From the NCBI GenBank assembly GCA_027487385.1, contig JAIYDS010000085.1, forward strand, positions 1 to 59,899: a stretch of 59,899 bases of DNA, given 5' to 3'. The position numbers and the translations under genes are program-made. Source of the DNA: Acetobacteraceae bacterium. GTDB taxonomy: Bacteria; Pseudomonadota; Alphaproteobacteria; Acetobacterales; Acetobacteraceae. The notes below the pieces were generated by a model. That model ran no database searches. It was given only the letters and a program-made list of their open reading frames with translations, and was not told the DNA's origin. How positions within the stretch are numbered: position 1 is the first letter of the stretch; every line of letters begins with the position of its first letter. Shown here in pieces: positions 1 to 59,899 of this stretch.

Positions 1-53
1 CGCACCACCGCCGAACCGATGAAGCCAAAGCCGCCCGTGATAAGAAGTGTCAA
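1..53 (-). CDS. NAD-dependent nucleotide-sugar epimerase/dehydratase, N-terminal fragment
   Basis: Only the first 17 codons lie in the window; the gene runs off the left edge. The translation carries the glycine-rich Rossmann motif TGGFGFIGS, which opens extended SDR enzymes such as dTDP-glucose 4,6-dehydratase (RfbB) and UDP-glucose epimerases. The start appears to be TTG at 53-51, with a GGAGG ribosome-binding site at 62-58 on the same strand. The ATG 10 codons upstream-like position is not usable because that frame hits TGA at once. It is divergent from the glycosyltransferase pairs to the right. With so little sequence the exact activity is unknown; a sugar-nucleotide role fits the rest of the locus. 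Confidence 0.6.
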   Translation of the reverse strand, partial: MTLLITGGFGFIGSAVV

Positions 54-445
54 GAAGCCTCCATGCGCTCTGCCGCAAGATCAGCGCGGCCGTTAGATGC
101 AATCGGCGGCAAGGTCAAGCAAAGACGCTCTCCGCGGGAACAGGATCCCTCTCCACGGAAGAACCGGTCGAGCTAAGAACAGGCGCGGGAAGCGCAACAG
201 GTTCAGCGATGCGAAGATCATCAGGAATTCGCCAGATGTTGAGGCGCTGAGCGGATGAATGCGGCGGGAGCAGGCCATCCCGAGGGCTGGCGGCCTGGGA
301 TGCCGGACGGGCAAAAAACCCTGGCTGACGCAAGCACCGGGGCATGGGGCCCGAGCGCCGGGAGCAGCGATCAGCAGAGGGCCCGGCTGGACAAACCCCC
401 GGCTCGGGGCGAGTGTCCGGTCGCACACCGGCGAGGAATTCGACG
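54..445. other. Divergent intergenic region, no gene seen
   Basis: This stretch lies between the leftward epimerase start and the rightward gene at 446. Several open frames cross it on both strands, but none has a recognisable domain or ribosome-binding site, and they look like high-G+C shadows. It should hold the promoters for both directions; I could not pick out convincing -35/-10 boxes. Confidence 0.4.
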
Positions 446-2017
446 ATGCCAAGCGCGACGATCTGGCCCGATCCCGAGCCCACTGCCGAGAGCGAAGTGG
501 GGAACGACCAGACTGCCTCTCCGAGCCTGCCGATGATCCTGGTGCCCGCGGCCGATCTCGCCGCGCTGCGCATCTTCTGGCCCACGAGCCTGCCCTTGGT
601 CCCGCTCGAAGAAGCGCCGCATGGCTTCGTGCTGGACCAGGGCGAGGGCCCGCAAGCCCTGGCCAGCCCCCCTGCCCTGCTTCTTGCCCTGCTGGCCGCC
701 TCGCCCGCCGGCCTTGCGCTGATGGAACGCTTCGGCCACTGGGTCGCAGAGCGCACCGCCGAGCGGCCGCCCCCGCCGCGGCTTGTGAGGGATCCTGCCG
801 ATTTGACACCGGCGCTGGCTGGGCTGGCCGAGGTGGCGATGGTGAAGCTGGGCGCCCAGGCGGGGCTGGCCGTCTCCGCGCTGCGCAGCCTCGCCGAACT
901 CCGCCGGGTGCGGGAAGACCAGCAGCAGCGGCTCACCGCGCTCGAGGACTTCGTCACCGCCAGCCACCGCCAGCCGCATGAGCTTGCCTTCAACGAGGCG
1001 CGGGATCCGGGTGCGGCGCAGCTCGAACTGGGCGGGCGAGACGGACCTCAGCGCATCAGCCAGTTGCTCCCGGTGGCAAGCCTCGGGGTCTCGGCCATTG
1101 CGCTGCATCTGGGGCAGCCTGCCCTCACCGACATCGCCGAGCTGAAGGTCACGCTGGAAAGCGTCGAGGACGGGATGGAGCACGCCACCTGGCATGTGCC
1201 GCCGGAATTGCACGGCGCGGGCTGGATCATCCTGGGTCTCGAGCGCGGGATTGCGGGGCTGCGGCGCACGCTGCGCCTGGTGCTGCGGGTGCCGGCCTTC
1301 CAGGGGACCGCCTTGCTCAGCCTGGGCGGGCCGCAACCGCTGCCGATGTTCCGCGTCTGCGATGCTGCGGGCGCACCGGTGGCCCCGGCCAGCCTCGCGC
1401 TGCAGGTCTGGATCGGCCTGCCCGGCGTGCCGCCCCCGGCAGATGCGGTGGACCGCCTGCCGGAAGGCGTCAGCCCGCCGGCGCCCATGGCCGCACCGCC
1501 ACTCTTGGCCGTGCCAGCCCCCCCACCGCCAGCCCCCCCACCGCCTGCCCCCCCCACGGCCGAGGGGCCCCGCCTCGGAACAGGCGTGCAATTCGCCCAG
1601 GTCCGGCTGGACGAGTTGCATGAAGACCCGAGCTACCGCCACCTCGACCTCTCGGTGCTCGGCTTGGGCACCGGGCCGCACGACTGGCCGCATGTGAAGT
1701 TCAAGGTCTCCGAGATGCGGGGCATCCACGCGCTGGAATTCCGCCGCGGCGCCGGCTGGCCCGAGATGTTCGAGGAATTCCCCGAGGCCGAGGTGGACGC
1801 CTTCAGCGAAGTCTGGCGTCTGCGCGACATCAGCCGTGCGGAGCCGGTGTTGGAGAGCCTGCCCGCCACAGCCGATCGCGCGCTGCTGCGATCCCTGCTG
1901 GAGGTGCTTCCCGAGTTGATCGAGACGCTCGGCGTCCAGGGGGATCTCACGCCAGAGGCCGCCATCGCCTGGCGCGATGCCGTCTTCCGCAAGACCCGCT
2001 CGCCATCGCCCGGCTGA
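446..2017 (+). CDS. Uncharacterised protein paired with a GT2-GT4 glycosyltransferase (copy 1)
   Basis: A 523-aa protein of unknown function, soluble in appearance, with no signal peptide or membrane segment. I start it at ATG 446, preceded by GAGG with 9-base spacing, rather than at an in-frame ATG 102 bases upstream. It has three parts: an N-terminal half with charged helices, a central beta-rich region, and a proline/alanine-rich linker (DNA about 1500-1560). A conserved C-terminal block of about 140 residues follows, including PHVKFKVSEMRG and ALEFRRGAGWPEMF. That block is closely matched in the protein at 4722-6575, so the two are paralogues. From memory it resembles the Acetobacteraceae family DUF6212; this was not checked. 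The following glycosyltransferase starts 5 bases after its stop, so they are co-transcribed. A role in handling or presenting the glycan product is inference. Confidence 0.75.
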   Translation: MPSATIWPDPEPTAESEVGNDQTASPSLPMILVPAADLAALRIFWPTSLPLVPLEEAPHGFVLDQGEGPQALASPPALLLALLAASPAGLALMERFGHWVAERTAERPPPPRLVRDPADLTPALAGLAEVAMVKLGAQAGLAVSALRSLAELRRVREDQQQRLTALEDFVTASHRQPHELAFNEARDPGAAQLELGGRDGPQRISQLLPVASLGVSAIALHLGQPALTDIAELKVTLESVEDGMEHATWHVPPELHGAGWIILGLERGIAGLRRTLRLVLRVPAFQGTALLSLGGPQPLPMFRVCDAAGAPVAPASLALQVWIGLPGVPPPADAVDRLPEGVSPPAPMAAPPLLAVPAPPPPAPPPPAPPTAEGPRLGTGVQFAQVRLDELHEDPSYRHLDLSVLGLGTGPHDWPHVKFKVSEMRGIHALEFRRGAGWPEMFEEFPEAEVDAFSEVWRLRDISRAEPVLESLPATADRALLRSLLEVLPELIETLGVQGDLTPEAAIAWRDAVFRKTRSPSPG

Positions 2018-2022
2018 TTGTC

Positions 2023-4587
2023 ATGGACGGCCATGCCCCCCGGATCGCCGCGATCATCCCGGCCTGGCGCCAGCCCGCCTTGCTCGCCGAAGCGATCATC
2101 TCGGTTCTCCGGCAGGAGGCGGCAGCCCGCGCCGCAGCCATCATCGTCGATGATGGCTGCGACTTCCCGGAGACACGGGAGACCGCCTTGAGCTTCGCGC
2201 GGGCGCATCCCGGCCGCGTCCATTACTTTCGGCGGCGCAATGGCGGGCTGAGCGCTGCCCGCAACACGGGCATCGCCTTCGCCCTGGCCGCCTGGCCGGA
2301 GCTCGAGGCGGTGATGTTCCTCGATGCCGACAACCGCATCCAGCCCGGGCTGCTGGCCCGCGCGCTGGACGCGCTGGCCGCGGCGCCGCCCGAGACCGGC
2401 TGGATCTATCCCGATATCGACATGCTGGGCCTCGCCGAGAACTGGTCCATGCGCGGCCCCTTCTCGCTCCTCGTGCTGCTGCGGACGAATTTCTGCGATG
2501 CCGGCAGCGTCGTCCGCGCCGATCTGCTGCGGCGCGGCTTCCGCTTCGACGAGAGCCTGAGGGACGGCTTCGAGGATTGGGATTTCTGGCTCCAGGCGGC
2601 CGAAGCTGGCTTTGTCGGGCAGCATCTGCCCCGCGCCGGCTTCCAGTATCGGCGCCGGGGCGAGAGCATGAGCATCGCCGCCAATCGTCGGCGCGACGTG
2701 ATCCTGGCGCAGATGAACCGCAAGCGGCGGGCGCTGTTGCGGCCGCCGAGCCTGCTGGCGATCGAGGCGCGGGAAGCGCCGCGCTTCGCCATCCTCTCGC
2801 AACCCGGCCTGGGGGCCCGGCTCACGAGCCTGCCCATCGAAGCTGGCGAGCGCCTTGCGGCGGAGGCGCTCGCCGCACGCATCCAGGACGCGCGGCGGCA
2901 GCCTGCGGTGGTGCACGTGCCGCCCTTCCTCTGCTTCGTCAGCGAAGCGGTGCTGGCCGCGCTCGAATCCGCTCTGGTGCTGCCCGCCCTCTTCTGGCTC
3001 CTGCAGCGAAGGCTGCGCCACGCTCAAGGCTTCGCGCTCTTTCTGCGGGCCGGCAAAGGGCCGGAGCTGCGGCTGGAGCCGGGCGCGGCCGCCGGGCTCG
3101 AAGCCGCGGCGCTGATCGCCCTTCCCGCCTGCGACCCGGCCTGGGGGACCGAGCCGGCCCTGGCCGGCCGCGCCGCCGCCCCCGCGCTTCCCGCGGGCTG
3201 GAACGCCGTGACCCTCACCCTGCCGCCGCCAGCCGGACCGCTCGACACCGTGGCGCTGGCGCTGGCGCGCGGCTTCCTCCAGCTTTTTCTGGCCCCGCGG
3301 GAGGCCCCGCTGCCCGCGGATTGGCGCGCGGATGGCCGGCTGCCGCGTCACGACCTGCTGGCGATCTACGACGCGGTGGCTGGCCTCGGCCCGCCGCTGC
3401 CCATCTCCCGCCGCCCGGGTGAGCGGCGGGAGGTGGGTTTCCTGGTGCCGCTGCACAGCTTCGGCGGCGTGGAAAAGGTGATCGCCAACCAGGCGCGGGT
3501 GCTGCGCGCGGCCGGGTATCGCCCGCATCTCTTCGTTTCGGGGGGCGATTCCATCACCCTCACGCCCGAGACCCGCACGGCCTTCCAGAGCGCCACGCTG
3601 ATGGACTGCCCGGATTTCGACGCCTGCGTGGACCGCTACGAGTATTTCGGCACGGCGATGAGCGGCTTCGAGCGGCTGAACCCGCCGGATGCACGGCAGG
3701 ATGTGATCGGCCTGCTCGGCATGATGGATGTGGTGATCAACACGCATTCGCTGGGCGGCCACGGGATTGCCGCGCAGCTGCGCAGCCTCGGCGTCACCAT
3801 GATGATGGGCCTGCACCTGGTGGAGCGCTCGCCGCTCGGCGCGCCGGAGGGCAATGCCCACATGGCCCTGGCCTATGAGCAGGCCTATGATCACATCCTC
3901 GTCATTTCCCGAGCTCTCTGGGAGTGGGCGCGCGGCTTCGGCATCCCCGAGCAAAAGCTGGTCCTGCTGCCCAACGCGCCCTCCTACCCCGATCGCGATC
4001 CGGAGGCTGCGATCTGCCGCAGGCGCGCGGCGCGGCCGCCCGGCCCGCTCCGCGTGCTCTTCCTGGGCCGGCTCGACTGGCAAAAGGGAGTGGACCGGCT
4101 GAACGCCATCATCCGCGCCACGCGCCGGCGGGGCGTGGAATGGCGCGTGATCGGCCGGCGCGTGGTGATGGAAGCCGGGCCGCATGCTGATGAGACCGGT
4201 TTGCCGATCGAGCCGCCGCTGCATGATCCGGCCGCGCTCGACGCCGCCTATGACTGGGCGGATGTGCTGGTCCTTCCCTCCCGTTTCGAGGGCGTGCCGC
4301 TCACCCTGTTGGAGGCGCGCCGTCGGGGCTGCATCGTGATCGCCACACGCGTGGGCGCCGTCGCGGAGGCTGTGACGGAGGGCGAGGGCGCCTGGCTGAT
4401 CGAGCCCACGGAGGGGGAAGCCGCGATCATCAGCGGGTTCGTCGCCCGGCTGCTGGAGTTGGCCGCCGATCCGGCGCTTCGGGCGCACCAGGCGGAGTTG
4501 GCGGCCCGCGCCCCCCGCGCGCGCTGGGAGGAGAGCATGGCGCCGCTCCTCGCCCTGCTGCCGCCCATCGGCGCGGCCAAGGGCTGA
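2023..4587 (+). CDS. Two-domain glycosyltransferase, GT2 + GT4 (copy 1)
   Basis: An 854-aa bifunctional glycosyltransferase. Residues about 7-240 form a GT-A (family 2) domain: IIPAWRQPALLAEAI opens it, the DAD metal-binding triad is at residues 101-103, and a DGFEDWDFW acceptor-side motif lies near 183. A variable middle section is followed by a GT-B (family 4) domain from about residue 465. That domain has a glycine-rich start (FGGVEKV), the hinge motif VLFLGRLDWQKG, and the nucleotide-sugar-binding segment LPSRFEGVPLTLLEA. Two catalytic domains in one chain suggest that it adds two sugars in turn during polysaccharide or O-antigen assembly on the cytoplasmic side. It follows the gene at 446 directly. 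The start has only a weak ribosome-binding site, consistent with translational coupling. Sugar specificities cannot be read from the sequence. Confidence 0.9.
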   Translation: MDGHAPRIAAIIPAWRQPALLAEAIISVLRQEAAARAAAIIVDDGCDFPETRETALSFARAHPGRVHYFRRRNGGLSAARNTGIAFALAAWPELEAVMFLDADNRIQPGLLARALDALAAAPPETGWIYPDIDMLGLAENWSMRGPFSLLVLLRTNFCDAGSVVRADLLRRGFRFDESLRDGFEDWDFWLQAAEAGFVGQHLPRAGFQYRRRGESMSIAANRRRDVILAQMNRKRRALLRPPSLLAIEAREAPRFAILSQPGLGARLTSLPIEAGERLAAEALAARIQDARRQPAVVHVPPFLCFVSEAVLAALESALVLPALFWLLQRRLRHAQGFALFLRAGKGPELRLEPGAAAGLEAAALIALPACDPAWGTEPALAGRAAAPALPAGWNAVTLTLPPPAGPLDTVALALARGFLQLFLAPREAPLPADWRADGRLPRHDLLAIYDAVAGLGPPLPISRRPGERREVGFLVPLHSFGGVEKVIANQARVLRAAGYRPHLFVSGGDSITLTPETRTAFQSATLMDCPDFDACVDRYEYFGTAMSGFERLNPPDARQDVIGLLGMMDVVINTHSLGGHGIAAQLRSLGVTMMMGLHLVERSPLGAPEGNAHMALAYEQAYDHILVISRALWEWARGFGIPEQKLVLLPNAPSYPDRDPEAAICRRRAARPPGPLRVLFLGRLDWQKGVDRLNAIIRATRRRGVEWRVIGRRVVMEAGPHADETGLPIEPPLHDPAALDAAYDWADVLVLPSRFEGVPLTLLEARRRGCIVIATRVGAVAEAVTEGEGAWLIEPTEGEAAIISGFVARLLELAADPALRAHQAELAARAPRARWEESMAPLLALLPPIGAAKG

Positions 4588-4721
4588 ACCATGCGCCTGA
4601 ACACCAGCGCGCGCATGGCACCAGCCTGGCGATGGGCGAGGCTTGCCGCTGCCGGCCCGACAGACCATAGCGAGACGGAAAAGGCCGTGCCGGGGCTGTG
4701 ATGCAGGAGGCAAGTCAGCAC

Positions 4722-6575
4722 ATGTTCGCGGCGCTTTGGACGGGGATGCCCAAGCTGCTGGTCAGCGTTGCCGTGACCGGCGCCGAGCCGGCCGGCTTGC
4801 CCGGAATTCCACTGCTGCGCGTGAACCTGGCCGGAGACCGCCCGCCCGAGGCCGGGGGGCAGGCACGGCCACCCTCCGATGTGCTGCTGGCCGTGGTGGC
4901 CTCGGAGGCTGAAGCGGCGCGGCTGCGCGAATGGTTCGATGAGGCGGGAGAGGCCATGCCGGCCATCCACCAGGCGCCCCAGATGTCCGCCGCCCTGCCC
5001 GCCTTGCTGCAGGCGCTCCAATCCCTGGCCGAGGGCGCCGTGCGGCGCGAGGCGGCGCTGCGCGGGGCGCTGGTCGCGGCCCGCCAGGAAGCCGAAGACA
5101 CGCGCGAGGTGCTGCGCGACCTGCAGAACCGCGCCATCGGCGAGCTCGGACCGGATGTCCGGCGGCTGCAGCTGGAGCGCACGCCCCTCGGCCCCGATGC
5201 CGAGCGCGCGCTGTCTGGCCGCTTTGCGCTCGACATCACGACCAGCGCCGCGCTCTCCGGCATTGCCGCCCTGGCCTTGCACCCGGCCGGCCATCGCATG
5301 TCGCCGGAGGAGCGGCTGACCGTCCAGCTGATCGGCGCCGAGAGCGGTGACATTTTCGGAGAATGGTCCGTGCCGGGCGCGGCCCTGCCCCAAGGCGGCT
5401 GGCTGCATCTCGACTGCCCGCTGCCGCTGCCGCGCATCCGCGAGACGGCGCAGCTCCGCCTCTCCGGCGCGCTGGGGGCGGGCAGCCGCCTCGCCCTCTC
5501 CGAGGCCGAGTTCGAGACCGAGACGGGCGAGATCGAGACGAGCATCGCCTTTCGCATCTACACGGCCCAGACGGTGCAGCACGTCCCCTCCCCCCATTGG
5601 CGGGCGGGCGGCGTCGCCTGGCCAGGTGTGCGGGCCCAGGCGCTGCCCATTGCGGTGCTTCAAGATGCGCGGCTTCTCGCCGGCGACGCGCCGGAGGCGG
5701 AGGGGAGCCTGCCGCTGCGGCTTCGCGTCACGGGCGGCGCGAGCCTCCTGATCCTTTTGCCGGGCGTGGCACTCACGGGCATCAGCGAGGTGCTGGCCCG
5801 GCTGCGCTGCACGGGGGGTGACGCCGGGCAGCTTCGCGCCAGCCTCGCCCTTCTCCCCGGCGCCCTTCCCGTGCCGGAGGAGCCTGATGCGGCGCTCGCG
5901 GCGGCGACACTCTGGTCCGCGCATGCCGTGCCTGAACCCGTGGAGGCACTGCTGCGCCTGCCCTTGGCGGGCGCCGTGGCAGGGGCCGCACATCTGCTCA
6001 TCGCGCTGCGGCACCTCGGCACTGATCCCTTGGATTTCACTTCGGCCGAGTTGGATGGCGTGCACCTCATCCCCGTCGGCGACACGCCCGGGCCGGACCC
6101 ACGCACCCTGTTCGGGACCGCTCCGCCGGACCAGGCATCCAGGGTGGAATTCGCCCGGCTGCGACTGGATGAGGTCTACCAGGATGCAAGTTATCGGCAT
6201 CTCGACCTCTCGATCGAGCAGCTGCGGGCCGGCGCTGCCATCTGGCCGCATGTGAAATTCAAGCTGTCGGAGATGCGCGGTGTCCAGGCGCTGGAATTCC
6301 GCCGCGGCCCCGGCTGGCCCGAGATGTTCCGCCGCTTCCCGGACGCCAAGCGGGATGCCTATGGCGAAGTCTGGCGCCTGGGCGACCTCACTCGCGCGCC
6401 ATCCCTGATCGCGGCCTTGGCCGAGGAGGAGGACCGGCTGCTGCTGACGACCGTGGTGGGGCTCCTGCCGCATCTGGTGCAGACGCTGACCACCCACGGC
6501 GCCCTGACGCCGGAAGCGGCGGCCAGTTGGCGTCTGACCCGGTCCGCGCCGCCCCAGGGAGGCGCCGATGGCTGA
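4722..6575 (+). CDS. Uncharacterised protein paired with a GT2-GT4 glycosyltransferase (copy 2)
   Basis: A 617-aa paralogue of the protein at 446-2017. I prefer ATG 4722 because AGGAGG lies at 4705-4710 upstream; ATG 4701 or GTG 4698 are in frame and possible. The C-terminal 140 residues repeat the block of copy 1, with PHVKFKLSEMRG, ALEFRRGPGWPEMF and GEVWRLGDL. The N-terminal two thirds are more diverged and include a short charged helical stretch (DNA about 5040-5130) and beta-rich segments. No signal peptide or transmembrane helix is evident. Its stop overlaps the start of the next glycosyltransferase by 8 bases, so the two products are made together and may act together. Function unknown; the family name DUF6212 is recalled, not verified. 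Confidence 0.75.
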   Translation: MFAALWTGMPKLLVSVAVTGAEPAGLPGIPLLRVNLAGDRPPEAGGQARPPSDVLLAVVASEAEAARLREWFDEAGEAMPAIHQAPQMSAALPALLQALQSLAEGAVRREAALRGALVAARQEAEDTREVLRDLQNRAIGELGPDVRRLQLERTPLGPDAERALSGRFALDITTSAALSGIAALALHPAGHRMSPEERLTVQLIGAESGDIFGEWSVPGAALPQGGWLHLDCPLPLPRIRETAQLRLSGALGAGSRLALSEAEFETETGEIETSIAFRIYTAQTVQHVPSPHWRAGGVAWPGVRAQALPIAVLQDARLLAGDAPEAEGSLPLRLRVTGGASLLILLPGVALTGISEVLARLRCTGGDAGQLRASLALLPGALPVPEEPDAALAAATLWSAHAVPEPVEALLRLPLAGAVAGAAHLLIALRHLGTDPLDFTSAELDGVHLIPVGDTPGPDPRTLFGTAPPDQASRVEFARLRLDEVYQDASYRHLDLSIEQLRAGAAIWPHVKFKLSEMRGVQALEFRRGPGWPEMFRRFPDAKRDAYGEVWRLGDLTRAPSLIAALAEEEDRLLLTTVVGLLPHLVQTLTTHGALTPEAAASWRLTRSAPPQGGADG

Positions 6576-9123
6576 CCCGCGGCTGGCGATCATCATCCCG
6601 GCCTATCGCCAGCCGGGCCTGCTGGTGGAGGCCATCCACACAGCCCTCGCGCAGCGCGCCGGCTTCGGGCTCGCCGTGGTGGTGGTGAATGACGGCTGCC
6701 CGATGGCGGAGACCCATGCCATCGGCACAGCCTTCGCGTTGGCCGACCGCCGGGTGACCTACCTGCGCAAGCCCAATGGAGGCCTCAGCTCGGCGCGCAA
6801 TGCTGGAGTGGCGCATGCGCTCGCCGCCTGGCCCGGCCTGCGGGCGCTGTATTTCCTCGATGCGGATAACCGCCTGACTCCCACCGCCATGGCGAGCGCC
6901 ATGGCGGTGCTGGAGCAAGGCGGCGCCGACTGGGTCTATCCGAGCATCGACAAATTCGGCATCGCCTGGTCCGGCAACTACGCCGCCCCCTATTCGCGGC
7001 TCGCCCATGTGACCTTCGACAATCTCTGCGAGGCGGGCAGCCTCGTTGCCCGCCATGTCTTCGATGCCGGGCTGCGCTTCGACGAGACGATGAAGGACGG
7101 CTTCGAGGATTGGGACTTCTGGCTCCAAGCCATCGCGCGCGGCTTCGTGGGCCGGAATGATCCCGGCCTCGGCCTCGAATACCGCCAGCGGGCCGAAAGC
7201 ATGGTGGCCGGCTCCAATCGCCGCCGTGCCCGGATCCTCGCCGAGCTGCGCGCGCGGCACGAAGCACTTTTCGCGCCGCGGCAACTCCTCGCCTGGGAGC
7301 ATGCCGAGGCACCGCGCTTTCTTCTCGCGGATGCCGGTTCGGGGAAACTGCGCGGCTTCAGCGACCCGGAGGCTCCCCCGCATCATTGGAGCTGGGCGGA
7401 ATGGGGTGACGCGTTCCAGGCCGAAGCGGCCGAGCCCGAGACCTTCGGCACGCCACCCTTCGCCCTCAGCCTCGGCAGCGGGGCCGAGAGCGAGCTGCGC
7501 CGGCTGAAGCTCTGGCCCGGGCTGCTCTGGCTCGCCGAACGGCTGGCCACACGCCACCGCCTCGTTGCGCTGCATGCGCGGCCCGAGGCCGGGCGGCTCG
7601 GCGTGACGATCGCGCTTCCCGGGCAGCCCGCGCCGGCCGGCGCCCCCTTCGGCCATGCGATGCGCCAGGCCACGCTCCGGGAGGCGGCCGCACGCGGGGA
7701 GGAGATCCCCGCGCGCGACATGGCGCATCTGGTCATCACCGCGCCCTTCACCGGGCCGCTTCCGGCTGATCCTGGCTTGCCCGCACTGCTGGCGGCGGCA
7801 CGCAGCCCGACCAGAGACAAGCCGCGGCGCTGGTTCTGGCGCAGCTCCGCCTACATGCCGCAGCGGCGGCAGCTGCATGTCCATCTGCAGAAGGCGTTGG
7901 GGGCCGCGCCCCTGCTGCCGCGTGGCCCAAGCCCGACCGGCCGGCCGCAGATTGGCTTTGCCTTGCCCATCGTGGCCTTTGGCGGGGTGGAGCGGGTGGC
8001 CATCGCCCTGGCCGGGGTGCTGCGCGCGGCCGGGTGCGACACCCACCTCGTCTTGGTGGGCCCGCCCGAAGCGGAGCTGGCGGAGCAGTTGGTGGCCCAT
8101 TTCGACAGCATCGCCCTGCTGGCCGATCCGGCGATCCCACTGGTCGGCGGGCCGCAGCGCTTCTTCGGCCATGATCTTTCCACCGCCGCCGACCTCCCGC
8201 GGGCTGCGCCGGGTTTGCTGGGCCTCTTCGCCGGCCTCGACGCGGTGATCCTCAGCCACACGGCGACGCTTGCCGCCATGCTGGGGCAGCTGCGCGAATT
8301 GGGCATCCGCACCATCGCACACCTCCACGTGCTCGACCGCAGCCCGCTCGGCCGTGAGGTCGGCCACCCTGCCCTCGCCCTGGCCTTCGAGCACGCATGC
8401 GACCTGCTGATGCCCTGCTCGGAGACGTTGGCGGACTGGCTGCACGGCATGGGCGTCCCACGCGAAAAGCTCGTGGTCCTGCCCAATGCACCGCCGCGCC
8501 CCATGGCCGGCGCGCTGGTTGCTGAGCATCTGGCCCGCCGGGCCGGGCGAGAGGGAGGCCCACTGCGTGTCCTCTTCCTTGGGCGGCTGGACCGGCAGAA
8601 GGGCATTGAGCGGCTCATTGAGCTGGCGCGACAGGCCCAGCCCCTTGGATTGGCCTGGCGAATCATCGGGGGCGAGGTGATCAGCGAGGCAGGCTCAGGC
8701 GGCTGGGCGGCGGAATTCGCGGCGCTGGGGCTCGCGGTGGAGCCACCCTTGCATGAGGATGCAGCGCTGGCCGAGGCATTGACCTGGGCGGATGTGCTGT
8801 TGCTGCCCAGCCGCTGGGAGGGCGCGCCTCTCACCATCCTCGAGGCGCAACGCCTGGGCTGCGTGCCGCTGGCCACACGGCTGGGTGCCGTCCATGAGTT
8901 GGTCCGGGATGGCCAGGACGGGCTTCTGGTGGCCGATGGTCCCGACGGAGCGGTTGCGGCTGCCATGCTGGCGGCGCTGGAAAGCCTGGCCGAAGATCGA
9001 GATCGGCTGCGGCGGCTCTCCATGGCCGCCGCCGAACGCGCCGCCGGCCGAGATTGGGCGCGCCACGCGGCACCCTTGCTGGAACGATTGAGGCGCTGGT
9101 TCCCAGACATGGGGGCTGGCTAA
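6568..9123 (+). CDS. Two-domain glycosyltransferase, GT2 + GT4 (copy 2)
   Basis: An 851-aa paralogue of the enzyme at 2023-4587, with the same order of domains. The GT2 domain starts at AIIIPAYRQPGLLVEAI, has DAD at residues 98-100 and the motif DGFEDWDFWLQA. The GT4 domain begins near residue 455 with FGGVERVAIAL and contains VLFLGRLDRQKG and LPSRWEGAPLTILEA. The start ATG lies inside the end of the preceding gene (8-base overlap), with a GGGAGG-type site just upstream. Conservation is strongest in the two catalytic cores and weak in the middle, so the copies probably differ in acceptor or donor. Expected role: successive sugar transfers in a surface glycan. The stop is followed by a convergent gene. 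Confidence 0.9.
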   Translation: MADPRLAIIIPAYRQPGLLVEAIHTALAQRAGFGLAVVVVNDGCPMAETHAIGTAFALADRRVTYLRKPNGGLSSARNAGVAHALAAWPGLRALYFLDADNRLTPTAMASAMAVLEQGGADWVYPSIDKFGIAWSGNYAAPYSRLAHVTFDNLCEAGSLVARHVFDAGLRFDETMKDGFEDWDFWLQAIARGFVGRNDPGLGLEYRQRAESMVAGSNRRRARILAELRARHEALFAPRQLLAWEHAEAPRFLLADAGSGKLRGFSDPEAPPHHWSWAEWGDAFQAEAAEPETFGTPPFALSLGSGAESELRRLKLWPGLLWLAERLATRHRLVALHARPEAGRLGVTIALPGQPAPAGAPFGHAMRQATLREAAARGEEIPARDMAHLVITAPFTGPLPADPGLPALLAAARSPTRDKPRRWFWRSSAYMPQRRQLHVHLQKALGAAPLLPRGPSPTGRPQIGFALPIVAFGGVERVAIALAGVLRAAGCDTHLVLVGPPEAELAEQLVAHFDSIALLADPAIPLVGGPQRFFGHDLSTAADLPRAAPGLLGLFAGLDAVILSHTATLAAMLGQLRELGIRTIAHLHVLDRSPLGREVGHPALALAFEHACDLLMPCSETLADWLHGMGVPREKLVVLPNAPPRPMAGALVAEHLARRAGREGGPLRVLFLGRLDRQKGIERLIELARQAQPLGLAWRIIGGEVISEAGSGGWAAEFAALGLAVEPPLHEDAALAEALTWADVLLLPSRWEGAPLTILEAQRLGCVPLATRLGAVHELVRDGQDGLLVADGPDGAVAAAMLAALESLAEDRDRLRRLSMAAAERAAGRDWARHAAPLLERLRRWFPDMGAG

Positions 9124-9142
9124 AGAGAGGCGGCAGCGCGTT

Positions 9143-9161
9143 GAGTTCGGACGTGGAACTC
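9143..9161. terminator. Possible hairpin between convergent genes
   Basis: GAGTTC at 9143-9148 can pair with GAACTC at 9156-9161 across a 7-base loop, and an overlapping alternative (ACGTGG 9151-9156 with CCACGT 9163-9168) competes with it. The site lies between the convergent stops at 9123 and 9191. There is no T-tract, so the terminator call is weak. Confidence 0.25.
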
Positions 9162-9190
9162 GCCACGTGGTGGTTAGGGGAAGCTACAGT

Positions 9191-9814
9191 TTAACTTTTC
9201 CTGGTGCCGAATTCACTCTCTTGCGCGGATGTATTCCACAGATCGAACAGCAACATACCGGTTTCTGCAACGGCCACCTGCAGGGCTGTGTACCGGCTCG
9301 CGTCGACGGCGGGCACGCTGTCCAGATCCACCAAAAATGCGTGTTTCCCATTGCCTACGGCAGCCTCCAGAAGGTCTTGCCGAAAGTGGTTGGCTTGCAT
9401 GTGGTGAACGGGCTTTCCGTCCTGCAAGAGGATAAGGCCCAGAGGCTTGCCGGGATAACCCACATTCCAGGCCCAGCCCCCAATGGCCGTGGCTGAGACG
9501 AAATCCACAACACCTTCGTAGCCTGGCGCGTGATCGAGAGGGAGAGTGGCATCCGTTCCGACGATGCGCACTGCCATCTTTGACCGATCGAGCACCTTCC
9601 CATGCGGAACTGCGATGCTAAATGCCCTCGCATCGTTGCCGCCCGCAATAACTCCGACCAGATCCGGCCTCTCGATCGACGCCGGCGCCATTGCGACGTG
9701 CTGCCCTTCAATCTGCAGTTCCAAGACCAATTGGCGTTCAGGCCGGTCTTCGTCACTGACCCATCCCGCCACCTCGCCGCGGGTGATGCCCTCGATCCAG
9801 CCAGTGATCTGCAT
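9191..9814 (-). CDS. Stand-alone protein made of two GWAW-type modules
   Basis: A 207-aa protein with no catalytic domain visible. It consists of two copies, about residues 1-98 and 100-200, of a beta-rich module. Marks of the module are G-W-[VA]-x near the start (EVAGWVSDEDRP; AIGGWAWNVGYPGKP), a middle segment with Q/EGQ or QDGKPV, then RPDL or RQDL and a glycine-rich turn before the last strands. The same module occurs three times in the next gene upstream (9917-14164), once in the sulfotransferase at 22053 and three times in the RgpF protein at 24930. The start ATG at 9814 has AGGGAG at 7-base spacing. A carbohydrate-binding or protein-docking role is inference from its attachment to glycan enzymes. 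Confidence 0.7.
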   Translation of the reverse strand: MQITGWIEGITRGEVAGWVSDEDRPERQLVLELQIEGQHVAMAPASIERPDLVGVIAGGNDARAFSIAVPHGKVLDRSKMAVRIVGTDATLPLDHAPGYEGVVDFVSATAIGGWAWNVGYPGKPLGLILLQDGKPVHHMQANHFRQDLLEAAVGNGKHAFLVDLDSVPAVDASRYTALQVAVAETGMLLFDLWNTSAQESEFGTRKS

Positions 9815-9916
9815 GACTCAACTCCCTAACTTGCGCCCAGGCTGACGCATTCGATCCAAGCAAACGCCCTGCCCAAGGGCTCACCAACCAAGCGGGACAC
9901 TTGGGGGCGTCGGCGG

Positions 9917-12900
9917 TCAGGCCTCAGCCGGGTGTTCGCCGCCGACCTGTGCAACCTCGGGCGTTACCAGCTCATTGAAGATGTCCATGTAGGCTTCCGC
10001 AAGCCGCGCCATGCTGAACCGATCAGACGCCTTGGCCGCGTTCAACCGCAGCCGAGCCAGGAGGACGTCATCCTGCACAATCCGGAGCAACTGGTCGGCC
10101 AAGGCATAGACCAGGTCGTAAGTGCTCAGCTCATGCGAGATCAGTGCACCCGCCGCCTCATCGGGATCGCGGCCAATGATCTCGGGGATTTCTCCGATGT
10201 CGGTGGCGACAACAGGAAGCCCGGCCTGGAAGCACTCCAAGAGGAAAAGGGGGAAAGTTTCACCAGGGAAACGGCTGGGAAAGACCCCCAAGTCGAAGGA
10301 AGCGAAGTACCTCGCGGGGTTGTCCACATGACCCATCAAGACGACCCAAGGTGCCTCGGCGTAGGCGTGCCGAAGACGCAAGGCTTCCGGGCCCGGTCCA
10401 ATCAGCACCAAGACGATATCGCGAGCGGTGCGTCCCCGAAGCAGTTGAACGGCGTCGATGGCGGCCTGCCACCCCTTTTCGGGAATGGCACGAGAGCAGA
10501 GGACCAGCACGAAGGCGTCGTCTGATATGTTATGCTCCCTCCTGAATTCGCGGCGATCAATCAGGGGACCAGCAATTGCGGGCACCGCGTTGAAGATCTT
10601 AACAAAATTATTAGGGTGAACCCCGCAATTGCGGAGGAGAGATGTGTTCTTTTCTGACAGGAAAAGCCACCTTTGGACAAATTTCTTGAGGTAGGTCTGC
10701 ACGTCAGCAGAAAAAAGATGCTCCACCGTCTCGTATCCACCATGCAACGAGCAAACAATTGGCACTTTTGGGTCTATATTCTGCCCGGCCAACCTGAAAT
10801 CAAAGCTAGGATTGTGCGAGTTGATAACCTGAATTCCAAAATCATCAATGAAGTCAGAAAAATTATTACAAATTTTATCCCAATACACAACCGGAACATC
10901 AGACCTAAGCCGGCCGTAAGCGCTGCGCTCCTCTCCTTCCTGGATTGGCTCGATCACGAGATAAGTCACGTGGAGCCCCATTTCCTTGAGCTTGTTGGCC
11001 AATTCGACCGGCAGGATTTCTCCACCTCCGATCGCAAAGCCATGCGCCGCCACGCAAACACGCAAAGGAGGCTGGCGCACTCCGGTCGGTATCAACCTTC
11101 GCGCGACGGCGTCTTTGTCCGAGCCTTCAAAATGCTCAAGGAGTAGATCAATATGCTTACGCGCCGCACCAGGATCGATCCGATATTGCTCAAACAAATC
11201 CATCAATACCATCTGGTGCTCGGCCAAGTGTCGATCCGTAAAGAATGCACTGCGCGAGGCACTTGATGTATTGAGGCGGAAATATGATTTTGCTGCAGGC
11301 TCATAAGCAATCATGCCACCGCGGAACGCAAGAGAATAGAAATACCAATCTCCAGCAAACCGATACTCATAGAGACGTTGAATCTCCAACTCGCTCAAAA
11401 TTGGCTTCCGGAAAATCAGCCCCGACGCGTTAGGTACAACGTTGCGAACCGTAAAATCATACCCGAAAGCCTTAAACGCCGGAACAACCGAAGGACGCGA
11501 CCAGTCGAAATTCCGCAGGACGTCAAAATAACCATCGAGATAATTCAGATGTTTTCCGTTTTCATCGATATATTGAATATGCCCAAACACGCCCAATACC
11601 GCGGGATCCTGCAAATGGTGCGCAATCTTCTCAATAAAATCGACGGCAACCGAGTCATCCGTTTCGGCAATCCAAATCCATGGGTTACGCGCAAGCTTAA
11701 GACCTTTGAGCCATTGACGAAACACGCCACCCGAGTTCTTCTCATTTACAATGATCTTGTAATTGATTTGACTCTTGGACAGGATACTTTCAGCCAGGGC
11801 AACGCTGGCATCGCTAGAACAATCATCAAGGAAAATAATTTCATCGGGTGCGATGGATTGATTAAGGATGGATTGAATTCTCTCAGCCAGGAAGCGTTCA
11901 TGATTATAGTTTGGAAAGATCACGGTTATAGGCTGACTTTGGGCCTGTTGCCGGACTGGTAGCTTAGGACCGCTCGCATGCTCCAACATGGCCTCGCACA
12001 CAGCGCGGCCGGTCGCATTCAGGTAGGCTGCGCCAAAATGCACATCTGGCTCAAGATAGGCGCCCTCCGCCCACTCGTTCCAAGCATTAATGGCAACAAT
12101 GGCCTTTCCAAACAGAGGCTTACGAAGCGCGCGGGAGACGAGTTCGTGCAACCAAGACTGATACTTTGCTGGGGAAGCTCCCTCCAGTGAGAGGCCGCGG
12201 TTGGGCCGGCGAGAATCGTTATCCCAACTCGGAACGGCGGTCTTGATCAGCGGAAAAGCAGGCGGCACCTCATCGAGAGATGCGGCCACAAAATCATCAT
12301 AATCTACGACACGACCCGTGAAGTCGCGCGAATAAGCATCAGGAGTCGGTCGTCCCCCCAGATGATCGCACAATTTGTGCGGTGGAAACTCAAGCGCCCC
12401 ATCAAGGCCGAACTCCCCGGGATCTTTGGCGCCGAAGGTCTGCGCCATGAAGAACAACGGATCGACGCCATGCTCCGCTCGCAAAACATTCCGCCAACGC
12501 GCGAAGGTGACTGCACCCTCAGGAATATGCCTAGGATTATAGATAACAAAAAGGGGCCGACCTTCGAGCGTGACGTAACGCGGGTCCTGGAAATGCCGGG
12601 CGAGGTCCGCAAGGAGCGCCGCCTCGTCCTCTTCGCGATAATCCTGCCTCAGCAGGACCGCATTTTCGGCACCATCCCAGGTACGGGTCCAGTTTTCATT
12701 TGCCCAGATGATAAAAAATGGCATGTCGACATCCGACGCCATATGATTATCTAGCGGCAGCTCAAGTACACGATTCGTATTGAACCAATAATAGTAATAC
12801 GCAAACGCATTTACACCAGCACTCTTGGCCAGCTTGGCCTGCTCACGCAATGCATCAGTCTTCAACAGACTATAGAAGCCCAAATCCCTGGGAATACGCG

Positions 12901-14164
12901 GCTGGTAGTGCCCGGGATAACGCGGTAGCCCGCGAGGCAATTGCCGCCACTCGGTGAAACCTTTTCCCCAGAAACGGTCATTATGTGGAATAGGGTGGAA
13001 CTGCGGGAGATAAAATGCAGCAACGAGCGGCCTTTCTTCGTCTGAATAACTCTTTATGTCGTCCAGAACATTAGAATCAACCTCTTCGAAGGCAGGGCCC
13101 GCCGACGTAAAGCGGGAGTGGTCCTCGAGCAGCTGTGAGATCGTACCGGGACCGCCCAACCCTTTGAGGCGCGCATCAAGTGGAGGAAGCGACAACTTGC
13201 AATGCAACGTGGATGTGTCGACCAGCGTGCGGAAGACAGGAACTCCTTCCGTCACAACCGCTTCGAACTGCATGGTGAAGCCGAAATTGCCGCTCCCCTT
13301 CCCCGCGGCGGCCAGGTCGGGGCGTGGCTCAGTCGCACGGGCACGCCCAACCACCTGCTCCCCGACAACGGCTTCGATGAGAACACTCGCCTCCGGCTGA
13401 CTGGGACACCAAGCCCAACCGATTGCGCGGCCGCGGGTGAGATAATCGATCGCCCCTTCAATCCTGACAGCGGGCACTTCGGCGGCGGAGGCAGGCTTCT
13501 CTTCGGGAGGCAAAATGGCGGTCTCCGCCAAGGCCAGGTCCGCGCCTGCTTCGACACAACGAAAAACCGGTGGCTCATCCCCTCGAAGCGGCGCATCAAA
13601 GGTCAGGAGGAAACCACAGTTCCCATCCCCCTTTCCGAACGGAATCAGGTCAGGCCGCGGCACATCCGCAACAACGCGACCAATGAGCTTCCCGCTTGCA
13701 TATGCCTCAATGGTAGCCCGCCGAGTGGGGGCCTTTGGGAGCCAAGCCCAACCACTGGCGTAGCGGCGGGTGAGCGTGTCAACGCCCCCTTCGCTAGCAA
13801 TCCGAACGGACTTCTCGGCGGGCAGAAACGACGCAGGCAAAGGCACGACAAAAGACAGCGGCCGCGTATCATCCCCGACGACCCGGCAGACCAACGGGCC
13901 GTTCGGCTCGACGTCCAACTCAAAACGCATCATGAAGCCGTAAAGGCCTGTTCCTTTTTTGGCAGCAACCAGGTCAGGCCGTACTTGATCTGCGGCGGCC
14001 CTCGAAACAATGCGGCCGTCGACCACCAACTCCACTTCGACGACAGCGCTGGGCCGCGCAGGAAACCACGCCCAGCCGCCAATATGCCGAGCGGAGACCG
14101 AGTCTACGTAGCCTTCAAAATCACGCTCAGCGCCTTCGGCCGGTGATGGATGTTGATTCTGCAT
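9917..14164 (-). CDS. Multidomain glycan enzyme: three GWAW modules + WbsX/GH99-like + GT2 + GT4
   Basis: A 1415-aa cytoplasmic-type protein. Residues about 18-107, 125-218 and 235-328 are three GWAW modules. Residues about 378-735 form a WbsX/GH99-like TIM-barrel domain (AFYLPQFHPIPHND, GKGFTEW, WANENWTRTWDG), a family common in O-antigen loci. A GT2 domain starts at 745 (VIFPNYNHERFL, DDCSSD, AETDD). A GT4 domain runs from about 1033 to 1375 with GGGEILPVELA and FPSRFPGETFPLFLLE. Sampled lines in the WbsX/GT2 part are about 45-53% G+C, while the module part near 13.3 kb is about 67%, so the gene looks like a mosaic. The probable job is several steps of polysaccharide chain assembly. It is upstream of the stand-alone module protein in the same direction. 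The start codon has only a weak ribosome-binding site. Confidence 0.9.
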   Translation of the reverse strand: MQNQHPSPAEGAERDFEGYVDSVSARHIGGWAWFPARPSAVVEVELVVDGRIVSRAAADQVRPDLVAAKKGTGLYGFMMRFELDVEPNGPLVCRVVGDDTRPLSFVVPLPASFLPAEKSVRIASEGGVDTLTRRYASGWAWLPKAPTRRATIEAYASGKLIGRVVADVPRPDLIPFGKGDGNCGFLLTFDAPLRGDEPPVFRCVEAGADLALAETAILPPEEKPASAAEVPAVRIEGAIDYLTRGRAIGWAWCPSQPEASVLIEAVVGEQVVGRARATEPRPDLAAAGKGSGNFGFTMQFEAVVTEGVPVFRTLVDTSTLHCKLSLPPLDARLKGLGGPGTISQLLEDHSRFTSAGPAFEEVDSNVLDDIKSYSDEERPLVAAFYLPQFHPIPHNDRFWGKGFTEWRQLPRGLPRYPGHYQPRIPRDLGFYSLLKTDALREQAKLAKSAGVNAFAYYYYWFNTNRVLELPLDNHMASDVDMPFFIIWANENWTRTWDGAENAVLLRQDYREEDEAALLADLARHFQDPRYVTLEGRPLFVIYNPRHIPEGAVTFARWRNVLRAEHGVDPLFFMAQTFGAKDPGEFGLDGALEFPPHKLCDHLGGRPTPDAYSRDFTGRVVDYDDFVAASLDEVPPAFPLIKTAVPSWDNDSRRPNRGLSLEGASPAKYQSWLHELVSRALRKPLFGKAIVAINAWNEWAEGAYLEPDVHFGAAYLNATGRAVCEAMLEHASGPKLPVRQQAQSQPITVIFPNYNHERFLAERIQSILNQSIAPDEIIFLDDCSSDASVALAESILSKSQINYKIIVNEKNSGGVFRQWLKGLKLARNPWIWIAETDDSVAVDFIEKIAHHLQDPAVLGVFGHIQYIDENGKHLNYLDGYFDVLRNFDWSRPSVVPAFKAFGYDFTVRNVVPNASGLIFRKPILSELEIQRLYEYRFAGDWYFYSLAFRGGMIAYEPAAKSYFRLNTSSASRSAFFTDRHLAEHQMVLMDLFEQYRIDPGAARKHIDLLLEHFEGSDKDAVARRLIPTGVRQPPLRVCVAAHGFAIGGGEILPVELANKLKEMGLHVTYLVIEPIQEGEERSAYGRLRSDVPVVYWDKICNNFSDFIDDFGIQVINSHNPSFDFRLAGQNIDPKVPIVCSLHGGYETVEHLFSADVQTYLKKFVQRWLFLSEKNTSLLRNCGVHPNNFVKIFNAVPAIAGPLIDRREFRREHNISDDAFVLVLCSRAIPEKGWQAAIDAVQLLRGRTARDIVLVLIGPGPEALRLRHAYAEAPWVVLMGHVDNPARYFASFDLGVFPSRFPGETFPLFLLECFQAGLPVVATDIGEIPEIIGRDPDEAAGALISHELSTYDLVYALADQLLRIVQDDVLLARLRLNAAKASDRFSMARLAEAYMDIFNELVTPEVAQVGGEHPAEA

Positions 14165-14318
14165 CTACGGAGCCACCCCATGTAGAAGATTTACCACGAG
14201 ACACGCATGGCACAGACAAGCTAACATTTTGTTGTGGAGACACCGGCAGACCAGCCACCGACCGGCGAGCAAAAAAAGATACCATTCAAGAGACGGGCGC
14301 CTCACGCGAAGGCACCAT

Positions 14319-15170
14319 TTAGTTTCCCCGCCCCATAATTCTTCCAATATACTGCCTGACATCGGAATCCAAGTCGAGAGGAAGGCGCTTAACACCGTGA
14401 ACAGCGGGATCGCTCTGCGCCGCGATCACATCCTCTACCGTCGCGATGTGCCCTGGATTTGATTCATAGACCTTGATCAGACAGTCGGCTTGCTTCAGAG
14501 AACGACGCGCCCGCATAAATTCTATGCAGGAGACCAATTCAGCCTCCTCCTGCGGGTAAGGAGGATCGCACGCGACCAAGTCCCGCGCGCTGGACTCGAG
14601 CAACCAGGGAAAGACGAGCTCAAAAAAGAGCTCCCGCCGGTAGAACGACCCCTCAGTCCGACCACGGTAGGCCGTAGCCTGACCCAATCCCTCGAGCAAG
14701 TTGAAGAGAAGAGCATTGGCAGACATAGCGTCAACCCAATGATCGCGACCAACGTGATCGAAGAATACACGCTGCTCATTGAAAGGATAAGGATAAGATT
14801 TCGTAAAACCCAAATCAAAGCCTGAAATATACTTATCGACGTCCCGCTTAATCAACAGATCAGACGGCGTATGAAAATAAACGTAATCAAAATTTATGGC
14901 GAGACGCAGGGCGAATTGCACTCCCCTCAAGTAAACATGCGCTAATCGCCCATAACCTGCTTCAAGAGATCGGTCAAGAAAATGCAAATTAGTAAATCGG
15001 TCAAAAGAAATACCTTTTTTATTCGCATCCTCAAAGAAAGCATCACGATAAAGACTGTTGATATTGATGATGTGAAATATGTTTCCATTCATAGCGATGT
15101 TATAATTTTCAATCTGCTCTGCGAGCAATTCGGGCCTCTCGTGCGCGTTGCTGACGGCCAACACAAGCAT
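14319..15170 (-). CDS. Hypothetical protein in polysaccharide locus, possibly a GT-A-like enzyme
   Basis: A 283-aa protein that I do not recognise. It starts at ATG 15170 with AGGTGA a few bases upstream. The N-terminus (MLVLAVSNAHERPELLAEQI) has the look of a short Rossmann-type strand-helix opening. FDYVYFHTPSDLLIKRDVD near residue 95 resembles the region before the metal site of some GT-A or GT14-like transferases. There is no clear DxD and no membrane segment or signal peptide. Base composition is well below that of the flanking metabolic genes, like its neighbour at 9917. It sits between the large glycosyltransferase and the CMP-sugar synthetase, so a role as glycosyltransferase or sugar-modifying enzyme is plausible but unproven. 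Confidence 0.6.
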   Translation of the reverse strand: MLVLAVSNAHERPELLAEQIENYNIAMNGNIFHIININSLYRDAFFEDANKKGISFDRFTNLHFLDRSLEAGYGRLAHVYLRGVQFALRLAINFDYVYFHTPSDLLIKRDVDKYISGFDLGFTKSYPYPFNEQRVFFDHVGRDHWVDAMSANALLFNLLEGLGQATAYRGRTEGSFYRRELFFELVFPWLLESSARDLVACDPPYPQEEAELVSCIEFMRARRSLKQADCLIKVYESNPGHIATVEDVIAAQSDPAVHGVKRLPLDLDSDVRQYIGRIMGRGN

Positions 15171-15198
15171 TAGTTCACCTCACAGTCACAGAAGATGT

Positions 15199-15915
15199 TC
15201 AAATTCCCTGGTTTAGTCCAACCTCGAGAAGCTGGCTGACAACCTGGAGGTCCGAGGGCCAATCAACATCGAAAGCCTCTAATTGGGACAGTTCCTCAAG
15301 GTATGGGCGGTGGCCGACGCGATCCCGAGTTTCCAAGAAGACCGCCCGGGACCCCAAAAAAGCCGCGAAATTTGACGCAAAAACTGGCGGCAAGTCCTGC
15401 GTTTGAGGCCACCGTGCTTTAGACCGATCGAACAAAGGACCACCACCCTCATCCCAAAAAAACGTCTGTACACGCGTCACAGTCATAAGACTGTCGAATC
15501 CCTCGAGTAATTTCGCAAAATATACTTGTATTGACCGATCGATACAATTCGCATCAAAGAAAGGAGAGGTCACATGCAGCCACATCACATGGCCATCTGG
15601 CATGATTTCGGGTATATATCCGACAAATTCATCCACAGGCCCGGCAGCAGCAAACCTTTCGGGACGCATGACCACTTGAACCGGCTTTGAAAGAGACGGA
15701 CGCAGGTGATCGACAGCCTGGACAATCTCAGGGTCGTCCGTAGAAACCACGATGCCCTCAATCATCGAGGCCATCTCGATCTGACGCACCTTTCGCTCGA
15801 AGAGGCCAAAGCGCAATCCGGGAAGCGGGGTGACGTTCTTCCGCGGAATGCGCTGACTGCCGGCTCTACAGGGTATCATCGCCCAAACCGGTGCACTCCG
15901 ATGATCAGTAACCAT
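15199..15915 (-). CDS. CMP-sugar synthetase (acylneuraminate/KDO cytidylyltransferase family)
   Basis: A 238-aa nucleotidyltransferase. MIPCRAGSQRIPRKNV at residues 13-28 is the CTP-binding signature of the NeuA/KdsB/PseF family, and VSTDDPEI follows as in NeuA. Members transfer CMP from CTP to the anomeric hydroxyl of an alpha-keto acid sugar such as sialic acid or KDO. The C-terminal FDVDWPSDLQV segment matches the family's usual end, where the DxxxD pair helps bind metal. I chose ATG 15915, with GGGGA 8 bases upstream; GTG one codon earlier is possible. The two genes upstream encode an aldolase and a HAD phosphatase, which makes a complete synthase-phosphatase-cytidylyltransferase set. The sugar is not known, and the sequence is not obviously KdsB. 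Confidence 0.85.
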   Translation of the reverse strand: MVTDHRSAPVWAMIPCRAGSQRIPRKNVTPLPGLRFGLFERKVRQIEMASMIEGIVVSTDDPEIVQAVDHLRPSLSKPVQVVMRPERFAAAGPVDEFVGYIPEIMPDGHVMWLHVTSPFFDANCIDRSIQVYFAKLLEGFDSLMTVTRVQTFFWDEGGGPLFDRSKARWPQTQDLPPVFASNFAAFLGSRAVFLETRDRVGHRPYLEELSQLEAFDVDWPSDLQVVSQLLEVGLNQGI

Positions 15916-15938
15916 CACGCTTATCCCCTATGCGAAAC

Positions 15939-15958
15939 CCGACCGAATGATTGGTCGG
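15939..15958 (-). terminator. Small hairpin between aldolase and CMP-sugar synthetase genes
   Basis: CCGACC (15939-15944) pairs with GGTCGG (15953-15958) across an 8-base loop. It lies downstream of the aldolase stop and 24 bases upstream of the cytidylyltransferase start. It could attenuate transcription or do nothing; there is no long T-tract. Confidence 0.2.
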
Positions 15959-16000
15959 TGAACATCGACATCACGCAATACACAAACGGCCCAAAAACTA

Positions 16001-17611
16001 CTAGAGATCAGGAGAGTAAATTGACAGGTGGTCGACATTGTAGCGTGAGGGCGTAACCGCAATGACGGGAACAGCTCCAGCCGCCCCTTTGTAGTTCGCG
16101 ATGAAACGATCAATTTCCGTAACGCGCGGATCGTCGGGCGTGTAACCATCAAATCCGGCCAAGAGGATGCGCCGCGCTCCGGACGCCGTCGCGATCGCGA
16201 GCGCATAAGCCAAAACGTATGTAGACGGTGTGACTGCAGACGTCTTTCCGAACTGGAAAACCTCAGACTCTACCGTAAGCCCGTAATCCAGCGTCCTCAC
16301 TTCGGATAGCCGGGTCCGGACGCCCTCGTCCAGCCGCGCCATAGGCACAAACACTGGAACTTTCGTATCGCGATAATGTGCCGCATCCATCAAGAGGCGC
16401 ACCGGGTGGCAGGCTGCCCGTGCGGTCAACATCTCGTCAGGCAGCACATCCGTCAGGTTTAGGCCGATCACGACCGGCTTGGTCCGCCGAACGAAGGCGG
16501 CAATCCCTTCCCGATGTTGCTTGGCACCAGGGCTGCCCGTCACCAGCAAGACGTCCTTGCCTTCGGCCCAGCCTGTCACATCGAAGGATCCCCGCGCCTC
16601 GCCTTGGAACACGTTCCGCGACGCCTCAAGGAAAGACCGACTGTAGCGCTCACGTCCATTGCTGCGCAGAAACTCGATGGCCCCGAGAATATCCTCCTGC
16701 CCATACCGCTGATCAGACAGCATTTCCTGAATATAGGTTGGGTGGATCCCATAGGTCCCGGAGAGGTAGTAATAGGGGTTAGGCCCCCAATCGTAATGCC
16801 GTTGCATCGGTACAAAGCGGCGATTTAACAGCCCAAGAAGAGGCGTGATATTATAGTTGCCCAACCCCAACCGATTCATTTCAATCAGAAGGTATTCGGT
16901 GCGAACATTACCCGGCCCGCGCCCCATGCCCAGCATGGTACCATCAATCCAAGTCGCCCCGCTGCGGATGGCCTCCACGCTGTTTGACAGCGCACGCCCC
17001 ATGTTGTCGTGGGTGTGAATGCCCGTCGGGCCCGTCCAGTGGGTCGTCAATTGCGCGAGGATGTTGGCGACGCCGGACGGTTCAAGCCCGCCGAGACTGT
17101 CCGCGAAGTACAATACCTCCAGCGGCCAACCGGTTGCCACGCGGGAAAGCTCCGCGATCTCCTCATCGGAACGCTCCGCGATCTGCATGAGATTCAATCC
17201 GATCGGGTAGCCAAACGCCGCAAGCGTTTCGATAGCCGGGCCCAACTTGGCAATTTCCCGGAAATGCGCCGCAATTCGGACAATCTGCACCGGTGACTCC
17301 GCCTTGGGAGCGAAAAGCGCACGGATGGCGGCCTCAGGCCCAGCGGGATGATTGACCAGGTCACTCGCGTTCAGCATCACGCCGACGCGCAGACGCTCAG
17401 GAATGTCAAAGCTGCGAATAAACTCATCGGTTGTGAAGGCGCAAGGCCCCATGAATGTGCCGTTATCAAAGAACCGAAAGCCAAGCTCGACTATGTCGAC
17501 GCCGGTTTCGGCCATGACGTAGAGATATTCTTGAATCAAGTCGCGATCAAAGGCCCACTGATTATAGTATCCACCGTCACGAAAGGTGCAGTCGACGATC
17601 GTGTGGCCCAT
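16001..17611 (-). CDS. HMGL-like (DRE-TIM) aldolase with unknown C-terminal domain
   Basis: A 536-aa protein. Residues 1-330 are a DRE-TIM metallolyase barrel. DCTFRDGG at 7-14 gives the catalytic D-R-D set, GIHTHDN at 197-203 supplies the metal-binding HxH, and DGTMLGMGRGPGN at 223-235 is the family glycine loop. The active site therefore looks intact. Relatives are 4-hydroxy-2-oxovalerate aldolase and isopropylmalate synthase, which make or break bonds next to a keto acid. Residues about 350-536 form a separate alpha/beta domain (DVLLVTGSPGAKQHREGI; ILLAGFDGYTPDDPR) that I cannot assign. The start at ATG 17611 has AAGGA at 9-base spacing. A HAD phosphatase lies just upstream and a CMP-sugar synthetase downstream, so formation of a keto-acid sugar from pyruvate and a sugar aldehyde is the leading inference. 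Confidence 0.8.
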   Translation of the reverse strand: MGHTIVDCTFRDGGYYNQWAFDRDLIQEYLYVMAETGVDIVELGFRFFDNGTFMGPCAFTTDEFIRSFDIPERLRVGVMLNASDLVNHPAGPEAAIRALFAPKAESPVQIVRIAAHFREIAKLGPAIETLAAFGYPIGLNLMQIAERSDEEIAELSRVATGWPLEVLYFADSLGGLEPSGVANILAQLTTHWTGPTGIHTHDNMGRALSNSVEAIRSGATWIDGTMLGMGRGPGNVRTEYLLIEMNRLGLGNYNITPLLGLLNRRFVPMQRHYDWGPNPYYYLSGTYGIHPTYIQEMLSDQRYGQEDILGAIEFLRSNGRERYSRSFLEASRNVFQGEARGSFDVTGWAEGKDVLLVTGSPGAKQHREGIAAFVRRTKPVVIGLNLTDVLPDEMLTARAACHPVRLLMDAAHYRDTKVPVFVPMARLDEGVRTRLSEVRTLDYGLTVESEVFQFGKTSAVTPSTYVLAYALAIATASGARRILLAGFDGYTPDDPRVTEIDRFIANYKGAAGAVPVIAVTPSRYNVDHLSIYSPDL

Positions 17612-17633
17612 GCGTGTATATCCTTCTATGCGA

Positions 17634-18341
17634 TCAGTCGTGACGGTCAGACAGAACCAAGCGGTCAGCCAGTTGGCCCAAATCCGAGATGACCTGAAAC
17701 CCTTCGGCTGCAGCTCGGCTTAGCATTGCGCTGCGGACTGTAGAATACGGCTCCATGAATGCAAAGTCGCAGCCAGTCGCTTGCGCCGCGTCCACATCAG
17801 CAACAGCGTCTCCGACGAACAGCATGCGCGCCGGTGGCCGGCCGGTCCGCACCTTATGCGCCTCGCGCACCCGCTCGATATTCTCCGCCTTCCGCGTGGG
17901 TGAGCCAAAAATCTCGGCAAAAAAGGGCTCAAGGGTGCGTGCGCGGAACACCTGGCGCAACTCCGCTTCGTCGCTCCCTGACGCGACGTAAAGCGGGGCT
18001 CTCGCCGCCAAACTCGCCAAGGCGGAACGGAGGCGAGGGGTTTCGGGGACCTCCAGGTATCCCGCCGCGCACGCGACACCGTAGGTGGCAAGAAGTTCAT
18101 CGAGACCAACGGATGGTGCCGGCCCAAAGCGGCCGGACAGCATCACATCAAAAAGGCGATAACGAGAGGTTCCAAAGGCTGTGGCCTGCCAGGCTGCTCC
18201 GGCAGAAACGACCTCCGGAGCGAAGCCGTGGGCTTCAAGCGTCCTGCGGAAGGCATCCATCTTGAGCTGGTTTGAATCCAGGATGACTCCGTCGCAGTCC
18301 AAGATAAAGGCGTCGTAGGAAAGGGCAGCGTCTTGGCTCAT
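17634..18341 (-). CDS. HAD-superfamily phosphatase
   Basis: A 235-aa HAD hydrolase of the beta-phosphoglucomutase/phosphatase type. DCDGVILDS holds the nucleophile Asp15 and acid Asp17. A helical cap domain follows, then SGSD (motif II), the motif III lysine in SPTRKAENI, and the acidic motif IV VGDAVADVDAA. The start at ATG 18341 is preceded by AGGA at 6-base spacing. It lies 22 bases upstream of the aldolase gene in the same direction. In nonulosonate and KDO pathways a HAD enzyme (KdsC type) dephosphorylates the 8- or 9-phosphate before CMP activation. This protein has a full cap and is longer than KdsC, but it could fill that step here. A general sugar-phosphatase role is the alternative. 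Confidence 0.85.
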   Translation of the reverse strand: MSQDAALSYDAFILDCDGVILDSNQLKMDAFRRTLEAHGFAPEVVSAGAAWQATAFGTSRYRLFDVMLSGRFGPAPSVGLDELLATYGVACAAGYLEVPETPRLRSALASLAARAPLYVASGSDEAELRQVFRARTLEPFFAEIFGSPTRKAENIERVREAHKVRTGRPPARMLFVGDAVADVDAAQATGCDFAFMEPYSTVRSAMLSRAAAEGFQVISDLGQLADRLVLSDRHD

Positions 18342-18436
18342 GGGTCTTCCTGATATCCCTTCCTAACGTGCCAATGGCCCAAGGGGCCATAGCAATTTTG
18401 GCCAGTTGCCTGCATTCAGCCGCAAGGCATGCCGGG

Positions 18437-19360
18437 TTATCTGCGATAATACATCGCCAGCGCGTCCCAGGCCCGTTCCTCATCCCAGCCCAGCGCCGCT
18501 GCATCGATCGGATCCGCGTTCAATCGAACCGCGGGTTCAGAGTAGTCAGTTTGGCGCCCCAGAACCAGCCGGCATTCCAGGCCCAGCCTCTCACGCATCT
18601 CGGCGGCAAAGCGCTCCGCGAAGGCGCCCTGCGTCTCGCGATAGCCGCTCGGCCCCAGCCGGGCGTCGCGCTTTGTCGTTACCACTTCACGCACAAAATC
18701 GGCATAGGCCAAGCCGAGAAGGTCGACATGGATATTGTCGCGCAGATAAAGCGGCGTCCGAACCTCCGCCGTCTCGCCCTTGCGCCAGGTGTTGATCAGG
18801 TAGCTGCAGAAGCGCGGCTCCTCATACGGTCCAAACGGATTGGCGATGACGAACTTCCCCAGGGGGATACCCATCACGCCGCACCAATAGCGCATGGCCT
18901 GCCACGTCATGCCCTTCGATAGCCCATAAGGCGAGAAGGCGCGGTGTGGCCTATCGCCAACCCCCTCATCCTGTTCGAAGACGCTGCCGGTGGAGATGAC
19001 CGTGCGCAGCCCCCTCCCCCGCATCGTTTCGAGCACCTGGCGCAGGTTGCGGGTGTTCTCAGCCAGGGCGAGCGGGACGTCGAAATCCGGGCTTCGGTAG
19101 TCGGCCACCCGGGCGGCGTGGTGGCACAATACGTCAAAGGCCTGGCCGCGGACCAAGCCGAGGAAGGCCTCATCGCCGAAGCTCATGCCCTCCATCACGT
19201 CGGCATGCGAGGCGAGGCGCTTCACGCGCGCGGCGCGCACGCCCTCATAGCTGTCCATGGAGCCGCGGATCGGTGCCACCACCTGGGCTCCCGCCGCCGC
19301 CAGCGACTCAGCGAACCACATCCCCGTGAAGGAAGTTCCTCCCGTCAAGAGGACTTTCAC
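18437..19360 (-). CDS. NAD(P)-dependent epimerase/dehydratase (extended SDR)
   Basis: A 307-aa sugar-nucleotide SDR. I place the start at GTG 19360, because it forms a GTGA overlap with the stop of rfbC (19359-19357) and has a GGGGGG site 4 bases upstream. An upstream in-frame extension to 19414 would lie inside rfbC. The Rossmann motif is TGGTSFTGMW, and the catalytic Tyr/Lys pair is in YGLSKGMTW with the serine in STGSVFEQ. It probably reduces or epimerises a 4-keto sugar nucleotide made by the rfbF-led set, like CDP-abequose or rhamnose synthases; specificity is not readable. Last gene of a four-gene deoxysugar run. Confidence 0.85.
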   Translation of the reverse strand: MKVLLTGGTSFTGMWFAESLAAAGAQVVAPIRGSMDSYEGVRAARVKRLASHADVMEGMSFGDEAFLGLVRGQAFDVLCHHAARVADYRSPDFDVPLALAENTRNLRQVLETMRGRGLRTVISTGSVFEQDEGVGDRPHRAFSPYGLSKGMTWQAMRYWCGVMGIPLGKFVIANPFGPYEEPRFCSYLINTWRKGETAEVRTPLYLRDNIHVDLLGLAYADFVREVVTTKRDARLGPSGYRETQGAFAERFAAEMRERLGLECRLVLGRQTDYSEPAVRLNADPIDAAALGWDEERAWDALAMYYRR

Positions 19361-19923
19361 TTGACCCCCCGAAGCCGCTCGACCCCGTGAAACCCTGGAT
19401 CGAAATCCGGCCAATTGGCGTCCTTCTCCGAAATCTCAACGGGCTGGACCGGCCATTCGACACCAAAGCGGGGATCGTTCCAGCGCACACCCCGCTCTTC
19501 TTTCGGGGCGTAGAAATCACTCACAAGGTAAAGCGCCTCGGCATCATCGGTGAGGGTGAGGATCGCATGCGCGAAGCCGCGCGGAACGTACATCATCCGA
19601 CGATTCTCAGCCGAGAGCTCGGCGCCGAACCACGCGCCGAAACTCGGACTGTCCGGGCGGAGATCGATGATCGCATCCCACAACGCGCCTCGGATGCAGC
19701 GGACCAACTTCACCTCGGCGGCGGGGGCAAGCTGGTAGTGCAGGCCCCGCAGCGTGCCGCGCTTTCCGGAGAGCGAATTATTGGCCTGCACGAAGCGCGT
19801 CTCGCAGCCATGTTCGGCGAATTCCCGCTCACAGAAGAATCTGGCGAAGAAGCCACGGTCGTCACCGCGCTTCTCAAGATCGATGACCCAGGCGTCTTGC
19901 AGGGGCGTTGGGTTGAACTTCAT
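19357..19923 (-). CDS. rfbC: dTDP-4-dehydrorhamnose 3,5-epimerase family protein
   Basis: A 188-aa RmlC-type cupin, the normal length for the family. Visible marks are DLEKRGDDRGFFARFF, the catalytic histidine in LRGLHYQ, DLRPDSPSFGAW, and VPRGFAHAILTL. RmlC converts dTDP-4-keto-6-deoxyglucose to the lyxo isomer. Here the gene sits in a run led by a glucose-1-phosphate cytidylyltransferase, so the real substrate may be a CDP-sugar; homologues that act on CDP-sugars are known. The start at ATG 19923 has GGAG 7 bases upstream. It begins 12 bases after the SDR gene at 19936 and overlaps the next SDR by 4 bases. Confidence 0.9.
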   Translation of the reverse strand: MKFNPTPLQDAWVIDLEKRGDDRGFFARFFCEREFAEHGCETRFVQANNSLSGKRGTLRGLHYQLAPAAEVKLVRCIRGALWDAIIDLRPDSPSFGAWFGAELSAENRRMMYVPRGFAHAILTLTDDAEALYLVSDFYAPKEERGVRWNDPRFGVEWPVQPVEISEKDANWPDFDPGFHGVERLRGVK

Positions 19924-19935
19924 GATCCGCTCCGA

Positions 19936-20991
19936 TCAGGCCAGGGTGTCGAGCCAGCGCAGTTCCGGCGTGAGGCGACCCGCGGCAATATGCCCCTCCA
20001 GCACCTTAAGGCGCATGAAATTCGAGCTGCGAAAATCGCCATCGGCGAACCCCATCCCGACCAGGCCTTCGCGCAGGTAGCCGATGGACTGGGCCAGGGA
20101 GACGGCGGGCTGATGCAGCGGTGCGAGGCCGGCGAAAAGAGAGAAATCCACCTTGTAGGAGCGCGTGTCTGGCTGCGCCTGGTGGTTGATCGAGACGTCC
20201 GTCCCGGGAATCGCCTCGGCCACGGCCTCTGCCAGCTGGCGCACCTGGTAGTTCCAACCCTCCGACCCGACATTGACGCTGAGAAGCGAACCACCTGCCG
20301 CTTCGGGCCGGATCAGCGCCCATTCGATGGCGCGGGCCATGTCGCGCACGTCGATCAGGGGGCGCCACGGGGTTCCGTCGGACAAGACGGTGATCCGGCC
20401 AGACGCCACCGCCGAGGCCACGAAATCATTCAGCACAAGGTCGAGGCGCAGCCGGTCTGACATGCCGCAGGCGGTGGCGAAGCGCAGGCAGGTGGTCACC
20501 ACACCGGACATGTCCATCTCGGCCAGGCCGCGTTCCGTGTCCACCTTGGAGCGGGCATAGGCCGTCTGGGGATTCAACGGGTCGCTCTCCTTGCGCGCCG
20601 CGCCGGGCGCGAAGCCATAGACCGAGCAGGAAGAGGCGAAGACGAAACGGGTGACACCCGCGGCCCGCGCGCGGCGCGCGAGTTCGAGGCTGGCATTGCG
20701 GTTGATGTCGCCGGTCACGCCCTCGAATCGCTGGCCCATGGGGTCATTGGAGACGGCAGCCAAGTGCACGACGGCGTCAAACCCAGCGAGATCGGCCTCG
20801 GTGAGGCTGCGCACATCGCCGAAGCGCTGCTCGTCCAGCTGACGCTCGGGGAGGGATGCGGGATTGCTCAGCATATGCGCGAAGAATGCCGCATCGAAGC
20901 CGACAAGCCTTGCTTTCGGCATGACACGCCGGAGGTGTCGCGTGACGACCGGCCCCACATAGCCTTGGTTGCCTGTCATCAGAATTCGCAT
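19936..20991 (-). CDS. NAD-dependent sugar-nucleotide epimerase/dehydratase (extended SDR)
   Basis: A 351-aa extended SDR. GNQGYVGPVV at the N-terminus is the dinucleotide-binding loop, VVHLAAVSNDPMG follows beta-4, SSCSVYG carries the catalytic serine and YARSKVDTE the Tyr-x-x-x-Lys pair. Length and motifs match the 4,6-dehydratase/4-epimerase group. It does not have the GDTGFKGSW start of CDP-glucose 4,6-dehydratase (RfbG), so if a CDP-4-keto sugar is made here either this enzyme or one outside the window performs the dehydration. GAGG with 5-base spacing supports ATG 20991. It lies between rfbF and rfbC in one transcription unit. Confidence 0.85.
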   Translation of the reverse strand: MRILMTGNQGYVGPVVTRHLRRVMPKARLVGFDAAFFAHMLSNPASLPERQLDEQRFGDVRSLTEADLAGFDAVVHLAAVSNDPMGQRFEGVTGDINRNASLELARRARAAGVTRFVFASSCSVYGFAPGAARKESDPLNPQTAYARSKVDTERGLAEMDMSGVVTTCLRFATACGMSDRLRLDLVLNDFVASAVASGRITVLSDGTPWRPLIDVRDMARAIEWALIRPEAAGGSLLSVNVGSEGWNYQVRQLAEAVAEAIPGTDVSINHQAQPDTRSYKVDFSLFAGLAPLHQPAVSLAQSIGYLREGLVGMGFADGDFRSSNFMRLKVLEGHIAAGRLTPELRWLDTLA

Positions 20992-21087
20992 GTCATCCTC
21001 ATCGCGCTCAGGTTCGGAGGGCAGGCTGGCCCAGCTTGCGAGGCGTGGCCACCGGCAGCGGCCCGGCCGCTCGGCAGCACGCGCCGC

Positions 21088-21861
21088 TCACTCCCAGATC
21101 TTCCAGGGTGCGCGTCCGGTCGCCCAGAGTTCCTCGAGGTGTCGAAGATCTCGCATCGTGTCCATGGGTTGCCAGAAACCATGGTGGAAATGCACCCCAA
21201 GCTTGCCATCCCGCGCGAGGGTTTCCAGGGGTTCCCGCTCCCATACAGTCTGGTCGCCTTCGATATAATCCCCAACCTTGGGCGAGCAGACGAAGAAGCC
21301 GCCATTGATCCAGCCGCCATCACCTTGCGGCTTCTCCTGGAAGCCGGTCACGCGCTGTCCCTCGTATCGGATCGCCCCGAACCGCCCAGGCGGTTGGGTC
21401 GCGGTCAGCGTCGCCAACGCACCGGATTGCCGGTGCTGCTTGATGACCGCACTGATGTCCACATCACCCACCCCATCGCCATAGGTCAGGCAGAAGGCCT
21501 CGTCCTCAGCGACATAGGGCAGGATGCGCTTGATGCGCCCGCCGATTTGCGAATGCTCGCCCGTATCGACCAGCGTCACAGTCCAGGGCTCGGCTTGAGA
21601 GCGATGCAGCACCATCTCGCCGGAGCCCAGGTTGAAAGTCACATCGGAGTTGCGCAGCAGGTAGTTTTGGAAATAATCCTTAATCACCGAGCCCTTATAC
21701 CCAAGACAAATAATGAACTCGGTGACCCCGTGGGCAGCATATATTTTCATGATATGCCAAATAATGGGCCGACCACCGACTTCCACCATCGGCTTGGGCT
21801 TTGTGGCAGTCTCTTCGGAAATGCGGGTCCCGAGGCCGCCTGCCAACAACACTGCGCGCAT
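21088..21861 (-). CDS. rfbF: Glucose-1-phosphate cytidylyltransferase
   Basis: A 257-aa nucleotidyltransferase, the usual length of RfbF. The start [16 protein letters not shown], then [18 protein letters not shown] and [10 protein letters not shown], are characteristic of the enzyme that makes CDP-glucose from CTP and glucose 1-phosphate. CDP-glucose is the precursor of 3,6-dideoxyhexoses and branched sugars in O-antigens. I use ATG 21861, preceded by GGCGGAGAC, in place of an upstream in-frame start 48 bases earlier; this gives the canonical N-terminus. It is the first gene of the rfbF-SDR-rfbC-SDR run. The RfbG and RfbH partners are not in the window. Confidence 0.93.
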
Positions 21862-22052
21862 GTCTCCGCCTCGCTCAATCGCTCGCGGCAACGGATGACA
21901 GGCCAGCACTCCCTACGCAAGGTGCCAGTTGGGAGGCAGCGCCCCTGCGGCAGGGGTCGTTCGGTTCACCGAGTTCGCGGCGTGACGACGTCAAGCGTCT
22001 GGAACCACCGAAAGGGGCAAGGTCCGGTGACCACTTGGCGTTTGTTGGGGCG

Positions 22053-23240
22053 TCAGGCCCGCGACGCCCCGTCAGCCATGCGCAGTTGCGTCTGCATCCC
22101 AGCCACCACGACCTCAACCCGCGCATTCGGTCCGACCGTCTGCGGAAGATCAAGGCGGAAGCCGCAGGATGTACGCCCCCAGCCGCTGCTTTCGACATCG
22201 AGCCGCGGCCGATTGGCCAAGGTATTTCCTACGACGATCCCGTCGACGCGCACTTCCAACAGCAATGGCTCCGCGGTGGAGAGGCTGAAAGCCCAGCCAG
22301 ACACCACGCCTTGCTTGACCGCATCAACCACGCCGATCAGGTTCAGCCTTGGCGCGGCGGCGGGCTCACTGCGGAGATAAGCTTCGACGCACCTGTAGTC
22401 ATCGCTGCGCGCAAGCTCCTCGGCTTCGGGGGGCAATTCATCATCGCGACCGAAGTTGTAGGTCCTGTAGATGCTTTCGCCGCTCTTCGCGTGCAACTGA
22501 CCGAGGAGGCGCTGAAACGCGGCCAGTGCCTCGGCCAGCGCAGCTCCCTCGGCAACACGGAGTGCCTCCAACTGGGCTTTGGCGCTCTCATACACTTGGT
22601 AATCGGCCGAGAAGCGCTGGCGCTTGCCCTGCGCCTCCATGCGCGCCGCCCTTCGCCAGGCGGCCTGCTCATCGCTCAGCTTCGTGACATTGGTGGGCAC
22701 GTAAAGCGGCACCCTCCAACCCAGGCGACGAGCAAGCAGGAGGACAGAAAGATCGAAGGATTCGCTGACGCCCGTTAGCATGAGACTGTCGCGCATATTG
22801 ATGCACGCCTGATCTTCCCAACTTATGCCAGGCACTCGCGTATCCCCAGCGAGCTGGATAGCTTGCGCGTTACCCGGAAAACTGTCCAGAAAATCTCCGA
22901 CGGTCAGCGCTCCACTGAGAATCCGGTCGCGCAGACTGTGGTGCGGATAGCTGTAAGCGTAGAAATACTCGGACAACGCCCTCTCGATCGGATCCCGCAC
23001 GAAGCTAAAATACGAGCACGGTGTGCGCAGCAACCGATGGATGCCAAACCTGTGATGCCCCGTGACCAACCGCACTTGCCCCCTCTCGAAGGCGCGACGC
23101 AGCGCGACCTCCGGCGAAGGCAACATATGCTTCTGGCCATCTGGTTCGTAGTAGTAGACGTGCTTGACGCCAATCTGTCGTGAGATGATCGTCCGTAACG
23201 TGCTGCCGCCACATTTCGGAATGTGGATATAGACCTGCAA
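22053..23240 (-). CDS. Sulfotransferase with C-terminal GWAF module
   Basis: A 395-aa protein. Residues 1-230 are a PAPS-dependent sulfotransferase domain of the Sulfotransfer_2 (carbohydrate) type. The 5'-phosphosulfate loop HIPKCGGST is at residues 6-14, and the 3'-phosphate site FVRDPIERALSEY starts at residue 80. The middle is helical. Residues 303-390 form one GWAF module (GVVSGWAFSLST, DGIVVGNTLANRPRLD), the same module as in the neighbouring glycosyltransferases. The start is TTG 23240, supported by GGAGG seven bases upstream. The expected reaction is transfer of sulfate from PAPS to a sugar hydroxyl of the surface glycan, so the polymer is probably sulfated. The acceptor is unknown. 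Confidence 0.87.
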   Translation of the reverse strand: MQVYIHIPKCGGSTLRTIISRQIGVKHVYYYEPDGQKHMLPSPEVALRRAFERGQVRLVTGHHRFGIHRLLRTPCSYFSFVRDPIERALSEYFYAYSYPHHSLRDRILSGALTVGDFLDSFPGNAQAIQLAGDTRVPGISWEDQACINMRDSLMLTGVSESFDLSVLLLARRLGWRVPLYVPTNVTKLSDEQAAWRRAARMEAQGKRQRFSADYQVYESAKAQLEALRVAEGAALAEALAAFQRLLGQLHAKSGESIYRTYNFGRDDELPPEAEELARSDDYRCVEAYLRSEPAAAPRLNLIGVVDAVKQGVVSGWAFSLSTAEPLLLEVRVDGIVVGNTLANRPRLDVESSGWGRTSCGFRLDLPQTVGPNARVEVVVAGMQTQLRMADGASRA

Positions 23241-23766
23241 TTATTGTCCTCCACCGGAGTTTCGTTGCGGTTACCCTGAGAGCGGGTTGCAATCTTGTTT
23301 GATAGCTGCCCAAGAGCCCAAGTAACTGGCGACAGGGAATTATAATTTATAGGAAATTACTTTCTGGGTGAATTAATGGTTCAACTGGCGCAATTGAGCC
23401 GTTTCGAATTCTCCGATTCGCGCGGACCAAAGAGGCTACAGGGAACGCACGCATAAATGAAGATCCCAAGAGTTATTCTGCCCCCGATTTGACAGCAGAA
23501 CAAGCGCCGCAGGCCCCGATCCACCGACCGCTCGCCGAACAGCCCTTGATTGCCCATGCCACACGCAGGCCAAGTGAGACGAGAATCTGGCCTGGTCCAT
23601 GGCCGCGCAGTCAATCCAAGGGCCATAGCCAAGCCGCGTCGCTAAACCTCTGACGTAGCTGTTAAATTTCCGGACGCACGAGCGTAACGCTGGGCAAAAC
23701 GCCAATCCGTATCGTTGCATTTTTTGCATCGGTCAAGCCTGACCCCGACCCATGGCAAACACAGTG
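23241..23766. other. Intergenic region without a recognisable gene
   Basis: About 525 bases between the sulfotransferase start and the GT4 stop. Frames of 60-100 codons exist on the minus strand, but none has a known motif or a ribosome-binding site. An AT-rich island at about 23338-23375 contains AATTATAATT and could be part of the promoter for the sulfotransferase gene. I looked for transposase remnants and terminal inverted repeats and saw none. Confidence 0.4.
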
Positions 23767-24930
23767 TCACACATGGATCGGCTCAAGCGCAGAGGGGTCG
23801 CCCTGGCCCTCAGGCAAACCCTCCAGAAAAGCGGCCAGCCGTGTGGCCTTTCCGCCGACATCGAGGCCAGCCGCATAGCCTTGGGCGAACCGACGCATCT
23901 CCGGCGACCGCATCGCTTCCGGGGTCATCGCCTTGAGCACGCGCAGCGAATCTTCGACATTCGTGTCGCCGTAACAAAGGATGGCATGGCGTCCAAGCGA
24001 GTCTGTCACGGCGGTTGCCGCTGAGAAAGCGAGGATGGTGGCGCCAAGCGCTGAGGCCTCCCCGATGACCAGAGGATTGGGATCTTCGCGGGAGGAGAGG
24101 AAGAACACATCCAGATCGCGCATCAGAGCATAGGGGTTCGACGTCGGACCGCTCAGATAGAAGTTATCGAGCTGAAGGCGCTGATAATCGGGGAAAGCGA
24201 TGTTCTCGGGCGCGTCCGCTGCCTCCCACGCGCCGATCCACAGGAAATCCGCCGCCGGCATCGCCTCGGCGCAGGACAGGAAGAGGTCGGCCCCCTTGCG
24301 GGCAGATGCGTGGCCGCACATGCCCACGATGAGCCGCTCGGCTGGCGTGAAGGCGACGCCTGCATGATTGCGGGCGACAATATCCGTCGAGGTTGCCAGG
24401 CGCTGCACTTCGGACAGATCAAGCGCAATGCCAAAATGATGGCGCGCGCCGGGCAAGTGCCCAAACACCCTCAAGGCTTCGGCCTCAAGCTCAGGTGCCG
24501 CGAAGACGATACCATCGCACATCTGCAGGATGTCGAGCTTGGCCACATCAAGCGAGAAAAGCTGCAGCATCTCCTGCGGCTTTTCGTGCAGGTGAAGAAC
24601 GATCTTCTGGTCCAAGCCGCGTGCCGCCGCGGCGAAGCAGGATGTGGCCAGCGAGTTGCAATAGACCAGATCGGCGTCCAGCGACTCCAGGACCATCCGT
24701 GCGCGATCCAGGCGGTGCGCGAAGGGGTTGTGGTGGGAGAAGGCGCCCTCCTCCGCCACATGCACGCGGTCGGCCCCGATGCGCTGCTCCAACCAGGGAC
24801 GCAACGGCCCGTCCTTCATCAGGACGAGTTGGACATCCCAGTCCGGGAGCAGAGCGCCTCCGATCAAACCGCCGACCTTGGGTGCGCCGGTCCGGGTCGC
24901 CTCATGCAGGACAATTGCGATCCGGCGCAT
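23767..24930 (-). CDS. Glycosyltransferase family 4
   Basis: A 387-aa GT-B glycosyltransferase. The N-terminal domain opens with RRIAIVLHEATRTGAPKVGG, where the glycine-rich loop contacts the acceptor and donor. The C-terminal domain has LIVGMCGHASARKGADLFL and SSREDPNPLVIGEASALG, the E-x7-E-like nucleotide-sugar site of family 4. I place the start at ATG 24930, which overlaps the upstream TGA as TGATG; an ATG three codons earlier (24939) is also in frame. The tight overlap shows co-translation with the RgpF-type protein, so it probably extends the same chain. Donor sugar unknown. Confidence 0.9.
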   Translation of the reverse strand: MRRIAIVLHEATRTGAPKVGGLIGGALLPDWDVQLVLMKDGPLRPWLEQRIGADRVHVAEEGAFSHHNPFAHRLDRARMVLESLDADLVYCNSLATSCFAAAARGLDQKIVLHLHEKPQEMLQLFSLDVAKLDILQMCDGIVFAAPELEAEALRVFGHLPGARHHFGIALDLSEVQRLATSTDIVARNHAGVAFTPAERLIVGMCGHASARKGADLFLSCAEAMPAADFLWIGAWEAADAPENIAFPDYQRLQLDNFYLSGPTSNPYALMRDLDVFFLSSREDPNPLVIGEASALGATILAFSAATAVTDSLGRHAILCYGDTNVEDSLRVLKAMTPEAMRSPEMRRFAQGYAAGLDVGGKATRLAAFLEGLPEGQGDPSALEPIHV

Positions 24931-27900
24931 CACACCCATTCCGTGCGATAGCCCAGATGGCGCGAAATCGCCGGGATCAGGCGCTCAACACCGTGGGCGA
25001 TCTGCCCGTCCACATGGAACTCCAAGCTCTTGTCACCACCATACTCCCATTTTTCCTGGCGCAGCCCGGCATGCAGATGCGCCATCACATCAGCGCGCAG
25101 CATCATCATGGTGCCGCTGAGGTAATCAAGCGCCTCCGCCCCCTCCGCGATGCCGAAGCGCTCCAGAAGCCGCCGATATTGCTCATAATTCTTCCCCATG
25201 TCAGACGAGCGCCACTCCTTTGCACCGAGCATCCCGATCTCCGGATCGTTGCGGAAAGCAGCGACGGCTCGCTGCGCGGTGGCGGGACTGCCGGCGAAGG
25301 CGTGCAGCATGCTCCGTCGCCAATAGGTGGCTCGCTCCTCGGGGATATGCGGGCTCTTCTTCGAGTGCATGATCGCGACCGTCTCGTAACGGGAAAAGTC
25401 GATATGGTCGCCGAGCCTCATGAAACCGCCGATATCGCGGCCATTGTCGTTGGAGAGCTGGACAAAGGCGCCCGGACAGAGAGCGCGCAGTTGCTTCTGG
25501 AAGCCGGGATTCCACGCGATATCCACCACATTGATGAAGACATCATGCGGCACGCCAGCGAAATTCCGTGCGAAGCCGGCCAGTTCCGGCAGGAGGTCCT
25601 CATAGAAAATGTGGATCATCACCGCCACTTCGCGCCGTGCTTCGGTTGGCACGGCGCTGGCCAATGCCTCGGCCGGCAGCGGGTCGAGCAACTCCTCATC
25701 CAGGTGAAACTGCCAGGCCCCGTAGATGCGGTTCTCGAACTGCCCGTGCCGCACAAAATGCTCGAGCGCCGCGAGCGGCGCCTCTCCGCGCGGCAGGTCG
25801 GGATTGAAGGCGAGGTAGTCCTCCGCGAAGAAGCCGAGGGGGATGCAGGCGATGTTGGAATTGGCCGCCGCCAACAGGGCGCGTGGCGATGCGGGGCGCC
25901 CTTCTGCTCGGCCATTGGCTTCGAAATGGGCGTCGAGCTCCGCGTCGGACAGCCCAACCAGGTCCGGATTGCGAGCGCGGTAGAAATTCCGCTCGTAATC
26001 ACCGCGGTCCAAGCAAACCCAGCGGATCAGATCCAGACTGAAATCCTCAAGCGGGCGCTTCAGCCGATGGTCGGAGATCAGGCGCTCCGTCTGCCGTGAC
26101 TCCAGGCAATGGGCCAGGGGAGAGCCGAGTTCCGGCCGCCAGCCCGGTTGGCTGGCATAAACGGCTGCAGAAAAGAGCTTGTGGCATCGCAGGCCCCTGC
26201 TTTCGCCGTTCAGGACATAGTGGAGCAGGTCCGGGAGGGCGGGAGTCTCGCCGAGCTCGGACCGGTAGACCACCGGGTCGAACAAGGGGTTCGGCATCAG
26301 CTCCGGCCGGCGATAGCCTGTCTGGCAGTAGTGCTGCAGAGCGCCACCACGGGGCAAGCGCTCCCCTGATTGCTCGAGCTGGTAACGATAGAAGAACGGA
26401 TCCAACAGCGGATGGACCTGCCACTCCTCTGCCGCGAAACCACGCAGCACATTCTCCAGGAGGGACAGGGCCGGGTCTTCCACAAATGCCGGATTTGCCT
26501 GGATCAGCGCGGGGACCAGCAAGGGATGAGGTGCCACGTCGCGATGGGCGGCCGCATCATTCAGGTAGGCGAGATAGGCCCCGGGGCCGCCGGAGATGCC
26601 CATCTGCGAGGCCATGTGGCTGGGCATGGCAAGCGGGTGGGGCTGGACATCGGTCTCGGGGGGCAGCGCCAGCCAGGTGAGGAGAGGGTTTTCCAGCTCA
26701 TCACCGCCCCCCAATTGCTGCCGCACATGGGCAGGATCGAAAAGCAGGCTGGGCGCATGGCCCTGCACGGCGCCGATCGCCAGGAAATGCCGGAGCGGCT
26801 CTTCGTCGCCCAGGCTTTCCTCCAGCTGTGCACGATAAAAGACCGGATCGAAGAGCGGATGGGGTCGTAGCCCCTGCCGATGGCCTTCGCGCACATAGTG
26901 CTCCAGCAGATTGCCTCGGCATTTCGGCGCTTGGCGCCGGTACCAGCGCGGATCGAAGAGCGGATGCGGCGCCACGCCCTCTTTCTCGCCATGCCGCAGA
27001 TAGTGCAGCAGCGGGTTGATCTGGATGCTCGCGCCATCTGGGTGGTTGGTGCGGTAGAAGCCAGGGTCGAAGAGGTCGCAAATCACCGTGGCCGTTATTC
27101 GCTCGGCCGGGCGGGCCAGCGAGGAATTGGCGATCTCACGAGCCATGCCACGCGCGATCACGCGGGTGGCCTCATGGCCAACGGAGAGCGCCTTCGCGTC
27201 GGTGATGAACCCCGGAGGCATGGCCGTCGCGAACAGGTCACCGAGGCGAGCGCGCTCACGCCGCATTTCAGCCCGCAGCGCCTCGAGATCACGCCAAAGC
27301 GCGCCATGGGCGGTCTGAAGCTCGGTCCGAGTGTCCGTCTCCGCCTGTAAGGCCTGTTCGAGGCGCAGACGGACCTTGCGCAATTCGTTCACCCGCCGCT
27401 CGGCTCGCTCCAGCCTCGATCTCAGCCCGTTGTCGAGCAGCGGGTGCTCATCGCCGGGCGATCGGCCGGACAAGATGGCTGGCGCATCAAGTTGCAAGAG
27501 GCTTTCCGGCGCCGAGCTCTGCGCGGCGGGCCGGGCGAGCGGCTGGAACCTCGCCGGGTTGGGCAGGGCCGCTTGCGTCGGTGGAAGCGGGGGGCGTGAC
27601 GCAGGGTGGGAGCCCGGAGAGCCGGCGGTTCCGCCGGACGCGACGGCCGCTGAACTGTCGGTCAGAAGCGATGCCGGCGGCAGCAGCCGCTGCAGCGTAT
27701 GGCGCACCTCCGCGCGGCTTGGCGCCGTCGGGCCGGCCGGGATGATCTCACCTGCCGCGGCAGCGATCTGGAGGGCCGCTGGCCTGGCCAGTTGCTGCGC
27801 GTCCAGGTCACGCAGCTTCTCGGCGATTTCGTTCAGCGCGGCCGCATCTTCCCCAGCGAGGTCGATCCGAAAGCCGCACTGGTTGCCCGGCAGGAAGCCA

Positions 27901-29093
27901 GCGAGATCGGCACGGTGGAGCCTGGTGGCGGTCGGGCGGAGCGAAACCCCCTCCAAACTCACGGACAGCAAAAGCGATTCGCCCGGTGCAGCCAGGTCAA
28001 CCAGCCAGCCGGTGACCTGCCCCTGCTTCATGCCGTCCAGCCCACCCCGCAGCCTTGGGCCTGTCTTCAGGTTCCGCAGATCCGCAATCGGGCGCGCACC
28101 CGCGATCAGGCCTGGCGCCACGGCGCCCGACCGGAGCGGCTGGCTTGGCTGGGCCCGCCCCGGAAGGGGCCCGGTGTCTGGCGCCGCGGCCTTCGTCACG
28201 CCCCGGAGCCGCTGAACCAGCTCATGCTGCGTCAGGCCCGGGCGCGGTCTGACGAGGCTGGCTCCGCTCTCCCGCGTGCGGAGGCTGACGGCGAGCGGTG
28301 CCCCGCGCCGGTCGCCGGATAGCGCGGATAGCAGTTGCGTCATGCGGGGCGCTGCGAGTGAAGCGAGGTCGAACTCGGCACCAGCGCGGTTATCGGGGAA
28401 GAAGCTCGCCAGATCTGGCCGATGGAGGGCCGTGGTCGTCTCACCCAGCTCAATGCCCCCGACGCTCAGCGACAGGGCAACGGGCTCATTGGGGGCCAGC
28501 AGGTCGATCACCCAAAAACGCAGTTGGGTTCCGGTGATTTCATCGATGCCGCCCCGATAGCGCGACCCACCCTCCACACCGTGGCGCAGGTCATGACCAA
28601 TGGCCAGGCCATCTCCGTACCGCCCTGCCTCCGCCTCCGTCGCGGGGGCCAGCAGAACCGGCAATGCGGCTTCCAGATCGTCAGGGGCCAGTCTCCGGGA
28701 CATCTGCATGGATGTTCCGGGGCCAGCAATGATCGTCGCGATGGCTGTCACTTCACGGCCCGGATGCTGCGCGATGAAGCGCGTGAGGGCCTGGCCCAAA
28801 GCGATCCGGCGGGGCGGCGGCAGGCTTGCGAGTTCAACCCGGAAGCCCGCGCGGTTCTCCTTCGCGATCTTGGCGAGGTCCCTGCGGTGCAGGGATGTGC
28901 CGACCTCCGCGATGAGCATGCCGTTCACCGCGATCGTCAGTCGCACAGGGGTCATGGGATCGTCGAGGTCAACCAGCCACCCGACCAGGGTCAGCTCTCT
29001 CAACCCTTCGAGAGCGCCGTGGAACCTCTCATTTTGAACATTGATGCGGCTCGCGGTGATCTTGGACGTGCTCAGTCGAGAATCAGACCCCAT
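24930..29093 (-). CDS. RgpF-type multidomain polysaccharide protein with GWLVD modules
   Basis: A 1387-aa protein if started at ATG 29093; GTG 29153 is an in-frame alternative. Three GWLVD modules lie at about residues 25-130, 180-285 and 350-450 (LTLVGWLVDLDDP, QVTGWLVDLAAP). A proline/alanine-rich linker and a coiled coil (about 545-640) follow. Next are about ten short repeats of roughly 45 residues with the pattern H-P-L-F-D-P-x-x-Y...G (about 680-1130), such as PHPLFDPRWYRRQ. Residues 1155-1387 are a RgpF/rhamnan-synthesis-F domain (VMIHIFYEDLLPEL, NDNGRDIGGFM, MHSKKSPH, GTMMMLRAD), whose relatives make or modify rhamnose-glucose polysaccharides. There is no signal peptide. It is translated with the GT4 gene. 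The coiled coil suggests an oligomeric scaffold, which is inference. Confidence 0.87.
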   Translation of the reverse strand: MGSDSRLSTSKITASRINVQNERFHGALEGLRELTLVGWLVDLDDPMTPVRLTIAVNGMLIAEVGTSLHRRDLAKIAKENRAGFRVELASLPPPRRIALGQALTRFIAQHPGREVTAIATIIAGPGTSMQMSRRLAPDDLEAALPVLLAPATEAEAGRYGDGLAIGHDLRHGVEGGSRYRGGIDEITGTQLRFWVIDLLAPNEPVALSLSVGGIELGETTTALHRPDLASFFPDNRAGAEFDLASLAAPRMTQLLSALSGDRRGAPLAVSLRTRESGASLVRPRPGLTQHELVQRLRGVTKAAAPDTGPLPGRAQPSQPLRSGAVAPGLIAGARPIADLRNLKTGPRLRGGLDGMKQGQVTGWLVDLAAPGESLLLSVSLEGVSLRPTATRLHRADLAGFLPGNQCGFRIDLAGEDAAALNEIAEKLRDLDAQQLARPAALQIAAAAGEIIPAGPTAPSRAEVRHTLQRLLPPASLLTDSSAAVASGGTAGSPGSHPASRPPLPPTQAALPNPARFQPLARPAAQSSAPESLLQLDAPAILSGRSPGDEHPLLDNGLRSRLERAERRVNELRKVRLRLEQALQAETDTRTELQTAHGALWRDLEALRAEMRRERARLGDLFATAMPPGFITDAKALSVGHEATRVIARGMAREIANSSLARPAERITATVICDLFDPGFYRTNHPDGASIQINPLLHYLRHGEKEGVAPHPLFDPRWYRRQAPKCRGNLLEHYVREGHRQGLRPHPLFDPVFYRAQLEESLGDEEPLRHFLAIGAVQGHAPSLLFDPAHVRQQLGGGDELENPLLTWLALPPETDVQPHPLAMPSHMASQMGISGGPGAYLAYLNDAAAHRDVAPHPLLVPALIQANPAFVEDPALSLLENVLRGFAAEEWQVHPLLDPFFYRYQLEQSGERLPRGGALQHYCQTGYRRPELMPNPLFDPVVYRSELGETPALPDLLHYVLNGESRGLRCHKLFSAAVYASQPGWRPELGSPLAHCLESRQTERLISDHRLKRPLEDFSLDLIRWVCLDRGDYERNFYRARNPDLVGLSDAELDAHFEANGRAEGRPASPRALLAAANSNIACIPLGFFAEDYLAFNPDLPRGEAPLAALEHFVRHGQFENRIYGAWQFHLDEELLDPLPAEALASAVPTEARREVAVMIHIFYEDLLPELAGFARNFAGVPHDVFINVVDIAWNPGFQKQLRALCPGAFVQLSNDNGRDIGGFMRLGDHIDFSRYETVAIMHSKKSPHIPEERATYWRRSMLHAFAGSPATAQRAVAAFRNDPEIGMLGAKEWRSSDMGKNYEQYRRLLERFGIAEGAEALDYLSGTMMMLRADVMAHLHAGLRQEKWEYGGDKSLEFHVDGQIAHGVERLIPAISRHLGYRTEWV

Positions 29094-29731
29094 TGCGGTT
29101 TTTCCCGAAACTCTGTGTTGTGGTGAAGTGTCGCCAAACAGAGGCGGAAGCACCCCAGGCTTGGTAAAGGTTGCCTGATTGGAGTTACACGACCACCGCT
29201 GGCCTATCCAGCGGTTGACCTAGAGCCAACTGCTTCCGCGTTCGCCGGAAGAGGCCGCAAGGTTTTTTGACCGCAACCCGGCAACTGGGTCGATGCAGTG
29301 GGGCTGTCGGGGAATCGCAGCGGGCCGGCGGCGTCAGGGGCGAAAAGAGCGCGGTGATCGTCGATGCAGGCGACCATCGGGTGCGGTTGCGGTCGAGCCT
29401 CGCCCGGGCGGAACATGCCGAGACCCTCCGCTGCATCGCATGCCTCGGGCGCAGCGCCAGGTGGCCGCGCTGACGGCGGGAACCCGGCCGCGGCCGCCAT
29501 TGTTGCGCCTCTCCCCCCGCCGCCGACCACGAGATATCCTCGCGTGACGGCCGATCCGATCCGCGCCCAGGTTGCTCCCTGCCCGGGGCGATTGGGTGAG
29601 CATCCGGGCGCTGCTGGCTGCTGCCTCTCGCTCGCTCTCGAGCGTGCGGCGAAAATCGCCTCTGCCAGTTGGCGATCATGGAGAAAGCCCTCCACGATTT
29701 CGGGCCTCCGATCCATGCGGGGCGGATCGCT
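29094..29731. other. Intergenic region, one doubtful 170-codon frame
   Basis: About 640 bases separate the RgpF-type gene from the sulfotransferase-like gene. A minus-strand frame (29204-29716, 170 codons) starts 15 bases after the latter's stop, but its product is low-complexity, has no recognised motif, and overlaps frames of similar quality on both strands. I do not call it a gene. It could be the eroded remains of one. Confidence 0.35.
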
Positions 29732-30520
29732 TCAACTGACGATCTGGCGCAAGGCGCTGACCGCTTGGGCGTAGTTTGACAGATGAGGCAGCATCTGTGC
29801 CGAGTCCTGGGAGTTCTCAACCGCCGCGGTGCGGAACACGGCGTCGTGCAGCGTATCGGCCTTGGGGATGCCGACCGACGCCGCCAGCCGGCGAAAGGCT
29901 TGGCAGCGCTTCACCACATCCCCGGTGTAGAGGTCTTCAAAGAAGACCATATTCGGCTCCTGTCGGGCCGTCATGAAGAGCCTGACGAGATGACCCAACC
30001 GGGCAGCATCCGCTTCGGCCTGAACGCGCATGCGGGGGAGGTTGAGCGGGGGCAGAGACCGTCGACCTTCCTTGACGGCCTGATACACGCCGCGCGCTTC
30101 TTCCGGCCCCCAAGCGTTGGTCATCCGCGCCAATTCCAGCGAAACCTGCCGGTCCACCTCGTTCAGACGCAGGAGGATGATGTTCCGGTATCCGCGCGCG
30201 AGAGCTTCCTCCAACAAGATGCTGCTCAATCGAAACGGAACAACCTCGACGCAGTGCTTGAGATTACGGCCTGATCTCAGCGCCTCCCGAATGGATGCCC
30301 GCAGCGCGTCTTCATCGCCCGTCTCACGAAAGGCTCGGGTGAGCATCCCCAGTTCGCGCGGCGGATCGTCGTTGAACGCCTCATCTTGGAAGCTGTCCCG
30401 CTTCGTCAACCAAAACAAGATACCACGCAGCGAAGTCCCGCCGCTGCGGCGGAATGTCCAAATCAAAACAGGCGATGGAGCAACTTCTGTATCATGGACA
30501 AGGACATCACGGTCTGACAT
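29732..30520 (-). CDS. Sulfotransferase-like P-loop protein
   Basis: A 262-aa protein that looks like a diverged sulfotransferase. An N-terminal segment VLIWTFRRSGGTSLRGIL matches the position and shape of the PAPS 5'-phosphosulfate loop, with R-R-S-G-G-T in place of the usual P-R-S-G-S/T-T. NIILLRLNEVDRQVSLELAR near residue 115 resembles the strand-helix that binds the 3'-phosphate. A C-terminal helix-rich part follows. No signal peptide is evident. It lies 17 bases downstream of the methyltransferase gene in the same direction. It may sulfate the glycan made by this locus, but it could be an inactive or differently specific P-loop enzyme. Confidence 0.65.
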   Translation of the reverse strand: MSDRDVLVHDTEVAPSPVLIWTFRRSGGTSLRGILFWLTKRDSFQDEAFNDDPPRELGMLTRAFRETGDEDALRASIREALRSGRNLKHCVEVVPFRLSSILLEEALARGYRNIILLRLNEVDRQVSLELARMTNAWGPEEARGVYQAVKEGRRSLPPLNLPRMRVQAEADAARLGHLVRLFMTARQEPNMVFFEDLYTGDVVKRCQAFRRLAASVGIPKADTLHDAVFRTAAVENSQDSAQMLPHLSNYAQAVSALRQIVS

Positions 30521-30537
30521 GAAGAAATTCCGACATC

Positions 30538-31206
30538 TTACAATCGAAAGGCGGCACCCGCTGCCCGATCATCCTCTGTTTTCTTAATGATATAGGGCTG
30601 ACCGCCAAAATCTGGCAGATATTTCCTATCCGATATTTTTTGAAAGATCAGGGTTTTGGGAAGGGATTTGATCAATTTCACATTGGGATCAAGAGATAAG
30701 AATCGGGCCAGCTCCTTTACTGAATAAAGCTGGATATCATCGATAATGATAAATCCATTCTTTCGAATGGAACGAAAGGAATAGCAAAAATCAACAAAAA
30801 CGGTTGGCCAACCATGCCCACCATCGATCAGAACCAAATCATTGAAGATTCCGTTTTCCTCCATCTGCGCGGCAATCGCGGGCAAGCAATCCTCAGATAG
30901 CCCGACCTTTACCGTCAGCGGCGCCGATGAAATCGAATTATCTTTACAATAAGACAAGATTCTATCAAACAGGGCTTGATCGGGCGCAATTGCTACAACC
31001 TGAATGGCACCAGCCAAAAGAAACGCGACCGTCGAACAGCCAGCGCCAGTCTCCATGACTCGGGCGCCGGGACCGATTTCGTGGACGACCAGATCAATGA
31101 GAACTTCAAGTTCGCGTCGACTGAACCCACCTGTGTTCCAAGTCTTTCCACCATCCCATGAGTGGAGTAGCGGCGGGGCTGCCAAAAACTGCTCGATCAA
31201 CGACAT
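30538..31206 (-). CDS. Class I SAM-dependent methyltransferase
   Basis: A 222-aa Rossmann-fold methyltransferase. VMETGAGCSTVAF at about residues 50-62 is motif I, the SAM-binding glycine loop. LVLIDGGHGWPTVFVDF is the post-II acidic segment, and FIIIDDIQLYS follows as the next strand. The arrangement resembles families that methylate sugars or small surface-glycan substituents. The start ATG 31206 has AGGGG seven bases upstream. A sampled 60-base line inside the gene is only about 33% G+C against about 65-70% in neighbouring genes, a strong sign of recent transfer. It heads a two-gene unit with the sulfotransferase-like protein. Confidence 0.8.
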   Translation of the reverse strand: MSLIEQFLAAPPLLHSWDGGKTWNTGGFSRRELEVLIDLVVHEIGPGARVMETGAGCSTVAFLLAGAIQVVAIAPDQALFDRILSYCKDNSISSAPLTVKVGLSEDCLPAIAAQMEENGIFNDLVLIDGGHGWPTVFVDFCYSFRSIRKNGFIIIDDIQLYSVKELARFLSLDPNVKLIKSLPKTLIFQKISDRKYLPDFGGQPYIIKKTEDDRAAGAAFRL

Positions 31207-31488
31207 GTATTGCCCCTGAATTCGCCATTTGTTCTGATATGGACGACACTAGGACATGCGCACCGCTCGAGCAAGGATGGAGATCGGCGCCCCCGATAGC
31301 CTGATCGCCCGCGGTGAGGCTGGCTGACTGATCCGCGTGGTCCACGCCATCCGGGATGCCGGAAACCCAGGCCCGGCGACGTGAACGCATGGCAGCGCAG
31401 CCTGCTCGGGCGGCGCCGGCGCCATTGCCTGCTTCGCGGCATTCTTGCTCCACCACCTCGCGCGGCCCGCCCCGTGCTATGGGGGGCC

Positions 31489-32046
31489 ATGATGGAGCGG
31501 GCCGTGCGGCGGGAAGCCGCGATCGAGGCAATGGCGGATTTCCTGCTGCGGGAGGGCATGGAGGCGGCGCGGCTGCGCCCGCTCGCCGCCGCCGCCGGCA
31601 CCAGTGACCGCATGCTGCTTTACTACTTCACCGATACGGGCGAGGCGGTGACCGCCGCACTGGAGCGCCTCGCCGCCCGGCTGCCGCCCATGCTCAGCGC
31701 CGCCCTGCCGCCCGGGGCCCGGCTGCCCCCCGCCGCCCTGCTGCGCCAGGTCTTCGAGCTGATGGTCTCGCCCGGCTTCCGCCCCTTCACGCTGCTCTGG
31801 AACGAGATGGCGGCGGGTGCCGGCCGCCACCGCCAACCACATCGCGCCGTCGCCACCGGCATCGGCGATGGCTATGTCACCTGGCTGATGGGCCACCTGG
31901 CGCTGGAGGATGCGGCGGAGCGCGCTGGCATGGCCGCGCTGCTGCTGGCCACCATCGACGGGCTTCTCCTGCTGGAGGCTGCCGGGCGGCGGGACCTCGC
32001 CGAGGTGGCGCTCGGCCAATTCGAGCGGAGCTTCCAGCCGCGCTGA
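31489..32046 (+). CDS. TetR-family transcriptional regulator
   Basis: A 185-aa regulator. The N-terminal helix-turn-helix is in about residues 8-50 (AAIEAMADFLLREGMEAARLRPLA in outline, then the recognition segment DRMLLYYF), and an all-helical ligand-binding domain follows. I start it at ATG 31489, with GGGGGG just upstream, instead of an upstream in-frame start at 31381. A second ATG follows directly. It is divergent from the methyltransferase gene and ends 10 bases from the convergent LysR gene. Its target is unknown; it may control itself or a nearby gene. Confidence 0.8.
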   Translation: MMERAVRREAAIEAMADFLLREGMEAARLRPLAAAAGTSDRMLLYYFTDTGEAVTAALERLAARLPPMLSAALPPGARLPPAALLRQVFELMVSPGFRPFTLLWNEMAAGAGRHRQPHRAVATGIGDGYVTWLMGHLALEDAAERAGMAALLLATIDGLLLLEAAGRRDLAEVALGQFERSFQPR

Positions 32047-32056
32047 ACGCGGCCCC

Positions 32057-32950
32057 TCACCCGGCCTGCATCCCCGCGATGAAGGCCCGCGCCGCCGGGC
32101 CGGGCGGCCGCTCGCGGTGATGTATGGCGGCCAGGATGGCGCGCGGCCGGTTTCGCGTCGCCGCTGATCCTGCCGGCTGCAACAGCACCAGCCGCCCCTC
32201 GGCCAGATCCTCGGCGACCATGGCGCGCGGCATGCTGCCCCAGCCCAGCCCCGCCCGCAGCAGCGCCTGCTTGGTCGCCACATCCGGCACATACCAGCGG
32301 TTGACGCTGATCACGCCATGGTCGCGCCCGCGCCGCGCCGCCCGCTCCACGCTGACGGCGATCTGCAGGTGCTCGGCCAGGATTTCGGGCGCCTGCGGCC
32401 CGGTGAGCCCCGCCAGAGGATGCTCCCGCGCGGCGACGAAGACCATGTCCAGATCCGCCAGGGCGATCCGCTCGGCCCAGGCGGGCAAGCCCGGCAGGTC
32501 CAGCGCCAAAGCGAGATCCGCCTCGGCATCCTGAAGGCTCGCCACCGCCTGCTCATCAGGCTGGATCAGCAGGCGCAGCTGCACCCCCGGAAACCCGGCA
32601 TGCAGGCGGCCCAGCGCCGGGGTGACCTGCGCGAGCGGCACGAGGCTCGACAGCGCCACCGTCAACTCGGCCTCCACCCCCTGGGCAATGCCGGCCGCCT
32701 GGCGCCGATAGGACGCGACATCCTCCACCACCCGCCGCGCATGCGGCAGCAGCGCCCGGCCCGCCTCGCTCAGCACGGGCCGATAGGCGGTGCGGTCAAA
32801 CAGCGCCAGGCCGGTCTGCTCCTCCAGCTTCTGCACCGCATAGGTCACGGCGGATTGCGCCCGGCCCATGCGCCGGGCCGCCCCGGCGAAGCTGCCGGTC
32901 TCTGCGATGGCGACGAAGACGGCGAATTGGTCGAGGGTCAGGGCGTCCAT
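32057..32950 (-). CDS. LysR-family transcriptional regulator
   Basis: A 297-aa LysR-type regulator of normal length. The winged helix-turn-helix occupies residues 1-60 (LDQFAVFVAIAETGSFAGAA, then GRAQSAVTYAVQKLEE), and an effector-binding periplasmic-protein-like domain follows. I use ATG 32950; the open frame extends 57 bases further but lacks the family's usual start. It is divergent from the NmrA-like reductase gene with 123 bases between them. By the usual LysR layout it should regulate that gene in response to a small molecule, and repress itself. Confidence 0.9.
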   Translation of the reverse strand: MDALTLDQFAVFVAIAETGSFAGAARRMGRAQSAVTYAVQKLEEQTGLALFDRTAYRPVLSEAGRALLPHARRVVEDVASYRRQAAGIAQGVEAELTVALSSLVPLAQVTPALGRLHAGFPGVQLRLLIQPDEQAVASLQDAEADLALALDLPGLPAWAERIALADLDMVFVAAREHPLAGLTGPQAPEILAEHLQIAVSVERAARRGRDHGVISVNRWYVPDVATKQALLRAGLGWGSMPRAMVAEDLAEGRLVLLQPAGSAATRNRPRAILAAIHHRERPPGPAARAFIAGMQAG

Positions 32951-32987
32951 ATCTTCATAATTTCCGAATTTCTTATCCAAAATTGTT

Positions 32988-33011
32988 CCGGTTTTTTGAA
33001 GTTTCAACCGG
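32988..33011. promoter_or_regulatory. Candidate LysR operator in divergent promoter region
   Basis: CCGGTT (32988-32993) and AACCGG (33006-33011) form a perfect inverted repeat with a 12-base spacer, midway between the divergent LysR and NmrA-like genes. The size and position suit a LysR recognition site. Only the sequence symmetry supports this. Confidence 0.45.
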
Positions 33012-33073
33012 CCCTATCTGCCCTGCAAGCGCGCCGATCCTTGGCCGCACAGCGCATGATCCAGGAGCCTCTC

Positions 33074-33967
33074 ATGTCAGACACGCTTTTCGTCACCGGT
33101 GCCTCCGGCCAGCTCGGCCGGGCGGTGATCTCCCATCTTCTCGCGGAGGAAGGCGTGGCCCCCGGCCGCATCATCGCCGGCACGCGGGAGCCCGCGAAGC
33201 TCGCTGACCTCGCCGCGCGCGGCGTCCGGGTGGTGGCGCTCGACTTCGAGCAGACCGAGAGCCTGGCCCAGGCCTTCGCCGGGGTGGACCGGCTGCTCCT
33301 GATCTCGACCGACGCGCTCGATCGTCCCGGGCGGCGCCTCGCCCAGCACCTGGCCGCAGTCGAGGCGGCGCGGGCGGCCGGGGTGGGGCATGTGCTCTAC
33401 ACCTCGATGCCGAACCCGGCGGATTCCCTGGTGCCCTTCGCGCCGGACCATCTCGGCACCGAGACGGCGCTGCAGGCGAGCGGCCTGCGCTGGAGCATCC
33501 TGCGCAACGCCTGGTACCAGGAGAACCTGCTGATGGAACTCGGTCCGGCGCTGGAGCATGGGCAATGGACCACGGCGGCGGGCGAAGGCCGCTACGCGCC
33601 CGTCTCGCGCGCCGATTGCGCCCGCGCCGCGGCCGCGGCGCTGACCGGCAAGGCCGTGCCGGGGCGCATCTACGACATCACCGGGCCGGAGTTGCTGGGG
33701 ATGGACGAGATCGCCGCCCTGGCCGGCGAGGCCTTCGGGCGGCCGGTGGTCGCGGTGAAGCTGGATGAGGCGACGCGCACCGGCATCCTGCTCCAGGCCG
33801 GATTGCCGCCCTTCATCGCGCCCGTCCTGGTGGCGAGCGAGCTGAACATCCGCGCCGGCAAATTCGCCTTGCGCAGCGCGGATGTCGCGGAACTCACCGG
33901 CCGCGAACCGGTGGCGCTGGGCGCAACCTTCGCCGCGCTGCGCGCCGCAGGCCAGGCGGCGGCCTGA
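33074..33967 (+). CDS. NmrA-like NAD(P)-binding reductase
   Basis: A 297-aa atypical SDR of the NmrA/quinone-oxidoreductase-2 (QOR2) type. LFVTGASGQLGRAV at residues 5-18 is the NAD(P)-binding loop. There is no SDR Tyr-x-x-x-Lys pair at the usual place, as expected for this family. LYTSMPNPADS and WSILRNAWYQENLL match QOR2 relatives that reduce quinones with NADPH. AGGAG lies 8 bases before ATG 33074. It is divergent from the LysR gene and is probably its target, as in similar pairs. Likely role: quinone or redox-stress reductase in the cytoplasm. Confidence 0.85.
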   Translation: MSDTLFVTGASGQLGRAVISHLLAEEGVAPGRIIAGTREPAKLADLAARGVRVVALDFEQTESLAQAFAGVDRLLLISTDALDRPGRRLAQHLAAVEAARAAGVGHVLYTSMPNPADSLVPFAPDHLGTETALQASGLRWSILRNAWYQENLLMELGPALEHGQWTTAAGEGRYAPVSRADCARAAAAALTGKAVPGRIYDITGPELLGMDEIAALAGEAFGRPVVAVKLDEATRTGILLQAGLPPFIAPVLVASELNIRAGKFALRSADVAELTGREPVALGATFAALRAAGQAAA

Positions 33968-33997
33968 CCCCCGGCGGGGGCGGGCGGGCGCCCACCT

Positions 33998-34089
33998 GGA
34001 GCATGCTCCGCTGAGGTGGAATCACCGAGGCGGTGAATCCTCCTCTCAACAAGGCCAGATCGTGATCCGGCGATAGCGGATCACGATCT
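33998..34089. repeat. Composite palindromic repeat between convergent genes
   Basis: Three inverted repeats stand in a row. GGAGCATGCTCC (33998-34009) is a perfect 12-base palindrome. TCACCG/CGGTGA (34022-34036) has a 3-base loop and extends outward with two mismatches. A perfect 13-base stem, 34057-34069 with 34077-34089, has a 7-base loop and touches the stop codon of the minus-strand gene. The layout resembles dispersed palindromic elements of alphaproteobacteria, recalled from memory. It may also terminate transcription from both sides. Confidence 0.6.
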
Positions 34090-35023
34090 AGGTCTCGGCG
34101 TCGGCGTCCAGCACCGCCTGGATGGCGGCCGGATCGCATTTGATGGAAACGCCGGCGCGCTCCAGCTGGAGCTGCATCGGCGCGCGGCTGTCCAGCTCGC
34201 CCCAGCCGCGATTCATCGCCTCGTTCATCTCCTCCAGCGTCAGCTGGCAGAAGCGCATCGGCACGCCCAGCTCGCGGGCCATGGTCACGGCCAGCGTCAC
34301 ATCCTTGTGGGCGAGCTTCAGGGCGAAGGCCGGCGGCTCATACCGGTCCAGCAAGAATTGCTCGGCGAGGCGGTCGAAGGTCCGCCGCCGGCCCAGCGCG
34401 CCCTGCCGGACGGCGGCCCAGAGATCGAGCGGGTCCATGCCGCCCTTCACGCCCATGGAGAAGACCTCCGCCATCACGACCTGGATGGCGTAGCCCGCCA
34501 TGTTGTGCACCAGCTTCGCGACGGTGGCGCTGCCGATCGGGCCAAGATAGGCCGCCTGGTCGCCGATCGCGTCCAGCACCGGCTTGCAGCGGTCGAAGAC
34601 ATCCTTGTCGCCGCCCACCCAGATGGCGAGCTTGCCGGTCTCAGCGCCCTTCGGCCCGCCGCTGACCGGCGCGTCGAAGCCGAAGGCGCCTTTCCCGGCC
34701 ATGGCCTCCCCCACGCGGCGCATCAGCGACTGGGAATTGGTGGAGAGGTCGAAATAGGCCGCCCCCGGCTGGATGCCGGCCAGCAGCCCCTGCGGCCCGA
34801 AGACCACCGCCTCCACCTCCTTCGGGCCGGGCAGCGAGGTGAAGATCACCGCACATTGCGCGGCCACCTCCTGCGGGGTTTCGGCCCAGACGGCGCCGGC
34901 CGCGATGCGGTTGGCGCCCGCCTCCCGCCGGGTGTCATGGATCACCAGCGGATGGCCGGCGCGCTGCAGATTGGCGGCCATGAAGGCGCCCATGGTGCCG
35001 AGCCCGATAAATCCGATCTTCAT
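34088..35023 (-). CDS. 3-hydroxyisobutyrate dehydrogenase-family oxidoreductase
   Basis: A 311-aa beta-hydroxyacid dehydrogenase. IGFIGLGTMGAFMA is the N-terminal NAD(P) loop, DAPVSGGPKGAETG is the substrate-binding signature, and the catalytic lysine lies in TVAKLVHNM. Relatives oxidise 3-hydroxyisobutyrate or reduce tartronate semialdehyde. The start is ATG 35023 with GGGGAG upstream; the longer frame to 35104 has no such site. It is divergent from a Bug-type binding protein gene, a pairing that suggests use of an imported hydroxy- or carboxylic acid. Specificity cannot be set from sequence alone. Confidence 0.87.
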   Translation of the reverse strand: MKIGFIGLGTMGAFMAANLQRAGHPLVIHDTRREAGANRIAAGAVWAETPQEVAAQCAVIFTSLPGPKEVEAVVFGPQGLLAGIQPGAAYFDLSTNSQSLMRRVGEAMAGKGAFGFDAPVSGGPKGAETGKLAIWVGGDKDVFDRCKPVLDAIGDQAAYLGPIGSATVAKLVHNMAGYAIQVVMAEVFSMGVKGGMDPLDLWAAVRQGALGRRRTFDRLAEQFLLDRYEPPAFALKLAHKDVTLAVTMARELGVPMRFCQLTLEEMNEAMNRGWGELDSRAPMQLQLERAGVSIKCDPAAIQAVLDADAET

Positions 35024-35158
35024 GGTTTCGTTTCTCCCCGTTGTTGTTGGTGGCCGCCCGATTGAACGCGCGCCGCGCCGCCTTGGCCAGGGCGCGGGTG
35101 GCACAGAATGTTCTCACCACATGCGACGCGCCCCGCAAAACCTGATGCAGGGTCTGCG

Positions 35159-35170
35159 TTATGGCCATAA
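35159..35170. promoter_or_regulatory. Perfect 12-base palindrome in divergent promoter region
   Basis: TTATGGCCATAA is a perfect palindrome about 58 bases upstream of the Bug-type gene and 136 bases upstream of the dehydrogenase gene. It could be an operator for a dimeric repressor. No regulator gene is adjacent. Confidence 0.3.
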
Positions 35171-35227
35171 GCTGCCCGGGCGAAGCTTGGCGCGAATGAG
35201 ACGCCACCACGCAGGGAGAAATGAAAG

Positions 35228-36199
35228 ATGTTGAACCGCCGCGCGGCGCTGGCCGCCCCGCTTGTCCTCGCCGCCACCCCCGCCTTGGCCCAGCCGGCCT
35301 GGCGGCCGGACCGGCCGATCCGCGTCATCATTCCGCACGCGCCAGGCGGGGGCACGGATGTGGTCACGCGCGTCCTGGCCGAGGCGGTCGGCACGGCGCT
35401 GGGGCAGCCGCTGGTCATCGAGAACCGCACCGGTGGCGCGGCCGGGCTGATCGGCACGGATCTGGTCGCGAAATCGGCGCCGGATGGCTACACCATCCTG
35501 GTCAACAGCAGCGCGCAGGCCATCACGCCCGCGCTGGTCTCGCGCATGCCCTATCACGCGGTGAATGACTTCGCGGGGATCGGGATCATCGGCTTCGCGC
35601 CGCATGTGGTGGTGGTGAATCCGAATGTCCCGGCGCAGAATTTCCAGGAGTTGCTGGCCCTGCTGCGGGCCAATCCGGGCCGCTTCAACCTGGCCTCGGG
35701 CGGCATCGGCAGCGCCATCCACCTGGCCGGCGAGATCCTGCGCGCCAGCGCCAATGTGGATTTCCAGATCGTGCAATATCGCGGCGGCGGCCCCTCCATG
35801 CTGGCGGTGCTGAGCGGCGAGGCGCAGATGAGCACGCCCGACATCCCGGCCGCCTCCGCCGTGGTGCGCGCCGGGTCCGCCCGCCCGCTCGTCATCGCCG
35901 CGGCCCAGCGCAGCCCGGCCATGCCCGATGTGCCGACCTCGGCCGAGGCGGGGCTGCCGGAATTCATCGCCGAGATCTGGTTCCCGGTCCTCGCCCCGGC
36001 CCGCACGCCGCCGGCCGTCGTCGCCACGCTCAGCGCCGCCTTCCAGACCGCGATCGAGCAGAACAAGCGCCGCCTGACCGAATTGGCCGTGCAGGTCCGC
36101 CCGAATTTCACCACCTCCGAGCAGGTGATGAATTTCATCCGCGCACAGATGGAGCGCAGCGTGACCCTGCTGCGCGCGGCGGGAGTGCAGCCGGAGTGA
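35228..36199 (+). CDS. Bug/TctC-type tripartite tricarboxylate transporter substrate-binding protein
   Basis: A 323-aa periplasmic binding protein. An N-terminal signal peptide ends near ATPALAQPAW. The Bug-family opening RPIRVIIPHAPGGGTDVVTR, IENRTGGAAGLIG and PDGYTIL are all present. Members bind small carboxylates and feed TctAB transporters or, often, act as orphan sensors. No TctA or TctB gene is in the window, so this copy is an orphan here. GGGAG lies upstream of ATG 35228. It is divergent from the hydroxyacid dehydrogenase gene, so their substrates may be related. Confidence 0.92.
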   Translation: MLNRRAALAAPLVLAATPALAQPAWRPDRPIRVIIPHAPGGGTDVVTRVLAEAVGTALGQPLVIENRTGGAAGLIGTDLVAKSAPDGYTILVNSSAQAITPALVSRMPYHAVNDFAGIGIIGFAPHVVVVNPNVPAQNFQELLALLRANPGRFNLASGGIGSAIHLAGEILRASANVDFQIVQYRGGGPSMLAVLSGEAQMSTPDIPAASAVVRAGSARPLVIAAAQRSPAMPDVPTSAEAGLPEFIAEIWFPVLAPARTPPAVVATLSAAFQTAIEQNKRRLTELAVQVRPNFTTSEQVMNFIRAQMERSVTLLRAAGVQPE

Positions 36200-36202
36200 C
36201 CG

Positions 36203-36232
36203 GCGGGGCGCGACGGCAGGCCCCTGCCCCGC
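36203..36232. terminator. Candidate bidirectional terminator hairpins
   Basis: GCGGGGC (36203-36209) pairs with GCCCCGC (36226-36232), and an inner alternative stem GGCAG/CTGCC (36215-36219 with 36224-36228) competes. The site fills the 43-base gap between convergent stops at 36199 and 36243. There is no T-tract. Confidence 0.35.
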
Positions 36233-36242
36233 GCCCGCTGCC

Positions 36243-36986
36243 TCAGCCGCCCGCCGGCGGCATGATCAAGGCGATGCCCGACATGCCCGGCAGGAGGTCC
36301 CGCTCCTGCCCCTCGATCCGGCCGAAGAGCTTCACCGTCTGGCTCACCGGATCAATCCGCGCGCCGAGCCGCTCGACCCGCACCGGATGCTCCCGCCCGG
36401 TCTCATCCAGCCGGACCGTGAAGCCGCCGCCAGGGCGCAGCCAGGCCAGCCAGCGCGAGGGGACCAGCAACTCCACCTCCAGCTCCCGGTGATCGAGGAT
36501 TTCGATCAGCGGCGCGCCCTCGGCGGTGAATTGATGGCGGGCGGCGTGCAGCTGCACGACACGCCCGGCGAAGGGTGCGGCGATGACGCAGCGCTCGACC
36601 GGGACGCGGGCGGCCACCACCTCGGCCTCCGCCGCCGCCGCCTCCGCCTGGGCGATGGCGACGTCGAGCCGGCTATTGGCGCCGCTGCGGTCCAGCCGCA
36701 GCGCGGATTGAGCCTGGGCCTGGGCGCGGTCCCTCAGGGCGGCGGCGCGTTGCAGCCGGGCGCGATGGCCGGCGCAGTCGAATTCGACCAGCACATCCCC
36801 CGCCTCGAAGAGATCCCCCTCGCGCCGGGGCAGCTGGGCGATGCGTCCCGCCACCTCGCCCGAAAGCTGGGACTGGTGGCGCGGAACCAGCTGGGCCCGC
36901 AGCTCCGGCTGCGGCTGCGCCCAGGCCGAAGAAAGCCAGGCGGCGGGGGCCAGCAGCAGCAGCCCCAGCAGAGCCGCGCGCCTCAC
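36243..36986 (-). CDS. Small periplasmic adaptor (membrane-fusion) protein
   Basis: A 247-aa HlyD/RND-type adaptor. A signal peptide ends near SSAWAQ. A split lipoyl/barrel-sandwich domain (SGEVAGRIAQLP and APFAGRVVQLHA) brackets an alanine-rich helical hairpin, and a beta-barrel domain follows. It is shorter than most adaptors. The start is GTG 36986, in a GTGA overlap with the stop of the TolC-type gene. It is the last gene of the export cassette and should bridge an inner-membrane component to the TolC channel in the periplasm. Confidence 0.87.
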   Translation of the reverse strand: MRRAALLGLLLLAPAAWLSSAWAQPQPELRAQLVPRHQSQLSGEVAGRIAQLPRREGDLFEAGDVLVEFDCAGHRARLQRAAALRDRAQAQAQSALRLDRSGANSRLDVAIAQAEAAAAEAEVVAARVPVERCVIAAPFAGRVVQLHAARHQFTAEGAPLIEILDHRELEVELLVPSRWLAWLRPGGGFTVRLDETGREHPVRVERLGARIDPVSQTVKLFGRIEGQERDLLPGMSGIALIMPPAGG

Positions 36987-38524
36987 GGCGCGCGCTCCGG
37001 CGCCACCGAGGCCACCACCTGCGGGGCGCTGGGCGGCAGGCTCGGCCCCTCCGCCCGCACGCGCCGGATTTCGGCGGCGAGCGTCTGAATGTCGAGCCCG
37101 GCCACCTCCTGCGGCAGCGGGTCCTGGCCGATGGTCGCATCCATGGTGGCGCGGGCCGTGCGCAGCTCGGCAAAGGTGCGGTGGCGCCGCAATTCGGAGA
37201 GCAGGGCCGAGGCGGTGTCCCGCACGCGATCCAGGTCGCTGCCGGCCTGATCGGCCTGGCGCTGGCCGGAGAGGCGGGCGATGCGCTGCTCCACCGCATC
37301 CTGCCGCACGGCGCGCTGGTGCTGCGCTTCCGCCCGGGCCAATTGCAGCGCGGCCACATGCACCTGGGCCAGCACCGCCATGGACAGGGCCTGGCGCCGC
37401 GTCTCGGACAATTCGCGCTGCGTCGCGTTCAGCTCCAGCGTCTGCGGCAGCGAGGCGAGGCGGACGAGGTCCAACGCCAGCCGCGCGCCGGCCTCGGCCC
37501 AGTTGTTGTAGAGCAGGAAGGAGTTGCTGTCGTAGTTCAACGAGCCGTTGAGCGTGATGCCGGGCAGCAGGCGCAGCAGCGCGCGGCGGGCTTCGAGGGC
37601 CACGATGCGGCCATCATAGGCGGCCTCGCGCAGCTCCGGCCGCTGGGTCAGCGCCAGATCCTCCAGCTGGGCGAGCGGCGCAAGCGGCGCATCGCGCACC
37701 ATCTCGGGCGTGGAGGGAAGCGTATAGGGGCTGCCCGGGGGCATCCCCATCAGCGCCGAAAGTCGCGCGCGGACGATGGCGAGGTCATCGGAGACGGTCT
37801 CCAGCTGGCGCAGGATTTCCAGCAGTTCGCGTTGGCTGCGCAGCGCCTCGGAGGGTTCGAGGGAGCGCGCGCGCTCCAGCCGCTCGATCGTGGCCAGTGC
37901 GCGGCGCGTCTGGGTGAGCGTCGTCTCCAGCCGCGGCTGGATGCGCTGCGCGGCGACCGCCTGCCAATAGGCGCCCTCCACCTCCTGCAGCAAATTGTGG
38001 ATGGTCTTGCGGCGACGCTCGGCCGCGATCAGCGCGCGGTCGGCCTGCTGCTGCGCCTGCATGTAGGAGGCGCCGAAATCCAGGATGTTCCAGGTGAAGC
38101 CCAGATCCGCGACGTTGCGGTTGCGATCGCTGCCGACAAAGGTGTCGTTCGAGACCTGGCCCGTGCTGCTGGAGAAGCTGCGCGTGGCGAGCTCCCGATC
38201 GCGCGTGACATAGCCGGCCGAGGCGGCGACCCGCGGCAGCATGTCGAAGGGCGCGAGGGCGAGCTGGCGGTTCTGCACCGCCTGCTCATGCGCGGCGAGC
38301 CGGGCATCCAGGTTGTAGCGCAGCGCGCGGGCGAAGGCCTCTTCGAGCGTCACCGGGCCCTGCACCGGCTCCTGCGCGGCGTAGAGCACGGCGCGGTCGG
38401 CCGCCACACGCGCGGCGGTCTCGGCCGCCGTGAAGGGGCGCGGCTGCACCGAGCAGGCGCTGGTGAGAAGGGCCGCACAGCCGGCGGCCACGAGGGGAAG
38501 TCTGGAAGCGGCGTTCTGTCGCAT
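36983..38524 (-). CDS. TolC-family outer-membrane efflux protein
   Basis: A 513-aa outer-membrane factor. The N-terminus is a signal peptide with a lipobox-like LTSAC, so it may be lipid-anchored as in OprM-type proteins. Two long helical repeats of the OEP family follow; one contains TLEEAFARALRYNLDARLAAHE, the typical start of the first repeat. The start is ATG 38524, 13 codons inside a longer open frame. It forms a trimeric channel across the outer membrane and periplasm. It lies 117 bases downstream of the M50-HlyD gene and overlaps the small adaptor gene by 4 bases, which places it in the adhesin export cassette. Confidence 0.9.
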   Translation of the reverse strand: MRQNAASRLPLVAAGCAALLTSACSVQPRPFTAAETAARVAADRAVLYAAQEPVQGPVTLEEAFARALRYNLDARLAAHEQAVQNRQLALAPFDMLPRVAASAGYVTRDRELATRSFSSSTGQVSNDTFVGSDRNRNVADLGFTWNILDFGASYMQAQQQADRALIAAERRRKTIHNLLQEVEGAYWQAVAAQRIQPRLETTLTQTRRALATIERLERARSLEPSEALRSQRELLEILRQLETVSDDLAIVRARLSALMGMPPGSPYTLPSTPEMVRDAPLAPLAQLEDLALTQRPELREAAYDGRIVALEARRALLRLLPGITLNGSLNYDSNSFLLYNNWAEAGARLALDLVRLASLPQTLELNATQRELSETRRQALSMAVLAQVHVAALQLARAEAQHQRAVRQDAVEQRIARLSGQRQADQAGSDLDRVRDTASALLSELRRHRTFAELRTARATMDATIGQDPLPQEVAGLDIQTLAAEIRRVRAEGPSLPPSAPQVVASVAPERAP

Positions 38525-38641
38525 GCAGCAGGGTCCTTTCTGGATGCCGGCCGCGCCGGCCATCCTGACCGACGCTTCAAAGGCAGACGGCCCCTCCTAG
38601 GCCCATGATGCTTAAAGTTCCGTTCACGCCGGCGTCTGGAC

Positions 38642-40786
38642 TCAAAATCCGCTTTCGCGCAGCAGCACGCCCAGCGCCTGCCGCCAGGCGCGCGCGGCGA
38701 AGCTCTCAGCCTCGGCCTGCAACAGCACGGCCCCGCGCATCACCTGGCGCGGCACCACCGGCTCCAGCGGGGCCAGGAGCACGCGATAGACCGGCAATTC
38801 CGGCACCGCCGCGCCGTTCGGGCCCGCCCGCGTCGCGATCGCGCCGCCATGCAGCGAGGCGAGCTCGGCATCGGGCAGCAGCCGGGCCGCCGCGCCATCC
38901 ACCGCCAGGATGCGCGCCGCCACGCGCGGCGCGCCCGGATCCTCCGGCACGAAGCTGGCGCGCTGGCCGGGGGCGACGCGGCGCAGCACCCCCTCCTCCA
39001 CCCAGGCCTCGATCACGGTGCTGCCAAGATCGGCCAGCGCGGCCAGGCGTTCCCCCGCGCGCACCCATTCGCCCACGGCCAGCGGCTCGGCCAGCTCGAC
39101 CACGGTGCCGGAAAAGGGCGCTTGCACCAGGAGGCGCCGCTGATCGGCCTGCAGCGCGTCCAGCTCCGCCCGGGCCGATTGCAGCTCCCGCCAGAGGATC
39201 TGCCCGCGCGCCACCCAGTCCCGCTCCTGCGAGAGGGCGCTGGCCTGCCAGGTCAGCGTCTCGACGCGCCGCGCCACCTGTCGCTGGCGGAATTCCAGAT
39301 CGGGTGCTTCCAGCCGCAGCACCGGCGCCCCCGCCTCCACCGCCGCGCCGGGGCTCACCGCGATCTCGGCCACACGGGCGGGGACCTGGGCGAAAAGCTC
39401 CGTGCGGCGTTCGGCCGCCATCAGGGCCGGCGCCTCGATGGTGCCGTGCCAGGGCAGGAAGGCGGCCAGCAGCAGCAGGGTCACAGCCCCGCCGGTGACG
39501 AGGGTGTGGCGATTGAGGCGCATGGCATGTCTCCGCCGTGTCCATTCCACGGCCTCGCGCCAGATCGGGCGCAGGATGAACCACCAGATCTCGATGGCGA
39601 ACAGCAAGAGGCCCAGGGCCTTGAAGAAGAGGTGGTAGACCAGCAGCGCGATGCCCAGGAACAGCACGAAGCGATAGGCCCAGGTGCACACCGCCCAGCC
39701 CAGCAGGATGCGGCGCATGCGCGGCGGCCAGGCCTCGGGCGCGGGTTCATCCAGGCCGAACAGCGCCTCGCGGATGCGCCAGCGCGCCAGCGCGAAGGCG
39801 CGGTCCTGGAGGTTCGGCACGTCCAGCGTGTCCGACAGCAGGTAATAGCCGTCGAAGCGCAGGAAGGGGCTGAGATTGACCAGCAGGGTCAGCACCCAGG
39901 TCGTCGTCGCCCAGGTGAAGGCGACGCTGCGCAAGGGCCCCTCGGGCAGGAAGCTCCAGGCCAGCAGCGCCCAGCAGGCCAGCGCCAGCTCGGCCGCGAT
40001 GCCCGCCGCGCCCACCGCCATGCGCTGCCGCCGGTCGCACAGCCGCCAGGCCTCGCTCGTGTCGGTGTAGGGCATGGGGTAGAGCAGCATGAAGGCGATT
40101 CCCATGCTGGGCACGCGGCAGCCGAAGCGCTTCGCGGTCAGCCCATGGCCCAGCTCATGCAGGGCCTTGGCCAGCACGAGCGAGAGCAGGCCCAGCACCG
40201 CCCCTTCCAGCGAGAAGAAATGCAGGAAGGAGGCGCCGAAGGAATCCCATTGCCGGAGCGCGAGAAAGAGCCCTGCCCCGCCCGCCGCCAGCGTCAGCCC
40301 CAGGAACCAGCCGGTGAAGACGAAGCCCAGCGGCCCCAGCAGCGCGGTGAGCGCGCGGTCCGGGCGCAGCAGCGGCAGGCGGAAGAAGAGGTAGTTCTTC
40401 ACCAGCCACCAGGCCCAATGCGGCCGGGCGGCGGCGCGCTGGCGCGCCAGCCGGTCCAGCGCGGCCGGCCCGCTCGCCCGCAGCAGCTGCGCACCGGCCA
40501 GGAAGCGGGCGAAATCCTCCACCTCCTCGGGGCTCGGTGCCAGCATGGTCTCCAGGGCGATGCGCTCGGCGATGGCCGCCGGCACGCCCATCTCCCAGCG
40601 CGCCAGGATCTCGAATTCGAGCCAGCCCAGCCGGAAGAAGCGGCCGCTGGCCGGGTCATGCAGCGTCCAGCTCGGCGCGCCATCGGGGCCGCGCGGCCCG
40701 GGCTGCAAGGCCAGCTCCTCGCGCAGCGGCGCGAGCCGAGGGGCCAAATGGGGCGCCGGCTGCGCCGCGCTCAGAACCCCAGCCAT
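38642..40786 (-). CDS. PqqD-like/M50 site-2 protease/HlyD adaptor fusion
   Basis: A 714-aa inner-membrane protein starting at ATG 40786, inside the end of the upstream gene (16-base overlap); the longer open frame is a shadow. Residues about 35-100 resemble a PqqD-like winged-helix peptide-binding domain (LHDPASGRFFRLG). A polytopic membrane domain follows with the zinc-protease motif HELGH at 210-214 and FDGYYLLSD near 305, as in M50 site-2 proteases. Residues about 440-714 carry an HlyD-type lipoyl/barrel adaptor with a helical hairpin (SARAELDALQADQRRLLVQAPFSG in outline). Fusion of a membrane protease with an adaptor suggests that it processes or gates a substrate during export. The likely substrate is the giant protein encoded first in the cassette. 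Confidence 0.87.
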   Translation of the reverse strand: MAGVLSAAQPAPHLAPRLAPLREELALQPGPRGPDGAPSWTLHDPASGRFFRLGWLEFEILARWEMGVPAAIAERIALETMLAPSPEEVEDFARFLAGAQLLRASGPAALDRLARQRAAARPHWAWWLVKNYLFFRLPLLRPDRALTALLGPLGFVFTGWFLGLTLAAGGAGLFLALRQWDSFGASFLHFFSLEGAVLGLLSLVLAKALHELGHGLTAKRFGCRVPSMGIAFMLLYPMPYTDTSEAWRLCDRRQRMAVGAAGIAAELALACWALLAWSFLPEGPLRSVAFTWATTTWVLTLLVNLSPFLRFDGYYLLSDTLDVPNLQDRAFALARWRIREALFGLDEPAPEAWPPRMRRILLGWAVCTWAYRFVLFLGIALLVYHLFFKALGLLLFAIEIWWFILRPIWREAVEWTRRRHAMRLNRHTLVTGGAVTLLLLAAFLPWHGTIEAPALMAAERRTELFAQVPARVAEIAVSPGAAVEAGAPVLRLEAPDLEFRQRQVARRVETLTWQASALSQERDWVARGQILWRELQSARAELDALQADQRRLLVQAPFSGTVVELAEPLAVGEWVRAGERLAALADLGSTVIEAWVEEGVLRRVAPGQRASFVPEDPGAPRVAARILAVDGAAARLLPDAELASLHGGAIATRAGPNGAAVPELPVYRVLLAPLEPVVPRQVMRGAVLLQAEAESFAARAWRQALGVLLRESGF

Positions 40787-42087
40787 CGCCGCAACGCCGA
40801 AAGCGGGCGGCGGAAGATGTGATAGGCCAGCCGCACCTCCTGCCCATGCAGCTTGGCCGTGCCCTTCAGCCCGATGCGCAGCGGCGCCGCATCGGGGGCG
40901 AAGGCGGCGCGCAGGCGGAAGGCCAGCACGCCATCGGGCCCCGGCTGCGCGCGATAGGCGGCGAAGGCGAGCTCGGCCGGCACCGGCGCCTCGGGATTCA
41001 CGTTGAGGAACATGCGCACCTCCGCCCCCGGCTCCAGCGCGATGGCATCGGCGACCGGCAGGCGGATTTCCAGCGCCGTCCGCCCCGGATCGGCGATCTG
41101 CATGATGCGCTCGCCGATCACGACCGGCCGGCCCAGCCATTCATGCGCGTCGTCGAAGACGGCGATGCCGGGCTGCGTCGCGCGGATTTCGATGCGCGCC
41201 AATTGCTCGTGCAGGAAGGCGACCTCGGCGCGCTGCTGCTCCAGCCGGCCTTGCAGCATGGGGATGGAGGCGCGGGCGCGCGGATCGGCCACCGCCCCCT
41301 GCATCGCCTGGCGCAGCTCGGCCTCGGCCACCTCGGCGGCGCGGCGGGCCACTTCCAGCTGGGTCTGCAAGCGGCGCGGATCGAGCGTCAGCAGCAATTG
41401 CCCGGCCACCACCGCCTCGTTGGGGCGGACATGCAGCGCCTCCACCACGCCATCCAGCGGCGCGCGCACCACCATGGGATCGAGCGCGATGACCTCGGCC
41501 GGGGCCAGCACGGAATCCCGCACCGGCAGCAGGCCGATGCCCACCACCGCCGCCAGGGCCAGGGCGGCCAGCAGCGGCCGGCGTGGCGCCCGGCGCGCGC
41601 GGCGCGGTTGCAGCGCCGCCAGCGCATGGCCATAGCCGCTGGCCAGCAGATCAAGCAGGCGCCGCTCGCCCTCGGTCCAGGGCTCTTCGCGGGCCAGCGC
41701 CAGGGCGCCAAGAAACCGGCCGCGATGCGCGAGCGGCAGCCAGAGCAGCTGCGCCGGCAGCCAATCGCCCCAGCCCTCCGCCTTGGGCGCATTCGCCGCG
41801 GTCAGCATCTGCGTCTCGGCCGCACCCGGGGCGGCCGCGATGCGCCCGAGCAAGCCGGTGAGCCAGGCGGCGAAAGGCGCGTCGCGCTCCGGCTGGGCCA
41901 GGCCGGACAAGGCCGCAAGCCGCCCCGGCGCCAGCCACAGCGCCGCCTGCCGATAGGCGACGATGCCATGGGTGTCGTTCACCATGAGGAAGCCGAGGGC
42001 GGCCGCGTCCTCGGCCTCCCGCGCCCGCCGCTCCAGCTGCAGCAGCGCGGTCAGGCGCAGCAGCTGGCGGTCCTGGGGGAGGCTCAC
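40771..42087 (-). CDS. GAF domain-HlyD adaptor protein
   Basis: A 438-aa inner-membrane adaptor. Residues about 30-155 resemble a GAF sensor domain (DTHGIVAYRQAALWL, LLWLPLAHRGRFLGALAL). One transmembrane helix lies at about 168-188 (LLAALALAAVVGIGLLP), so the GAF part should be cytoplasmic. Residues 195-438 are an HlyD-type adaptor with paired lipoyl halves (VRAPLDGVVEALHV, IRATQPGIAVFDD), a helical hairpin and a beta-barrel. The start is GTG 42087, in a GTGA overlap with the adhesin gene. A cytoplasmic sensor domain on an export adaptor could let a small ligand control assembly; that is inference. Confidence 0.85.
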   Translation of the reverse strand: MSLPQDRQLLRLTALLQLERRAREAEDAAALGFLMVNDTHGIVAYRQAALWLAPGRLAALSGLAQPERDAPFAAWLTGLLGRIAAAPGAAETQMLTAANAPKAEGWGDWLPAQLLWLPLAHRGRFLGALALAREEPWTEGERRLLDLLASGYGHALAALQPRRARRAPRRPLLAALALAAVVGIGLLPVRDSVLAPAEVIALDPMVVRAPLDGVVEALHVRPNEAVVAGQLLLTLDPRRLQTQLEVARRAAEVAEAELRQAMQGAVADPRARASIPMLQGRLEQQRAEVAFLHEQLARIEIRATQPGIAVFDDAHEWLGRPVVIGERIMQIADPGRTALEIRLPVADAIALEPGAEVRMFLNVNPEAPVPAELAFAAYRAQPGPDGVLAFRLRAAFAPDAAPLRIGLKGTAKLHGQEVRLAYHIFRRPLSALRRWLGF

Positions 42088-45000
42088 GCCGCCTCATCCC
42101 CCCGGATGAGGTCCTCCATGAGCCGGAGAAGCTCCGCATGCTGGGCCTCGGCGCCCGTTGTGCGCAGCGCCTGGGTCAGGCCCGGCTGCGGCTGGGGCGA
42201 TGGCTCCGTCAGGTCCAGCCGCTCGGCCAGGGCTTCGAGCCCGGTGAGCGGGGCATCGGCCAGCCAGGTCTCGGCCGGGGCGGCGGCGCGCGGCGCGGGC
42301 GCCGGGGCCGTCGGCACGGCTTCCACCGGCCGCGCATCGCCGCCGACCTGGATCCGCATCACGGTCGTCGCCTCGCGCCCCTGGGCGTCGCGGGCGGTGA
42401 AGCTCACCACCAGGGTCTGGTTCACGCCGGGGGGCGGCTGCACCACCAGCGTGCCATTGCTGGCGTCGAACCGCGCCCAGGCCGGCAGGGGCTGGCCATT
42501 GGCCTGCCGCGCCGAGACCGCGACCGGCATGCCCGGATCGCTGTGGCTGAAGCTGCCCGCGGGCAAGGTAATGACGTTGCTGGTGCCGGCGCTGGCGCTG
42601 AAGCTGCCGAGATCCGGCGCGGCCCGGAGGCCCGTCGGGCCAAAGCCGCCATCGCTGACGCCCCGCTGGACGAAGGCGCCGGTGTTGGCGGGCTCCCCCC
42701 CGCGTGGTGCGGTTGGCGCGCCGCTTGTCTGGCCGCCGCTGCCGAAGCCGCCGCCAAAGCCCCCACCAGAGCCACTCCCGAGACCGCCCCCGAGACCGCC
42801 ATTGCCGGAGAAGCCGCCGGAGGACGCGCCCTCACCCCCGCGCATGGCCTGAGTCACAGGCGTGATCGGCGCTGGTGCTGGCGGCGGGGCCGGCGGCGGC
42901 GCGGGCGGCGGGGCCGGCGGGGCGGGTGCTGGCGCCGGCGGCGGGCTTGGCTGCACGGTCAGCGCGAAGCTGGTGCTGGCCGTGGCCCCGGAGAGGTCCC
43001 TCGCTTCCAGCGTCACCGTATAATTGCCCGGCCGCAGCGCCCCGCTGGCGGCCGAGAGCGTCAACACCTCGCCGCTTCGGGTCAGGGCCAGCCCGGCCGG
43101 CCCGCTGAGCGAGAAGGCCAGGACATCACCGCCCGGCTGATCCGCATCGGCGAAGGTCGAGACCGGCAGGTTCAGCCGGAAGGGCAGGTCTGCGCGGGTG
43201 GATTGGCTCGCTGGCAGGCTGCCCGTCACCACCGGCGCGTCATTCACCGAAGCCACCGCCAGCGCCACCTCCGGCGCGGCCACCGGTGCGGCACCATCGG
43301 TCACGCTGAGCACGAAGCGGGTGGTGACGCTGCTGCCCGGCAGGGCCTGGTCGGCGGTGGGGCGGAAGGAGAGCAGCCGCAGCGCCGCCGTCACCTGCTC
43401 GGCCGAGCCGCTGATCCGGTAGCTGCCGGCCGAAAGCCGCTCGACCCCGGCGGCGGAGAGCGAGGCCTCGGTGAAACGGCCCGTCGCCTCGCCGGTGGTC
43501 CCGGCGGCGTCGCGGATCAGCAGGGTGACGGTGAGCACATCGCCAGGCAGGTCCACATCGCCCAGCTGGATGGCGTTGAAGGGCCGGCTTTCCGCCGTGT
43601 CATTGCCGGATTGGGCGGTGACCAGGCCGCCCACCACCGGCGCGTCATTGCGCGGGCTGACGGCCAGGCTGAGCACCGCGGTGGTGCCCGAGAGCGCGCC
43701 GCTGCCGCCCGCCTGCTGGGCGCCCGCATTCTGGCCCGCGCTGCGATCCCAGGCGCGCAGGGTGAGGCTCGCCGTCTCCCCATTGCGGGCATCGGGCAGG
43801 TAGCGCAGCTGGGCATCGGCCGCGAGCAGGCGCGGCGTGGCGGCGGAGACTGCGCCGAGTGCCGTCCAGCTCGCCCCGCCATCCTGTGAGACCTGCCAGT
43901 TGCCATTGCCCGTGGCGCCCGAGATGGCCGCGCCGGAGAGCGCGCCCGCATCCACATCGCTGGCGCCCAAGGCGGCCAGGATGCTGGCGAGGCTGGTGCC
44001 CGCGGAGGCCGCATCCTCATGCGTGCCGGTCAGCGCCAGGCTGCCGGCGCCCAGCACGGGCGCGTCATTCACCTCGGTGACGCTGAGGCTGGCCGTGGCC
44101 GCACCGAGCGAGAAGGCTTCGGTACCGCCCTGGGCCGCCGTGTCGCCGAGCCCGCCCGCGCTGCCCACCGTGCCATCCCAGGCGCGGAAGCCGAGGCTGG
44201 CCGTCTCGCCGCGCTGCGCGTCCGGCTGGTAGCGCAGCTGCGCATCCGGCCCGAGCAGCCGCGCCGCGCCGCCCGAGACGCTGCCCAGCGCGGCCCAATT
44301 CGCGCCGCCATCGGTCGAGACCTGCCAGGTGCCGCGGCCGCTGGCGGCGGTGATGGCAATGCCGAGCACCGTGCTGCTGTCCAGATCCGCGCCGCCGGCC
44401 TGGGTCAGCAGGGAGGCCACGGTGAAGGGGGTGGCGGTGCTGTCCTCCGAGGTGCCGGCCAATGTCACGCTGGCGCCCGAGGTGAGGGTGGGCGCGTCAT
44501 TCACCGCGGTGACGACCAGGCTCGCTCCGGCGCTGGCGCTGGAGAAGGCGCTGGCGCCGCCGGAAGTGGTGGTGTCGCCCGTGCCGCCGGCGCTGCCCGT
44601 GGTCTGGTCCCAGCCGCGGAAGGTGAGCGTCGCCGTCTCGGCATTGGCGTCGTCCGGGATGTAGCGCAGCTCCGCATCGGGGCCGAGCAGCCGGGCCGAG
44701 GCCGCCGAGACCGCGCCGAGCGCCGACCAGTTGCTGCCCCCATCGGTCGAGACCTGCCATTCGCCGCGCCCCGTGGCGCCGGTGACGGCCAGCCCCGAAA
44801 GCGCGCCGCTGTCCACATCGGCGAAGCCCGCCCCGGTGAGCAGCGCCGCGACGGAGGTGGCGCCGGAGGTGGTGTCCTCATCCGTGCCGGTCAGGGTGAC
44901 ATTGGCGCCATTCGTCACGGTGGGCGCGTCATTGGCATTGGCCACGGTGACCTGGCGCGTGACGCCGACGACGCTGGTCAGCCCGCCGGAATCCGTGACG

Positions 45001-48000
45001 CGGAATTCCACCACGCGGTCCTGCTGGCCCGTGCCGGTGGCCGGGTTCTCGCTGGTGCTGGCGAAGGTGACGCTGCGCAGCGCCTGCTCATAGGTCGCGC
45101 GGGTGGCGGTGCCGCTCAGCGTCAGCACGCCGGTCCCGGAATTGTAGCTGCCGGTGATGCCGCCCTGGTCCGTGAAGCCCAGCACATCGCCCGCCGCGCG
45201 GTCCGTGATGGTGACGCTGGCGCCGCTGAGATTGGGGCTGTCGGCATCGGCGATGGAAAGCCCGGGCGCGATGGCGCTGGCCGGGCCATCCTCGGCATAG
45301 CTCGCGCTGCCGCCGCCCGGGGTGATCACGGGGCGTTCGGCCACGGTGATGCTGAAGCTCTGGTTCGTCAGCGGGCTGGCCCCGTCCTCGCCGCCATCCG
45401 CCAGGGTGAAGGTGAAGCCATCCGAGGTGCCAGGGGCGTCGTCATGCAGGTATTTCACCTGCCCCGCCGCGAGGTCGGCCTGGGTGAAGCTCTGGCCATG
45501 GGCCAGCGCCTCGCCCGCATCCACCATGTTGTCGCTGTCAGCGTCCAGGAAGAGGGTGCCCCGGGTGGGGGCCGTGTCCAGCGTATAGGTCAGCCCCGTG
45601 CCGCCATCATCCGGGTCGCCCTCAGTCAGCAGGGCGGTGGTGATGGTCAGCAGGCCACCCGTCTCGGTCTGCCCGCCCGTGTTGGTGGCGAGGCTCGGGG
45701 CGTCATTCACCGGAATGAGGCTGAGGCTGCCGGTCACCACCGCGTTCTGGGCCGTGCCGCCCGTGCGCCCGCCATCGGCCAGGGTAAGGGTGATGTCGCG
45801 CGTGGTCGCGGTGCCGCCCGTCGTCGGATCATCCGAGGTGCTGGCGAAGCGCAGCTGCCCGATCAGCGCCTGCACCGCCGCATGGGTGGCATCCACGCCG
45901 GAGAGGCTGACCACGAGCGCCGCCGCCTGCCCGCCCGAGACCGTGCCGATGGCCTGGCCGTTGAAGGCAAGGTTGCCACCCGCGAGGGTGATGCCGTTGC
46001 CATCGGCGATGGAGAGCACATCCCCCGTGCGATAGGCGCCCAGCGCCACGCTCAGGCTGCCGCCATCCAGGTTCGGCGCATCCACCGCCGTCAGCACCGG
46101 GGCGCTGAACAGCGCGATGGGTGCTGCGCCCTCGGTCCAGCTGCTGGAGGTGACGGCGCCGGTCAGCGCCTCGGCATCATTGGCGGCGGTCAGGGTGAGC
46201 GTGCCGGTCAGGCTGTTGCTGTCCAGCGCGCCGCCGCCCGTATTGCCGCCATCCCGGAAGGTGGCGGTGATGGCGCGGCTGGCGGCGGTGCCGCCCGCCG
46301 TCGGGTCATCGCCGCCGTAGAAATTGTAGAGGATGTTGGCCATCACCGTGTTCACGGCCGCGGCATTCGCATCGCCGTTGAAGGTGATGACCAGCGCCGC
46401 GCCGAAGCCGCCCGAGACGGTGGCCACCTGCGTTCCGCTCAGGCTGACCGTGCCCTGGACGCTGTCATAGCTCAGGGCGCCCTGGCTCGCCGGAAGGGTG
46501 ATGAGGTCACCGCCCTGATAGGCATCGAAGGCCACGGTCAGCGTCGCCCCGGCGAAGCCCGCGGGAAGGTCGGGATCGGTGACGCTGGGCGAGGTGAAGA
46601 GCGCGACGGAGGTGCCGGCAAAGCCGCTGGAGCCGGCGAGGGTCGCGCCCTCGCTCCAGCTCGCCCCCAGGGTGCCGGCGAGGGCCGGCGCGTCATTCAC
46701 CGCCGTGAGCGCCACGGTGGAGAGCAGCGCGAGGGTCGCCGTGTTCACATCGCCGCCGCCATTCGGGCCGGTGTCGCGCAGCGCGGTGATGGTCACGGGC
46801 CGCGTCGCGGCGCCCAGGGAATCGCCGCCATGGCGATAGGCGAGGCCGGCCACCAGGGCCTGCAACTCCGCGGCGTTCGAGCCGGCCGCGCGGTTGATGG
46901 TGACCGAGGCGGTGGATCCCGAGAGGGCGACATCCACGCTCAGCCCATCGCCGACATCCAGCGCCGAGACCGCCTGCAGCGCGACCTCGACGCCATTGAC
47001 GCGCAGATACTCGGCCGCGCCGTCATTCACCTGGGCGATGGTGACCACCAGCCGGTCGAAGGATTGCCCGCCCTCCACCGTGCTGGCCGTGGGGTTGGTG
47101 AAGAGCAGGACGGGCACGCCGCCCTCGGTGAAGCCAGGATTGGCCGCGGTCGCCGTCAGGGTGGGCGGGTCATTGACGTTCGTCACCGTGACCGTCACCG
47201 CCTGGCTGGTGGCGTTGCCCGCCACATCGGCGGCGCGCACCACGACGGTGTAGGTGTTGTCGGCCCCGTCATCGCCGGGCGCCTCGAAATCGGGCGCGGT
47301 GGCGAAGCGCAGGTCGCTGCCGTTCAGGGCAAAGCTCCCGGCGTCAATGCCGCCCTGGATGACATAGTCCACGCCGTCACTGGCCGAGACCGTCATCACC
47401 GCCGTGCTGTTTTCCGCCACGTTCGTGCTCGCGCTGACGGCCCAGCCGGGGCCGGTGCGGTCAATCGTCACGAGGCGCGCGGCGCTGTCGGCGCCTTCAT
47501 TCCCCGCCGCGTCCACCGCGCGCAGCGTGAAGCTGTAGCTGCCATCGGCAAGGCCCGAGACATCCACGCCCGAGAACAGGTAATGGCCCGAGCCATTGGT
47601 CGTCATCGTGCCGGCCAGGGTGCCGTCACGATACAGCCGCACCTCCGTGTTGGCGGTGGTGGTGCCGAGGAAGTTGAGGCTGTTGGCGTTGGTGATGTCG
47701 TCGCTGTTGCTGGACCCGCTGTCGCTGGCGGCGGCGAGGTCGGGCGCGCCGGGCGCCGCGGGCGCGGTGCGGTCGATCGTGACATCCAGCGCCGTGCCTG
47801 CGCTGCCCAGATTCCCGGCCAGGTCCATTTGGCGCAGGGTGAAGGCATAGGTGCCATCGGCGAGTGCGGAGGTGTCCAGACCCGCGAAGCTCCAGGCGCC
47901 ATTCGCATCGGCCGTCGTGCTGGTGACGAGGTTGCCGTCGCGGAACAGCCGCAGCGTCTCATTCGCGCCGATCGCGGGCCCGCTGAAGGTAAAGGAGGTC

Positions 48001-50273
48001 GCGCTGGTCACATTGTCGCCGTCGCTCGTGCCCGTGTCGGAGGAGGGCAGCAGATCGGGCGGCCCGCCGGCGGCGGGCGCCGTGCGGTCAATGGTGATGA
48101 GCCGCGCGGTGCCGGAGACGCTCTCATTGCCCGCCACGTCGAGCTGCCGGACGCTGAAGGAATAGCTGGCGTCGCTGAGGGCCGCGACATCGACGTCGGC
48201 GAAGGTGAAATCGCCATTCCCATCCGCCGTGGCCGTCGCCATGAGGCTGGTGGCGCGATAGAGCCGCACGGTCGCGCCCGCATCGGCGCCGCCGCCGGTG
48301 AAGGTCAGGCTGGTGGCGTTGGTCAGGTCGTCACTGTCGCTGGCGCCGCTGTCCGAGGCGGCGGCGAGGTCCGGCTGGCCCAATGCGGCGGGCGGCGAGT
48401 TGTCCAGCGTGTAGCTGGTCTGGTTCGCGCCGCTCGGCGTCAGGTTCGTCAGGGCGTTGCCGGCGGCATCGGTGATGTCCTGCCCGCCGGCGAAGCCGAG
48501 GGTGACGGGGCCATCCACCTCGGCCAGGTTCCCGCCGGAGGCGGTGACGTCGAAGGCGTTGCCTCCGGCCGAGGTGACGCCGAGGGTGCCCGTTGTCCCG
48601 GTCAGGCTGAAATCGGCGGCATCCACGCCGGTGACGGCCCCGTTGAAGCCGACGCGCCAGGTCACGCTGTTCGCATTGGTGACCTCATTCGCCGGCGTCT
48701 GCCGGGTGATGGAGGTGACGGTGGGCGCGGTGCGGTCGATCGTGATGTTGAGCGCCGTGCTGTCCGTGCTCTCCGCCGAGCCGTTGAACTGCCGGGTGGT
48801 GAAGCTGTAGCTGCCGTCCCCGAGGCCGGAGACGTCCAGATTGTTGAAGCTGTAGTTGCCGGTGCCATCGGCCGTGGTGCTCGCCACCTGCGTGGCGCCG
48901 CGATAGAGGCGCACCGTGCCATTCGGATCCGCGCCCGTACCGGTGAAGCTCAGGCTGGTGGCGTTGGTGAGGTTGTCCGTGCTGCTGCTGCCGCTGTCGG
49001 AGCCGGCGGCGAGATCAGGGGCGGAAGGCGCGTTGGGCGCGGCGGGTGCCGGGTCGGGGTCCCCGGGCAGCAGGAAATTCGCGGCGGTGATGGTGCCGGT
49101 GACGTTGATGAACGCCGCGAAGGTGAAGAAGACACTGCCGCTGGTGTAGCCGACGGCGATGGTCGGCGTGCCGCCGGAGGAGGTGATGCTGTTGCCGCTC
49201 TGGAACAGGAAGGGGCCGTTGGCCGAGAAGCTGGTGTAGCGCGTGTCGGTGCCGAAATAATCCGAATTGCCGATGTCGTAGATGTCCGTCGTGAACTGCG
49301 CGAATTGGGTCGATATGTCGGTGCCGCGCAGGTCAATGAAATCCTCGGCCGCGTTGAACCCGCTGATGACCGCGATGTTGAACAGCTCGGTGGAGTTGGC
49401 GAAGTAATGCCCGCCATGACTCTGCGCCGTGGTGGGAAAGCGCGCCAGATCCACCGTGCCATCGGTGAAGGTGACATTGGTGGTGTCCGTCAGGTTCACC
49501 GTGTTGTTGCCGTTCAGCAGCCCGCCAAAGGCGGCGATCTCCAGCGTGACCGTCTCCACCTGGCCGTGCCGCTGCTCCAGCGTCCAGTCTCCGCCGCGCG
49601 CCGCGGGGCCCGTGTCGTTGGTGGAGGCCGCGACATCCGCGCCCGTCGCGGCGCTCAGGGCTGTGAGGAAATCCTGCCCCTCCCCGCCCGCGACGCGGCA
49701 GCCATAGAGCAGCAGGTCGCCCTCCGCCCCCAGCGCGGTGCCCAGCGCCGCGAGATCGGCGGCGCGCGCCTCCACCCCGGCGGCATCGAGGTTGAGCGAG
49801 CCGAGCTGAACCCGCCCCTCGCCGCCATGGCTCAGCACATGCAGGGCCGAGATGTTGTTGCGGCCCTCCAGCGCTTCCACCAGTTGGGTCAGCCCATCGC
49901 GCGCGGGGTCCAGCAGGATGATCTCGGCCTGGGGGGGTGCGGCGTCGCGCAGCGCCTCCCAGCCTTGCACGGCGGTGTCGATCGCGACGATCTCGACGGG
50001 TGTGGCGGCGGAGGGACCGGTGGCCTGCGTGGCGGCCTGGGCGGTGCCGGCCGTGCCCTGCACCAGGGCGGCGACCAGCCCGGCATCGCCGCCTGCCGGC
50101 GGGGCCATGGGATCGGCCATCTGATCGGCCTGCGCCTCCGCCGTGGCGGCGCCGGCGGCGTCGAACATGAAGCGCTGCTCCAGCGCCAAGGCCAGGCGAC
50201 GGGGGGCGAAGCGCCCCGCGCCCGCACGCGCGAATTCACCGCGATTGCGCTGGTGGTCTGTCCATCCTGACAT
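42084..50273 (-). CDS. Giant DUF4347 / Ig-like / cadherin-repeat surface protein
   Basis: A 2729-aa repeat protein, probably exported to the cell surface. Near residue 30 it has LALALEQRFMFDAAGA, a motif seen at the start of many giant DUF4347 adhesins. DUF4347 spans about residues 93-250, with a conserved His149 (LSHGGEG) and Cys192 (YGCRVAG). A beta-rich segment, five Ig-like units ending in TIDRTAP-type sequences, cadherin-like domains and three 143-residue units (DNA 43640-44930) follow. Next come a Pro-rich and then a Gly-rich linker (DNA 42955-42745), a dystroglycan-like Ig domain and a short helical tail. There is no ordinary signal peptide. The start is ATG 50273. It heads the cassette with two HlyD adaptors, an M50 protease and TolC, so adhesion or biofilm formation after dedicated export is the best inference. 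Confidence 0.9.
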   Translation of the reverse strand: MSGWTDHQRNRGEFARAGAGRFAPRRLALALEQRFMFDAAGAATAEAQADQMADPMAPPAGGDAGLVAALVQGTAGTAQAATQATGPSAATPVEIVAIDTAVQGWEALRDAAPPQAEIILLDPARDGLTQLVEALEGRNNISALHVLSHGGEGRVQLGSLNLDAAGVEARAADLAALGTALGAEGDLLLYGCRVAGGEGQDFLTALSAATGADVAASTNDTGPAARGGDWTLEQRHGQVETVTLEIAAFGGLLNGNNTVNLTDTTNVTFTDGTVDLARFPTTAQSHGGHYFANSTELFNIAVISGFNAAEDFIDLRGTDISTQFAQFTTDIYDIGNSDYFGTDTRYTSFSANGPFLFQSGNSITSSGGTPTIAVGYTSGSVFFTFAAFINVTGTITAANFLLPGDPDPAPAAPNAPSAPDLAAGSDSGSSSTDNLTNATSLSFTGTGADPNGTVRLYRGATQVASTTADGTGNYSFNNLDVSGLGDGSYSFTTRQFNGSAESTDSTALNITIDRTAPTVTSITRQTPANEVTNANSVTWRVGFNGAVTGVDAADFSLTGTTGTLGVTSAGGNAFDVTASGGNLAEVDGPVTLGFAGGQDITDAAGNALTNLTPSGANQTSYTLDNSPPAALGQPDLAAASDSGASDSDDLTNATSLTFTGGGADAGATVRLYRATSLMATATADGNGDFTFADVDVAALSDASYSFSVRQLDVAGNESVSGTARLITIDRTAPAAGGPPDLLPSSDTGTSDGDNVTSATSFTFSGPAIGANETLRLFRDGNLVTSTTADANGAWSFAGLDTSALADGTYAFTLRQMDLAGNLGSAGTALDVTIDRTAPAAPGAPDLAAASDSGSSNSDDITNANSLNFLGTTTANTEVRLYRDGTLAGTMTTNGSGHYLFSGVDVSGLADGSYSFTLRAVDAAGNEGADSAARLVTIDRTGPGWAVSASTNVAENSTAVMTVSASDGVDYVIQGGIDAGSFALNGSDLRFATAPDFEAPGDDGADNTYTVVVRAADVAGNATSQAVTVTVTNVNDPPTLTATAANPGFTEGGVPVLLFTNPTASTVEGGQSFDRLVVTIAQVNDGAAEYLRVNGVEVALQAVSALDVGDGLSVDVALSGSTASVTINRAAGSNAAELQALVAGLAYRHGGDSLGAATRPVTITALRDTGPNGGGDVNTATLALLSTVALTAVNDAPALAGTLGASWSEGATLAGSSGFAGTSVALFTSPSVTDPDLPAGFAGATLTVAFDAYQGGDLITLPASQGALSYDSVQGTVSLSGTQVATVSGGFGAALVITFNGDANAAAVNTVMANILYNFYGGDDPTAGGTAASRAITATFRDGGNTGGGALDSNSLTGTLTLTAANDAEALTGAVTSSSWTEGAAPIALFSAPVLTAVDAPNLDGGSLSVALGAYRTGDVLSIADGNGITLAGGNLAFNGQAIGTVSGGQAAALVVSLSGVDATHAAVQALIGQLRFASTSDDPTTGGTATTRDITLTLADGGRTGGTAQNAVVTGSLSLIPVNDAPSLATNTGGQTETGGLLTITTALLTEGDPDDGGTGLTYTLDTAPTRGTLFLDADSDNMVDAGEALAHGQSFTQADLAAGQVKYLHDDAPGTSDGFTFTLADGGEDGASPLTNQSFSITVAERPVITPGGGSASYAEDGPASAIAPGLSIADADSPNLSGASVTITDRAAGDVLGFTDQGGITGSYNSGTGVLTLSGTATRATYEQALRSVTFASTSENPATGTGQQDRVVEFRVTDSGGLTSVVGVTRQVTVANANDAPTVTNGANVTLTGTDEDTTSGATSVAALLTGAGFADVDSGALSGLAVTGATGRGEWQVSTDGGSNWSALGAVSAASARLLGPDAELRYIPDDANAETATLTFRGWDQTTGSAGGTGDTTTSGGASAFSSASAGASLVVTAVNDAPTLTSGASVTLAGTSEDSTATPFTVASLLTQAGGADLDSSTVLGIAITAASGRGTWQVSTDGGANWAALGSVSGGAARLLGPDAQLRYQPDAQRGETASLGFRAWDGTVGSAGGLGDTAAQGGTEAFSLGAATASLSVTEVNDAPVLGAGSLALTGTHEDAASAGTSLASILAALGASDVDAGALSGAAISGATGNGNWQVSQDGGASWTALGAVSAATPRLLAADAQLRYLPDARNGETASLTLRAWDRSAGQNAGAQQAGGSGALSGTTAVLSLAVSPRNDAPVVGGLVTAQSGNDTAESRPFNAIQLGDVDLPGDVLTVTLLIRDAAGTTGEATGRFTEASLSAAGVERLSAGSYRISGSAEQVTAALRLLSFRPTADQALPGSSVTTRFVLSVTDGAAPVAAPEVALAVASVNDAPVVTGSLPASQSTRADLPFRLNLPVSTFADADQPGGDVLAFSLSGPAGLALTRSGEVLTLSAASGALRPGNYTVTLEARDLSGATASTSFALTVQPSPPPAPAPAPPAPPPAPPPAPPPAPAPITPVTQAMRGGEGASSGGFSGNGGLGGGLGSGSGGGFGGGFGSGGQTSGAPTAPRGGEPANTGAFVQRGVSDGGFGPTGLRAAPDLGSFSASAGTSNVITLPAGSFSHSDPGMPVAVSARQANGQPLPAWARFDASNGTLVVQPPPGVNQTLVVSFTARDAQGREATTVMRIQVGGDARPVEAVPTAPAPAPRAAAPAETWLADAPLTGLEALAERLDLTEPSPQPQPGLTQALRTTGAEAQHAELLRLMEDLIRGDEAA
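43640..44930 (-). repeat. Three tandem 143/144-codon repeats in the giant protein
   Basis: Anchored on GAGACCTGCCA, the units occur at 43888, 44317 and 44749, giving periods of 429 and 432 bases. Each encodes a unit with a WQVS motif, followed by LGxVS, RLLGPDAxLRY and a Gly/Ser-rich end. Boundaries are approximate. Confidence 0.75.
47457..49035 (-). repeat. Array of five Ig-like repeats in the giant protein
   Basis: Five Ig-like units of about 100 codons each end in TIDRTAP or a variant. Four share the opening PDLAAASDSG-type sequence; the fourth from the left (about 48390-48725) is a different Big-like unit. Boundaries are approximate. Confidence 0.7.
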
Positions 50274-50336
50274 GCGCGAAGCCCTTTTTGATGCTCACGC
50301 GCCTATCTGCCCAGGAAACTCCTAACCAATGGTGAA

Positions 50337-50361
50337 GCGCCCGCAGGGAAACCGCAGGCGC
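50337..50361. terminator. Candidate terminator hairpin downstream of Bug-type gene
   Basis: GCGCCCGCAG (50337-50346) can pair with CCGCAGGCGC (50352-50361), with two G-U type positions in one orientation, across a 5-base loop. It lies just after the minus-strand Bug-type gene and before the giant gene's start. No T-tract is seen. Confidence 0.35.
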
Positions 50362-50367
50362 ACGCCC

Positions 50368-51339
50368 CTACTCGGCGCGGATGTTGCCCGCCCGCACCAC
50401 TTGGCCGAACAGCTCGAAATCCCGCGCGGTGAGGGTGGCCAGTTCCTCCGGCGTGGAGGGCACGGAATCCACCGCCCCCTGGGCCAGCCGCTCCCGCACC
50501 GCAGAGGCCAGCATGACGGGGCGGTTGATCTCGGCCAGGCGAAGGATGATCTCGCGCGGCGTGTTGCGCGGCGCGAACATGGCGAACCAGCTTTCGAAAT
50601 TCACCTCGGGGATGCCGATCTCCCGCGTGGTCGGAACGTTGGGCTGGAGGGCCTGGCGCTCGCCCCGCGTGACGAAGAGCGCGCGCAGCCGGCCCGCATC
50701 CACGTGCTGGCCCAGCAGCTGGATGCCATCCATGAAGATCGGCACGCGATTGGCCAGAACATCGGGAATGGCGGCGGCCGTCCCGCGGAAATGCACCGGC
50801 TCGGCCTCCACGCCCACGGCGCGGCGCCAGGCCTCCGTCACCACATGGGTGATGCCGCCAGCCCCCGTGCTCGCATAGGTGAACTGGCCGGGCGAGCGCC
50901 GCATCAGCGCCACCAGCTCCGCATGGTTCTGCGCCGGCACCTGCGCCGCGATGGTCATGAGGAAGTAGTTCGTCATCATCTTCGCGACCGGGGCCAGGTC
51001 CCGCATCGGATCGAAGGGCAGGTTCGCGTAGGTGTGCGGGTTGATCACCACCTGGCCGGAATTGGCGATGAGGAAGGTGTGCCCATCCGTCGCGCGGATC
51101 ACGGCCTCGGTGCCGAGATTGGCGGCCGCACCGGGGCGGTTCTCCACCACGACGGGCTGGCCCAGCGCTTCCTGGAAGCCGGGGGCGGCCAGGCGCGCCA
51201 GCGTGTCGGTGGGCCCGCCCGCGGCGAAGCCCACGATGAAGCGCACCGGCCGGTTGGGCCAGGCCGGCTGGGCCAGGGCCGGGGCGGCAAGCAAGGCACC
51301 CGCGCCCAGAAGGGTGCGGCGCATCACGGATTCACGCAT
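50368..51339 (-). CDS. Bug/TctC-type substrate-binding protein (second copy)
   Basis: A 323-aa periplasmic binding protein. The signal peptide ends at PALAQPAW. Family motifs RPVRFIVGFAAGGPTDTLAR, VENRPGAAANLG and the C-terminal FELFGQVVRAGNI are present. I use ATG 51339, which leaves GGGAG at 6-base spacing; ATG 51345 is too close to that site. No transporter membrane genes are adjacent. It lies upstream of the giant surface protein gene and downstream of another Bug-type gene in the same direction, but with spacers and a hairpin, so probably separate units. Ligand unknown; carboxylates are usual. Confidence 0.9.
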   Translation of the reverse strand: MRESVMRRTLLGAGALLAAPALAQPAWPNRPVRFIVGFAAGGPTDTLARLAAPGFQEALGQPVVVENRPGAAANLGTEAVIRATDGHTFLIANSGQVVINPHTYANLPFDPMRDLAPVAKMMTNYFLMTIAAQVPAQNHAELVALMRRSPGQFTYASTGAGGITHVVTEAWRRAVGVEAEPVHFRGTAAAIPDVLANRVPIFMDGIQLLGQHVDAGRLRALFVTRGERQALQPNVPTTREIGIPEVNFESWFAMFAPRNTPREIILRLAEINRPVMLASAVRERLAQGAVDSVPSTPEELATLTARDFELFGQVVRAGNIRAE

Positions 51340-51444
51340 GGACATCTCCCTGTGGCGCCGGCTGCGGGGATCACGCCCCCGCTTGACCGGCGCCGCTAAA
51401 GATGTCCATTTCGTAATGTCATTTCAACCGAAACATGCGTGGGT

Positions 51445-52422
51445 TCAGTCGAGGCGGATATTCTCGCTGCGGACCACCTGGCCCCAGGCCTCCTGCTCGC
51501 TGCGCACCAGCGCGGCCAGGGCAGCCGGCGTGGTGTGTTCCGGCACGGCGGCCTGGGCGCGGAAGACCTCGATCATGGCGGGCGTCGCCATCGCTGTGGC
51601 CATGGCCTGGTTGAGCCGGGCGATGATCGGCGCGGGCGTGCGCGCCGGTGCGAAGATGGCCTGGATGATGCTGGTGGAGAGCGCAACGCCCTGCTCCTGC
51701 AGCGTCGGCACATTCGGCAGCAGCGGCAGCCGCGCCGGCGAGAGGGTGGCGAGCACGCGCACCCGGCCATCCCGCGCCAGCGCCTCGGCCGCGCCCGCCG
51801 GCATCACCATGGCATCCACCTGGCCGGCGGCGAGCGCCTGCTGCGCCGGCGCGGCCCCGGTGAAGGGCACATGCAGCAGCTCGGCCCGGGCCGCGATGCC
51901 GATGCGCAGCACCGCGAGCTGCGAGGTGCTGCCCACGCCCCAGCTCGCATAGGTGAGCGCGCCGGGCCGCGCCTTGGCGGCGGCGATGAAGCTGCGCAGG
52001 TCACTGATCTCGCGCTGGGTGGGGCCCACGGCGAGGGCCAGCGGCACCCGCGTCAACAGGCTCACCGGCTCGAAATCGGCGTTCGCGTCATAGGGGATGT
52101 TGCGCATGGCGGCCGGGTTCACCGCATGGGTGTCCGTCACGCCCAGCAGCAGCGTCGTGCCATCGGGCGTGGCCCGCGCCGCCACGCCGGCGCCGATGCT
52201 GCCATTGGCGCCGGCCCGGTTCTCCACCACCACCGTCTGGCCGAGCGAGGTGGTCATGTTCTGCGCCAGGCTGCGCGCCAGGATGTCGCTGATGCCGCCC
52301 GGGTTGAAGGGGACGATGATCCGCACCGTGCCGGCGGGGATGCTCTGCGCCTGCGCGGGCAGGCTGGCGGCGGCAAGGCCGGCTGCCAGAATCGGCAGGC
52401 CGCGACGGGTGAGATGGGGCAA
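51445..52422 (-). CDS. Bug/TctC-type substrate-binding protein (third copy), TTG start
   Basis: A 325-aa periplasmic binding protein with a signal peptide ending near LPAQAQSIP. Bug motifs GTVRIIVPFNPGGISDILAR, VENRAGANGSIG and TPDGTTLLLG are clear. The start is TTG 52422, with AGGAGG five bases upstream; no ATG fits as well. It is divergent from the ABC binding-protein gene at 52673, with 250 bases between. It has no TctAB partners here. Ligand unknown; proximity to the importer operon may mean a related nutrient. Confidence 0.9.
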   Translation of the reverse strand: MPHLTRRGLPILAAGLAAASLPAQAQSIPAGTVRIIVPFNPGGISDILARSLAQNMTTSLGQTVVVENRAGANGSIGAGVAARATPDGTTLLLGVTDTHAVNPAAMRNIPYDANADFEPVSLLTRVPLALAVGPTQREISDLRSFIAAAKARPGALTYASWGVGSTSQLAVLRIGIAARAELLHVPFTGAAPAQQALAAGQVDAMVMPAGAAEALARDGRVRVLATLSPARLPLLPNVPTLQEQGVALSTSIIQAIFAPARTPAPIIARLNQAMATAMATPAMIEVFRAQAAVPEHTTPAALAALVRSEQEAWGQVVRSENIRLD

Positions 52423-52672
52423 GGGATCCTCCTGGGGATGGGGCCGGGTGTGGGCGGCGGCCTAGCAAATCATGCGCCAGACGAAATCCGCGCCCGGCAC
52501 GCCGCCGCGACCCGGGCTCTGGCGATAAAGCGGGCGCAGCGTGCCACGGCTGCCCGGTTTGCGGGCATGGCACGCCTCACCCCCCCATGCGGCCCGCGCG
52601 CATCGCTTGCAGGGCGGGACCGCACCGCGCATATGACGGCCCAGCAATCAATTCGCCTGGAGGCCCCACGTC

Positions 52673-53743
52673 ATGGTCACGCTGTCCCGTCGTTCCGCGC
52701 TCGCCGCGGGCACCGCCATCCTGGCCACGCCCAACGTGGTCCGCGCCCAGGCCGCGCTGCGCCTGACGCTTCCCTGGCTTGCCCAGGGCTCGACCGCCTA
52801 TGCCTTCATCGCCCGCGAGATGGGCGCCTTCTCGCGCCGTGGCCTGAATGTGGAAGTGACGCGCGGCTTCGGCTCCGTCGCCGCCGCCCAGGCGCTGGCC
52901 CAGGGCCAGTTCGACTACGCCATCATCGGCGCCGGCCCGATGATCCTCGCCGCCGCGCGTGAGCTGCCGGTCGTCGGCATGGCGACCGTGAATTACGACA
53001 TGACCATGGGCATCGCGCTGCGCGCCGACAGCCCGATCCGCACCGCGAAGGACCTGGAGGGCAAGCGCATCGGCGCCGTGCCGACCAGTGCGGAATTCCC
53101 CTTCTGGCCCGCCTTCGCCCGCCGCGCCGGCATCAACCTCCAGACCGTCACCATCCAGCAGATGGACAACCGCGTGCTGGAGCGCAGCCTGATTGACCGT
53201 CAGGTGGATGCCATCACCGCCATCGGCTCCTCCACCATCCCGGTCATGCAGGCGCAGAATGCGGCGCACCGCTTCATCCCCTATTCCTCGGCGGGGCTGA
53301 ACTTCTACGCCAACGTGATCTGCACCCGCCCCGAGGTGCTGCAGAACCGCGCGGCCCAGGCCGAGGCGATCACGGACGCGCTGCTGGAAGCCGCCGCCCT
53401 GCAGCTGCGCGAACCGGAGCGCGCGCTCGACATGTTCATCCGCCAGGTGCCCGAGATCGGCATCACCTCGGGCGGGCGTGAGAATGCGCGCCTTTCCCAG
53501 GGGCTGATGCAGGCCACCATGCTGGCGCCCGAGGCCATCCAGAACGGCCTGGGCTGGACCGACATGGCCAAGTGGAACGCGATGACGGACCTCGTCATGG
53601 AATTCGGCGCGCCGGCCGATGCCAAGCGCCCCAGCACCGAGGCCATCATTTCCAACCGCTTCGCCGGCCGCATCAAGCTGACCGAAGCCGAGTGGGCCGC
53701 GCAGCGCACCCGCCTCGCCCCCTTCGGTGCCATGCTGGGATGA
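52673..53743 (+). CDS. ABC transporter substrate-binding protein (NMT1/TauA/SsuA-like)
   Basis: A 356-aa periplasmic binding protein. The N-terminus has a twin-arginine-like SRRSALAAGTAIL and a cleavage region near VVRAQAAL. LPWLAQGSTAYAFIAREMG, the NMT1-type ligand loop, is followed by GFGSVAAAQALAQGQFDYAI. The family binds sulfonates, nitrate, pyrimidine precursors or other N-containing organics. GGAGG lies 9 bases before ATG 52673. Its stop overlaps the ATPase start as ATGA. It is the first gene of an operon that also encodes an amidohydrolase and a molybdenum hydroxylase. Confidence 0.9.
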   Translation: MVTLSRRSALAAGTAILATPNVVRAQAALRLTLPWLAQGSTAYAFIAREMGAFSRRGLNVEVTRGFGSVAAAQALAQGQFDYAIIGAGPMILAAARELPVVGMATVNYDMTMGIALRADSPIRTAKDLEGKRIGAVPTSAEFPFWPAFARRAGINLQTVTIQQMDNRVLERSLIDRQVDAITAIGSSTIPVMQAQNAAHRFIPYSSAGLNFYANVICTRPEVLQNRAAQAEAITDALLEAAALQLREPERALDMFIRQVPEIGITSGGRENARLSQGLMQATMLAPEAIQNGLGWTDMAKWNAMTDLVMEFGAPADAKRPSTEAIISNRFAGRIKLTEAEWAAQRTRLAPFGAMLG

Positions 53744-54504
53744 TTTCCCTTCGCGGCGTTCGCAAGACCTATGCCTCGCCGGCCGGGCCCATCGAGGCCG
53801 TGGCCGGCGTCTCCGTGGACATCGCCGAGGGGGAGTTCGTCTCCATCCTCGGCCCCTCGGGCTGCGGCAAATCCACCCTGCTGATGATGCTCGCGGGGCT
53901 GGAAGCCATCACCGCGGGCAGCATCACCATCGGCGGCCAGCCCATGATCGGGCCGCGCCGCGATGCGGGCCTGGTCTTTCAGGACGCCACGCTCCTGCCC
54001 TGGCTTTCGGCACGCGACAACGTGCTCTTCCCTATCAAGATGATGCGCCTGCCGCGCGAGAAATACGTGGCCCGCGCGGAAGAGCTGCTACACTCCGTGG
54101 GCCTCGGCGCCTTCATGGACAAGCGGCCGCGCGAACTCTCCGGCGGCATGCGGCAGCGCGTGGCGCTCTGCCGTTCGCTGATCCATACGCCCTCCATCAT
54201 GCTGATGGATGAGCCCTTCTCCGCGCTCGACGCCATCACGCGTGACGAGATGGCGCTGGTGCTGCTCGACCTCTGGTCCCGCCACCGCAAGACCGGGATC
54301 TTCATCACCCACTCGATCCGCGAGGCGGTGCTGCTCTCCGACCGCGTGCTGGTGATGACCAAGCGGCCTGCCGTCGTCGTCGCCGATGTACCGATTCCCT
54401 TCGCGCGCCCCCGCGATGAGAGCGTGCAGGACAGCCCCGAATTCATCGCCATCGTGGCCAAGCTGCGCGGCATGATCGAGCACAGCATCAAGGATGCGGC
54501 ATGA
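53740..54504 (+). CDS. ABC transporter ATP-binding protein
   Basis: A 254-aa ATPase of the NitT/TauT importer type. Walker A GPSGCGKST is at residues 38-46, the Q-loop at VFQDATLLPW, the signature LSGGMRQR at 133-140, Walker B IMLMDEP at 153-159 and the H-loop in FITHSIREA. The start ATG 53740 overlaps the previous stop, and its stop overlaps the permease start, both as ATGA. It powers uptake of the ligand captured by the protein at 52673. Confidence 0.95.
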   Translation: MISLRGVRKTYASPAGPIEAVAGVSVDIAEGEFVSILGPSGCGKSTLLMMLAGLEAITAGSITIGGQPMIGPRRDAGLVFQDATLLPWLSARDNVLFPIKMMRLPREKYVARAEELLHSVGLGAFMDKRPRELSGGMRQRVALCRSLIHTPSIMLMDEPFSALDAITRDEMALVLLDLWSRHRKTGIFITHSIREAVLLSDRVLVMTKRPAVVVADVPIPFARPRDESVQDSPEFIAIVAKLRGMIEHSIKDAA

Positions 54505-55322
54505 TGGATGGTGGAACGCAAATCGTGGCGGATGCCCCCGCCGCGCTGAATGTCGAGAAGCGCGATCTCGCCAAGCATCCGGCGGTGCAGATCATCCTGC
54601 CCATCGTCTTTGCGATTTCGGTCCTCGCACTGTGGGAATTCCTGGTGGATTTCTACGAGGTGCCGAAGGTCATCCTGCCCTCGCCCCTCGACATCTACGC
54701 CCGCGCCGTCTCGGCCTGGCCCTTCCTGGTGCAGCATGCGGTCCCCACCGGCACCGAGGCCGCCATCGGCTTCCTGCTGGCGACGGTGCTCGGCATCACG
54801 CTCGCCGTCATCCTGGCCTATTCCAAATGGGCCTATGCGGCGCTGTATCCGAACGTGATCTTCTTCCAGCTCATCCCGAAGATCGCCTTGGCGCCCCTCT
54901 TCATCGTCTGGCTCGGCATTGGCTCTTCCTCGCGCCTGGCCTTCTCGATGTTCATCGCCTTCTTCCCCGTGGTCATCGCCACGCTCACCGGGTTGAACTC
55001 CACGCCGCCCGACATGCTGCGGCTGTGCAAGGCGCTGACCGCGCGCTCCTGGCAGGTGTTTCTCTCGGTGCGCTTCCCCTATGCGCTGCCGCATATCTTC
55101 TCGGGGCTGAAGATCGCCGTCACCTTCGCCATCATCGGCGTCATCGTGGGCGAGTTCATCACCGCGCAGGCGGGGCTGGGCTACCTGATCCTTTTTGCCT
55201 CCAGCCAGGCGGAGACGGCGCTGATCCTCGCCTCCATCGGCATGCTCTGCGTTGTGGGGCTGATGCTCTACGGCGTGGTGGCGGGGCTGGAGAAGCTGAT
55301 CCTGGGCAAGTTCGGGCAATAG
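54501..55322 (+). CDS. ABC transporter permease (NitT/TauT type)
   Basis: A 273-aa inner-membrane permease with about six predicted hydrophobic helices. The cytoplasmic EAA-type loop is around ALTARSWQVFLSVRFPYALP, followed by GVIVGEFITAQAGLGYLI as in SsuC and TauC. ATG 54501 overlaps the ATPase stop by 4 bases. It forms a homodimeric channel with the ATPase of the preceding gene. The amidohydrolase gene starts 114 bases further on. Confidence 0.92.
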   Translation: MMDGGTQIVADAPAALNVEKRDLAKHPAVQIILPIVFAISVLALWEFLVDFYEVPKVILPSPLDIYARAVSAWPFLVQHAVPTGTEAAIGFLLATVLGITLAVILAYSKWAYAALYPNVIFFQLIPKIALAPLFIVWLGIGSSSRLAFSMFIAFFPVVIATLTGLNSTPPDMLRLCKALTARSWQVFLSVRFPYALPHIFSGLKIAVTFAIIGVIVGEFITAQAGLGYLILFASSQAETALILASIGMLCVVGLMLYGVVAGLEKLILGKFGQ

Positions 55323-55436
55323 CCCGGTGTGAATCGCAGGCGGAACAAGCGGCGCGCGCGTCTCGCGGCCCCTTGGCCCGCCGGTGAATCGCTGGCTGAA
55401 TGCCACGTTGGCGGAGAGTGTTGAGGAGAGAGACCC

Positions 55437-56708
55437 ATGCAATACGACATCCTGCTCAAGGGCGGCCGCGTGGTCTGCCCGGCCTCGGGCCTTGATGGCA
55501 TCATGGATGTGGCGGTGGCCAACGGCCGCATCGCCGCCATCCAGCCCGATATCCTCGCCAGTTCCGCGCGCGAGGTGATTTCGGTGAAGGACAAGATCGT
55601 CCTGCCCGGCATGGTGGACACACACGCGCATATCTACACCTACGTCTCCGGTCGCTTCGGCCTGCCGGCGGACATGGCGGGCGTGCAGAGCGGCGTGACC
55701 GCGCTGGTGGACCAGGGCGGCGCCTCCTGCATGACCTTCCCGGGCTTCAACGAGTTCATCGTGAAGCCAGCCCATTCGCGCGTCTTCAGCTTCATCAGCG
55801 CCTATGTCGTGGGCGGGCTGGAAGGCCACTACTACCCGACGCTCTATGGCCCCGAGCATGTGGATGTGGACGCGACGGTGAAGGCCGCCCGCGCCAATCC
55901 GGGCGTGGTGAAGGGCGTGAAGGCCCATGCCGAGATTGGCAACATGGCGCGCTACGGCCTGGAAGTCCTGAAGAAGGCCGCGCGGATCGGGCGCGAGGCG
56001 GACCTGCCCGTCTATTGCCATTTCGGCCAGCTCTGGCCCACGCCCGAGACCGGCAACAATGGCGTGGACCCGGACGAGATCCTGCCCCTCGTCATCCCCC
56101 TGCTCCGCCCCGGCGACATCCTGGCGCATCCCTTCACCCGCCACCCCGGCGGCTTCGTGGACCGGCGCACCGGCAAGGTGCATGGCATGGTGCAGGCGGC
56201 CCTCGATGCCGGCCTCAAGGTGGATGTGGGCCATGGCTCCCACTTCTCCTTCAAGATGGCGCGCATCAGCCTCGACGCCGGCATCATGCCGGACACGCTG
56301 GGCGCGGACATGCATGGCTACAACACGCGCATCCCCGCCCCGCCCGGCACGCCCGCCAATCACTCGGACCCGGAGGAGGACCATCCCTTCACCGGCAAGG
56401 CACGCTTCTCGCTGACGCTGGCCATGAGCGAACTGATCGCCCTCGGCGTGCCCTTCGAGAAGGTGGTGCCCATGGTGACCACCGGGCCGGCTGCCATGCT
56501 GCGGCTGGATGATGGGATCGGCACGCTGCGCATCGGCGCGGTGGCCGATGTCTCGGTGCTGGATGACCTGCGCGGGCGATTCAAGATGGCGGATAATGAG
56601 GGCACGGAAGTTGTCGCCGAGCGGCTGCTGCAGCCGGCCTTCTGCTTGAAGGGCGGCGTGAAGTTCGACGCCACCGCGCCGATCCTGCCTGCGGCGATTG
56701 CAGCGTGA
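55437..56708 (+). CDS. Metal-dependent amidohydrolase (amidohydrolase/deacetylase family)
   Basis: A 423-aa hydrolase of the amidohydrolase superfamily. LPGMVDTHAHIY carries the first metal ligands His63 and His65. GVKAHAE offers the bridging lysine, VYCHFGQLWP and ILAHPFTRHPG further histidines, and PDTLGADMHG the catalytic aspartate. The N-terminal LLKGGRVVCPA and the C-terminal segment build the usual beta-sandwich. GAGGAGAG lies before ATG 55437. Relatives hydrolyse amides, N-acyl amino acids or cyclic imides. It sits between an N-compound importer and a Mo hydroxylase, so ring-opening of a heterocycle is a plausible role. Substrate unknown. Confidence 0.88.
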   Translation: MQYDILLKGGRVVCPASGLDGIMDVAVANGRIAAIQPDILASSAREVISVKDKIVLPGMVDTHAHIYTYVSGRFGLPADMAGVQSGVTALVDQGGASCMTFPGFNEFIVKPAHSRVFSFISAYVVGGLEGHYYPTLYGPEHVDVDATVKAARANPGVVKGVKAHAEIGNMARYGLEVLKKAARIGREADLPVYCHFGQLWPTPETGNNGVDPDEILPLVIPLLRPGDILAHPFTRHPGGFVDRRTGKVHGMVQAALDAGLKVDVGHGSHFSFKMARISLDAGIMPDTLGADMHGYNTRIPAPPGTPANHSDPEEDHPFTGKARFSLTLAMSELIALGVPFEKVVPMVTTGPAAMLRLDDGIGTLRIGAVADVSVLDDLRGRFKMADNEGTEVVAERLLQPAFCLKGGVKFDATAPILPAAIAA

Positions 56709-56710
56709 GC

Positions 56711-56754
56711 ATGGGGCTTTGCCCCATACCCCACCGGGGTCCGTGGCGGACCCC
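56711..56754. repeat. Pair of GC-rich hairpins between operon genes
   Basis: ATGGGGC (56711-56717) pairs with GCCCCAT (56721-56727), and GGGGTCCG (56736-56743) with CGGACCCC (56747-56754), each with a 3-base loop. It sits between the amidohydrolase stop and the Mo-subunit start. It looks like a dispersed palindromic element and may reduce transcription into the downstream genes. Confidence 0.55.
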
Positions 56755-56769
56755 GGACCCCGCCGCGCC

Positions 56770-59121
56770 ATGAAGCAGGGCGTTGGCGCGGCGATCACCC
56801 GCAAGGAGGATGATCGCTTCCTCCGCGGGCGCGGGAAATATGTGGGCGATATCCAACTGCCCAACATGCGCGAAGTCGCGTTTCTGCGCAGCCCGGTGGC
56901 GCATGGGCTGATCCGATCCCTGCGCGCCCCACAAGGCGCGCAGGTTTTCACCATGGCGGACCTCACCGCCGTCCTGCCCATCCGCGCCCCCTCCTCTCTT
57001 CCCGGCTTCCGTCGCACCGACCAATGGCCCCTCGCCCAGGGCCGCGTTCGCCAGGTGGGTGAACCCATCGCCATGGTCGTCGCCGCCACGCGCGCCGAAG
57101 CGGAAGACATCCTCGACGCCATCATCCTCGACATCGAGGAACTCCCCGCCGCAACCGACATGCTGGCCCATCGCGCCGGTCCGCCCATCCACGAGGGCTG
57201 GCCTGACAATGTCGTGCTCCAGGCCCTCGTCGAGGACGACATCAGCGACGTTCAGGCCCCCATCGTGGTGCGCCGCCGCCTGCGCACCGCGCGCCAGCAC
57301 ATGGCGCCGCTCGAGGGCCGTGGCGTCGTCGCACGCTGGGATTCGCGCCTGGCGCAGCTGGAAATGCACACCTCCTCGCAGATGGTGCATGTGACCAAGA
57401 CGGGCCTGGCCGAATGCCTGGGCCTGCCGGAATCCGCGGTGCGCATCATCAGCCCGGATGTGGGCGGCGGCTTTGGCTACAAGGGGATTTTGCTGCAGGA
57501 AGAGGTCGCCATCGGCTGGCTCGCCCGCAAGCTGGGCGGCACGCCGCTACGCTGGATCGAGGACCGGCGCGAGGGCCTCTCGGCCCAGGCCAATTGCCGG
57601 GAACACCATTACGACATCACCGTCCATGCCGACCGCGACGGCACCATCCTGGCGCTGGATTGCGAAGCGCATGTGGATAGCGGCGCCTACTCGGCCTACC
57701 CGTTCTCGGCCTGCCTGGAGGCGGCGCAGATCGGCTCCATCCTGCCCGGCCCTTATGTCGTGCCGCGCTTTCGCTGCAAGACCTGGAGTGTGGCCACCAA
57801 CAAGCCGCCCATCCTGCCCTATCGCGGCGTGGCACGGACCGGCGTCTGCTACGCGCTGGAAACCACGCTGGACGCCGTGGCACGCGCCGCCGGCATCAGC
57901 CCGGTGGAGCTGCGCCTGCGCAACCTGCCCGGCCCGGCGCAGATGCCCTACCTCAACGTCACCAAGAAGATCTTCGACAGCGGCGATTACCCCGAAGCCC
58001 TGCGCCGCGCGGCCGAAGCCGTTGACGCCGAGGGCTTCGCCGCGCGCCAGGGAGCGGCGCGGGCACAGGGCCACCTGATCGGCCAGGGCTTCGCCGTCTT
58101 CTGCGAGCAGGGCGCGCATGGCACCAGCGTCTATCACGGCTGGGGCATCCCCTTCGTCCCCGGCGCCGAGCCCTGCCAGGCGCGCCTCACGCCCGATGGC
58201 GGCCTCGAACTTCGCGTCGGCGTGCACAGCCACGGCCAGGGCATGGAGACGACGCTGGCCCAGGTGGCGCATGAAATCCTCGGCGTGCCGGTCGAGCGCG
58301 TGCAGCTCATCCATGGCGATACGGCGCTGACGCCCTATTCCACCGGCACCTGGGGGAGCCGCTGCGCCGTCATGGCCGGCGGCGCAGTGGCCGAGGCCTG
58401 CACGGAGCTGCGCAACCGTCTCATCCCCATGGGCGCCCATCTCTTGCAGGAGAAAGAGGCAATCTTCGCCGATGGCGCCGTGCGCGCGGGCGCCGCGAGC
58501 GTCAGCGTCGCCGAAATCGCCCGAACCTTCTTCCGCGCTCCGCAAAACCTGACCGAGGCGATGCAGGCCCAAGGCCTGGAATGCACGGTGGGCCACAAGA
58601 CGGTGCGCGACACCGGCACCTTCAGCTACGCCTGCCACGCCGTGGAGGCGGAGGTGGATGCGGCCACCGGGCATGTGACGCTGACCCGCTATGTCATCGT
58701 CGAAGATGGCGGCGTGCTGCTGAACCCGCTCATCGCCGATGGCCAGGTTCTGGGCGGCACGGCGCAGGGCATCGGCACCGCGCTGTTCGAGGAAATGCCC
58801 TATGACACGGGCGGGCAGCCCCTGGCCTCCACGCTGGCCGATTACATGCTGCCCGGCGCCTCCGACGTGCCGGAGATCGAGATCCTGCACATGGAGACGC
58901 CCTCGCCCATCAGCCGCTTCGGCCAGAAGGGCATTGGCGAAAGCGGCGCAATTGGCCCGCCGGCGGCCATCGTGAACGCGATCAACAACGCCATCGCGCA
59001 TCTGGGGCGCGAGGTGACGGATCTGCCGGCGACGCCGGAGCGCGTCTTGGCGGCGCTGCACGCCGCACCGGCGATTCACGCGCCGGCCGAAGCCGGCCGT
59101 CACGATCGCGGTGACGCATGA
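56770..59121 (+). CDS. Xanthine dehydrogenase-family molybdopterin-binding subunit
   Basis: A 783-aa large subunit of a molybdenum hydroxylase (CoxL/XdhB-C type). The N-terminal a/b hammerhead domain starts with RKEDDRFLRGRGKYVGDI. DVGGGFGYKG binds the cofactor, PYRGVARTGVCYALE is the active-site arginine loop, and GQKGIGESGAIGPPAA holds the catalytic glutamate. The AYxCSFR loop of true CO dehydrogenase is absent, so this is a hydroxylase of the form II or general type. The start is ATG 56770; the frame upstream runs through the palindromic repeat. It overlaps the FAD-subunit gene by ATGA. It should hydroxylate an N-heterocycle or aldehyde. Confidence 0.92.
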   Translation: MKQGVGAAITRKEDDRFLRGRGKYVGDIQLPNMREVAFLRSPVAHGLIRSLRAPQGAQVFTMADLTAVLPIRAPSSLPGFRRTDQWPLAQGRVRQVGEPIAMVVAATRAEAEDILDAIILDIEELPAATDMLAHRAGPPIHEGWPDNVVLQALVEDDISDVQAPIVVRRRLRTARQHMAPLEGRGVVARWDSRLAQLEMHTSSQMVHVTKTGLAECLGLPESAVRIISPDVGGGFGYKGILLQEEVAIGWLARKLGGTPLRWIEDRREGLSAQANCREHHYDITVHADRDGTILALDCEAHVDSGAYSAYPFSACLEAAQIGSILPGPYVVPRFRCKTWSVATNKPPILPYRGVARTGVCYALETTLDAVARAAGISPVELRLRNLPGPAQMPYLNVTKKIFDSGDYPEALRRAAEAVDAEGFAARQGAARAQGHLIGQGFAVFCEQGAHGTSVYHGWGIPFVPGAEPCQARLTPDGGLELRVGVHSHGQGMETTLAQVAHEILGVPVERVQLIHGDTALTPYSTGTWGSRCAVMAGGAVAEACTELRNRLIPMGAHLLQEKEAIFADGAVRAGAASVSVAEIARTFFRAPQNLTEAMQAQGLECTVGHKTVRDTGTFSYACHAVEAEVDAATGHVTLTRYVIVEDGGVLLNPLIADGQVLGGTAQGIGTALFEEMPYDTGGQPLASTLADYMLPGASDVPEIEILHMETPSPISRFGQKGIGESGAIGPPAAIVNAINNAIAHLGREVTDLPATPERVLAALHAAPAIHAPAEAGRHDRGDA

Positions 59122-59864
59122 AGCCCGCCGCCTTCGAACACGCCGCACCGGCGGCAATGGCTGATGCGCTCGCCGTGCTGGCCCAGCCCGGCGCCAAGCC
59201 GCTTTCCGGCGGACAATCCCTCTCGCCCATGATGAATCTGCGCCTGGTGCGCCCCACCACGCTGGTGGACCTCAAGCGCCTGCCCGGCCTGCGCGGCGTG
59301 GTGGAAGCGGCCGACCATATCCGCTTCGGCGCCGCCACCACCCATGCCGAGATCGAGGATGGCGCGGTGCCGGACCCGACCAACGGCCTCATGCCGCATG
59401 TCGCGCATGGCATCGCCTATCGGGCGGTGCGCAACCGCGGCACGCTGGGCGGCAGCCTGGCCCATGCCGACCCTGCCGCCGATTGGCCGAGCGTGATGGC
59501 GGCGCTCGGCGCCACCATCCTGACCAGCGCCGACCGCCGCATTCCGGCCGAGGGCTTCATCCTCGCCCCCTTCACCACGGCGCTGACGCCGGGCGAGATC
59601 ATCCTGGCCGTGGAAGTGCCGCGCCTGCCGCCCGGCGCGCGCTGGGGCTATTGCAAGATCAACCGCAAGATCGGTGAATTCGCCAAGGCCATCGGCATCG
59701 CCATCGAAAGCCCGCGCCGCCTGCTGGCCGGCGCCGTGGAAGGCCCGCCCGTGCTGCTGGACAGGCTGGACGACATCGCCACCCGCCTGCCGCATCTCGA
59801 CGCCGCCGCCCAGCGCCTGGCCGGCATCGCCGTGCAGCGCGCCATCGCGATGATGGAAGCATGA
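59118..59864 (+). CDS. FAD-binding subunit of molybdenum hydroxylase (CoxM-like)
   Basis: A 248-aa medium subunit. PLSGGQSLSPMMNLRLV and RNRGTLGGSLAHADPAADW are the two FAD-binding motifs of the CoxM family. The protein is shorter than the usual 270-290 residues, with the C-terminal domain compact. The start ATG 59118 overlaps the large-subunit stop, and the stop overlaps the next start, both ATGA. It passes electrons from the iron-sulfur subunit to FAD and then to the acceptor. Confidence 0.9.
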   Translation: MKPAAFEHAAPAAMADALAVLAQPGAKPLSGGQSLSPMMNLRLVRPTTLVDLKRLPGLRGVVEAADHIRFGAATTHAEIEDGAVPDPTNGLMPHVAHGIAYRAVRNRGTLGGSLAHADPAADWPSVMAALGATILTSADRRIPAEGFILAPFTTALTPGEIILAVEVPRLPPGARWGYCKINRKIGEFAKAIGIAIESPRRLLAGAVEGPPVLLDRLDDIATRLPHLDAAAQRLAGIAVQRAIAMMEA

Positions 59865-59899
59865 TCGAACTCACCGTGAACGGCGAGGCGCGCAGCGTC
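59861..59899 (+). CDS. 2Fe-2S subunit of molybdenum hydroxylase, N-terminal fragment
   Basis: The first 13 codons (MIELTVNGEARSV) of what should be the CoxS-like small subunit; the rest lies beyond the right edge. The opening matches the usual beta strand of the 2Fe-2S ferredoxin domain (I-x-L-x-V-N-G). ATG 59861 overlaps the FAD-subunit stop as ATGA. The gene order large-medium-small is one of the common arrangements. Confidence 0.7.
   Translation, partial: MIELTVNGEARSV

Follow-up and report, generated by a model that had tools for sequence, protein, structure and literature searches.

Giant adhesins are exported by type I secretion, of which HlyBD-TolC, LapBCE and SiiCDF are examples, and in RiPP pathways leader peptides are bound by PqqD-like domains. 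An earlier paper calls the DUF4347 domain uncharacterised (PMC8262886), and another takes PA0256/Tce1 (9QPE), on the strength of structural similarity, for a putative cysteine protease (PMC13323088). In two further papers, a DUF4347 protein of Burkholderia thailandensis is among those raised in stationary phase (PMC12322963) and a LEPR-XLL protein of 8,000 residues is mentioned for Vibrio (PMC10868602).

We use 'the window' for the whole stretch analysed here, that is, 59,899 nucleotides of contig JAIYDS010000085.1 from an Acetobacteraceae bacterium (GCA_027487385.1, a draft record listed as 88.75% complete and 6.7% contaminated). Five linked genes, all on the minus strand, encode a giant protein, an adaptor with a GAF-like part (GAF-HlyD), a PqqD-like/M50/HlyD fusion (M50-HlyD), a TolC-type protein and a small periplasmic adaptor (Table 1). 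The coordinates bear out the linkage and the three overlapping junctions that a first-pass annotation had claimed (4 nt between giant and GAF-HlyD, about 16 nt between GAF-HlyD and M50-HlyD, and 4 nt between the TolC-type gene and the small adaptor); M50-HlyD and the TolC-type gene are separated by a 78-nt gap. The frame of M50-HlyD opens at 41140, yet similarity to its relatives begins near the ATG at 40786. That the set has no ABC ATPase, as had also been claimed, agrees with the Pfam and NCBIfam searches, which found none among the five genes. An ABC ATPase encoded 3.3 kb beyond the giant (53572-54504, plus strand) was considered as a partner and rejected, being an importer by context because an NMT1-type binding protein adjoins it.

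Table 1. Features of the export cassette in the window (positions are those of the window).
Feature	Position	Strand	Details
Small periplasmic adaptor	36243-36986	minus	Sec-type signal by eye and hydropathy
TolC-type outer-membrane protein	36983-38563	minus	OEP 3e-21 (Pfam)
PqqD-like/M50/HlyD fusion	38642 to about 40786	minus	714 aa
Periplasmic HlyD-type part of fusion	38705-39448	minus	MacA, ZneB, EmrA relatives; model
FDG motif within NxxPxxxFDGYY	39848-39856	minus	F, D, G, Y invariant in 18 aligned sequences
HELGH zinc motif	40145-40159	minus	H, E, G, H invariant in 18 aligned sequences
PqqD-like winged-helix domain	40493-40723	minus	profile comparison and model topology
GAF-HlyD adaptor	40771-42087	minus	GAF-like part, a single hydrophobic stretch and a periplasmic adaptor; topology judged by eye
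Giant cargo protein (probable)	42084-50273	minus	2729 aa; DUF4347 and Ig-like/cadherin repeats between an N-terminal and a C-terminal tag
C-terminal tag region, PGLTQALR...	42087-42185	minus	last 33 aa of giant; assigned by eye
DUF4347 domain, putative cysteine protease with His/Cys pair	49548-49991	minus	alignment, solved relative
N-terminal tag LEQRFMFDAA	50154-50183	minus	giant residues 31-40

The cassette has much in common with type I secretion, namely a TolC-type protein, HlyD-type adaptors, a giant Ig-like/cadherin cargo with no evident Sec-type signal and, in many cargos, a C-terminal tag (a C-terminal signal being a type I trait). It departs from it in that the set contains no ABC ATPase, the inner-membrane part is the PqqD/M50/HlyD fusion, the adaptors are three and the cargo bears an N-terminal, leader-type tag. 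Judged from its sequences, the set would act like a type I system yet lacks the defining feature of one, an ABC exporter. We regard it as a variant of tripartite export that is apparently undescribed, as no description of the gene set was recognised in the open-access literature.

Other described systems share single traits with the cassette. As in RND/MacAB tripartite efflux, the small adaptor scores above the RND_mfp cut-off and the adaptor part of the fusion resembles MacA, ZneB and EmrA, whereas no RND, MFS or MacB pump is present in the set. The combination of a PqqD-like domain and an M50 intramembrane protease recalls the RiPP M50 proteases (daptide, epipeptide YydH/LiaK), but here the protease is fused to an adaptor, the cargo counts thousands of residues and the equivalog cut-offs are not reached. 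The short N-terminal motif of the cargo is that of the LEPR-XLL giants (NF012209), with the difference that the branch of the window reads FDAA or FDGA-type after LExR, whereas the cargos of a sister branch (see below) read LLxA. Like accessory Sec (SecA2), this sister branch encodes a SecA-like ATPase (SecA_DEAD, PP_bind and P-loop); unlike it, the loci examined of the window's branch yielded none and the sister ATPases do not reach the SecA and SecA2 cut-offs. Tce1/PA0256 of Pseudomonas aeruginosa (9QPE) belongs to the same domain family as the DUF4347 of the giant, with conserved His and Cys, but Tce1 is a 310-aa type VI effector, whereas in the giant DUF4347 forms the N-terminal part.

Peptidase_M50 matches the fusion protein over the Pfam cut-off (5e-9), both motifs of the M50 peptidases (HExxH and NxxPxxxxDG) are present in 18 of 18 near-full-length M50-HlyD sequences (alignment A1, chosen by us), and the zinc ligands in HExxH and FDG, the latter presumably supplying the third, are invariant in all of them. 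By profile comparison and model topology, the N-terminal domain is PqqD-like. The PqqD model of Pfam gave no match in the window protein and matched one of the 18 relatives at E 0.13; when compared (hhalign) with a profile of 30 PqqD domains from related genomes, the N-terminal 110 columns aligned over 62 of 67 columns (probability 90, E 1.7e-6) and the whole protein at a probability of 54.7 (E 1.2e-4), whereas five other segments scored E 0.16 or worse. In the AlphaFold2 model (mean pLDDT 85.9, pTM 0.65) this region is predicted to form three strands (28-31, 42-46, 51-55) and then three helices (57-64, 71-81, 88-100), and is followed by mostly long helices up to residue 445 and by the adaptor part. 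Pfam PqqD passes its own cut-off in both sister-branch M50 proteins scanned. By sequence, the solved protein nearest to the M50 part is 3b4r, and those nearest to the adaptor part are adaptors such as MacA, ZneB, EmrA and 8dck, a member of the MFP family; the best NCBIfam match of the protein, daptide protease, stays at 153.6 bits under a cut-off of 300. The carboxyl end reads SGF in 26 of 79 M50-HlyD proteins of the 80 loci introduced below.

HlyD_3 (Pfam) matches three proteins of the set. The GAF domain of GAF-HlyD is weak in the window (7e-4, under the Pfam cut-off) and over the cut-off in the one sister-branch counterpart scanned. The small adaptor passes TIGR01730 RND_mfp (107.3 bits, cut-off 94.9) and stays far under the T1SS HlyD model (29.5 bits, cut-off 208.65), and the TolC-type protein, which bears a lipobox-like LTSAC near its N-terminus (by eye), is under the cut-off of TIGR01844 with 52.8 bits; a membrane-fusion protein and a TolC-type protein are hence both present by family, at scores that do not reach the cut-offs of TIGR01843 and TIGR01844. 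At their carboxyl ends, the GAF-HlyD proteins of the 80 loci (75 counted) recurrently have short tails such as LGW or LGL.

Of 385 genomes sampled from the class, 24 encode M50-HlyD (E better than 1e-40) and are hereafter called the cassette genomes; at E 1e-10 there were 28, from which G001, G107, G246 and G274 were dropped (short matches, 28-36% identity), and in several of the 24 the gene is partial or interrupted at contig ends. Across the genome collection at least 562 stretches encode a relative, and the record labels of the best 80 include Pseudomonadota, Nitrospirota and Desulfobacterota. Among these 80, 71 of the 75 loci with enough flank have GAF-HlyD on the strand of M50-HlyD and upstream of it, all three partners of M50-HlyD are present in some arrangement in 52/68, and the order TolC, small adaptor, GAF-HlyD, M50-HlyD is kept in 47/68. 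The window order (giant, GAF-HlyD, M50-HlyD, TolC, small adaptor) is thus a variant, and the gene set, which the first-pass annotation had proposed to look for in other genomes, recurs and proves to be a genuine, conserved unit whose probable cargo is the giant, giants lying beside the set in many of the best 80 loci. Among ORFs of at least 80 aa in the best 80 loci there is no recurrent sixth gene (the largest extra families, by eye, are a PAS-domain-like protein in 14/80 and an ABC in 9/80). RND pumps are absent from the five genes and no pump recurs in these 80 loci, one pump-like ORF being recognised by eye in L085.

The cassette moves as a block and is plasmid-borne in enterobacteria. M50-HlyD is matched by 52 of 72,556 plasmids (23 over at least 80% of the protein), and the E. 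coli gene occurs in 24 of 5,426 complete E. coli genomes with at least 99% identity (22 over at least 80% of the gene), 21 of its 25 places being on plasmids. All six E. coli copies viewed have the order giant, TolC, small adaptor, GAF-HlyD, M50-HlyD and, as the next feature downstream, a transposase gene or remnant; three also have one upstream, and in the other three between 0 and fewer than 400 upstream bases were in view. The giant of E. coli H6 has 4,459 residues, with FALESRQLFDGAA near its start and DUF4347 at residues 77-224 (E 1.5e-45). Some copies look altered: the TOK-001 giant is marked with an internal stop and a missing C-terminus, and GAF-HlyD of the Citrobacter copy is annotated as two genes. 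A further copy lies on plasmid p2 of Azospirillum brasilense, a plant-associated laboratory host.

By Pfam, the giant of the window contains DUF4347 (7e-47), Big_13 (5 stretches), Cadherin_3 and He_PIG, the Ig-like/cadherin repeats being its sole adhesin features. Candidate cargos were picked as proteins encoded on the strand of M50-HlyD and low in Arg and Cys, a filter that missed tagged proteins such as those of L128 and L129. A common pattern, LExRxxFD(A/G)A, marks the N-termini of the cargos near their beginning, as early as residue 4 in the shortest, and is present in 29 of the 33 candidate N-termini in view and in none of 789 windows of 200 aa elsewhere in the same proteins. The four without it are, by eye, a signal-peptide protein (L072), a pump (L085), a receptor (L117) and an ORF that opens inside a giant (L035). 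On sequence grounds the tag LExRxxFDxA is related to the LEPR-XLL domain of NCBI: NF012209 matches 7 of 10 cargo N-termini scanned, three over the cut-off of 17 and four under it (three gave no match), the giant of the window being one that remains under (13.5 bits). At the other end, a C-terminal profile built on half of the candidate cargos, including the window's giant, and partly covering an Ig-like domain recovered the C-terminus in 20 of 31 held-out cargos with E no higher than 1e-3 and gave one further match at an internal site (L085), and a strict C-tag pattern occurs in 29 of 62 candidates versus once in 1,010 windows elsewhere. These shared tags are new here; the first-pass annotation had missed them, together with the link between PqqD and LEPR-XLL, the E. 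coli copies and a second system in the same genome. As to a classical signal peptide, the best 12-residue hydropathy mean in the N-terminal stretch of the giant is 0.70 versus 2.33 for the signal of the small adaptor, and the medians are 1.36 for cargo N-termini (n=31) versus 2.40 for small-adaptor signal peptides (n=52), with overlapping ranges (cargo maximum 2.12, small-adaptor minimum 1.69). In one Zoogloea cargo (L092:1803-9368) the N-terminus ahead of the LEQR tag is weakly like autotransporters (Ag43 model, E 0.0017).

Residues H75 and C118 of DUF4347 are invariant in 21 sequences (alignment A3); among the 37 cassette-genome domains of a less strict alignment, eight have another residue in place of the His. 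The solved relative 9qpe (chain G) is found at 3.4e-6; designed TIM barrels rank higher, without an individually passing stretch. Over its cut-off, DUF4347 is present in 34 of the 385 genomes, that is, 19/24 cassette genomes versus 15/361 others (Fisher p 9e-19, which overstates independence because the genomes are related by descent). In 18 of these 19 cassette genomes (the exception is G348) the N-tag is in the same ORF as DUF4347, and it was seen on the DUF4347 proteins of none of the 11 non-cassette genomes examined out of the 15 (G148, G186, G231 and G310, with weaker, partial matches, were left out). A loose DNA pattern for the N-tag hits 16/24 cassette versus 39/361 other genomes, and the strict reading LE[PQA]R.[MLI]FD 15/24 versus 3/361 (G164, G262, G309). 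These three were rejected as cargo sources where judged: the match in G262 and one of the two in G164 lie deep in other frames, and that of G309 falls in a 233-aa frame unlike a cargo by eye. Two loci appear broken: in G348 (L171, G348:C1, about 4.85 Mb) an N-tag ORF and, downstream of it, a DUF4347 ORF are separated by an opposite-strand 515-aa ORF, as if interrupted, and in G028 (L173, G028:C1, about 963 kb) a second N-tagged DUF4347 giant is split in two frames inside DUF4347.

The search for ABC ATPases near the cassette, another check proposed with the first-pass annotation, revealed no regular ABC gene. With one importer-type ABC as query and 40 loci (among the best 80) that have 9 kb on both sides, an ABC gene lay between -6.5 and +4 kb relative to the M50 start in a single locus (L062, past the M50 gene), and 8/40 had one at any place in the stretch. 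The genome of the window has 136 ABC_tran matches, among them two PrtD-type T1SS ABCs over the cut-off, and T1SS models pass their cut-offs in 18 of the 24 cassette genomes (LssB 6, PrtD 13, HlyB 6), so that an unlinked ABC partner may be at work in these. In the other six (G028, G300, G070, G109, G355, G193), G028 has full-length T1SS ABC matches under the cut-offs and G300 comes close with PrtD (503.5 bits, cut-off 510.15), and in the remaining four LssB attains at most 314 bits (cut-off 693), PrtD is absent at E 1e-95 and HlyB at E 1e-120, with at most 30-37 candidates per genome scored. G355, G070 and G109 are listed as 99-100% complete (G355 as 100%) and G193 as 64%; in G355 the TolC-type gene, both adaptors, M50-HlyD and the giant lie together. 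A requirement for an ABC exporter elsewhere in the genome had been named as what would overturn a set without an ATPase: these four genomes of 24 speak against it, yet, as general ABC exporters match in all 24 and the candidates scored were limited, they do so for dependence on the known T1SS classes only.

The second system in the window's own genome (G000) is located on contig C295 (about 18.7-35.2 kb; L221, L222). Its PqqD/M50/HlyD protein is 33% identical to that of the window and has HELGH and NxNPxxRxDG; a frame of 3,274 residues, with LEDRILLAAQ near its start and over the LEPR-XLL cut-off, ends about 2.2 kb upstream of the M50 gene on the same strand, and an HlyD gene lies beyond the M50 gene. 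In 327 genomes of the class the own genome alone holds an M50 protein of this type (E 1e-40). NF012209 matches 9 of the 385 genomes, five of them cassette genomes (G000, G050, G295, G344, G378); the matches in G056, G182 and G280 (antisense to the mapped ORF) and in G201 (a 32-aa frame) were taken as chance.

Eleven plasmid records have a stretch similar to the C295 protein, and the seven viewed revealed the sister arrangement. The fullest set, in Methylosinus, comprises a giant, DUF3467, an adaptor, PqqD-M50-HlyD, a SecA-like ATPase, a small adaptor and TolC; in the other records one or more of these genes are absent in view. Five of the seven loci show an upstream giant (one record begins beside the gene and one is unannotated there), and four of these five giants have a LEPR tag by NCBI label or our own reading (three are NCBI-labelled), the Alisedimentitalea giant having no LEPR at its annotated start. 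The SecA-like ATPases contain SecA_DEAD (9e-91 to 1e-103) and the SecA preprotein-binding and P-loop domains in 4/4 scanned, under the cut-offs of the SecA and SecA2 models; public annotation calls them SecA, DEAD/DEAH helicase or prepilin peptidase. Those of L271, L274, L275 and L276 (plasmids of Paracoccaceae, Roseobacteraceae and Methylosinus) measure 638-674 aa. A profile of the four scanned matches 6/7 sister loci, its sources included; the Thalassospira locus (L273) has no SecA-like ATPase, and its M50 protein is also without the NxNPxxxxDG pattern. The same profile found no SecA-like gene in the window, the best 80 loci, 19 more loci, 8 enterobacterial loci, 2 further plasmid loci or the two C295 stretches, many of the searched loci being short; in the loci examined, no dedicated SecA paralogue was thus found within the gene sets of the window's branch.

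Gene linkage, conservation, invariant catalytic residues, a PqqD-like domain, shared cargo tags, a set without ABC and a SecA-like ATPase in most of the sister sets viewed are facts at the level of sequence. From them we infer export, and hold it slightly more probable than not that the cassette forms a dedicated system, guided by tags, which exports giant repeat proteins and displays them at the surface. As to how it would work, the best reading seems to us, on balance and by analogy, a leader-guided export through a TolC conduit, in which SecA rather than an ABC pump would provide for the inner-membrane passage. The cargo, without a classical signal peptide, would present its N-terminal LEPR-type leader to the PqqD-like domain of the fusion. 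SecA would then drive the crossing of the inner membrane, by the dedicated SecA-like protein in the sister branch and, since such an ATPase belongs to the sister gene set, likely by the housekeeping SecA in the branch of the window. Because its zinc site is invariant, the M50 part may trim or release the leader or regulate passage; going by their families, the three HlyD-type proteins and the TolC-type protein would form a conduit across periplasm and outer membrane and GAF would give cytoplasmic control. DUF4347, as a putative cysteine protease behind the leader, may hold the protein at the surface or later free it. Of the two alternatives in the first-pass annotation, the host-powered one gains support, by analogy, from the SecA-like ATPase of the sister branch; for an ATP-independent system we found no direct evidence, and most sister loci viewed have an ATPase.

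Other explanations merit consideration. The cassette could be a type I-like system that borrows an unlinked housekeeping or T1SS ABC exporter, with M50 and GAF as regulators; the C-terminal tag of many cargos, a giant repeat architecture like that of T1SS adhesins, the 18 of 24 cassette genomes with LssB, PrtD or HlyB over the cut-off and the two PrtD types of the window's genome are what such a system would look like, and general ABC exporters could serve in any cassette genome. We nevertheless deem it unlikely, given that no ABC is in the set, that 6/24 genomes have none of these exporters over the cut-off (four of them, G355, G070, G109 and G193, nothing near it), that the small adaptor passes RND_mfp and is far under the T1SS HlyD model, and that 6/7 sister loci have a SecA-like ATPase. 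It is more doubtful that the giant crosses independently of Sec, through the M50 membrane domain, driven by proton-motive force or by folding outside. Going by protein families, the set has a single multi-helix inner-membrane protein, the M50 fusion, and in the loci examined of the window's branch no SecA-like ATPase was found, which would suit such a channel, but the ATPase in most sister loci viewed argues against it and we know of no precedent for an M50 channel.

A last explanation, to which we give the least credence of all, would detach the giant from the machinery, the other four genes exporting something else, such as a small molecule or a processed peptide, beside which the giant would be a mere neighbour. 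M50 relatives do process RiPP peptides (the best NCBIfam match is a daptide protease) and the small adaptor matches RND_mfp. Yet giants are beside the set in many of the best 80 loci and share tags at their ends, the N-tag is on DUF4347 proteins in cassette genomes and absent in the 11 others examined, and six E. coli copies keep all five genes side by side. That the cassette amounts to a separate type of secretion system, a leader-guided, SecA-powered and TolC-ended conduit built on PqqD-M50-HlyD for which LEPR-XLL and LExRxxFDxA are the export leaders, is suggested by the sequences as a tentative proposal, which falls somewhat short of probable.

If true, this would give a function to two orphan families at once, the LEPR-XLL leaders and the DUF4347 giants, and would join RiPP-type leader recognition to protein secretion. 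It would also point to a Sec-driven route for giant cargos, and suggest by which exit proteins of 2,000 to over 10,000 residues may leave the cell without a dedicated ABC exporter.
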